Origin: an uncultured Pseudomonas sp.
GTDB taxonomy: Bacteria; Pseudomonadota; Gammaproteobacteria; Pseudomonadales; Pseudomonadaceae
Direction of reading: 5' to 3'
Assembly (NCBI RefSeq): GCF_946885955.1
Contig: NZ_CAMPHI010000048.1
Span: 1 to 37,420, forward strand
DNA length: 37,420 nt
Part shown: one piece after another, positions 1-37,420 of the stretch
Layout of the letters: each line of letters opens with the position of its first letter
Position numbering within the stretch: the stretch's first letter is position 1
Position numbers and translations under genes: made by a program
Notes under the pieces: generated by a model
What the model saw: the letters and a program-made list of their open reading frames with translations, nothing else
What the model was told of the DNA's origin: nothing
Databases searched by the model: none

Positions 1-1
1 C

Positions 2-514
2 CTGTACAGCGCCCTGCAGGACGGCAGCGTGCATATCTGGCCCGGCGCGCCGGGCAAGCCCGAACTGGCCAACCACACCCTGGAAACCCGCACCCAGGTC
101 GGCGAGATCGCCCTCAATCTGTACTTCCGCCGCGACACCCAACTGCCGCGCCTGCCCGACGATCTCAAGGGCCGGGAAGTGATCATGATCACCGGCTACA
201 CCTACTGGCAGCCGATCAACGCATTGCTCAACGACCCCGCCCTGGCCATCGCACAGCACCACACCAGCACCCATACCGCAGCCCTGGAAATGCTCCAGCG
301 GCACCGCGGCGACTATCTCCTCGACTACCAGACCCCGGTCGACCAGGCCCGGCGACGCCTGGGCATGAGCGAACTGCCGTTTCTGCAACTGCAGCGCATC
401 CCCCTCAAGCTGATCATCTCGCGTAGCGCCCCGGGCGCCGAAGCCTTACGCGACGCCCTCGACCGCGCCTACGAAGAACTGCAAGCGGCCGGCGAGGACC
501 TGCGCCTGCCCTGA
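2..514 (+). CDS. Periplasmic solute-binding protein (family 3-like), 5' end missing
   Basis: The reading frame is open from base 2, so the gene begins before the window; a GTG at 29 is probably internal. The visible C-terminal 170 residues look like the second lobe of a family-3 (SBP_bac_3-like) periplasmic binding protein: a stretch with GREVIMITGYTYW, then an exposed helix and a closing LKLIISRSAPGAEALRDAL segment. Such proteins bind small solutes, often amino acids, in the periplasm. The next gene at 596 is another protein of the same general type on the same strand, and no permease or ATPase gene is visible. The family call rests on overall pattern, the ligand is unknown, and the N-terminal signal peptide cannot be seen. 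Confidence 0.6.
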   Translation: MYSALQDGSVHIWPGAPGKPELANHTLETRTQVGEIALNLYFRRDTQLPRLPDDLKGREVIMITGYTYWQPINALLNDPALAIAQHHTSTHTAALEMLQRHRGDYLLDYQTPVDQARRRLGMSELPFLQLQRIPLKLIISRSAPGAEALRDALDRAYEELQAAGEDLRLP

Positions 515-595
515 ACGCCGGACGTCGCACGGGCTGGACAGCTGAAGTAGCGCGGCTAGGCTCAAGCACAGACCTGCGCAAGGAGGGCAAAGCAG

Positions 596-1363
596 ATGGC
601 CGAACCAAGGCGCGCACGCACCGCAGCCCACCGTTGGCTGCCAATCCTGCTGCTCTCGACCGTTGCCCCCGCCCACGGCGACGAGCCCATCACCCTGCAC
701 TACAACGAACGGCCGCCCTACCTGCAGACCCTGGACAATGGCGACATCACCGGCCTCACCGCAACGCCGGCGGCGCAAGCCCTGCGCCGAGCCGGCATCG
801 CCTTCAAGTGGGAAAAGACCCCGTCCAACCGGCAGATTCAAATCCTCCAGCGCGGTGCCGGCCAGGACTGCATGGTCGGCTGGTTCAAAAACCCGCAGCG
901 CGAGCTGATCGGCAACTTTTCCCTGCCCCTGTATCAGGACAAACCGACGATCGGCCTCGCCCTGTTCAGCAATATCAACATCGACAGCGGCAACAGCCTG
1001 GAAGAGGTGATGCAGAACCGCGAACTGCGCCTGCTGGTCAAGGACGGATACTCCTACGGCGATACCATCGATGCGCTGATCCGCCAGCTCAAGCCGCGGA
1101 TGCTCAAAACCACGGTGGAAAACAGCAATATGCTGCGAATGATCGCCCTGGATCGGGCCGACTACCTGTTTATCGCCGAGGAAGAGGCCAGCGGGCTGAT
1201 CCACCAATCCGAGTTCAAACCGGGCGACTTCAAGTACATCCATTTCAGCGACAGCCCCGCCGGCGGCCAACGTCACCTGTGGTGCAGCAAGCAGGTGTCC
1301 CAACACAACCTGAACAAGATCAATCAGGCCATCTCCGAACTGGTCCATTCGGCCAACCCGTAG
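596..1363 (+). CDS. Periplasmic solute-binding protein, transporter substrate-binding domain (family 3)
   Basis: This is a 255-residue protein. The start is supported by an AAGGAGGG ribosome site about 8 bases upstream. The N-terminus is a signal peptide (basic MAEPRRARTAAHR, hydrophobic WLPILLLSTVAPA, probable cleavage after AHG near residue 28). The mature part begins ITLHYNERPPYLQ, the typical first strand of family-3 binding proteins, followed by a GDITGLTATPAAQAL segment. It probably binds a small organic solute in the periplasm. No ABC permease or ATPase genes lie next to it, so it may be an orphan binding protein, or a sensor-like relative as is common in Pseudomonas. It ends 15 bases before the convergent hrpB stop. 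The ligand is unknown. Confidence 0.75.
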   Translation: MAEPRRARTAAHRWLPILLLSTVAPAHGDEPITLHYNERPPYLQTLDNGDITGLTATPAAQALRRAGIAFKWEKTPSNRQIQILQRGAGQDCMVGWFKNPQRELIGNFSLPLYQDKPTIGLALFSNINIDSGNSLEEVMQNRELRLLVKDGYSYGDTIDALIRQLKPRMLKTTVENSNMLRMIALDRADYLFIAEEEASGLIHQSEFKPGDFKYIHFSDSPAGGQRHLWCSKQVSQHNLNKINQAISELVHSANP

Positions 1364-1378
1364 CCCTGAGCGCACCCG

Positions 1379-3913
1379 CTATTTGCGCGGCTTGGCCCGC
1401 GCGGTGGGTTCGGCGATCAGCGGGTCGTCCGGCCAATAATGCTTGGGGTAACGCCCCTTCAAATCCTTCTTCACCTCGGCGTAGGTGCTACGCCAGAAAT
1501 TGGCCAGGTCCTGGGTCACCTGCACCGGCCGCCGCGCCGGCGACAGCAGATGCAACTTGACCACCTGGCGGCCGCCAGCGACGCGCGGGGTATCGGCCAG
1601 GCCGAACAATTCCTGCAAACGCACCGCCAGGACCGGCGGTTGTTCGCTGTAATCCAGGGTAATGCGCGAGCCGGACGGCACCTGCAGGCTGCGCGGCGCC
1701 AGCTCGTCCAGGCGCTGCGGCAGGGGCCAGGGCAGTAGGTTCGCCAGCAGGCCGGACAAATCCAGATTGGCGAAATGACTGAGGCGACTGACCTGGCCCA
1801 GATAGGGTTGCAGCCAGTACTCCAGCGATTGCAACAGCGCCGCATCGCCGACATCCGGCCAGTCGCTGCGGCCCTGAGCCTGGAGATCGAGACCGCGCAG
1901 CAAGGCCACCCGTGCCTGCCACTGGCGCAGTTCCGGAGTCCAGGGCAGCAGCGCCAGACCCTTGCGCCGCACCAGGCCGAGCAAGGCGCGGCTGCGTGTC
2001 GCTTCATCCAGCCCGCGCAGCGGTTCGCGACTGAGTACCAACTCGCCGAGGCGACGTTGACGCTCGGCACGCAGTACGCCTTCGCGCTCGTCCCAGTCCA
2101 ATTCTTCGCAGCTGCTGATCTGCTCGGCCAGCACCGTTTCGAACAATTGCGGATCGAGATCGGCGGCCAGGTAGATACGCTCCTCGCGCTGGCCCTGGCG
2201 GCTGCCGAGGTCGGCGAGCACCAGCCATTCGTGCTTCATCAGCGCATCGGCTTCGGCGAACAGCGCGGCGCGACCGTTGGCCAGGCGGTATTCGGCGCCA
2301 CCAGCACGGCGCTGCTGGGCGACCCGGTCCGGGTAGGCGAACGCGAGCAAGGCGCCGAGCCAGCGCGGATGCTCGGGATCGGCCACCGGCGCGCTCGCGG
2401 TTCCGCGCTTGAGCAAACCATGAAATTGCCGGGCCAGCTGCCGCGCCCGCTGAATACCGCCCTGGGCGGCGCGGCCGGCCTTGCTCTCGCCACTGAGCAA
2501 GGCGATGCGGCTGTGCAAATCGGCACCCGCGCCCTTGAGGATGTCACGCTCACCGAGCAGCGCCGCCAGATCGCAGGCCAGGGTCGCCAAGCCGAGGGCC
2601 TGGCCCCGCAGCAATAAATGGGCAATGCGCGGATGCGCCGGCAGTTCAGCCATGGCGCGGCCGTGCTCGCTGAGCGCACCGCGCTGATCCAGTGCGCCGA
2701 GGCGCGTCAGCAGATCGCGGGCCTGGGCGTAAGCCGCCGCGGGCGGCGGGTCGAGCCAGACCAGCTCATCCGGGCTGACGCCCCAACGCGCCAGCTGCAA
2801 GGCCAGACCGGCCAGATCGGCCTGGAGGATTTCCGCCGCGCCATAGGCCGCAAGCTGTTCGTGCTGCGCCTGGGACCACAGGCGGTAACAGGTGCCCGGC
2901 TGCAAACGTCCGGCCCGGCCGGCGCGCTGGGTGGCCGAGGCGCGGGAAATACGCTGCGTTTCCAGGCGAGTCATGCCGCTGCCCGGGTCGAAGCGCGGCA
3001 CCCGCGCCAGACCGGCATCCACCACCACACGCACGCCATCGATGGTCAGGCTGGTCTCGGCGATGTTGGTCGCCAGCACTACCTTGCGCGCCCCCGCTGG
3101 CGCCGGCTCGATGGCCGCACGCTGGGCGGAGAGCTCCAGTTCGCCGTGCAACGGGCAGAGCAGGATATCGCTGCGCCCACCCAAGCGTTCGGCCAGCTGT
3201 TCGTTGACCCGGCGAATCTCCGCCTGCCCCGGTAGAAACACCAGCAGACTGCCCGGCTCGTCGTCCAGCGCCTGCAGCACCGTTTGCAGCACCCGCGGCT
3301 CCAGCCATTCACCCGGCTGGAACGGCGCGCCCCAGCGCTGTTCCACCGGGAACATGCGCCCTTCGCTGCGCAGTACCGGCGCATCGCCGAGCACCGCAGC
3401 CAGGCGTTCGCCTTCCAGGGTCGCGGACATCAGCAAAACCTTCAGCGGCGGCTCGCCGGAATCTTCATCGCGGAACATCGCCCGGCCATTCAGGCACAGG
3501 GCCAGGGCCAGGTCGGCATCCAGGCTGCGTTCGTGGAACTCGTCGAAAATCACCAGGCCGACGCCCTCCAGCGCCGGATCGTCCTGCAGGCGGCGGGCGA
3601 GAATGCCCTCGGTGACCACTTCGATGCGCGTACGCGGGCCGACCTTGCTGTCCAGGCGAATGCGGTAACCGACGGTTTCGCCGACCTTCTCGCCCAGCTC
3701 GCTGGCCAACCGCTCGGCCGCGGCGCGGGCGGCCAGGCGACGCGGTTCGAGCATGACGATGCGCTGCCCGGCCAACCAGGGTTCGCCGAGCAGGGCGAGC
3801 GGTACGCGGGTGGTCTTACCGGCACCGGGCGGCGCCTCCAGCACCGCTTCATGGCGGCAGGCCAGGGCCTCGCGCAAGGCGGGTAACTGGGCATCGATGG
3901 GCAGGGATAGCAT
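1379..3913 (-). CDS. hrpB: ATP-dependent RNA helicase HrpB (DEAH family)
   Basis: The product is 844 residues, the usual HrpB size. The N-terminal RecA-like domain has Walker A PPGAGKTT near residue 25 and a DEFH box in IFDEFHERSLDADLAL, followed by motif III (MSATLEG). The second helicase domain contains TNIAETSLTIDGV and the QRAGRAGR motif VI. Then come the HA2-like region and an HrpB-specific C-terminal domain ending in the PKHYWPDDP segment. HrpB is a cytoplasmic DExH helicase with a poorly defined RNA role. An upstream in-frame ATG at 3964 exists, but GGAGA sits 4-5 bases before the ATG at 3913, which also gives the natural N-terminus MLSLPIDAQLPALREAL. It is convergent with the binding-protein gene and divergent from the lipoprotein gene at 4180. 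Confidence 0.95.
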   Translation of the reverse strand: MLSLPIDAQLPALREALACRHEAVLEAPPGAGKTTRVPLALLGEPWLAGQRIVMLEPRRLAARAAAERLASELGEKVGETVGYRIRLDSKVGPRTRIEVVTEGILARRLQDDPALEGVGLVIFDEFHERSLDADLALALCLNGRAMFRDEDSGEPPLKVLLMSATLEGERLAAVLGDAPVLRSEGRMFPVEQRWGAPFQPGEWLEPRVLQTVLQALDDEPGSLLVFLPGQAEIRRVNEQLAERLGGRSDILLCPLHGELELSAQRAAIEPAPAGARKVVLATNIAETSLTIDGVRVVVDAGLARVPRFDPGSGMTRLETQRISRASATQRAGRAGRLQPGTCYRLWSQAQHEQLAAYGAAEILQADLAGLALQLARWGVSPDELVWLDPPPAAAYAQARDLLTRLGALDQRGALSEHGRAMAELPAHPRIAHLLLRGQALGLATLACDLAALLGERDILKGAGADLHSRIALLSGESKAGRAAQGGIQRARQLARQFHGLLKRGTASAPVADPEHPRWLGALLAFAYPDRVAQQRRAGGAEYRLANGRAALFAEADALMKHEWLVLADLGSRQGQREERIYLAADLDPQLFETVLAEQISSCEELDWDEREGVLRAERQRRLGELVLSREPLRGLDEATRSRALLGLVRRKGLALLPWTPELRQWQARVALLRGLDLQAQGRSDWPDVGDAALLQSLEYWLQPYLGQVSRLSHFANLDLSGLLANLLPWPLPQRLDELAPRSLQVPSGSRITLDYSEQPPVLAVRLQELFGLADTPRVAGGRQVVKLHLLSPARRPVQVTQDLANFWRSTYAEVKKDLKGRYPKHYWPDDPLIAEPTARAKPRK

Positions 3914-4038
3914 GGTGTCTCCGGTTAACGGGGGAGCAACAGAAGCGCCCCGAACGATCGGCATTGCAGGTTACTTTCCCCCGGCAGGAAAAAGCCTCGG
4001 AAGGTCGTCGTTGCACGACTTTTACATCGAGGCCGGCG

Positions 4039-4044
4039 ATTATA
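4039..4044 (-). promoter_or_regulatory. Probable -10 of hrpB
   Basis: A perfect TATAAT is read on the minus strand about 125 bases before the hrpB start. No good -35 hexamer lies at the right distance (the candidate is TAAAGT-like), so this is a partial promoter call. Confidence 0.4.
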
Positions 4045-4141
4045 GCGGCGAACGGCCAGCCGACTTTACCGGTCTATACACAGGACCCGTTTTGGGCCTT
4101 GCAACTGCGCAACCTTTACCGCAGCCGAGCGGCTGCCGCCT

Positions 4142-4150
4142 TGCTATAGT
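4142..4150 (+). promoter_or_regulatory. Extended -10 promoter of the lipoprotein gene
   Basis: TG-C-TATAGT forms an extended -10 element 30 bases before the ATG at 4180. No clear -35 is visible, which is common for extended -10 promoters. A small GCAGCC/GGCTGC inverted repeat (4121-4136) lies just upstream. Confidence 0.5.
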
Positions 4151-4179
4151 TGCGCCAATTTCCAGCCATGAGGTGTCCA

Positions 4180-4599
4180 ATGCGCATGCACACTCGCATC
4201 ATTGGCGGCGTTCTCGCCGCCTCCCTGTTCACTCAACTGACCGCTTGCGGCACGCTGTTCTTCCCTGATCGCCGTGGTCAGATCGAAGGCCGTATCGATC
4301 CGGTGATCGCGGCGCTCGATGCGGTCGGCATTCTGTTCTATGTGATCCCCGGACTGATCGCCTTCGGCATCGACTTCGCCACCGGCGCCATCTACCTGCC
4401 CGGTGGCGTCAGCGCCCAGCTCGACCCGCAAGCGCTACACGACCTGGCGGACGCCGACGGCCGGATCGATAACGCCAAACTCAAGGCGCTGATCGAACAG
4501 AGCACCGGCTACAACCTGCCGCTGGATGATCCACGCCTGATTCAGCAACATGGCAACGTTCAGCAGCTGGCGGCTTACGGCTTGATCCCGGCGGCCTGA
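4180..4599 (+). CDS. Small predicted lipoprotein (YceK/YidQ-like)
   Basis: A 139-residue protein with a lipoprotein signal: charged MRMHTR, hydrophobic IIGGVLAASLFTQ, and lipobox LTAC with the modified Cys at residue 23. After CGTLFFPDRRGQIEGRIDP comes a hydrophobic stretch (ALDAVGILFYVIPGLIAFGIDF) and a TGAIYLPGG motif, a layout resembling YceK/YidQ-type lipoproteins. The C-terminal 60 residues are hydrophilic. The start was chosen at 4180 because AGGTG lies 4 bases upstream; ATGs at 4168 and 4186 are alternatives. It is followed by the cation-efflux gene after only 5 bases, so the two are probably co-transcribed. Function is unknown; the outer or inner membrane location is inferred from the lipobox. 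Confidence 0.75.
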   Translation: MRMHTRIIGGVLAASLFTQLTACGTLFFPDRRGQIEGRIDPVIAALDAVGILFYVIPGLIAFGIDFATGAIYLPGGVSAQLDPQALHDLADADGRIDNAKLKALIEQSTGYNLPLDDPRLIQQHGNVQQLAAYGLIPAA

Positions 4600-4604
4600 T
4601 CACG

Positions 4605-5510
4605 GTGAAAATACCTCAACATCACGCGCGCCTTATGCGCCAGGCCACCGCCGCCGCGCTGGTGGTGGCCCTGAGTCTGGCGCTGGCCAAAGCCATCGCC
4701 TGGTGGTTGAGCGGCTCGGTCAGCCTGCTGGCCGGCCTTACCGACTCGCTACTGGATGGCGCCGCCTCGCTGCTCAACCTGCTCGCCGTGCACTATGCGC
4801 TACGCCCGGCGGACAACGATCACCGCTATGGTCATGGCAAAGCCGAAGCCCTGGCGGGGCTGGGCCAGGCGATGTTTATCGGCGCCAGTGCGGTGCTGGT
4901 CTGCGGCCATGGCGTCGAGCGCCTGCTGCACCCGCAACCCATTGGCGCGCCGGCCCTGGGTATCGCGGTGATGCTGTTGTCGCTGGCCATGACCGTGGCG
5001 CTGCTGCTGTTCCAGCGCCACGTGGTACGCCTGACCGGCTCCACGGCAATTCGCGCCGACTCGCTGCACTACCGCTCCGATCTCTTGCTCAACAGCAGCA
5101 TCCTGGTCGCCATCGGCCTGGCCAGTTATGGCTGGGAGCGCCTGGATGCGTTATTCGGCATCGGCATCGCCTTCTACATTCTGTGGAGTGCCGTCAGCAT
5201 TGCCCGTGAAGCCGCAGCGGTGTTGATGGATCAGGAGCTGGAGCCGGCGATCAGCGCACAGATGCATGACCTGGCCTGCGCCGTGCCCGGTGTGCTCGGT
5301 GCCCACGATCTGCGCACGCGGATCTCCGGCACCCACTGGTTCGTGCAGCTGCATATCGAATTGCCGAGCGATCTACGCCTGGCCCAGGCCCATCGTTTGT
5401 GCGATCAGGTCGAGGCGGCGATCCAGGCCGAGTTCCCGCGGGCGCAGGTGCTGGTGCATGCCGACCCGGCCGAGGTGGTCCAGCGCAGCGCTGCGCAGCC
5501 CCAGGCTTAA
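4605..5510 (+). CDS. fieF: Cation diffusion facilitator FieF/YiiP
   Basis: A 301-residue inner-membrane metal/proton antiporter of the CDF family with six predicted membrane helices and a cytoplasmic ferredoxin-like C-terminal domain. The transport site residues of YiiP are present: D47 and D51 in helix 2 (LTDSLLDGA) and H155 and D159 in helix 5 (SLHYRSD). D70/H73/H77 in NDHRYGHGK match the loop site. The HxxxD pair in helix 5 is the arrangement typical of Zn/Cd-selective members; iron is also reported for the family. The start is GTG five bases after the lipoprotein stop, and an in-frame ATG at 4635 would remove the conserved HARLMRQ start, so GTG is preferred. The likely role is export of excess divalent metal. 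Confidence 0.92.
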   Translation: MKIPQHHARLMRQATAAALVVALSLALAKAIAWWLSGSVSLLAGLTDSLLDGAASLLNLLAVHYALRPADNDHRYGHGKAEALAGLGQAMFIGASAVLVCGHGVERLLHPQPIGAPALGIAVMLLSLAMTVALLLFQRHVVRLTGSTAIRADSLHYRSDLLLNSSILVAIGLASYGWERLDALFGIGIAFYILWSAVSIAREAAAVLMDQELEPAISAQMHDLACAVPGVLGAHDLRTRISGTHWFVQLHIELPSDLRLAQAHRLCDQVEAAIQAEFPRAQVLVHADPAEVVQRSAAQPQA

Positions 5511-5525
5511 TAAGCCGCGACCATG

Positions 5526-5551
5526 AAAAAAGGGAGGCCTGGCGGCCTCCC
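5526..5551 (-). terminator. Intrinsic terminator pointing to the minus strand
   Basis: The stem GGGAGGCC/GGCCTCCC (5532-5539 and 5544-5551) has a TGGC loop. Six A residues at 5526-5531 become a T6 tail when read on the minus strand, a textbook intrinsic terminator in that direction. In the plus direction it follows fieF but has only a poor tail (CTTGG). It may serve fieF weakly; its strong direction suggests a minus-strand transcript. Confidence 0.75.
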
Positions 5552-5750
5552 CTTGGAAAACTGTCCGGTGCTGGCAAAGCTCTTGCCGCTTTCGTCGCCC
5601 GCCTGGTTGGGTGGTGCGGACCCGGGTGCCGTGACGATCCGGTAGGATCGGCGGCTGCCGCTCACCTGATTGGGCGAGCCGGCTGGACATGTCGTCCGGG
5701 CCATGAAACTGTGGTAAAGCTTATCGCCACAGCCCGGAAAAAAGATTGCG
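5552..5750 (-). ncRNA. Possible small RNA upstream of the terminator at 5526 (speculative)
   Basis: The 325-base gap between fieF and the Lrp gene has no convincing protein gene on either strand. Its minus strand ends in a strong intrinsic terminator and contains several hairpins: GATCC/GGATC (5636-5649), GGCAA/TTGCC (about 5573-5587) and the CCGGGC...CTGTGG/CCACAG...GCCCGG stem (5695-5737). No clear minus-strand promoter was found. This is an inference from structure only; the 5' end is a guess. Confidence 0.25.
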
Positions 5751-5754
5751 AACA

Positions 5755-5812
5755 TTGCTCAAATACCCTGCTATTGCGCAATAAATAGCTAAAGGCGCAT
5801 TATCTTGCACAA
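5755..5812 (+). promoter_or_regulatory. Three TTGCNCAA sites and promoter of the Lrp-type regulator
   Basis: Octamers TTGCTCAA (5755-5762), TTGCGCAA (5774-5781) and TTGCACAA (5805-5812) precede the gene. A promoter fits inside: TTGCGC (5774-5779), an 18-base spacer and CATTAT (5798-5803). The second octamer overlaps the -35 and the third the expected start of transcription, which is the arrangement of an autorepressed operator. Confidence 0.5.
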
Positions 5813-5835
5813 TAATTTAAAAAAGACCTGCAAGA

Positions 5836-6315
5836 ATGAACAAACTCGACCGCTACGACCTGAACATCCTCGCCGAATTGCAGCGCGACGCCAGCCTGTC
5901 CAACCAGGACCTGGCTGAGCGCATCGGCCTGTCGCCTTCGCCCTGCTCGCGGCGGGTCAAGCAACTGCAAGACGACGGCTATATCGTCGGCCAGGTAGCG
6001 CTGCTCGACCGCAAACAACTGGGCCTGACCCTGACCGCCTACGTATTGATCGGCATGGACAAACACACTCCCGAACGCTTCGAACATTTCCAGGACGTCA
6101 TCCGCCAGTGCCCCGAAGTGCTCGAATGCTGCCTGGTCACCGGCATGGATGCGGACTATCAGCTCAAGGTAGTGGTGCCGGACATGGATCACTACCAGAA
6201 ATTCCTGCTCGGCACCCTGACCCGCATCGACGGCGTTTCCAGCGTGCGCTCCAGCTTCGTGCTGCAGCAAATCCTCTCCAGCACCCAACTGCCTCTGGAA
6301 CACCTGCGCAGCTGA
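5836..6315 (+). CDS. Lrp/AsnC family transcriptional regulator
   Basis: A 159-residue protein with the two Lrp domains. An N-terminal winged HTH (LDRYDLNILAELQ, LSNQDLAERIGLSPSPCSRR as recognition helix) occupies about residues 3-60. A C-terminal RAM/AsnC ligand-binding domain follows from about 68 to 145, including VLECCLVTGMDADY, the usual effector loop, and VSSVRSSFVLQ. Such proteins form octamers and sense amino acids. It is alone on its strand with no divergent partner gene, so its targets cannot be read from context, but repeated TTGCNCAA sites upstream suggest autoregulation. The ribosome site is weak. The next gene (DUF2788) has its own promoter. Confidence 0.92.
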   Translation: MNKLDRYDLNILAELQRDASLSNQDLAERIGLSPSPCSRRVKQLQDDGYIVGQVALLDRKQLGLTLTAYVLIGMDKHTPERFEHFQDVIRQCPEVLECCLVTGMDADYQLKVVVPDMDHYQKFLLGTLTRIDGVSSVRSSFVLQQILSSTQLPLEHLRS

Positions 6316-6331
6316 AGTCGACGGGATGGCG

Positions 6332-6359
6332 CTGACAAACCGGGGCGCGCGGGTATAAT
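6332..6359 (+). promoter_or_regulatory. Sigma-70 promoter of the DUF2788 gene
   Basis: CTGACA (6332-6337), a 16-base spacer and a perfect TATAAT (6354-6359). Transcription would start near 6366, giving a leader of about 118 bases before the ATG at 6484. Confidence 0.65.
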
Positions 6360-6483
6360 CGCCGGCGTTTCGCTGTGCCCCGTGCGACCCGCCATAAAGA
6401 GCCTTGCGCTCGCAGAATAACAATCGCCTCGCCAATGACCTGCCGTTCTGGCGGCACAGCCTCGCTTTGTCAAAGAGGTTGCG

Positions 6484-6687
6484 ATGGAACCTGAAGTATT
6501 CGAAGAACTGATGATGACCGTGCTGGTCGGCGGCCTGGTGCTGTTTATGGCGTTTATCGTCTGGGACCTGGCGAAAAAGTCCAAGGCCGGCCGCTTCGGC
6601 ACCATGATCCTGTTTCTCGCCCTGGGCCTGGGCGTATTGGGTTTCGTGATCAAGACCATCGTTATCGCCGGCATGGAAGGCGTCTGA
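6484..6687 (+). CDS. DUF2788 family small membrane protein
   Basis: A 67-residue protein with two predicted membrane helices: MMTVLVGGLVLFMAFIVW (about residues 10-28) and TMILFLALGLGVLGFVI (about 40-57), joined by the basic loop DLAKKSKAGRFG. I recognise the DUF2788 pattern from Pseudomonas; no function is known to me. AGAGG 6 bases upstream supports the start. It has a strong promoter and a leader over 100 bases long, so it is clearly an expressed independent gene. A GC hairpin at 6730-6755 follows the stop. Confidence 0.8.
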   Translation: MEPEVFEELMMTVLVGGLVLFMAFIVWDLAKKSKAGRFGTMILFLALGLGVLGFVIKTIVIAGMEGV

Positions 6688-6729
6688 CAGCCCCACCGTC
6701 CCCCAGTGCTGACCCTCCGAAAGCCGTTA

Positions 6730-6755
6730 CCGGCAGCTGCCCCGCATGCTGCCGG
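6730..6755 (+). terminator. GC hairpin after the DUF2788 gene
   Basis: CCGGCAGC/GCTGCCGG with a 10-base loop. No T-run follows, so it is at best a weak terminator or a 3'-end stabilising stem. Confidence 0.35.
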
Positions 6756-6845
6756 CTAGCGAAACGCCAGATCGAGGTCGGCAACTTAGCTATTCATAAT
6801 CCGCCCCATATCCATGGGCCAGGGCAGCTTTTTTCAGGAGAAACC

Positions 6846-7238
6846 ATGAACGCCAATGATCGCGTGATGCAGAGTTACGGACGCTGCTGCGCCAGCCCGG
6901 AGTTTTTCGACAGTTTCTATCGCCACTTCCTTGCCAGCTCGCCGGCTATTCGCGAGAAGTTCGCCAACACCGACATGAGCGGACAGAAGCTGCTGCTGCG
7001 CCAGGGCATCCTCAACCTGGTGATGCATGCGCGCGGCATGCCCGATACCAAGCTGCGCGCCCTCGGCGCCAGCCATTCGCGCGCGGGCTTTGATATCCGC
7101 CCGGAGCTTTACGACCTCTGGCAGCAGGCGCTGCTGCTGACCATTGGCGAGCATGACCCACAGTGCTGCGCCGAAACCCGCCTGGCCTGGAACGAGGTAC
7201 TGAACAAGGGCATCAGCGTGATCAAGGCCGCCTACTGA
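6846..7238 (+). CDS. Single-domain globin
   Basis: A 130-residue all-helical protein that reads as a bacterial globin: an early SYGRCCASPEFFDSFYRHF helix, SPAIREKFANTD with the CD-corner Phe (F39), and LGASHSRAGF, where H77 is the likely proximal haem ligand. DLWQQALLLTIGEHDP and AWNEVLNKGISVI form the last helices. It resembles the sensor domain of globin-coupled proteins but has no output domain. Haem binding and O2 or NO chemistry are inferred. AGGAG 6 bases upstream supports the ATG. Its TGA abuts the stop of the convergent rluE gene (TGATCA, 7236-7241), so the two 3' ends touch with no spacer. Confidence 0.8.
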   Translation: MNANDRVMQSYGRCCASPEFFDSFYRHFLASSPAIREKFANTDMSGQKLLLRQGILNLVMHARGMPDTKLRALGASHSRAGFDIRPELYDLWQQALLLTIGEHDPQCCAETRLAWNEVLNKGISVIKAAY

Positions 7239-7871
7239 TCACTCCAGCAGGGCCGGCACTTCACGCCATTGCCCCGGCTGCAGATTCTCCAATCCCCAAG
7301 GTCCGATACGTACTCGCACCAGGCGCAAGGTCGGCAGACCGACCGCCGCGGTCATACGCCGGACCTGACGGTTACGCCCCTCGCGGATCACCAACTCCAG
7401 CCAGGCCGTGGGCACGCTCTTGCGAAAGCGCACCGGCGGGTTGCGCGGCCACAACGACGGCTCGTCCAGCAGGCGTGCTTCGGCCGGCAGGGTCGGGCCG
7501 TCGTTGAGCTGCACGCCGTCGCGCAATTGCTGCAACTGCTCGGCGCTCGGCTCGCCTTCCACCTGCACCCAGTAGGTTTTCGCCAGCTTGTGTTTGGGGT
7601 CGGCGATGCGCGCCTGCAAGCCGCCATCGTTGGTCAGCAACAACAGCCCTTCGCTGTCGCGATCCAGACGCCCGGCCGGGTACACCCCGGGCACCGCGAC
7701 GAAATCCTTGAGGGTGGCGCGGCCTTGCTCGTCGTTGAACTGGGTCAGCACATCGAACGGCTTGTTCAGCAGCAACAGACGCGGCTCCGCTGGTGGCGCC
7801 TTGGCCACCCGGCGCACGGCGGGCTTGCCGGTTGAATGATGTGGCGAACGAGGACGAGGTGGACGGGACAT
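7239..7871 (-). CDS. rluE: 23S rRNA pseudouridine synthase RluE (RsuA family)
   Basis: A 210-residue RsuA/RluB/E/F-type pseudouridine synthase without the N-terminal S4 domain, as in RluE, which modifies U2457 of 23S rRNA in E. coli. The opening [14 protein letters not shown] is the conserved motif [18 protein letters not shown] carries the catalytic Asp, and [28 protein letters not shown] is the family C-terminal motif. A basic, low-complexity stretch of about 28 residues precedes the domain. It is convergent with the globin gene. Confidence 0.9.
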
Positions 7872-8010
7872 GCGGGCTTCACTGAGAACGATCGGGGCGT
7901 CAGTGTAACCGAGGCCAACGTTGGACTATCAGCCAGGTCAATAGCGGTTACTAATGCCGGCCGGGCGACTATGCTGGCTGGGTTCCGATTCCCGCCCAGA
8001 GGCTATTGTC

Positions 8011-9045
8011 ATGAGTGCATCCGAATCCATCGTCGACACCTTCACCGGCTGGGCCGCCAAAGCGCCCGGCGCGCCGCTCGAACCGCACAGCTACGACCCC
8101 GGCCCGCTGGGCAGCGAGGAGGTCGAAGTGGCGGTCGAATACTGCGGCATCTGCCATTCCGACCAGTCGATGATCGACAACGAGTGGGGCAATGCGCGCT
8201 ACCCCTTCATCCCCGGTCACGAAGTGGTCGGCACCGTGGTGCGCCTGGGCGAGAACGCCCGCGGCCTGAAGCTCGGTCAGCGCGTGGGCATCGGCTGGTA
8301 CAAGGGCAGTTGCATGCACTGCGGCTCCTGCATGGAGGGCTCGCATCAGTTGTGCAGCACGGTCAAGCCGACCATCGTCGGCAGCAACGGCGGCTTCGCC
8401 GACCGCCTGCGCAGCCACTGGGCCTGGGCCGTGCCGCTACCGGACGGGCTCGACCCGAGCGTGGTCGGCCCGCTGTTCTGCGCCGGCTCGACGGTGTTCA
8501 GCCCGCTGCTCGAATTCGATGTAAAGCCCACCGACAAGGTCGGCGTGGTCGGTATCGGCGGCCTCGGTCACCTGGCGCTGGGCTTCCTCAATGCCTGGGG
8601 TTGCGAAGTCACCGCCTTCACCTCGTCGCTGAGCAAGCAGGAAGAAGCCAAGCGCCTGGGCGCGCACAAGGTGGTCGCCTCCACTGACAGCGCCGCGCTC
8701 AAGGCGATCGCCGGCACCCTGGATTTCCTGCTGGTCACTGCCAGCGCGGACCTCGACTGGCCCGCGATGATCGGCACGCTGCGCGGCAAGGGCCGCCTGC
8801 ACTTCGTCGGCATCGTGCCCAGCGCGATCCCGGTGCATGTGTTCAACCTGATCCCGAAGCAGAAGAGCCTGTCCGGTTCGCCGGTTGGTTCACCGGCCAA
8901 CATGGCGACCATGCTCGAGTTCTGCGCACGCCATCAGATCGTGCCGCAGGTCGAACACTTCCCGATGAGCAAGGTCAACGACGCCATCGACCACCTGCGC
9001 GCCGGCAAAGCGCGTTATCGGGTGGTGTTGGACGCGAGCAAGTAA
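8011..9045 (+). CDS. Zinc-dependent alcohol dehydrogenase (YahK/CAD-like MDR family)
   Basis: A 344-residue medium-chain dehydrogenase. Catalytic zinc ligands are C45 (EYCGICHSD), H70-E71 (PGHEVVG) and C157 (PLFCAGST). The structural zinc site has C101, C104, C107 and C115. The Rossmann fold shows GIGGLGHLAL. The pattern matches the NADP-dependent aldehyde reductase/cinnamyl-alcohol dehydrogenase branch (E. coli YahK/YjgB-like), which reduces diverse aldehydes. The ATG at 8011 was chosen over an upstream in-frame start because AGAGG lies 8 bases before it and the protein then starts in the family style. The physiological substrate is unknown, and no neighbouring gene suggests one. Confidence 0.9.
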   Translation: MSASESIVDTFTGWAAKAPGAPLEPHSYDPGPLGSEEVEVAVEYCGICHSDQSMIDNEWGNARYPFIPGHEVVGTVVRLGENARGLKLGQRVGIGWYKGSCMHCGSCMEGSHQLCSTVKPTIVGSNGGFADRLRSHWAWAVPLPDGLDPSVVGPLFCAGSTVFSPLLEFDVKPTDKVGVVGIGGLGHLALGFLNAWGCEVTAFTSSLSKQEEAKRLGAHKVVASTDSAALKAIAGTLDFLLVTASADLDWPAMIGTLRGKGRLHFVGIVPSAIPVHVFNLIPKQKSLSGSPVGSPANMATMLEFCARHQIVPQVEHFPMSKVNDAIDHLRAGKARYRVVLDASK

Positions 9046-9052
9046 GCACTCC

Positions 9053-9096
9053 GCTCGCGGCCCGCGCCGGGCAGCGACTCGGCCTGGGCCGCGAGC
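9053..9096. terminator. Bidirectional hairpin between convergent genes
   Basis: A perfect 11-bp inverted repeat, GCTCGCGGCCC (9053-9063) and GGGCCGCGAGC (9086-9096), fills the 66-base gap between the dehydrogenase and the convergent membrane-protein gene. There are no T-runs, but the position suits shared 3'-end formation. Confidence 0.45.
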
Positions 9097-9111
9097 CGAC
9101 TCAACGCGAAG

Positions 9112-9939
9112 CTAGGCGAGCGCCTCCAGGGCGTTCGCCTCAGCCGGCGCGGCGGCAGGAATCTGCCGCAGATGACGCGACAACAGCAGTTCGCCGACCA
9201 ATACTCCCAGCAGCAGCGCAAGCTGCATCAGCAGCGCCATGTAGAACGGCTTGAACACCTGGCCGATCTGCTGCTTGAGCAAACCCAAAAGAAATCCTGC
9301 ATCGAACAACTGCTCGATGCGCGCATCCAGCACCCGCCCCAGGACTTTCTCGTCGATATGGCTGTATTCGGCGGTTTTTTCCACCGCCAGGCGACCCAGC
9401 GCCTGGCCGAGCAGGATGGCCCGCAGACGCCGCATAAGACTCATGGCGATGCGCTCGGCGGTAGATGCCTCGACCAACTGATCGGTGTCCGCCTCGGTCT
9501 GACTGTGCAAATAGTCCAGCGCCGCCTGATTGATCAGTTCCTGCACCGTTGACTCCGGCATCTCGGCCGCTAACGCCTGCATGTCCTGGGCCGCGAGATA
9601 GCCCTGAAAATCGACCCAGACGGCGTCGGCCACTGCCTGCACCGCCGGTGCGTAGCTGTCGAGATGGCTATTGATCTGCTTCTCGCTGCCATACAGCACG
9701 CCGCCCTGGAAGCCAAGAAAGCCGCCGGCCAGGGGCATCAGCACGAAGTAGAGTTTGAGCAGCAGATGATGCCCGCGCTTGACCCGGCTCAGCCAGCCGC
9801 GACGCTGCAGTTGCAGCACCAGCAGCAAGCCGAGCAAAGCACCGGCGAAAAGGCCGAGCCCGACGTAGCCGAACAACATGAAGAAACTGAAGGGTTCCCA
9901 GATAGCCTGGAGTAGAAACTGCGCCTGATCCATGTGCAT
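9112..9939 (-). CDS. Unknown inner-membrane protein
   Basis: A 275-residue protein I cannot assign. Three hydrophobic segments are seen near the N-terminus: FSFFMLFGYVGLGLFAGALLG, a LLLKLYFVLMPLAGGFLGF segment after a basic QRRGWLSRVKRGHH loop, and one near the C-terminus (MALLMQLALLLGVLVGELLL). The 150 residues in between are hydrophilic and helical. The ATG at 9939 has AGGG about 6 bases upstream. It lies downstream of amn on the same strand, but a GC hairpin (10012-10040) separates them. No catalytic motif is visible. Confidence 0.7.
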   Translation of the reverse strand: MHMDQAQFLLQAIWEPFSFFMLFGYVGLGLFAGALLGLLLVLQLQRRGWLSRVKRGHHLLLKLYFVLMPLAGGFLGFQGGVLYGSEKQINSHLDSYAPAVQAVADAVWVDFQGYLAAQDMQALAAEMPESTVQELINQAALDYLHSQTEADTDQLVEASTAERIAMSLMRRLRAILLGQALGRLAVEKTAEYSHIDEKVLGRVLDARIEQLFDAGFLLGLLKQQIGQVFKPFYMALLMQLALLLGVLVGELLLSRHLRQIPAAAPAEANALEALA

Positions 9940-10011
9940 TCACATCCCTGTTGATGATTACCGTTGCTGACTCTAAAGCAATTGCCGGCAGCGCTCCAAA
10001 TATTTGCCAGA

Positions 10012-10040
10012 CCGGGGCCGGTCATCCCGACCGCCCCCGG
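10012..10040 (-). terminator. Hairpin after amn
   Basis: A GC-rich stem of about 11 pairs with one mismatch (10012-10023 with 10029-10040, five-base loop) sits 18 bases after the amn stop. There is no T-run on the minus strand, so it is a weak or Rho-assisted terminator at best. Confidence 0.35.
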
Positions 10041-10057
10041 CAACTGTTGCGCCAGGG

Positions 10058-11533
10058 CTAGCGGAACGGCGGCTCGTCGAAGCTGCGCAGTTTGCGCGAA
10101 TGCAACGAATTGAGCTGGCTGCGTAGCAGATCGAGGGCGGCGATACCGATATGCAGATGCTGGGTGACCGCCCGTTCGTAAAACGCGCCGGCCGCGCCTG
10201 GCAGCTTGATCTCGCTGTGCAAGGGTTTGTCCGAAACACACAGCAGGGTGCCATAGGGCACCCGCAAACGATAACCCTGGGCGGCAATGGTGCCGCTCTC
10301 CATATCCACCGCCACGGCCCGCGAGAGGTTGATCAATGGCCGCTCCTGCGCCCAGCGCAGCTCCCAGTTGCGATCGTCATAGGTCAGCACAGTGCCGGTG
10401 CGCAGGCGTTTCTTCAGCTCGTCGCCATGCTCGCCCGTGACCTGTTTGGCCGCCTCCTGCAATGCCTGCTGCACCTCGGCCAGGGCCGGTAGCGGAATAT
10501 GCGGCGGCAATACCCGATCGAGAATGCCGTCGCGGCGCATATAGGCGTGGGCCAGCACGTAGTCGCCGATGGTCTGCGACTGACGCAGGCCGCCGCAGTG
10601 ACCGATCATCAGCCAGCAATGCGGACGCAATACGGCCAGGTGGTCGGTAATGTTCTTCGCGTTGGATGGACCGACGCCGATGTTCACCAGGGTGATGCCA
10701 TCGCCCTCCTGCTCACCTTGCAGGTGATAAGCCGGCATCTGATAACGGTGCCAGACCACCGTCTCGATGATCGCCTGCATTTCGCCCTCGGCCATGCCGC
10801 GTTCGATCACCACGTTACCCGGCAGCACCATGCGCACGAAACGCGAGTCGCCGACCAGCATGTCCAGGCCATGACGGATGAACTGATCGACATAACGGTG
10901 GTAGTTGGTCAGCAGGATCCACGGCTGCACATGGCGCCAGTCACTGCCGGTGTAATGCACCAGGCGACGCAGGGAAAAATCCACCCTCGCCGCATCGAAC
11001 AACGCCAGCGGCAGCGGGTCGGTGTTTTCCCAGTCGTACAGCCCATCGGCCGTGCCGTCGGTGGCCGCCGACAGGTCGGTACTGGGGAACACCCGCGCCA
11101 GTTCGGCCGCGGTCACCCCGGAACCGGCCAGTTCATCGCCCTGCTCGACCACATAGGGATAGGGAATATTCTGCTGACTGAGACCCACCTCGACGCGCAC
11201 CGTGAAATCGTTCATCAACGGGCGCAATTGCTCCAGCAAATACTTCCGAAACGCCTTCGGATGGGTGACGGTGATGCTGTAGGTACCTGGCACCTGCACC
11301 TTGGCGTAAGCGCGCACGGTGGCCGGCACCTCGCCCTGACCGCAATAGATCAGGCGCAGCTCGGGATAGCGGAACTGGCTATGCTGCTCGGCATCCGGCT
11401 TGACCCGCTCCTTGAGATAACGCTTGAGCGCCTGGCTCAAACCGGTGGTTGCCTGCAGGTGCAAGGCGGCGAGACGATCCACCGCCTCTTCAGCGGTGTT
11501 GGCAACAATGAAGTCTTCGGCACAAGGGTTCAC
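10058..11533 (-). CDS. amn: AMP nucleosidase
   Basis: Hydrolyses AMP to adenine and ribose 5-phosphate, adjusting the adenylate pool. It is about 491 residues, the normal length. The N-terminal AMP-nucleosidase domain (ALKRYLKERV..., PYPYVVEQGDEL) is followed by a nucleoside-phosphorylase-like catalytic domain with GVGPSNAKNITDHLAVLRPH, MIGHCGGLRQSQ, and VAVDMESGTIAAQGYRLRVPYGTLLCVSDKPLH, in which the DMES Glu is the base-binding residue of the family. Two starts are possible: ATG 11542 and GTG 11533. AGGA directly abuts the ATG but lies about 9 bases before the GTG, so I prefer GTG, giving MNPCAEDFIV. The gene is monocistronic with a repeat-bearing gap upstream. Confidence 0.93.
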   Translation of the reverse strand: MNPCAEDFIVANTAEEAVDRLAALHLQATTGLSQALKRYLKERVKPDAEQHSQFRYPELRLIYCGQGEVPATVRAYAKVQVPGTYSITVTHPKAFRKYLLEQLRPLMNDFTVRVEVGLSQQNIPYPYVVEQGDELAGSGVTAAELARVFPSTDLSAATDGTADGLYDWENTDPLPLALFDAARVDFSLRRLVHYTGSDWRHVQPWILLTNYHRYVDQFIRHGLDMLVGDSRFVRMVLPGNVVIERGMAEGEMQAIIETVVWHRYQMPAYHLQGEQEGDGITLVNIGVGPSNAKNITDHLAVLRPHCWLMIGHCGGLRQSQTIGDYVLAHAYMRRDGILDRVLPPHIPLPALAEVQQALQEAAKQVTGEHGDELKKRLRTGTVLTYDDRNWELRWAQERPLINLSRAVAVDMESGTIAAQGYRLRVPYGTLLCVSDKPLHSEIKLPGAAGAFYERAVTQHLHIGIAALDLLRSQLNSLHSRKLRSFDEPPFR

Positions 11534-11636
11534 GGTTCGCATTCCTGGCTAGACGGACAGGCTCTATCTTGCCTTGTACGCGGCGCCTAGGCATAGCGTC
11601 TTGCACAGCGAATGCGCCTCGCAAGCCAGGGCACCC

Positions 11637-11672
11637 GTAGTCCGAATAGGCGCCAAGGCTTATCTGGGCTAC
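11637..11672. repeat. Pseudomonas intergenic palindrome (GTAGCCC type)
   Basis: A 36-base imperfect palindrome begins GTAGTCCGAATAGGCG and ends CTTATCTGGGCTAC. This is the pattern of the abundant GTAGCCCGGAT...ATCCGGGCTAC intergenic repeats of Pseudomonas. It lies in the 190-base gap between DUF3703 and amn. Confidence 0.5.
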
Positions 11673-11724
11673 GCGACCCTGGCCGTGTCGGGTGCTTGAG
11701 GCAACCTCCGCCAGCGGGCGCTTC

Positions 11725-12060
11725 TCACAAGCCCTCAGCCAACAGGCGGGCAATATCCTCGGGCAATGGTTGCGGGACCAACGGCCCGACCCGACGAGTG
11801 CCGGGGTTACCCAGGGGATACAGCCCCAACAACGAACCCAGACTCCCCGGCAAACGCAGCAATTGCGCCAGACACTCGGCCCAGTCGCGCTGCCGCCAGG
11901 CCCAGGCCAGCAACCACAGATGGCTGCGCAGATGCTCACCGAACACCGGCTGGCCGAGAATATGCGCGCGCTCCAGATGCCGCAGCTCAGCAGCCGGATC
12001 AATGCCGAGCTGCGCGCGGGCCAATTGGTATTCGAGAAGAAAAGCTTGTCGCCGGGTCAT
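11725..12060 (-). CDS. DUF3703 family protein
   Basis: A 111-residue protein with the DUF3703 pattern: MTRRQAFLLEYQLARAQLG, then ELRHLERAHILGQPVFGEHLRSH with closely spaced His residues, and LLAWAWRQRDWAECLAQLLRLPGS. It is predicted helical and cytoplasmic. AGGAG 9 bases upstream of the ATG supports the start. The His-rich helix suggests metal binding, but I know of no function. It is the gene nearest to the CRISPR array on the trailer side, separated by about 97 bases. Confidence 0.7.
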   Translation of the reverse strand: MTRRQAFLLEYQLARAQLGIDPAAELRHLERAHILGQPVFGEHLRSHLWLLAWAWRQRDWAECLAQLLRLPGSLGSLLGLYPLGNPGTRRVGPLVPQPLPEDIARLLAEGL

Positions 12061-12157
12061 TACGGTCGCTCCTGACTAAAATGCGCCGCCAGTCTGCAAC
12101 CCCGGGGCGGCCCCCAGGTCAAGTAGGAGTCAGACGGATGATCGCCTGATACCCATC

Positions 12158-12247
12158 CGGTTCATCCCCGCTGGCGCGGGGAACACACAGATCCATTAGG
12201 TCGGCTCCACCACAACTTCGGTTCATCCCCGCTGGCGCGGGGAACAC
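12158..12247 (-). CRISPR. Minimal type I-E CRISPR array: two repeats, one spacer
   Basis: Two identical 29-base repeats (12158-12186 and 12219-12247) flank one 32-base spacer (12187-12218). On the minus strand the repeat starts GTGTTCCCCGCGCCAGCG and ends GGGGATGAACCG, with the CCCCGCGCCAGCGGGG-type hairpin. From memory this is one base from the Salmonella/E. coli type I-E repeat (ATGAACCG for ATAAACCG). Both the repeat length and the 32-base spacer are exactly canonical for type I-E. Orientation is set by the repeat and by the A+T-rich leader on the high-coordinate side. The trailer-end repeat shows no decay. No cas genes occur in the window. Confidence 0.93.
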
Positions 12248-12344
12248 TTAGCGTAACCGACTGTTCTAAAAAGGAAAAAGCGGACGCTAAAAATCTACCG
12301 ATTTTTATCTATAACTTTCCTTGTTAAAGAGCGCCGAACGCTTA
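12248..12344 (-). promoter_or_regulatory. CRISPR leader with boxA-like antitermination site
   Basis: About 97 A+T-rich bases precede the first repeat on the minus strand and follow the stop of the acyl-CoA dehydrogenase gene. GCTCTTTAACA (12322-12332 in plus coordinates) matches the core of the ribosomal boxA signal and lies 75 bases from the repeat. Further on come GGTAGATT (also known from the E. coli I-E leader, from memory), an 8-bp A+T inverted repeat (12288-12295/12300-12307) and a weak IHF-like match (12254-12266). No clear -10/-35 pair was found; the promoter may lie within the end of the upstream gene. Confidence 0.65.
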
Positions 12345-13994
12345 TCAAACCAGATGCGGCGTACTGCGCGCCAGCAGGGCTTCAACGTCGAGGCCGCGTG
12401 GCAGGGTGCCGTAGACTCGGCCGCCGGCGCCCAGACGGCTGGCGATAAAGGCATCGGAGACTGCGGCGTTGCCGGCTTCCAGCAGCAGTTTGGCTTGCAG
12501 GGCCAGGGCCACGTCTTCGGTCAGTTGGCGGGCGCGGTACTGGATGTCGTCGGTGTTGCGGAAGTCGGCCTGGAGCTTTTCGATATGCGCTTTCAGCCGC
12601 GTATCGCCATGGCCGTCGCCCAGTTCGGCGAAAAGGGCATCGAGCACCCCCGGTTCCTTCGACAACGCGCGCAGCACATCCAGGCATTGCACGTTGCCGG
12701 AGCCTTCCCAGGTGGAGTTGACCGGCGCTTCGCGGTACAGCCGCGGCAGGATGCTGTCTTCGACGTAGCCGGCGCCGCCCATGCATTCTGCGGCTTCGTT
12801 GATCATCGCCGGGGCGCGTTTGCAGATCCAGTATTTGCCCACGGCAGTGACCAGCCGGGCGAATTTGTCTTCCTGCGGGTCGTGCGGGTTGTCCAAGGCC
12901 TTGCCCATGCGCATGGTCAGCGCCAGCGCCGCTTCGCTCTCCAGCGCCAGGTCGGCGAGCACGTTCTGCATCAGCGGCAATTGCGCGAGCGGACGCCCGC
13001 CGACCTCGCGGTAAGCGCAATGGTGCATGGCCTGGGTCAGGGCCTGACGCATCAGGGCGCTGGAGCCGATCATGCAATCGAAGCGGGTCAGCGCGACCAT
13101 CTCGATGATGGTCGGTACGCCACGCCCCTCCTCGCCGACCATCCAGGCCAGGGCGCCGCGGTATTCCACTTCGCTGGAGGCGTTCGACCAGTTGCCCAGT
13201 TTGTTTTTCAGCCGTTGGATATAGAACGCGTTGCGTGTGCCGTCCGGCCGGTGGCGCGGCAGCAGGAAGCAGGTCAGGCCTTTGTCGGTGTGGGCCAGGG
13301 TGAGGAAGGCGTCGCACATCGGCGCCGAGCAGAACCATTTATGGCCGACCAGCTCATAGGCCTGACCGGGACCGCCGACGCCCATCGGGTAGGCGCGGGT
13401 GGTGTTCGCGCGCACGTCGGTGCCGCCCTGTTTCTCGGTCATGGCCATGCCGATGGTGGCGCCGGTCTTCTGCTCGATCGGCAGGTTGCGCGGGTCGTAC
13501 TGGGTCGAAAGGATCTTCGGCAACCAAGCCTCGGCGAGGTCCGGCTGCAGGCGCAATGCCGGCACGCTGGCGTAGGTCATGGTCAGCGGGCAGCCGCTGC
13601 CGGCTTCGGCCTGGCTGTGCAGGTAGCTCATGGCGGCGCGGGCGACCTGGGCGCCGTCGCGCGGATCGGTCCAGGGCATCGACGGCAGGCCATGGGCGAT
13701 GGCCGCGCTCATCAGTTGGTGATAGGCCGGATGGTATTCGACCAGGTCAATGCGATGGCCGAAGCGGTCGTGGCTCTTGAATACCGGCTTGTTTTCGTTG
13801 GCGAGAAAGCCCGCGGCCATCAGCTCGCCGCCGGCCAGGGCGCCGTAGGTGTCGAGCTTCTGCTCGGCCCAACCGCCGCCGAAGCGTCGGGTCCATTCCT
13901 GCAGCGGCAGATCGATGCGGTAGAGGTTGGCGCCGTCGAGCGGCGGCGCCTGGTTGAACACTTCGTGGGTTTCGGCGTGCAGGCTGGCTTTCAC
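12345..13994 (-). CDS. AidB-like acyl-CoA dehydrogenase
   Basis: A 549-residue flavoprotein of the acyl-CoA dehydrogenase superfamily, closest by eye to E. coli AidB (about 541 residues). It shares TEKQGGTDVRANTTRA, LVGHKWFCSAPMCDAFL, LKNKLGNWSNASSEVE, MVGEEGRGV, LTRFDCMIGSSALMRQA and EAPVNSTWEGSGNVQCLDVLR. AidB in E. coli belongs to the alkylation response; others in this branch act on acyl-CoAs, so the substrate is open. The start is GTG at 13994: AGGAG lies about 8 bases upstream and the codon overlaps the TetR stop (GTGA). This gives translational coupling to the regulator gene, which is probably its repressor. Confidence 0.88.
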   Translation of the reverse strand: MKASLHAETHEVFNQAPPLDGANLYRIDLPLQEWTRRFGGGWAEQKLDTYGALAGGELMAAGFLANENKPVFKSHDRFGHRIDLVEYHPAYHQLMSAAIAHGLPSMPWTDPRDGAQVARAAMSYLHSQAEAGSGCPLTMTYASVPALRLQPDLAEAWLPKILSTQYDPRNLPIEQKTGATIGMAMTEKQGGTDVRANTTRAYPMGVGGPGQAYELVGHKWFCSAPMCDAFLTLAHTDKGLTCFLLPRHRPDGTRNAFYIQRLKNKLGNWSNASSEVEYRGALAWMVGEEGRGVPTIIEMVALTRFDCMIGSSALMRQALTQAMHHCAYREVGGRPLAQLPLMQNVLADLALESEAALALTMRMGKALDNPHDPQEDKFARLVTAVGKYWICKRAPAMINEAAECMGGAGYVEDSILPRLYREAPVNSTWEGSGNVQCLDVLRALSKEPGVLDALFAELGDGHGDTRLKAHIEKLQADFRNTDDIQYRARQLTEDVALALQAKLLLEAGNAAVSDAFIASRLGAGGRVYGTLPRGLDVEALLARSTPHLV

Positions 13995-14644
13995 GATTGT
14001 GACTCCTCTTCGGGCGATGGAGCGCCGACGGCGCGCAAACAAAAGGTGATCAGGCTGTGGCTGACGGCTTCCAGCGCCAGGGCCGGCCGTCCGGCTTCGC
14101 GGGCCGCGCGCGCCTGGGGCGAAAGTGGGCCGACCAGGGCTTCGGCAATGGCGCCGACCAGGCAGGCGGCGATCAGGTTGACCTGATCGAGATGGAAATC
14201 GCCGCTGGCGATGCCCTCTTCGAGCAACTCGGCGAACAGTTCGGCATAGGCCACGCGATACAGCAGGCGCTGTTCGTCGACTTCCGGTTCGACCGGTTCG
14301 GCGATCAGGGCGAAGGCCAGGCGCCGGCTATGCCAGGCGCGCTCGGCGAACTGGCGCAAGCCCTCGGCCAAGCGCGCCACCGGGCTGCCGGGGGCACGCA
14401 GAACGCAGGCCAGGGCATCCACCTCGCGTTGGCTGGCGAGGGCGAAGACTTCGGCGGCCAATTCGCCCTTGCCGCGAAAATGCCGATACAGGCTGCCGGT
14501 AGCGATGCCGACATCCTCGGCCAGGGCCTGCATGGTCAGGGCGACGAAACCGCCGGCGGCGACGCGCTGCAAGGCGCAAGCGAGGATGCGCTGGCGCAGT
14601 GCCTGGTCGCGGTCGATACGCAGTGGGCTGGTGCGATATGCCAT
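13991..14644 (-). CDS. TetR family transcriptional regulator
   Basis: A 217-residue regulator. The N-terminal HTH covers about residues 13-58: RQRILACALQRVAAGGFVALTMQALAEDVGI, ATGSLYRHFRGKGELA. The rest is a helical ligand-binding domain (QFAERAWHSRRLAFALIAEPVEPEVDEQR), resembling regulators of fatty-acid/acyl-CoA genes. It is first in a two-gene operon; its TGA overlaps the GTG of the acyl-CoA dehydrogenase. Two palindromes immediately before the start are likely operators, implying autorepression of the operon, with the ligand possibly an acyl-CoA. Ligand and targets are inferred. Confidence 0.9.
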   Translation of the reverse strand: MAYRTSPLRIDRDQALRQRILACALQRVAAGGFVALTMQALAEDVGIATGSLYRHFRGKGELAAEVFALASQREVDALACVLRAPGSPVARLAEGLRQFAERAWHSRRLAFALIAEPVEPEVDEQRLLYRVAYAELFAELLEEGIASGDFHLDQVNLIAACLVGAIAEALVGPLSPQARAAREAGRPALALEAVSHSLITFCLRAVGAPSPEEESQS

Positions 14645-14647
14645 GAT

Positions 14648-14689
14648 CTGAATCCCAATTCACGATTTGATGAGTGAATCAGGATTCAG
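14648..14689. promoter_or_regulatory. Twin palindromic operator of the tetR-acyl-CoA dehydrogenase operon
   Basis: TGAATCCCAATTCA (14649-14662) and TGAATCAGGATTCA (14675-14688) are two copies of TGAATC-N2-GATTCA, the second perfect. Their centres are 26 bp apart, and together they form a larger inverted repeat (14 of 16 arm positions match). They lie 4-44 bases before the TetR start codon. A further half-site GATTCA is at 14706-14711. Confidence 0.65.
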
Positions 14690-14850
14690 TTCTTGGCAAA
14701 AGGGGGATTCAGGGCACAACTGCGGGCATAAACGCCATGCTCCGACGCTTATCGCTTAGCCGGCCATCGAAACCCTTCGGGGTTTTCAACGGCCGCGCGC
14801 CATTGCCTGTTGGATGGCTCGCCTGGGCAAGCGTTGCTTGCGGCGGCGAA

Positions 14851-14910
14851 GGTAGGGGCGCCGTGCGCACCAGGAATCTGCACTGGCGCTGGTGCGCGGC
14901 GCCCCCTAGG
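14851..14910. repeat. Palindromic intergenic repeat downstream of ladS
   Basis: The arms GGGGCGCCGTGCGCACCAG (14855-14873) and CTGGTGCGCGGCGCCCC (14889-14905) pair over 17 positions with a two-base bulge. It belongs to the GTAGGGTGCGCC-GCGCACC type of Pseudomonas repeats; a shorter relative is at 37317-37336. It starts 20 bases after the ladS stop and may also act in 3'-end formation. A second hairpin (CGGCC...AAACCC-TTCG-GGGTTT...GGCCG) lies at about 14760-14796. Confidence 0.5.
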
Positions 14911-14929
14911 AAGGCGAACGCAATGTGGC

Positions 14930-17320
<2,391 letters not shown>

Positions 17321-17416
17321 GCAGCCCGCCAAATCATCATTCCAGAAACATTAACAAGCCGTTCCCTCAACGGCAGGCTCACTGTGCAACACGAGGTTCA
17401 ACGAGCTGAGCACTGT

Positions 17417-17444
17417 AGCATAGGCGTTTATGGCCAAGTGTCAG
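17417..17444 (-). promoter_or_regulatory. Candidate ladS promoter
   Basis: On the minus strand CTGACA (17439-17444), a 16-base spacer and TATGCT (17417-17422). It lies about 100 bases before the ladS start. The perfect palindrome ATGACGTCAT (17446-17455) is directly upstream of the -35. The remaining divergent gap to thiD at 17648 shows nothing else I can name. Confidence 0.45.
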
Positions 17445-17647
17445 CATGACGTCATCCACAAATGACAAGCGGAAGCCTCTAGCGTGGCGTTTCTGCGAAG
17501 CCGGCGGGCGTTTCCTGCGCACGCGGGGCACCAGCCAGAAGCAATGCCGAGAGTCATGATCAAGCCCGCAGCGGCCCTCCTGCTGCAAGGCCTTCGCGCG
17601 CCTTCAACAGCCGCCAAAATCCGCGTTTGGTGATAAGCTCGCGCACC

Positions 17648-18442
17648 ATGAAAACGCCTAACTCCCGCCCCGTAGTGCTTTGCCTGTCCGGCCATGACCC
17701 CAGTGGTGGCGCCGGCCTGCAAGCCGATATCGAAGCCCTGCTCGCCCAGGGTTGCCATGCTGCGCCGACGGTCACCGCGCTGACCGTGCAGGACACAGTG
17801 AACGTCAGCGATTTCCGCGTGCTCGACCGCGACTGGGTGCTGGCCCAGGCCAATGCGGTGATCGCCGACCTGCCGGTCGCCGCGATCAAGCTGGGCATGC
17901 TCGGCTCCGTCGAGATGGTCGAAACCGTGCTCGAGCTCAGGCACAAGCTGCCGGGCATCCCCCTGGTCTGCGACCCGGTGCTGCGCGCCGGCGGCGGCGG
18001 TGCGCTGGGCAAGGACGAAGTCGGTTACACGATGCGCGAACGGCTGTTCGCCGTCTCGACCATCGCCACGCCGAATCTGCCGGAAGCGCGCATCCTCGCC
18101 GAACTGCCGGACGGCACGGCCGATCAATGCGCGGAGAAGCTGCTGCCGTTTATCCCCTACCTGCTGATCACCGGCGGCCACGGCGACGAGCATGAAGTGC
18201 ACAATCGCCTGTACGCGCGCGACGGCGCCCGCCACAGCTTCACCTGTCAGCGCCTGCCGGGCAGCTACCACGGCTCCGGCTGCACCCTGGCCAGCACCCT
18301 GGCCGGTCGTCTGGCCCTGGGCCAGGATCTGGTCGGCGCGGTGCGTTTCGCCCTCGACTACACCTGGCGCACCCTACGCGACGCCGAGCAACCCGGCCAC
18401 GGCCAATTCATCCCGCGCCGCCTGCCGCTGGATGCTTATTAA
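17648..18442 (+). CDS. thiD: Hydroxymethylpyrimidine/phosphomethylpyrimidine kinase ThiD
   Basis: Phosphorylates HMP and HMP-P to HMP-PP in thiamine synthesis. It is 264 residues, the normal size. Motifs: CLSGHDPSGGAGLQADI near the N-terminus (substrate loop), KLGMLGS, VCDPVLRAGGGGALG, and LPGSYHGSGCTLASTLAG, the anion-hole/catalytic Cys region of the ribokinase-like family. ATG 17648 was chosen over an upstream in-frame start because it gives MKTPNSRPVVLCLSG; the ribosome site is weak. It is followed after 27 bases by thiE, so the two act as an operon. No TPP riboswitch is visible upstream. Confidence 0.95.
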   Translation: MKTPNSRPVVLCLSGHDPSGGAGLQADIEALLAQGCHAAPTVTALTVQDTVNVSDFRVLDRDWVLAQANAVIADLPVAAIKLGMLGSVEMVETVLELRHKLPGIPLVCDPVLRAGGGGALGKDEVGYTMRERLFAVSTIATPNLPEARILAELPDGTADQCAEKLLPFIPYLLITGGHGDEHEVHNRLYARDGARHSFTCQRLPGSYHGSGCTLASTLAGRLALGQDLVGAVRFALDYTWRTLRDAEQPGHGQFIPRRLPLDAY

Positions 18443-18469
18443 TACAAAGCAGCTGATGGAGCGCTTCCG

Positions 18470-19099
18470 ATGAAACTGCATGGCCTGTACGCCATCACCG
18501 ACAGCCAATTGCTGGCCGACGGCAAGCTGCTGCCCTATGTCGAGGCGGCACTGAAAGGCGGCGCCCGCGTGCTGCAATACCGCGACAAATCCACCGATGA
18601 CGCACGTCGCCTGCGCCAGGCCGAAGCCTTGCGCGAGCTGTGCAACCGCTACGACGCCGCACTGATCATCAACGACGACGCAGAACTGGCCGCGCGCCTT
18701 GGCGTCGGCCTGCACCTGGGCCAGACTGACGGTTCGCTATCGGCTGCCCGCGCCCTGCTCGGGCGCAAGGCGATCATCGGCGGCACCTGCCACGCGCAAC
18801 TCGAACTGGCCGAAGCCGCCGCCCGCGAAGGCGCCAGCTACGTGGCCTTCGGCCGCTTCTTCGACTCGACCACCAAGCCCGGCGCACCGACGGCCACGGT
18901 CGAACTGCTCGACGCGGCGAAAGGTCGCATCGGCCTGCCGATCGTTGCCATCGGCGGCGTGACCCTGGATAACGCTGCTGGGCTGATCGCTCGCGGCGCC
19001 AGCATGGTTGCAGTAATCCACGGACTGTTCGGCGCCGACTCGGCAGCCGAAGTCGAGCGCCGCGCCCGCGCCTTCAGCGCCCTGTTTGCCACCCACTGA
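18470..19099 (+). CDS. thiE: Thiamine-phosphate synthase ThiE
   Basis: Joins HMP-PP and thiazole phosphate to thiamine phosphate. A 209-residue TIM-barrel protein with the expected motifs: [14 protein letters not shown] (pyrophosphate-binding), [54 protein letters not shown], and [12 protein letters not shown] near the phosphate-binding end. GGAG lies 9 bases upstream of the ATG. It is part of the thiD-thiE-hemL run on one strand. Confidence 0.96.
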
Positions 19100-19154
19100 T
19101 TGCTTTCGGGGCTGAGCACGCTCAGCCCGACCCGATGACTGAGAGGCCCCTGCC

Positions 19155-20444
19155 ATGTCCCGTTCCGAAACCCTGTTCGCCAACGCCCAGAAGCACATCC
19201 CCGGCGGCGTAAACTCGCCCGTGCGCGCGTTCAAAAGCGTCGGCGGCACACCGTTGTTCTTCAAGCACGCCGAAGGCGCCTATGTCACCGACGAGGACGA
19301 CAAGCGCTATGTGGATTACGTCGGCTCCTGGGGCCCGATGATTCTCGGCCACAGCCACCCGGACGTGCTGGACGCGGTACGCCGCCAGCTCGAGCACGGC
19401 CTGTCCTACGGCGCGCCGACCGCCATGGAAACCGAAATGGCCGACCTGGTGTGCAGCCTGGTGCCGTCGATGGAAATGGTCCGCATGGTCAGCTCCGGCA
19501 CCGAGGCGACCATGAGCGCGATCCGTCTGGCCCGCGGTTTCACCGGTCGCGACAGCATCATCAAGTTCGAAGGCTGCTACCACGGGCATTCCGACAGTTT
19601 GCTGGTCAAAGCCGGCTCTGGCCTGCTGACTCAGGGCGTGCCGAGTTCGGCCGGGGTGCCGGCGGCGTTCGCCAAACACACCCTGACCCTGCCGTTCAAC
19701 GATATTCAAGCGGTCGAGCAGATGCTCGCCGAGGTCGGCCAGGAGGTCGCCTGCATCATCGTCGAGCCGGTGGCCGGCAATATGAACTGCGTACCGCCAG
19801 CGCCGGGCTTTCTCGAAGGCCTGCGCGAGCAGTGCGATAAACACGGCGTGGTGCTGATCTTCGACGAAGTGATGACTGGCTTCCGCGTCGCCCTCGGCGG
19901 CGCCCAGGCGCACTACGGCGTGACCCCGGACCTGACCACCTTCGGCAAGATCATCGGCGGCGGTATGCCGGTCGGCTGCTTCGGCGGCAAGCGCGAAATC
20001 ATGCACTGCATCGCCCCGCTCGGCCCGGTCTACCAGGCCGGCACCCTGTCCGGCAACCCGCTGGCGATGGCAGCCGGCCTGACCACACTCAAGCTGATCG
20101 GCCGCCCCGGCTTCCACGCCGAACTGAGCGACTACACCAGCCGCCTGCTGCAGGGCCTGCAGGAGCGCGCCGACGCGGCCGGCATCCCCTTCGTCACCAC
20201 CCAGGCCGGCGGCATGTTCGGCCTGTACTTCAGCGGCGCCGACGATATCGTCACCTTCGAGGACGTGATGGCCAGCGACGCCGAGCGCTTCAAGCGCTTC
20301 TTCCACCTGATGCTCGACGGCGGCGTCTACCTGGCGCCGAGCGCCTTCGAAGCCGGCTTCACCTCGATCGCCCATGGCGAAACCGAACTGAAGATCACCC
20401 TGGACGCCGCCGAGCGCGCCTTCGCCGAGCTGAAGAACGCCTGA
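19155..20444 (+). CDS. hemL: Glutamate-1-semialdehyde 2,1-aminomutase HemL
   Basis: Converts glutamate-1-semialdehyde to 5-aminolevulinate, the first dedicated step of tetrapyrrole synthesis. A 429-residue PLP enzyme of aminotransferase class III. Signature parts: [13 protein letters not shown] at the N-terminus, [16 protein letters not shown] (phosphate binding), [24 protein letters not shown] with the PLP-ring Asp, and [16 protein letters not shown] with the Schiff-base Lys at residue 265. It is co-oriented with thiDE after a 55-base gap. Its TGA overlaps the ATG of the next membrane-protein gene (TGATG). Confidence 0.97.
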
Positions 20445-21070
20445 TGCATTACAGCACCGCACTGTCCGGCGCCGCGCTGGCCCTGGTCTGCCTGGCCTGC
20501 GTCGTCGCCCTCGGCAAAGCCCGCAAGGGCTACGGCGAAGGCGATCAAACGGCGCTGTACTGCGCCCAGCTCGGCTTCGCCCTGACCGCCGCGGCGGCCG
20601 CCATCGGCATCATGCGCTTCAGCATCGCGCCCAGCTGGCAGGCCGCACACCTGTGGCTGAGCCAGGCCAGCGACTTTCTCGCCCTGCCCTTGCTCGGCGC
20701 TGCCGCGCTGACGCTGGGCCGCGGCTGGATCTGGAGCAAGCCGACCTGGGGGCGGATTCTGCTGGGGCTGTGTGCGTTCTTCGAACTATTCCGGCAGATG
20801 AACCGGCTCGACGACTACCTCCTGCTGCTGCAGCTGAGCACCTTGTCCCTGCTGCTCTATGCGAGCGTCATGCAGTGGCCGCGGCGCGCCCCGGCGGCTG
20901 CGGCCGCAGGCACCTGCGCCCTGTTTGCGCTCGCCAGCCTGAGGTTCGGCACGGCGCAGCCTGTCGACCTGTTTCACCTGGCGCAGACACCGGCCTATGC
21001 CCTGCTCGCCTGGCTAATTCTGGCGTTACCGGGCAGCAGCCGGACGGAAAACCCGGCAAAGGCTTTGTAA
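20444..21070 (+). CDS. Unknown multi-pass membrane protein
   Basis: A 208-residue protein with six or seven hydrophobic segments (for example ALSGAALALVCLACVVAL, LGFALTAAAAAIGIM, FLALPLLGAAALTLG, LLLLQLSTLSLLLYASV, AYALLAWLILALPG). Charged residues are few and no motif is recognised. It starts inside the hemL stop codon (TGATG), so it is translationally coupled to hemL. A haem or porphyrin link is only a guess from that coupling. Confidence 0.75.
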   Translation: MHYSTALSGAALALVCLACVVALGKARKGYGEGDQTALYCAQLGFALTAAAAAIGIMRFSIAPSWQAAHLWLSQASDFLALPLLGAAALTLGRGWIWSKPTWGRILLGLCAFFELFRQMNRLDDYLLLLQLSTLSLLLYASVMQWPRRAPAAAAAGTCALFALASLRFGTAQPVDLFHLAQTPAYALLAWLILALPGSSRTENPAKAL

Positions 21071-21099
21071 CAAAGGTGATGCTTATCCCATAATGAGCG

Positions 21100-21120
21100 G
21101 GCCGACGCCTTTCGTCGGCC
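21100..21120 (+). terminator. Strong GC hairpin between the membrane-protein and Sel1 genes
   Basis: GGCCGACG (21100-21107), loop CCTTT, CGTCGGCC (21113-21120). It lies 30 bases after a stop and 43 before the next ATG. The tail (GGATAG) has no T-run, so it may be a leader hairpin rather than a terminator. Confidence 0.4.
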
Positions 21121-21162
21121 GGATAGTCCACTCATCCCGCATTACGAGGCACTTGGAGTTTC

Positions 21163-21708
21163 ATGATCCGCTCCGGCTGCACCCTGACTCTGGGCTGCCT
21201 GTTGCTTGTTCCGCTGCTCGCCCTGGCGGGCGGCAATACCCTGCTGATCCCCGCCCCCGGCAGCTGCTCGCTGAATACCGCGCCCGACGATCTGCCCGAT
21301 GCGCTCGCCGCCTGCCAGCAGGCCGCGCAAAGCGGCGACCTGCAGGCGCAATTCGAACTGGGCGAGTTCTTCTACGATGGCAAGCACACCGCCCGCGATC
21401 TCGAGCAGGCATTGCACTGGTTCGAGAGCGCCTCGCTGCAGGGCCATGCCCAAGCGCAGTATCGCCTGGGCATGATGTTCTCCCGCGGCGAAGGCGTGCC
21501 GGCGAATAACGTACAGGCCTATATCGTGTTGAAGATGGCCGCAGTGAATGGCTCGGACGAAGCCATGGACAGCGCCGACATGGTGTCCGCGCAGATGTCG
21601 CGCGACGAACAGGAAATCGCCACCCAGGTACTCGGGCAGATCTTCCGCAATTACCTGATGGAACTGCAGGCCGCCGACGGCCTCTCGCCCTTCATGCCGC
21701 AGCCTTGA
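21163..21708 (+). CDS. Secreted Sel1-repeat (TPR-like) protein
   Basis: A 181-residue protein. It has a signal peptide (MIRSGCTLTLGCLLLVPLLALAGG) with cleavage near residue 22; a Cys at position 12 is probably not a lipobox. From about residue 50 come Sel1-like repeats: QSGDLQAQFELGEFFYDGKH, DLEQALHWFESASLQGHAQAQYRLGMMFSRG, and NVQAYIVLKMAAVNGSDEA. Such repeats mediate protein contacts, often in the envelope. GGAG 5 bases before the ATG supports the start. It is convergent with the DUF1820 gene. The partner is unknown. Confidence 0.8.
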   Translation: MIRSGCTLTLGCLLLVPLLALAGGNTLLIPAPGSCSLNTAPDDLPDALAACQQAAQSGDLQAQFELGEFFYDGKHTARDLEQALHWFESASLQGHAQAQYRLGMMFSRGEGVPANNVQAYIVLKMAAVNGSDEAMDSADMVSAQMSRDEQEIATQVLGQIFRNYLMELQAADGLSPFMPQP

Positions 21709-21714
21709 TTCACC

Positions 21715-21802
21715 GTAGGATGGGTTGAGCGAAGCGATACCCATGCTGCTGGGTGGGCACAGCGGATTCGTCAATCGCAATCGCCAGCAAGCTGGCTCCT
21801 AC
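21715..21802. repeat. Two Pseudomonas intergenic repeats
   Basis: GTAGGATGGGTTGAGCG...GATACCCATGC (21715-21746) has inverted ends ATGGGT/ACCCAT. AATCGCCAGCAAGCTGGCTCCTAC (21779-21802) is a REP-like unit with the hairpin GCCAGC-AA-GCTGGC. Both fill the gap between two convergent genes, the usual place for such elements. Confidence 0.55.
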
Positions 21803-21823
21803 GCCTACTTTTCCCGCTTTCCT

Positions 21824-22147
21824 CTACTTATCCGGCATCGGCATGGGGAACGGCATGATATTGCCGCCGCCCTTGGCCTCGCTGATTTTCGGCGTGCCCA
21901 GGCGCTCGACTTCATCGATACGGATGATCGCGTGCATCGGGATAAAGCTGCGCACTACCCCGTCGAACTGGGCCTTGAGCTTTTCCTCGCTGGGGTCGAC
22001 CACCACCTGGGTGCGCTCGCCGAAAACGAATTCTTCGACTTCCAGAAAGCCCCACAGATCGCTTTGAAAGATCTGCTTGGCGTACATCTCGAACACCTGC
22101 CCCTGGTTAAGGAAAATCACCTTGTAGATAGGCTCGCGTTTGCTCAT
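21824..22147 (-). CDS. DUF1820 family protein
   Basis: A 107-residue protein with the DUF1820 pattern: REPIYKVIFLNQGQVFEMYAKQIFQSDLWGFLEVEEFVFGE, then a VVVDPSEEKLKAQFDGV segment and FIPMHAIIRIDEVERLGTPKI. The C-terminus is rich in Met, Pro and Gly. It is small, soluble and has no known function that I can state. An upstream in-frame start at 22255 would add an unlike stretch, so ATG 22147 is preferred. It is divergent from miaB. A TATTAT at 22190-22195 (minus strand) may be its -10. Confidence 0.8.
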   Translation of the reverse strand: MSKREPIYKVIFLNQGQVFEMYAKQIFQSDLWGFLEVEEFVFGERTQVVVDPSEEKLKAQFDGVVRSFIPMHAIIRIDEVERLGTPKISEAKGGGNIMPFPMPMPDK

Positions 22148-22330
22148 GGCTATGCAGTCAGGACCGATGGGTTGATCGAAAGGGCGCGGATAATAGCATA
22201 GCTGCTGACGGCATTTGCCCCGCCTGGAGAGCCGCCAAATTTTTCCCCCGGCCATGCCGCCATCCGCGTCTTTTCGGCTATTGCGCCCACCGTCCGACCC
22301 GCAGCGCTTTTCTCGATCCTGGCGGCGCCC

Positions 22331-22336
22331 TATAAT
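22331..22336 (+). promoter_or_regulatory. -10 of miaB
   Basis: A perfect TATAAT lies 35 bases before the miaB ATG. The -35 at 17 bases is poor (TTTTCT). Confidence 0.5.
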
Positions 22337-22370
22337 GCGCGGTTCTTCGAATCCCCCTTATTGAGCACGC

Positions 22371-23699
22371 ATGACCAAGAAGCTCTATATCGAAACCCAC
22401 GGTTGCCAGATGAACGAGTACGACAGCTCGCGCATGGTCGATCTGCTGGGCGAACATCAAGCCCTGGAAGTCACCCCGCGGGCGGAAGACGCCGATATCA
22501 TCCTGCTCAACACCTGCTCGATCCGCGAGAGGGCCCAGGACAAGGTGTTCTCCCAGCTCGGCCGCTGGCGCGAGCTGAAGCTGAGCAACCCGCAGCTGGT
22601 GATTGGCGTTGGCGGCTGCGTGGCCAGCCAGGAAGGCGCGGCGATCCGCGACCGCGCGCCCTACGTCGACGTGGTGTTCGGCCCGCAGACCCTGCACCGC
22701 CTGCCGGAAATGATCGACGCCGCACGCACCACCAAGCTGCCGCAAGTGGATATTTCCTTCCCCGAGATCGAAAAATTCGACCGTCTGCCCGAGCCGCGGG
22801 TCGATGGCCCTAGCGCCTTCGTTTCGGTGATGGAAGGCTGCAGCAAGTACTGCACCTTCTGCGTGGTGCCCTACACCCGCGGCGAGGAAGTCAGCCGACC
22901 ACTGGAAGATGTACTGGCCGAGGTCCTGCACCTGGCAGAGAACGGCGTGCGCGAAGTCACCCTGCTCGGGCAGAACGTCAATGGTTACCGCGGCGATACG
23001 CGCGACGGCCAGGTCGCCGATTTCGCCGAGCTGCTGTATGCCGTGGCAGCAATCGACGGCATCGACCGTATCCGCTATACCACCAGCCACCCGCTGGAGT
23101 TCTCCGATGCGCTGATCCAGGCCCACGCGGAGATTCCGGAACTGGTGAAATACCTGCACCTGCCGGTGCAGTCGGGCTCCGACCGCATCCTCGCGGCGAT
23201 GAAGCGCAATCACACGGCCCTGGAATACAAGTCGCGGATCCGCAAGCTGAAGGCTGCGGTGCCGGACATCCTGATCAGCTCCGATTTCATCATCGGCTTC
23301 CCCGGCGAAACCGAGAAGGACTTCGAGCAGACCATGAAGCTGATCGAGGACGTCGGTTTCGACTTCTGCTACTCCTTCGTTTATAGCGCCCGTCCCGGCA
23401 CCCCAGCGGCAGAGTTGCCCGACGAGACCCCGGACGAGCTGAAAAAGCAGCGCCTGGCGATCCTGCAAACCCGGGTCAACCAGCAAGGCTTCGAGAACAG
23501 CCGGCGCATGGTCGGCACGGTGCAGCGCATTCTGGTCAGCGACTACTCGAAGAAGGACCCGGGCATGCTTCAGGGCCGCACCGAGAGCAATCGCGTGGTC
23601 AATTTCCGCACCGACAATCCGCGCCTGATCGGCCAGTTCGTCGACGTACACATCGACGACGCCCTGCCCCATTCACTGCGCGGCACCCTGCTGGGCTAG
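22371..23699 (+). CDS. miaB: tRNA-2-methylthio-N6-dimethylallyladenosine synthase MiaB
   Basis: A radical-SAM methylthiotransferase that adds the 2-methylthio group to i6A37 of tRNA. It is 442 residues, full length. The N-terminal UPF0004 domain binds the second iron-sulfur cluster through Cys in [11 protein letters not shown] (C12), [11 protein letters not shown] and [10 protein letters not shown]. The radical-SAM motif is [10 protein letters not shown], with C157, C161 and C164. [10 protein letters not shown] and [13 protein letters not shown] are family motifs, and the C-terminal 65 residues are the TRAM domain. It heads the conserved miaB, ybeZ, ybeY, corC, lnt order. Confidence 0.97.
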
Positions 23700-23889
23700 C
23701 AGATGGTTGAAAAACCACCTGCCAGGCCACACGCCCGGCCGCGCCAATAGCGACGGCCAGGCGTTGCCGCAGTGCAATCAAATCCAAATCAGGCAATTCT
23801 AAAGTCGCAGCAACCCGAGCTTTCCCACACGGACTGCTAGCGCTATTCTTCGCCTCACCACCCAGCCGACTGGCGGCCATCAAACGACC

Positions 23890-24891
23890 TTGAACACACC
23901 CATAGAACCCCATCGTTTTATCCTGGAACCCTTTGAGGCCCGCCGCTTCGCTAATCTGTGCGGCCAATTCGACGAGCATTTGCGCCTGATCGAACAACGC
24001 CTGGGGATCGAAATCCGCAACCGCGGCAATCAGTTCGAGCTGATCGGCGCCGCCGAGCACACCGCCTCCGCGGAACAGCTGCTGCAGCGACTCTACCGCG
24101 AAAGCCAAAACACCGAGCTGACCCCTGACCTGGTGCACCTGTTCCTGCAGGAATCCGGCATCGAAGAGCTGAACAACCCCACGGCCGACGTCAGCGTCGC
24201 CCTGCGCACGCGCAAGGGCATGATTCGCCCACGCGGCGCCAACCAGCAGCGCTACGTCAAGGCCATCCTCGATCACGACATCAACTTCGGCATCGGCCCG
24301 GCCGGTACAGGCAAGACCTACCTGGCGGTGGCCTGTGCGGTGGACGCCCTGGAGCGCGAGCAGATCCGTCGCATCCTTTTGGTGCGCCCGGCCGTGGAGG
24401 CGGGGGAAAAACTCGGCTTCCTGCCCGGTGACCTGTCGCAGAAGATCGACCCCTACCTGCGCCCGCTGTACGACGCGCTCTACGAGATGCTCGGTTTCGA
24501 GCAGGTGGCCAAACTGATCGAGAAACAGGTGATCGAGGTCGCGCCGCTGGCCTATATGCGCGGCCGCACCCTGAACAACAGCTTCATCATCCTCGACGAA
24601 AGCCAGAACACCACCCTGGAACAGATGAAGATGTTCCTCACTCGCATCGGTTTCGGCTCGACCGCGGTGATCACTGGCGACATCACCCAGGTCGACCTGC
24701 CGCGCGGCACCAAAAGCGGCCTGACTCATGTGATCGACGTGCTGCGCGACGTGCCGGGCATCAGTTTCACCCACTTCAAGCCCAAGGACGTGGTACGCCA
24801 CCCACTGGTGCAGCGCATCGTCGAAGCCTATGAGCGCTACGACGACCGCATGCACGGCAAGCTTGTCGACGAGCAAGACGACAATGCTTGA
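23890..24891 (+). CDS. ybeZ: PhoH-like ATPase YbeZ
   Basis: A 333-residue PhoH-family P-loop ATPase. Walker A GPAGTGKT is at residues 136-143 and Walker B in [26 protein letters not shown] is the PhoH helicase-like motif. The first 110 residues ([13 protein letters not shown] onward) form the extra N-terminal KH-like part of this subfamily. No ATG precedes the conserved start, so translation must begin at TTG 23890. It overlaps ybeY by 8 bases, and the two products are thought to work together in ribosome/RNA maturation. A possible promoter is TATTCT at 23844-23849. Confidence 0.93.
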
Positions 24892-25342
24892 ACTCGACCT
24901 GCAAATCGCCAGCGACGCCGGCAACCTGCCGAGCGAGGCGCAGTTCCGCGCCTGGTGCGAGCTCGCCCTGCGCCAGCGCAGCGCCGACTCCGAGCTGACC
25001 ATTCGCCTGGTCGACGAAAGCGAGGGCCGCGAGCTCAATCACACCTATCGCCAGCGTGACTACGCCACCAATGTGCTGTCGTTCCCCGCCGATGTCCCCG
25101 ATGGCTTATTGGATATCCCGCTGCTCGGCGACCTGGTTATCTGCGCGCCGGTGGTCGAACGCGAAGCGCTGGAGCAGAACAAGCCCGCGCACGCGCACTG
25201 GGCGCATATGGTGATCCACGGCTGCCTGCACCTGCTCGGTTACGACCATATCGAGGACGAGGAAGCCGAAGAAATGGAAGCACTGGAACGAGAATTGCTG
25301 GCTGAACTGGGTCATGCCGACCCTTACGCCGACCACGAATAA
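24884..25342 (+). CDS. ybeY: Endoribonuclease YbeY
   Basis: A 152-residue metal-dependent single-strand endoribonuclease needed for 16S rRNA 3'-end maturation and late ribosome quality control. The zinc motif [15 protein letters not shown] carries H-x3-H-x5-H. Family motifs [28 protein letters not shown] and DLVICAPVV are also present. The ATG at 24884 overlaps the end of ybeZ by 8 bases, so the pair is translationally coupled. The stop codon is directly followed by a 138-base inverted-repeat element. Confidence 0.96.
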
Positions 25343-25480
25343 GAGGGCACTTACAAACTACTGCGCTCGGCCACGCTGCGTTGCACCCCGTCTCAAATGC
25401 TCATGTACAACTCGTACACTGCGCTTTTCGACTGAGTGCGCCTTGCCTGACCATCGCTCGCTACGTTTGTAAGCACCCTC
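25343..25480. repeat. MITE-like inverted-repeat element
   Basis: A 138-base element with 16-base terminal inverted repeats, GAGGGCACTTACAAAC (25343-25358) and GTTTGTAAGCACCCTC (25465-25480), 14 of 16 matching. The interior is also palindromic, centred on TGTAC-AACTC-GTACA (25403-25417), so one strand could fold into a long hairpin. TA lies on both sides, though no clear target duplication is seen. It has no coding capacity. The left end starts directly after the ybeY stop. Confidence 0.65.
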
Positions 25481-25522
25481 TACAGCCCACACTGACACAC
25501 AGAAGGTTCCTGAGTAACCACC

Positions 25523-26362
25523 ATGAGCGAAGACCGATCGAGCAACGAGCAGAAGTCCTGGTTTAACAGACTGACCCAGGCTTTTGCTCATGAGCCGAAA
25601 AACCGCAAGGAACTGCTGGAAGTACTGCGCGAAGCGCATCAGAACAAACTCCTCGATAGCGAGGCCCTGGCCATCGTCGAGGGCGCGATTCAGGTCGCCG
25701 ACCTGCAGGTGCGCGACATCATGGTGCCGCGCTCGCAAATGATCAGCATCAAAGCCAACCAGACGCCCCGGGAATTCCTCCCGGCGATCATCGAAGCCGC
25801 TCACTCGCGCTACCCGGTGGTCGGTGAAAGCCTCGACGACGTCGCCGGCATCCTCCTGGCCAAGGACCTGCTGCCGCTGATCCTGCAGGGCGAGCAGACC
25901 AATTTCAATATCAAGGACATGCTGCGCCCGGCCACCTTCGTGCCCGAATCCAAGCGCCTCAATGTGCTGCTGCGCGAATTCCGCGCCAACCATAACCACA
26001 TGGCCGTGGTGATCGACGAATACGGCGGCGTCGCCGGTCTGGTAACCATCGAGGATGTGCTCGAACAGATCGTTGGCGACATCGAGGACGAGCACGACGT
26101 CGAGGAAGACAGCTACGTCAAGCCGCTGCCCAGCGGCGACTTCCTGGTCAAAGCCCTGACCCCGATCGACAGCTTCAACGAGTCTTTCGATACGCAGTTT
26201 TCCGATGACGAATTCGACACCGTCGGCGGCCTGGTGATGAGCGCCTTCGGCCACCTGCCCAAGCGCAATGAAGTGACCGAGATCGGCGACTTCCGCTTCC
26301 GCGTGATCAGCGCTGACAGCCGCCGCATCCACCTGCTGCGCCTGACCCCGAGCAAGCGCTAG
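25523..26362 (+). CDS. corC: CorC/YbeX: CBS-domain magnesium/cobalt protein
   Basis: A 279-residue cytoplasmic protein of the CorC (YbeX) family. Two CBS domains (about residues 65-190: LQVRDIMVPRSQMISIKANQ, HSRYPVVGESLDDVAGILLAKDLL, HNHMAVVIDEYGGVAGLVTIEDVLEQIVGDI) are followed by a transporter-associated CorC_HlyC domain (KALTPIDSFNESFDTQFSDDEFDTVGG). It is linked to Mg/Co homeostasis and, through its neighbours, to ribosome assembly. The ribosome site before ATG 25523 is weak. Unlike the usual tight ybeY-corC junction, a 180-base gap with a repeat element intervenes. Confidence 0.94.
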   Translation: MSEDRSSNEQKSWFNRLTQAFAHEPKNRKELLEVLREAHQNKLLDSEALAIVEGAIQVADLQVRDIMVPRSQMISIKANQTPREFLPAIIEAAHSRYPVVGESLDDVAGILLAKDLLPLILQGEQTNFNIKDMLRPATFVPESKRLNVLLREFRANHNHMAVVIDEYGGVAGLVTIEDVLEQIVGDIEDEHDVEEDSYVKPLPSGDFLVKALTPIDSFNESFDTQFSDDEFDTVGGLVMSAFGHLPKRNEVTEIGDFRFRVISADSRRIHLLRLTPSKR

Positions 26363-26384
26363 GACCAGACGACACTGACATTCC

Positions 26385-26454
26385 TGTAGGAGCGGCCTTG
26401 GCCGCGATGCATAGGCTGCGATGGCTGAAGTATCGCAACCAAGGCCGCTCCCAC
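26385..26454. repeat. Inverted pair of REP sequences
   Basis: TGTAGGAGCGGCCTTGGCC (from 26385) and its inverted partner AACCAAGGCCGCTCCCAC (to 26454) enclose a short spacer. This is the head-to-head REP pair common in Pseudomonas. It sits between corC and lnt and could form a strong stem in the transcript. Confidence 0.7.
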
Positions 26455-26538
26455 GATGTCCAGCCCGCAGCGCGGGCCTTCCCCCCTGCGGTTTTCCCCT
26501 CTACCCTTGTGCCACCACAATCCAAGGATCTGCATAGC

Positions 26539-28059
26539 ATGCACTGGATAACCCGACCCGGCTGGCCCGGCAACCTGATCGCCATGGTGGCCGGGGCCAT
26601 TACCCCGCTGGCATTGGCGCCCGTCGGCCTGTGGCCACTGGCGCTGTTATCCATTGCGCTGTTCTACCTGGGCTTGCGCGACCTCGAACCGCGCCAGGCC
26701 GGAGGGCGCGGCTGGTGCTTCGGTTTCGGCCTGTTCGCCGCCGGCACCAGCTGGGTGTATGTGAGCATCCATGATTACGGCGCAGCTTCGCCGGCGCTGG
26801 CCGGCTTGCTGACACTGGCGTTCGTCGCCGGCCTCGGTCTGCTGTTCGCCCTGAGCGCCTGGGTCTGGGTGCGCTGGCTGCGCCGAACGGAAGCACCGCT
26901 GGCCGACAGCCTGGCGTTCGCCGCCTTATGGCTGGCTCAGGAAGCGTTTCGCAGCTGGTTTCTGACCGGTTTCCCCTGGCTGTATGCCGGCTACAGTCAA
27001 CTCGACGGCCCACTGGCCGGGCTCGCACCGGTCGGCGGGGTCTGGCTGATCTCCTTCGTCCTCGCACTCAGCGCCGCCCTGCTGGTCAACCTGGCAAAAC
27101 TGCGCGCCCGCAAGGCGTTTCTCGCGGCCGCCATCGTCCTGCTGCTGGGCCCCTGGCTCGCCGGGCTGACGCTCAAGAATCACGCCTGGACCGAGGCGGC
27201 CGGTGCGCCGCTGACGGTCGCGGCCGTGCAGGGCAATATCGAACAGAACCTGAAATGGGACCCGGTGCAGCTCAATGCGCAACTCACGCTGTATCACGAC
27301 CTGACGGCGAGCGCGCGGCCGACGGATCTGATCGTCTGGCCGGAAACCGCGGTTCCGGTACTCAAGGACCGCGTCCAGGGTTATCTCGGCGCCATCGACC
27401 ATCTGGCCAAGCAGCGCCAGGCGGCGCTGATCACCGGAGTACCGATTCGCCAAGCCAACGAACGCGGCGAAACACGCTATTACAACGGCATCACCGCGCT
27501 TGGCCAGGGCAGCGGCGACTACCTCAAGCAGAAACTGGTGCCGTTCGGCGAATACGTGCCGCTACAGGACCTGTTGCGCGGCCTGATCGCCTTCTTCGAC
27601 CTGCCGATGTCGGACTTCGCCAGCGGCTCGGCCGAACAGCCGCTGCTGCAGGCCAAGGGCTACCCCATCGCCACCTACATCTGCTACGAAGTGGTCTACC
27701 CGGAATTCGCCGCCAGCCTCGCGGCGCAAAGCGCCCTGCTGCTGACGATCAGCAACGACACCTGGTTCGGCCGCTCCGCCGGCCCGCTGCAGCACCTGCA
27801 GATGGCGCAGATGCGCGCTCTGGAAGCCGGCCGCTGGATGATCCGCGCCACCAACAATGGCGTCACCGCACTGATCGACCCTCAGGGACGAATCACCGCG
27901 CAGCTGCCGCAGTTCGAACAAGGCGTGCTCTACGGTGAAGTGGTGCCCATGCAACAGCTGACGCCTTATCTGGTCTGGCGCGGCTGGCCGCTGCTGATCC
28001 TCTGCAGCCTGCTGTTCGCCTGGGCGCTGCTGGCCAATCGCATGGCCAAGACGGTGTAA
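26539..28059 (+). CDS. lnt: Apolipoprotein N-acyltransferase Lnt
   Basis: Adds the third acyl chain to the N-terminal Cys of lipoproteins in the inner membrane. A 506-residue protein with about six N-terminal helices (NLIAMVAGAITPLALAPVG onward), a periplasmic CN-hydrolase domain from about residue 225 and a last helix. Catalytic residues of the nitrilase fold are E269 in VWPETAVPV, the Lys of KQKLVPFGEYVPL (K330 likely), and C382 in TYICYEVVYPE. NDTWFGRSAGPLQHLQMAQMRALE is the family signature. ATG 26539 is preferred over an upstream in-frame start because AAGGAT lies 9 bases before it and the upstream reading crosses a REP pair. Confidence 0.95.
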   Translation: MHWITRPGWPGNLIAMVAGAITPLALAPVGLWPLALLSIALFYLGLRDLEPRQAGGRGWCFGFGLFAAGTSWVYVSIHDYGAASPALAGLLTLAFVAGLGLLFALSAWVWVRWLRRTEAPLADSLAFAALWLAQEAFRSWFLTGFPWLYAGYSQLDGPLAGLAPVGGVWLISFVLALSAALLVNLAKLRARKAFLAAAIVLLLGPWLAGLTLKNHAWTEAAGAPLTVAAVQGNIEQNLKWDPVQLNAQLTLYHDLTASARPTDLIVWPETAVPVLKDRVQGYLGAIDHLAKQRQAALITGVPIRQANERGETRYYNGITALGQGSGDYLKQKLVPFGEYVPLQDLLRGLIAFFDLPMSDFASGSAEQPLLQAKGYPIATYICYEVVYPEFAASLAAQSALLLTISNDTWFGRSAGPLQHLQMAQMRALEAGRWMIRATNNGVTALIDPQGRITAQLPQFEQGVLYGEVVPMQQLTPYLVWRGWPLLILCSLLFAWALLANRMAKTV

Positions 28060-28070
28060 GAACCGCAGCG

Positions 28071-28140
28071 TAGGTTGGGTTAGCGGCGACTATCTTGGTC
28101 CGAGCAACGGCATCGCCATCGGCCGCCGCGCAACCCAACA
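28071..28140. repeat. GTTGGGTTA-type intergenic palindrome after lnt
   Basis: TAGGTTGGGTTAGCGGC (28071-28087) and GCCGCGCAACCCAAC (28125-28139) are inverted relatives. A second set lies nearby: GGGTTACGCGGC (28263) and GCCGCCAACCCAAC (about 28310). These fill much of the 338-base gap between the convergent lnt and DUF218 genes. The rest of that gap shows no gene or clear terminator. Confidence 0.5.
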
Positions 28141-28397
28141 AGGCCGCCATGCGATATTTGTTGGTGATCGAAGATTGCTTACACCGCTTGCCAGGATGCG
28201 TACCACTCAGGCTCGGCCATATCCCAGGTTGGCCCTGAACGACACCGCGTAGACATTTTGCCGGGTTACGCGGCATTCATCTACGGCGTTGTCGATAACT
28301 CGGTGGCTCGCCGCCAACCCAACGGCTCTGTCGAACGACTCCGGATTTTGGGCGTTCACTTGCAGCTTAAAACTTGCAGCTTGCAGCCCCTTACCGC

Positions 28398-29165
28398 CTA
28401 CTCCCGCCCGTAGACCCAGGGATACACCCACAAACCAACGGCTTCATTAAGCAGCAGCCCGCTCTGCCAGACCGCCTTGCTTTCCGGCAACCAGCCGCCC
28501 GTTGGACGGCCATTGGGCACGCCGAGAAATCCCATCGGCGCACTCACTACCTGAAGGCCGGCCTGTTCGAAACTCCAGCGCGCCCTTGGCATGTGCCAGG
28601 CCTGGGTCACCAACAGCACCCGCTCGACGCCTTCCTGCTTGAGCATTTCGGCGCTAAGCACCGCATTTTCCCAAGTGGTACGGCTCAAGCCCTCTTGCCA
28701 ACGCACCGCCACCCCGTAATCGCGCGCCAGCACCTCGGCCATCATCTCCGCCTCGCTGGGCGGCTCGCCGTAATGCAAACCGCCGCTGGTCAGCACCGGC
28801 AAGCCCGAGGCCTTGGCCAGGCGAGCGGCATAACGCAGCCGCTCCAGCGCCATCAGGCTGGGTTGATCGCGACGCCAACCAGGGTCGGCCTGCTCGCGTC
28901 CGCCACCGAGCACCACGATCGCCTGCGCCTGGCCGGGCAACTCGGCCCACTGCAGTTCGCCCAAGGCCGGCTCGGTTTCCAGCTGCCGCGCCGACCACTC
29001 CACCACCACCGGCAAACTCATCAGCCACAGACCGCCGAGCCCCAGAACCAGGCAGGCCATGGCCATACGCGGGAAGCGCCGGCGCGCCCACCAGGCAACG
29101 AGCAACAGCAGCAGCAAGACACCGGGCGGCAGGAGCAATTGTTTGAGGATGTAGCGAATTGGCAT
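28398..29165 (-). CDS. DUF218 (YdcF/ElyC-like) membrane protein
   Basis: A 255-residue protein. Two N-terminal hydrophobic helices (LLLPPGVLLLLLLVAWWA and MAMACLVLGLGGLWLMSLPV) are followed by a DUF218 domain with AIVVLGGGREQAD, GLPVLTSGGLHYGE, EGLSRTTWENAVLSAEML and LLVTQAWHMPRA. ElyC-type members act in envelope/peptidoglycan-precursor maintenance, SanA/YdcF types in barrier functions, so an envelope role is likely. ATG 29165 was chosen for its GGAGAG ribosome site; a longer in-frame reading adds a non-family, low-complexity stretch. It is followed upstream on the same strand by the zinc-ribbon gene. Confidence 0.85.
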   Translation of the reverse strand: MPIRYILKQLLLPPGVLLLLLLVAWWARRRFPRMAMACLVLGLGGLWLMSLPVVVEWSARQLETEPALGELQWAELPGQAQAIVVLGGGREQADPGWRRDQPSLMALERLRYAARLAKASGLPVLTSGGLHYGEPPSEAEMMAEVLARDYGVAVRWQEGLSRTTWENAVLSAEMLKQEGVERVLLVTQAWHMPRARWSFEQAGLQVVSAPMGFLGVPNGRPTGGWLPESKAVWQSGLLLNEAVGLWVYPWVYGRE

Positions 29166-29266
29166 CAGGTGGCTCTCCAGAATGCCGCGAAGCCTAACAG
29201 CCTCTTGCGTCATCGCGACATGCTGGAGTGCTCGAAAGCGATCGTGCGATTGCGCAATATCACCCG

Positions 29267-29704
29267 CTAGCGCGGGTTGCTCGCCCGAAACAACTGCGAA
29301 CCGCACGCCGTGCAGGCCTGCACGGCACGCCCCGGCTGCCAGTCGATCAGCGTGTTGCACAGCGCGCAACACAACTGCAGGCGCCGTCGCAGCAGCGGCT
29401 TGACCTTGCTCGGGCGCGGCTCCGCATAACGCGTGCTCGGCCTCGGGCCTCGTGCAGGAAGCTGCTCGAGCAGGGCCAGTTCTTCGGCCGCCGCATGCCA
29501 ACCACGCAGCCAGTCGATATCGCGGTCCAGGTAGGCGCGTATCAGCTCCAGTTCGGCGCAGGAAAGGTCACGTAATTCCAGCTCATAAGGCGGTTCGGCT
29601 GACGTACGATTCAAGTGATCGGCCTCATCCAGCGCCAGGGCGAGGCGCTGCAACAGGCGCTCGTACAAGCCGCCGCTGGCCTCTGTTCGTCGCGGTCCAA
29701 CCAT
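29267..29704 (-). CDS. Zinc-ribbon protein (DUF1451-like)
   Basis: A 145-residue soluble protein. The N-terminal two thirds are acidic and helical (LYERLLQRLALALDEADHL, ELELRDLSCAELELIRAYLDRDIDWLRGWH). The C-terminus is a zinc ribbon with CALC and CTAC pairs about 19 residues apart. This is the arrangement of the DUF1451/zinc-ribbon-containing family. Start: GAGGTG lies 4-5 bases before ATG 29704; an ATG at 29740 would add 12 residues. It probably forms a transcription unit with the DUF218 gene (101-base gap) and is divergent from leuS. Function unknown. Confidence 0.8.
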   Translation of the reverse strand: MVGPRRTEASGGLYERLLQRLALALDEADHLNRTSAEPPYELELRDLSCAELELIRAYLDRDIDWLRGWHAAAEELALLEQLPARGPRPSTRYAEPRPSKVKPLLRRRLQLCCALCNTLIDWQPGRAVQACTACGSQLFRASNPR

Positions 29705-29728
29705 CCAGCACCTCACACTGGGCTCTAG

Positions 29729-32515
<2,787 letters not shown>

Positions 32516-32522
32516 TTAACCT

Positions 32523-32548
32523 CGGCGCGCCCACGCAATGGCGCGCCG
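32523..32548 (+). other. GC hairpin in the leuS-lptE gap
   Basis: CGGCGCGCC (32523-32531), an 8-base loop and GGCGCGCCG (32540-32548): a perfect 9-bp stem between two co-transcribed genes. No T-run follows, so it may be an RNA processing or partial attenuation site rather than a terminator. Confidence 0.45.
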
Positions 32549-32573
32549 TACGATTTGCCAAGGGGATACAAAG

Positions 32574-33185
32574 ATGATCAAACGGAATCTGTTGGTAATT
32601 GGCCTGGCTACCCTGCTCAGCGCGTGCGGTTTTCAGCTGCGCGGCACCGGCGACGTGCAATTCGCCCTCAAGGAACTCGACGTCAGCGCGCGCAATGCCC
32701 ACGGCGAGACCGTCAAGGACGTGCGTGAAGTGCTGCGCGACAATGGGGTCAAGGTCTACAAGGGCGCGCCTTACAGCCTGGTGCTGACCGACGAACAGGA
32801 AGAGCGCCGCGCCGCTACCTACACCAGCTCGGCACGCACCGCCGAATACCAGCTGACCATGACCCTCGCCTACGATATCCGTGGCAGCAAGGATCTGCTG
32901 CTGATGACCGACAAGCTGGAAGCCCAGCGCTTCTACAGCCAGGACGGCAACAACCTGGTCGGCGGCGATCAGGAAGCCAAGCAGATCCGTGGGGAAATGC
33001 GCCGCGAACTGATCCAGCAACTGGCTCAGCGCCTGCAAGGCATTACCCCGGAGCACCTCGATCAGTTGCAGCAAACCGCCGAAGCCAAAGCGCAAGCCGA
33101 GGCCGAAGCCCTCGAAGCAGCGCGCCGGCAGCAAGAGGCGCAGCCCCAGCAGTCGCCCGTGCAACTGCCGATCCCTTCGCCGTAA
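32574..33185 (+). CDS. lptE: LPS-assembly lipoprotein LptE
   Basis: The outer-membrane lipoprotein plug of the LptD translocon that inserts LPS. A 203-residue protein with the signal MIKRNLLVIGLATL and lipobox LSAC, then GFQLRGTGDV, the conserved start of the mature protein. A long Gln/Ala-rich tail (AEAKAQAEAEALEAARRQQE) at residues 165-200 is predicted helical and is longer than in E. coli. AAGGGG 9 bases upstream supports ATG 32574. It is between leuS and holA, as in most gammaproteobacteria. Confidence 0.95.
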   Translation: MIKRNLLVIGLATLLSACGFQLRGTGDVQFALKELDVSARNAHGETVKDVREVLRDNGVKVYKGAPYSLVLTDEQEERRAATYTSSARTAEYQLTMTLAYDIRGSKDLLLMTDKLEAQRFYSQDGNNLVGGDQEAKQIRGEMRRELIQQLAQRLQGITPEHLDQLQQTAEAKAQAEAEALEAARRQQEAQPQQSPVQLPIPSP

Positions 33186-33224
33186 GCCTGGCCGGGCCGT
33201 GCAAGCGGCCCTGCTCCCGCCCCG

Positions 33225-34271
33225 ATGAAACTCAATCCCGCGCAACTCGGCAAACATCTCCAGGGCACTCTTGCACCTGTGTATCTGGTCAGTGGCGACG
33301 AGCCGCTGCTGTGCCAGGAGGCCTGCGACGCTATTCGCGCGGCTACCCGCCAGCAGGGCTTCAGCGAACGCCAGGTATTCAACGCCGACGCCAGCTTCGA
33401 CTGGGGCAACCTGCTGCAAGCGGGCGCGAGCATGTCGCTGTTCGCCGAAAAGCGCCTGCTGGAATTGCGCCTGCCCACCGGCAAGCCCGGTGATAAAGGC
33501 ACCGCCGCACTGCTCGAGTACCTCGGCCGCCCACCGGAAGACACGGTATTGCTGATCAGCCTGCCGAAACTCGATGGCAGCGCGCAGAAGACCAAATGGG
33601 CCAAGGCGCTGATCGATGGCCCCCACAGCCAGTTCGTGCAGATATGGCCGGTCGACGCGCACCAGTTGCCGCAGTGGATTCGCCAGCGCATCGCCCAGGC
33701 TGGTCTGAGCGCCAGCCAGGAAGCGGTGGACATGATCGCCGTGCGGGTCGAGGGCAACCTGCTGGCGGCCGCACAGGAAATCGAAAAGCTTAAATTGCTC
33801 GCCGAGGACGGTCAGATCGACGCCAGCACCGTACAGGCGGCGGTCGCCGACAGCGCGCGCTTCGACGTATTCGGCTTGATCGATGCAGCGCTCAACGGCG
33901 AGGCCGCCCATGCCCAGCGCATGCTCGAGGGCCTGCGCGGTGAAGGGGTGGAACCGCCGGTGATTCTCTGGGCTCTGGCCCGGGAAACCCGCCTGCTGGC
34001 CACCATCGCCCAGCAATACGCTCAGGGCATGCCGCTGGAAAAAGCCTTCAGCGCCGCCCGCCCGCCGGTATGGGACAAGCGCCGGCCGCTGGTCAGCAAG
34101 GCACTGCAACGCCACTCCGCAAAGCGCTGGGCGCAACTACTGCTGGATGCCCAGCGCATCGACGCGCAGATCAAGGGCCAGGCCCCAGGCGACCCCTGGA
34201 GCGCCCTGAGCCTGCTGACCTTGAGCCTCTGCGGGCAACGCCTCGGCCTGGCCAGCGACAGCGGCCTGTAA
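33225..34271 (+). CDS. holA: DNA polymerase III subunit delta
   Basis: The clamp-loader wrench subunit that opens the beta clamp. A 348-residue protein of normal length, with the N-terminal LAPVYLVSGDEPLLCQEACDAIR, a clamp-contact region near SMSLFAEKRLLELRLP, a KWAKALIDG segment and the C-terminal collar domain (DVFGLIDAALNGEAAHA, VILWALARETRLL). It follows lptE after 39 bases, with no terminator between, so it is the third gene of the operon. Confidence 0.96.
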   Translation: MKLNPAQLGKHLQGTLAPVYLVSGDEPLLCQEACDAIRAATRQQGFSERQVFNADASFDWGNLLQAGASMSLFAEKRLLELRLPTGKPGDKGTAALLEYLGRPPEDTVLLISLPKLDGSAQKTKWAKALIDGPHSQFVQIWPVDAHQLPQWIRQRIAQAGLSASQEAVDMIAVRVEGNLLAAAQEIEKLKLLAEDGQIDASTVQAAVADSARFDVFGLIDAALNGEAAHAQRMLEGLRGEGVEPPVILWALARETRLLATIAQQYAQGMPLEKAFSAARPPVWDKRRPLVSKALQRHSAKRWAQLLLDAQRIDAQIKGQAPGDPWSALSLLTLSLCGQRLGLASDSGL

Positions 34272-34474
34272 CGCACTCCGTCCGCGCAGACACAGTACCG
34301 GCAGAGGTCCGACCTCGCGGCGAATGCGCTAGGTGTACAGCCAAACGCCCGCACGCCCACAACCGGATCAGTCTTGAACAGACTTTCCGACCACCTCCCC
34401 ATCTGGACATTTTTTGAGCAGCGGCGCATCATCACCGCGCCCGCATGCCGCGGGCTAGCCAAAGAGGAACGTCC

Positions 34475-34633
34475 ATGGCCAAGCCACGCAAGAACGGCCC
34501 GAACAAGGCCAAATCCCTGATTGCCCAACCCCTGTTCCGCTGTCGCCAGGAAAAGCCGAGTAAAGGCAAAGGCAGCTACCGCCGCGAAGCCTCCCAGCAA
34601 AACTGGGAGGCTTCTGTCGTTATGGCCGCCTGA
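34475..34633 (+). CDS. arfA: Alternative ribosome-rescue factor ArfA
   Basis: A 52-residue basic protein that recruits RF2 to ribosomes stalled on non-stop mRNA when tmRNA fails. It keeps the ArfA pattern: NKAKSLIAQPLFRCRQEKPSKGKGSYRRE, then QNWEAS, as in the E. coli [20 protein letters not shown] and NWEAS segments. GAGGA lies 7 bases before the ATG. A 12-bp perfect hairpin within the coding sequence (34586-34614) precedes the stop by 16 bases, so much of the mRNA is expected to end before the stop codon. The gap before the gene (203 bases) has only a GCCCGC/GCGGGC hairpin and no clear promoter. Confidence 0.9.
   Translation: MAKPRKNGPNKAKSLIAQPLFRCRQEKPSKGKGSYRREASQQNWEASVVMAA
34586..34614 (+). 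terminator. Hairpin inside arfA that should yield non-stop mRNA
   Basis: GAAGCCTCCCAG (34586-34597), loop CAAAA, CTGGGAGGCTTC (34603-34614), then TGTCGTT. The stem codes for EASQQNWEAS. It can act as an intrinsic terminator or an RNase III site, leaving arfA mRNA without a stop codon, as described for E. coli and other proteobacteria. Confidence 0.8.
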
Positions 34634-34705
34634 AAGCACTCAACGGCCCGCATAGAGCCCTCAACCGTGCTAAGGTAGCGCCCTGCAAAACGTGTTGAGA
34701 CCACC

Positions 34706-36001
34706 ATGCCCAGCCTGTTTCTTCGTGGCTTGTCCCACATCGCCACGTCCTGCGTCTGCCTCCTGTTGACCGCCTGCGCCGAAGCGCCAGCGCAGTCCCT
34801 GAGCAGCACCAGCACCGCGCCGCCTGTCGCAGTACCGGCCCTGGCGCCCACCGCCCCGGTAGCGCAATCCCTCAGTTTCAGCGATTGGTGCGCACTGCTG
34901 CGCAGCGACGCGATCGCCGCCGGCATCGACCCCGAGCTGTTCGACCGCGCCTTTGCCGGTGTCACACCGAACCCCGATGTGCTGGCTGCCGACAGCCGCC
35001 AACCGGAATTCTCCCGGCCTATCTGGGAATACCTCGATGGCGCCCTGTCGCCGTTGCGCGTGGCCCAGGGCCGCACCTTGCGCCTGCAGCACCGCGACAC
35101 GCTCAAGGAGATCAAGAAGCAGTACCGCGTCGACCGCGAAGTACTGCTGGCGATCTGGGGCCTGGAAAGCAATTTCGGCGGCAATATCGGCAACCACAAC
35201 GTGATCCGCTCACTGGCGACTCTGGCTTACGAAGGTCGTCGCCAGGTGTTCTGGCGCAGCCAGTTGCTCGCCGTGCTGCAAATTCTGCAACACGGCGATA
35301 TCGCCCCCGAAGGCCTGGTCGGCTCCTGGGCCGGCGCCATGGGCCAGACCCAGTTCATGCCCACCACTTACAACCAACACGCGGTGGACTTCGACGGCGA
35401 CGGCAAGCGCGACCTGTGGAACTCGCCGGCCGACGCCCTGGCCTCGGCCGCGCATTACCTGCAGGCTTCGGGCTGGGAAAAAGGCCAACCCTGGGGCTTC
35501 GAAGTGAAGCTCCCCAAGGACTTCGACTACACCCTGGCCGATCCGGACCAGCGCCGCAGTGTCGCCGAGTGGCTGGCTCTGGGGGTCAAGCCCCTGAACC
35601 AGGAGGTGCACGAAGACGCCGACGCTGACGCCCAGGCCACGCTGCTGCTGCCTGCAGGGCATCGCGGCCCGGCCTTCCTGGCGCTGAACAACTTCCGCAG
35701 CATCCTCAAGTACAACAACTCGACCGCCTACGCCCTGGCCATCGGCCTGCTCTCCGACGCCCTGCGCGGTCGCGATGGGGTACAGGCCGCCTGGCCGCGT
35801 GAAGATCGCCAGCTGAGCCGCAGCGAGCGCATCGAACTGCAGGAACTGCTGGCGCGCAATGGCCTGGAGCCCGGTCCCGCCGACGGCATCATCGGTGCCA
35901 ACACGCGCAAGGCGGTACGCACCTTTCAGCAAACCCTGGGACAACCGGCCGACGGTTATCCGACCCAGGAACTGTTGATCCGCCTGCGCGCCTCGCGCTA
36001 G
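34706..36001 (+). CDS. sltB3: Lytic murein transglycosylase, SltB/MltB family (probable SltB3)
   Basis: Cleaves peptidoglycan with formation of 1,6-anhydro-MurNAc. A 431-residue lipoprotein precursor with lipobox LTAC and Cys at residue 24. A Pro/Ala/Ser linker leads to the SLT_2 (MltB-like) domain from about residue 60. The catalytic Glu is E154 in AIWGLESNFGG, and further family motifs are SWAGAMGQTQFMPTTY, DFDGDGKRDLWNSPADALASAAHYL and GWEKGQPWG. At the C-terminus (about 370-428) is a PG_binding_1 domain (RNGLEPGPADGIIGANTRKAVRTFQ). The PAO1 gene at this position is SltB3, by memory. The ribosome site is weak and no other start is near. Confidence 0.88.
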   Translation: MPSLFLRGLSHIATSCVCLLLTACAEAPAQSLSSTSTAPPVAVPALAPTAPVAQSLSFSDWCALLRSDAIAAGIDPELFDRAFAGVTPNPDVLAADSRQPEFSRPIWEYLDGALSPLRVAQGRTLRLQHRDTLKEIKKQYRVDREVLLAIWGLESNFGGNIGNHNVIRSLATLAYEGRRQVFWRSQLLAVLQILQHGDIAPEGLVGSWAGAMGQTQFMPTTYNQHAVDFDGDGKRDLWNSPADALASAAHYLQASGWEKGQPWGFEVKLPKDFDYTLADPDQRRSVAEWLALGVKPLNQEVHEDADADAQATLLLPAGHRGPAFLALNNFRSILKYNNSTAYALAIGLLSDALRGRDGVQAAWPREDRQLSRSERIELQELLARNGLEPGPADGIIGANTRKAVRTFQQTLGQPADGYPTQELLIRLRASR

Positions 36002-36073
36002 CAGGCCAGCGGGCGAAGCCAGGCGAGGGCGCGCCCCTGGACGCCCCCGCGGCGAGGTTGAAAATCGCAAAGC

Positions 36074-36128
36074 GCTGACCTGGATCGCACGGCGCTCGAC
36101 GGACTGAACGGTCAGCTTCTGTGATAAA
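36074..36128 (+). promoter_or_regulatory. lipA upstream region: inverted repeat and -10
   Basis: GCTGACC (36074-36080) and GGTCAGC (36110-36116) are a perfect inverted repeat separated by 29 bases. It is followed by TG-T-GATAAA (36120-36128), an extended -10-like element 60 bases before the lipA start. No -35 is evident. Confidence 0.35.
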
Positions 36129-36187
36129 CTGCGCGCCGGCCACAAGCCGCCTCGTCCACGGAGCCTCTAGCGGAGCCCAGAAAGCCG

Positions 36188-37240
<1,053 letters not shown>

Positions 37241-37257
37241 GAACTCCTGGTTACGCC

Positions 37258-37283
37258 CTGGGTTACGCCTTCGGCTAACCCAG
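37258..37283 (+). terminator. Hairpin after lipA (GGGTTA-type repeat)
   Basis: CTGGGTTA (37258-37265) and TAACCCAG (37276-37283) enclose GCC-TTC-GGC, giving a nearly continuous 11-bp stem 18 bases after the stop. It is also a copy of a common Pseudomonas repeat. There is no T-run. Confidence 0.5.
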
Positions 37284-37316
37284 GCAACGGTCCTGACGCC
37301 TGGATTAAGCGACCCG

Positions 37317-37336
37317 TAGGGTGCGCCGCGCGCACC
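37317..37336. repeat. GTAGGGTGCGCC-type palindromic repeat
   Basis: GTAGGGTGCGCCGCGCGCACC-like sequence with arms GGTGCGC (37320-37326) and GCGCACC (37330-37336). It is related to the larger palindrome at 14851-14910. Confidence 0.5.
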
Positions 37337-37359
37337 AATACCAATATCAACACCGGGTG

Positions 37360-37420
37360 CGTACAGTGTTCAGCCGGTATACATGGGTAACGCCTGTCGG
37401 GAGACATGGGTAACGGGTTG
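37360..37420. mobile_element. Probable end of an insertion sequence, continuing past the window
   Basis: The last 60 bases contain ACATGGGTAACG twice (37381-37392 and 37404-37415), 23 bases apart, just after TGTTCAGCCGGTAT. Repeated motifs of this kind next to a TG-starting end are typical of transposase-binding sites at IS termini (IS21 or IS481-like families have such ends). No transposase gene is in the window, so the family and boundary are not certain. Confidence 0.4.

Follow-up and report, generated by a model that had tools for sequence, protein, structure and literature searches.

A one-spacer type I-E CRISPR array in Pseudomonas as a likely remnant of a complete two-array CRISPR-Cas locus

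The window, the whole stretch of 37,420 bases of Pseudomonas DNA that was analysed, carries a genuine type I-E CRISPR mini-array between a gene for an AidB-like acyl-CoA dehydrogenase (ACD) and a DUF3703 gene. Since the same site holds a complete type I-E system in some related species, the array is most likely a scar of cas deletion. We consider it likely that a complete type I-E locus once occupied the interval between ACD and DUF3703 and that the present array remained after its cas genes were deleted; the array is probably inactive.

The mini-array and its surroundings

The two 29-nt repeats of the array (Table 1) are 100% identical and spaced 61 nt, with a sole spacer of 32 nt between them. 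A scan of the whole window (37,420 bases, up to 3 mismatches) gave exactly 2 matches to the repeat, and the maximum in 100 shuffles was 0. The initial annotation, made from the letters of the window, had described two identical 29-base repeats around one 32-base spacer and an intact terminal repeat, and the scan agrees on both points, with no further copy in the window. Read on the minus strand the repeat is GTGTTCCCCGCGCCAGCGGGGATGAACCG, and the array and both neighbouring genes all lie on that strand. Pfam matches confirmed the placement between DUF3703 and acyl-CoA dehydrogenase genes, while identical repeats linked to cas genes in relatives support the earlier assignment to type I-E; the minus-strand orientation given there is also right. 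The array combines the features of its type, namely I-E repeats of about 29 nt, 32-nt spacing, a conserved leader and a repeat tied to I-E cas genes in relatives; 217 of the 226 spacers compared (225 from relatives and the one in the window) are 32 nt long.

Table 1. Features of the array region in the window
Feature	Position	Strand	Basis
AidB-like acyl-CoA dehydrogenase (ACD), gene upstream of the array	12345..14042	-	Pfam AidB_N and Acyl-CoA_dh
Linker from ACD stop to leader core	12307..12344	-	Alignment
Conserved leader core	12248..12306	-	Alignment with 16 leaders of relatives
Leader-proximal I-E repeat	12219..12247	-	Long arrays next to cas operons have the identical repeat
Single 32-nt spacer without convincing target	12187..12218	-	Target searches
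Leader-distal (terminal) I-E repeat, intact	12158..12186	-	Repeat scan
Array-distal flank and DUF3703 upstream region	12061..12157	-	Position matches right side of G200 array 2
DUF3703 gene, downstream neighbour	11725..12060	-	Pfam PF12487

No cas gene was recognised in the 37,420-base window when eight Cas proteins of genome G200 were used as tblastn queries (E up to 1). The searches gave 10 weak matches, of which the best was to Cas5 (34.5% over 55 aa, E 2e-4) and lay antisense to a histidine kinase gene; the remaining nine had E values of 0.07 or more. A further search with Cas2 gave two matches (E 0.75 and 0.91). These weak matches leave standing the earlier observation that 37 kb of DNA contain no cas gene. 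The 90-nt array transcript was predicted to fold with a z of -2.1 (7 of 200 shuffles were equally stable), mostly by pairing between the two palindromic repeats. Two terminator-like matches were found near the array (0.7 expected), a search there for a sigma-70 promoter gave no match, and neither did an Rfam scan.

The site after ACD in other Pseudomonas genomes

We searched 398 Pseudomonas genomes, an even draw from a larger group, and found the window repeat (up to 1 mismatch) in 12 of them, with 34 copies in G026, 7 in G095, 38 in G149, 12 in G193, 12 in G200, 31 in G269, 93 in G283, 2 in G316, 2 in G336, 34 in G368, 3 in G381 and 1 in G393. Because eight of the 12 carriers have seven or more copies, the sequence is a true CRISPR repeat rather than a palindrome scattered through genomes, so one reservation of the initial annotation, that the pair might be such a palindrome, falls away. 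In 11 of the 12 carriers ACD is followed downstream by an array or a lone repeat, in G336 at a distance of about 550 bp; G269 has its arrays about 410 kb from ACD and none beside it. A search of 18 genomes recovered G010 and G012 at 3 mismatches, with two decayed repeats each at the ACD site and an additional repeat fragment there in G012, and its third positive, G015, had one 3-mismatch repeat. The ACD 3' end was matched in 386 of the 398 genomes, and the best match was 88% identical over 600 bases, which indicates that the host species is very likely absent from the 398 genomes searched. A search with the DUF3703 protein gave 18 loci, 16 from Pseudomonas and 2 from Gammaproteobacteria MAGs. 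In array-less sites ACD and DUF3703 are 84-88 bp apart (L007, L011, L017 and L103); L079 and L085, in which DUF3703 matches start right after ACD and look partial, were excluded as empty sites. Judged from these comparisons of sequence, the gap after ACD is a recurrent I-E site. Among the matches listed, whose titles and abstract openings were available, we found no published account of it, and a description may exist in print.

Several further observations were made at this site and in its carriers. A cobalamin riboswitch lies directly past the array in one lineage (L070 8648-8850, L069 7064-7266 and L074 9179-9381), and the array-less L003, L008, L013 and L016 have the riboswitch core motif within about 250 bp after ACD. 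The G269 locus (L067 12752-14672) contains adjacent duplicate spacers (18/19 and 25/26) and, though about 410 kb from ACD, shares one spacer with array 2 of G283. ACD and amn also occur in a P. aeruginosa record classed as a plasmid (CP109682.1, 133800-138044), which may be a chromosomal contig with a wrong label or else an unusual megaplasmid.

Four relatives (G026, G200, G283 and G368) have the order ACD, leader 1, array 1, cas, leader 2, array 2. In G200, array 1 has 3 repeats and array 2 has 13, followed by DUF3703 as in the window, and the operon between them reads cas3-cse1-cse2-cas7-cas5-cas6-cas1-cas2, with matches to models of Cas3, Cse1, Cse2, Cas7e, Cas5e, Cas6e, Cas1e and Cas2e. 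G026 and G283 have the same order as G200 and homologous cas genes, and their right neighbour is a cobalamin riboswitch (by Rfam for G283 and by motif for G026). The call for G368 rests on Cas7e, Cas6e and Cas1. G149 is split over contigs; one carries ACD with a leader and an array, the other cas with its own leader and array. Within one genome, leader 1 and leader 2 agree at 52-56 of the last 60 nt (G200, G283 and G026). The four complete loci share with the window the chromosomal site, a homologous leader and, in nearly all copies, its repeat at 0-2 mismatches; unlike the window, they have kept cas genes and two arrays. The initial annotation had left room for an outcome in which no relative carries cas genes, and this is not the case. 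Its suggestion that the locus be compared across relatives was rewarded with same-site arrays and I-E cas genes, but array length and content varied and the window spacer was not shared.

A 97-nt query from the window leader matched 16 leaders from 11 genomes, with identities of 72-88% across 52-89 nt, in line with the leader-like sequence noted earlier, and gave no match in G393, G010 or G012. Identity to the leaders of relatives was 46-55 of 70 aligned columns; the closest was leader 1 of G149 (55/70), then leader 2 of G200 (54/70), so that by sequence the core is assigned to neither leader 1 nor leader 2. We rejected the notion that the window leader is badly decayed: with the 12 extra nucleotides excluded, 1 of 28 otherwise invariant columns is changed, within the range of 0-3 in the other 16 leaders. 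These extra nucleotides, about 12 in the linker (12307-12318), are absent from the other aligned leaders, the gap placement being the aligner's, and at the leader-repeat junction one GT of the usual ...GCTAAGT is missing. In E. coli, leader positions -1 to -4, -9 to -35 (IHF) and -50 to -55 are described as guiding integration (PMC10011333). By analogy, the missing GT and the extra nucleotides may hamper the integration of new spacers.

Solo arrays and the G283/G095 pair

A solo array or relic lies at ACD in eight relatives (G095, G193, G316, G336, G381, G393, G010 and G012), in which the window-type repeat was found at the ACD site alone. Genome-wide, no Cas7e was found in any of the eight (7 of the 30 genomes examined were positive), nor was Cas6e (6 of 18 positive); a search for Cas1, whatever its type, gave matches in two of the eight and none in the other six (8 of 18 positive), where chromosome-sized contigs carry the arrays of G010, G095, G336 and G393 and the other solo genomes may be drafts. 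Both Cas1 proteins found, in G095 and G193, belong to type I-F. Tblastn with the G200 Cas proteins (E up to 0.01) gave no cas remnants in the fetched loci of the eight relatives. As a separate observation, type I-F Cas1 genes lie elsewhere in G095 (L114 1345-2331), G193 and G283 (L113 and L115, same stretch); that of G095 adjoins an apparent repeat array, and two of these three genomes are without I-E Cas7e and Cas6e.

The deletion itself can be read in one pair of genomes. G283, which has cas, and G095, which lacks I-E cas, are sister rows in the ACD tree (98/90), and their arrays both abut the same cobalamin riboswitch. The leader of G095 is identical to leader 1 of G283 at 72 of 72 positions and to leader 2 at 58 of 72. 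The last three of its seven spacers are identical to the last three of the 58 spacers in array 2 of G283, and none matched array 1 at 24 or more letters. Because leader 1 and array-2 spacers both match G283, in G095 the left end of array 1 has been fused to the right end of array 2, and the cas genes are gone. At the level of sequence it is thus a demonstrable chimera, with cas deleted between the arrays; the other four spacers may derive from portions of either array that have since been lost, or may have been taken up later. In G010 and G393 the ACD site has decayed, leaderless one-spacer relics with homologous spacers (L010 3776-3864 and L075 8784 onward). Since these are two related species, such scars can persist through speciation while decaying.

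The distribution of these states was followed on an ACD tree of 50 rows, in which "none" means that the fetched stretch showed no array behind ACD and remnants with more than 7 mismatches would be missed. The solo state (nine rows, the eight relatives and the window) requires 8 changes, of which well supported branches force at least 6; changes count gains and losses alike, and the window sits in the tree without supported placement. Shuffled labels need about as many (mean 8.5 changes, with 204 of 500 shuffles as low as observed), which indicates that presence, loss and absence are scattered and not bound to clades.

Origin of the window array

Deletion by recombination requires arrays in the same orientation. 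Pairs of type I-E arrays are reported to share their orientation almost always (PMC12814883). In the mechanism that we propose, the ancestral locus would have had two arrays in the same direction, with similar leaders and nearly the same repeat, flanking a cas operon; homologous recombination between the arrays would have removed cas together with most of the spacers, so that the leader on the ACD side, two repeats and the spacer between them came to lie beside the flank of array 2. In the window the ACD 3' end is followed on the left by a leader, and DUF3703 stands on the right; ACD and DUF3703 are the outer neighbours of the complete G200 locus, as expected if a G200-like locus had lost everything between its arrays. 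We infer that the window lineage took the route seen in G283 and G095, and the window array would be a chimera in its architecture only. No spacer is common to the window and cas-bearing relatives (best 15/32), where the nearest ACD is 88% identical and no close cas-bearing relative was among those compared, and the stretch from the last repeat to the DUF3703 promoter region has no visible likeness to G200. The identical repeats and the little-decayed leader core, as in an array in use, speak against a scar, and gain of a single array without cas is possible. Without Cas6e and Cascade, the array would now be silent, giving at most a leader-driven transcript with no I-E effector to use the RNA.

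The repeats of the window, identical to those beside I-E cas operons, and the largely conserved leader core would also suit a satellite array that is still supplied in trans by a type I-E cas operon at another place in the genome, and the I-E locus of G269 does lie about 410 kb from ACD. We regard this as unlikely: in none of the eight relatives that have the repeat at the ACD site alone was a Cas7e or Cas6e found genome-wide, and the missing junction GT and the 12-nt longer leader might hamper integration. One spacer between two identical repeats, with a leader present, is also what a newly seeded array would look like after one spacer had been integrated at a leader with a single repeat. This origin, proposed in the initial annotation, is a poor fit and very improbable, because the ACD site carries long or decayed arrays in several Pseudomonas. 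It would also need a matching Cas1-Cas2, and none was recognised in the window; among the solo relatives, six of eight have no Cas1 and two have Cas1 of type I-F only.

The spacer bears on whether the mini-array was kept for a non-immune function, either as a regulatory crRNA or with an anti-cas spacer that keeps I-E cas from re-entering. The repeats are intact, and orphan arrays with anti-cas spacers are described for E. coli type I-F (PMC8616872). We nevertheless consider such a function extremely unlikely. The window spacer occurs once in the window, with no second match there, and in none of the 398 Pseudomonas genomes at up to 3 mismatches; it matched none of the 225 spacers of relatives (best 15/32), and the regulatory role suggested earlier finds no support in these results. 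Against stretches of seven cas regions its best match was 18/32, under the mean of 19.3 in 30 shuffles (maximum 22). The anti-cas comparison covered 27 spacers, from the window and the solo relatives, with 30 shuffles each and with some spacers of the decayed tail of G193 left out. G193 spacer 10 (23/32) and G381 spacer 1 (22/32) exceeded their own shuffle maximum by one letter, which we took as chance because 27 tests were run. The initial annotation had also proposed a search for phage and plasmid targets, and no convincing one was found: there were 0 exact matches in IMG/VR viral contigs, weak matches only in 7 phage records (best E about 3; a Klebsiella phage match over the spacer reached E 2 with the whole array as query) and weak matches only in 2 plasmid records (E about 9).

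Taken together, the initial annotation was right about the anatomy, type, orientation and leader of the array, but its three readings omitted the remnant of cas loss that the comparison favours. Building on the cas-deletion scar, we raise an idea that is speculative and rather unlikely to hold: in this Pseudomonas group the I-E cas operons, each lying between two direct-repeat arrays, may be an excisable cassette, in which recombination between the arrays would excise cas and the scar array, together with the leader, would serve as a homologous landing pad for re-entry of the cassette at the same place.

Comparison with known arrays lacking cas genes

Genome surveys find arrays that lack cas genes in abundance (PMC12814883), and independent functions have been ascribed to some of them (PMC8616872). 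In E. coli, strains that carry I-F cas are reported to have two flanking arrays, and those without I-F cas a single merged array of few spacers, CRISPR4.1-2 (PMC4489801). The resemblance to the window lies in two arrays that flank cas in complete strains and one small array in strains lacking cas; CRISPR4.1-2 is of type I-F, whereas the window array is of type I-E and from Pseudomonas. Spacers of E. coli orphan arrays are described as matching I-F cas genes (PMC8616872), whereas the window spacer had no match among the I-E cas regions tested. Touchon and Rocha (2010; PMC2886076) describe relic loci of few repeats in Escherichia and Salmonella, in which cas has been deleted wholly or in part, frameshifted or interrupted by IS elements, and suggest that CRISPR may persist after cas has gone and provide a hot spot for integration. 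In contrast to those relics, no cas remnant was found at the ACD site, and the deletion is readable from leader and spacers in one sister pair. Viral mini-arrays, as described in PMC8616872, likewise have one spacer, two repeats and no cas; unlike them, the window array lies between ACD and DUF3703 and has a leader common to cellular I-E loci, and the exact window repeat was found in 0 contigs of IMG/VR.

Arrays that are scars of cas loss are already known as a kind, and the window array, read as such a scar, is an ordinary but readable relic. The comparison gives a simple explanation for one array that lacks cas genes. The most useful lead is the G283/G095 pair, in which the cas deletion is readable from leader and spacers, and the rate and route of CRISPR-Cas loss become testable at one chromosomal site across a genus.
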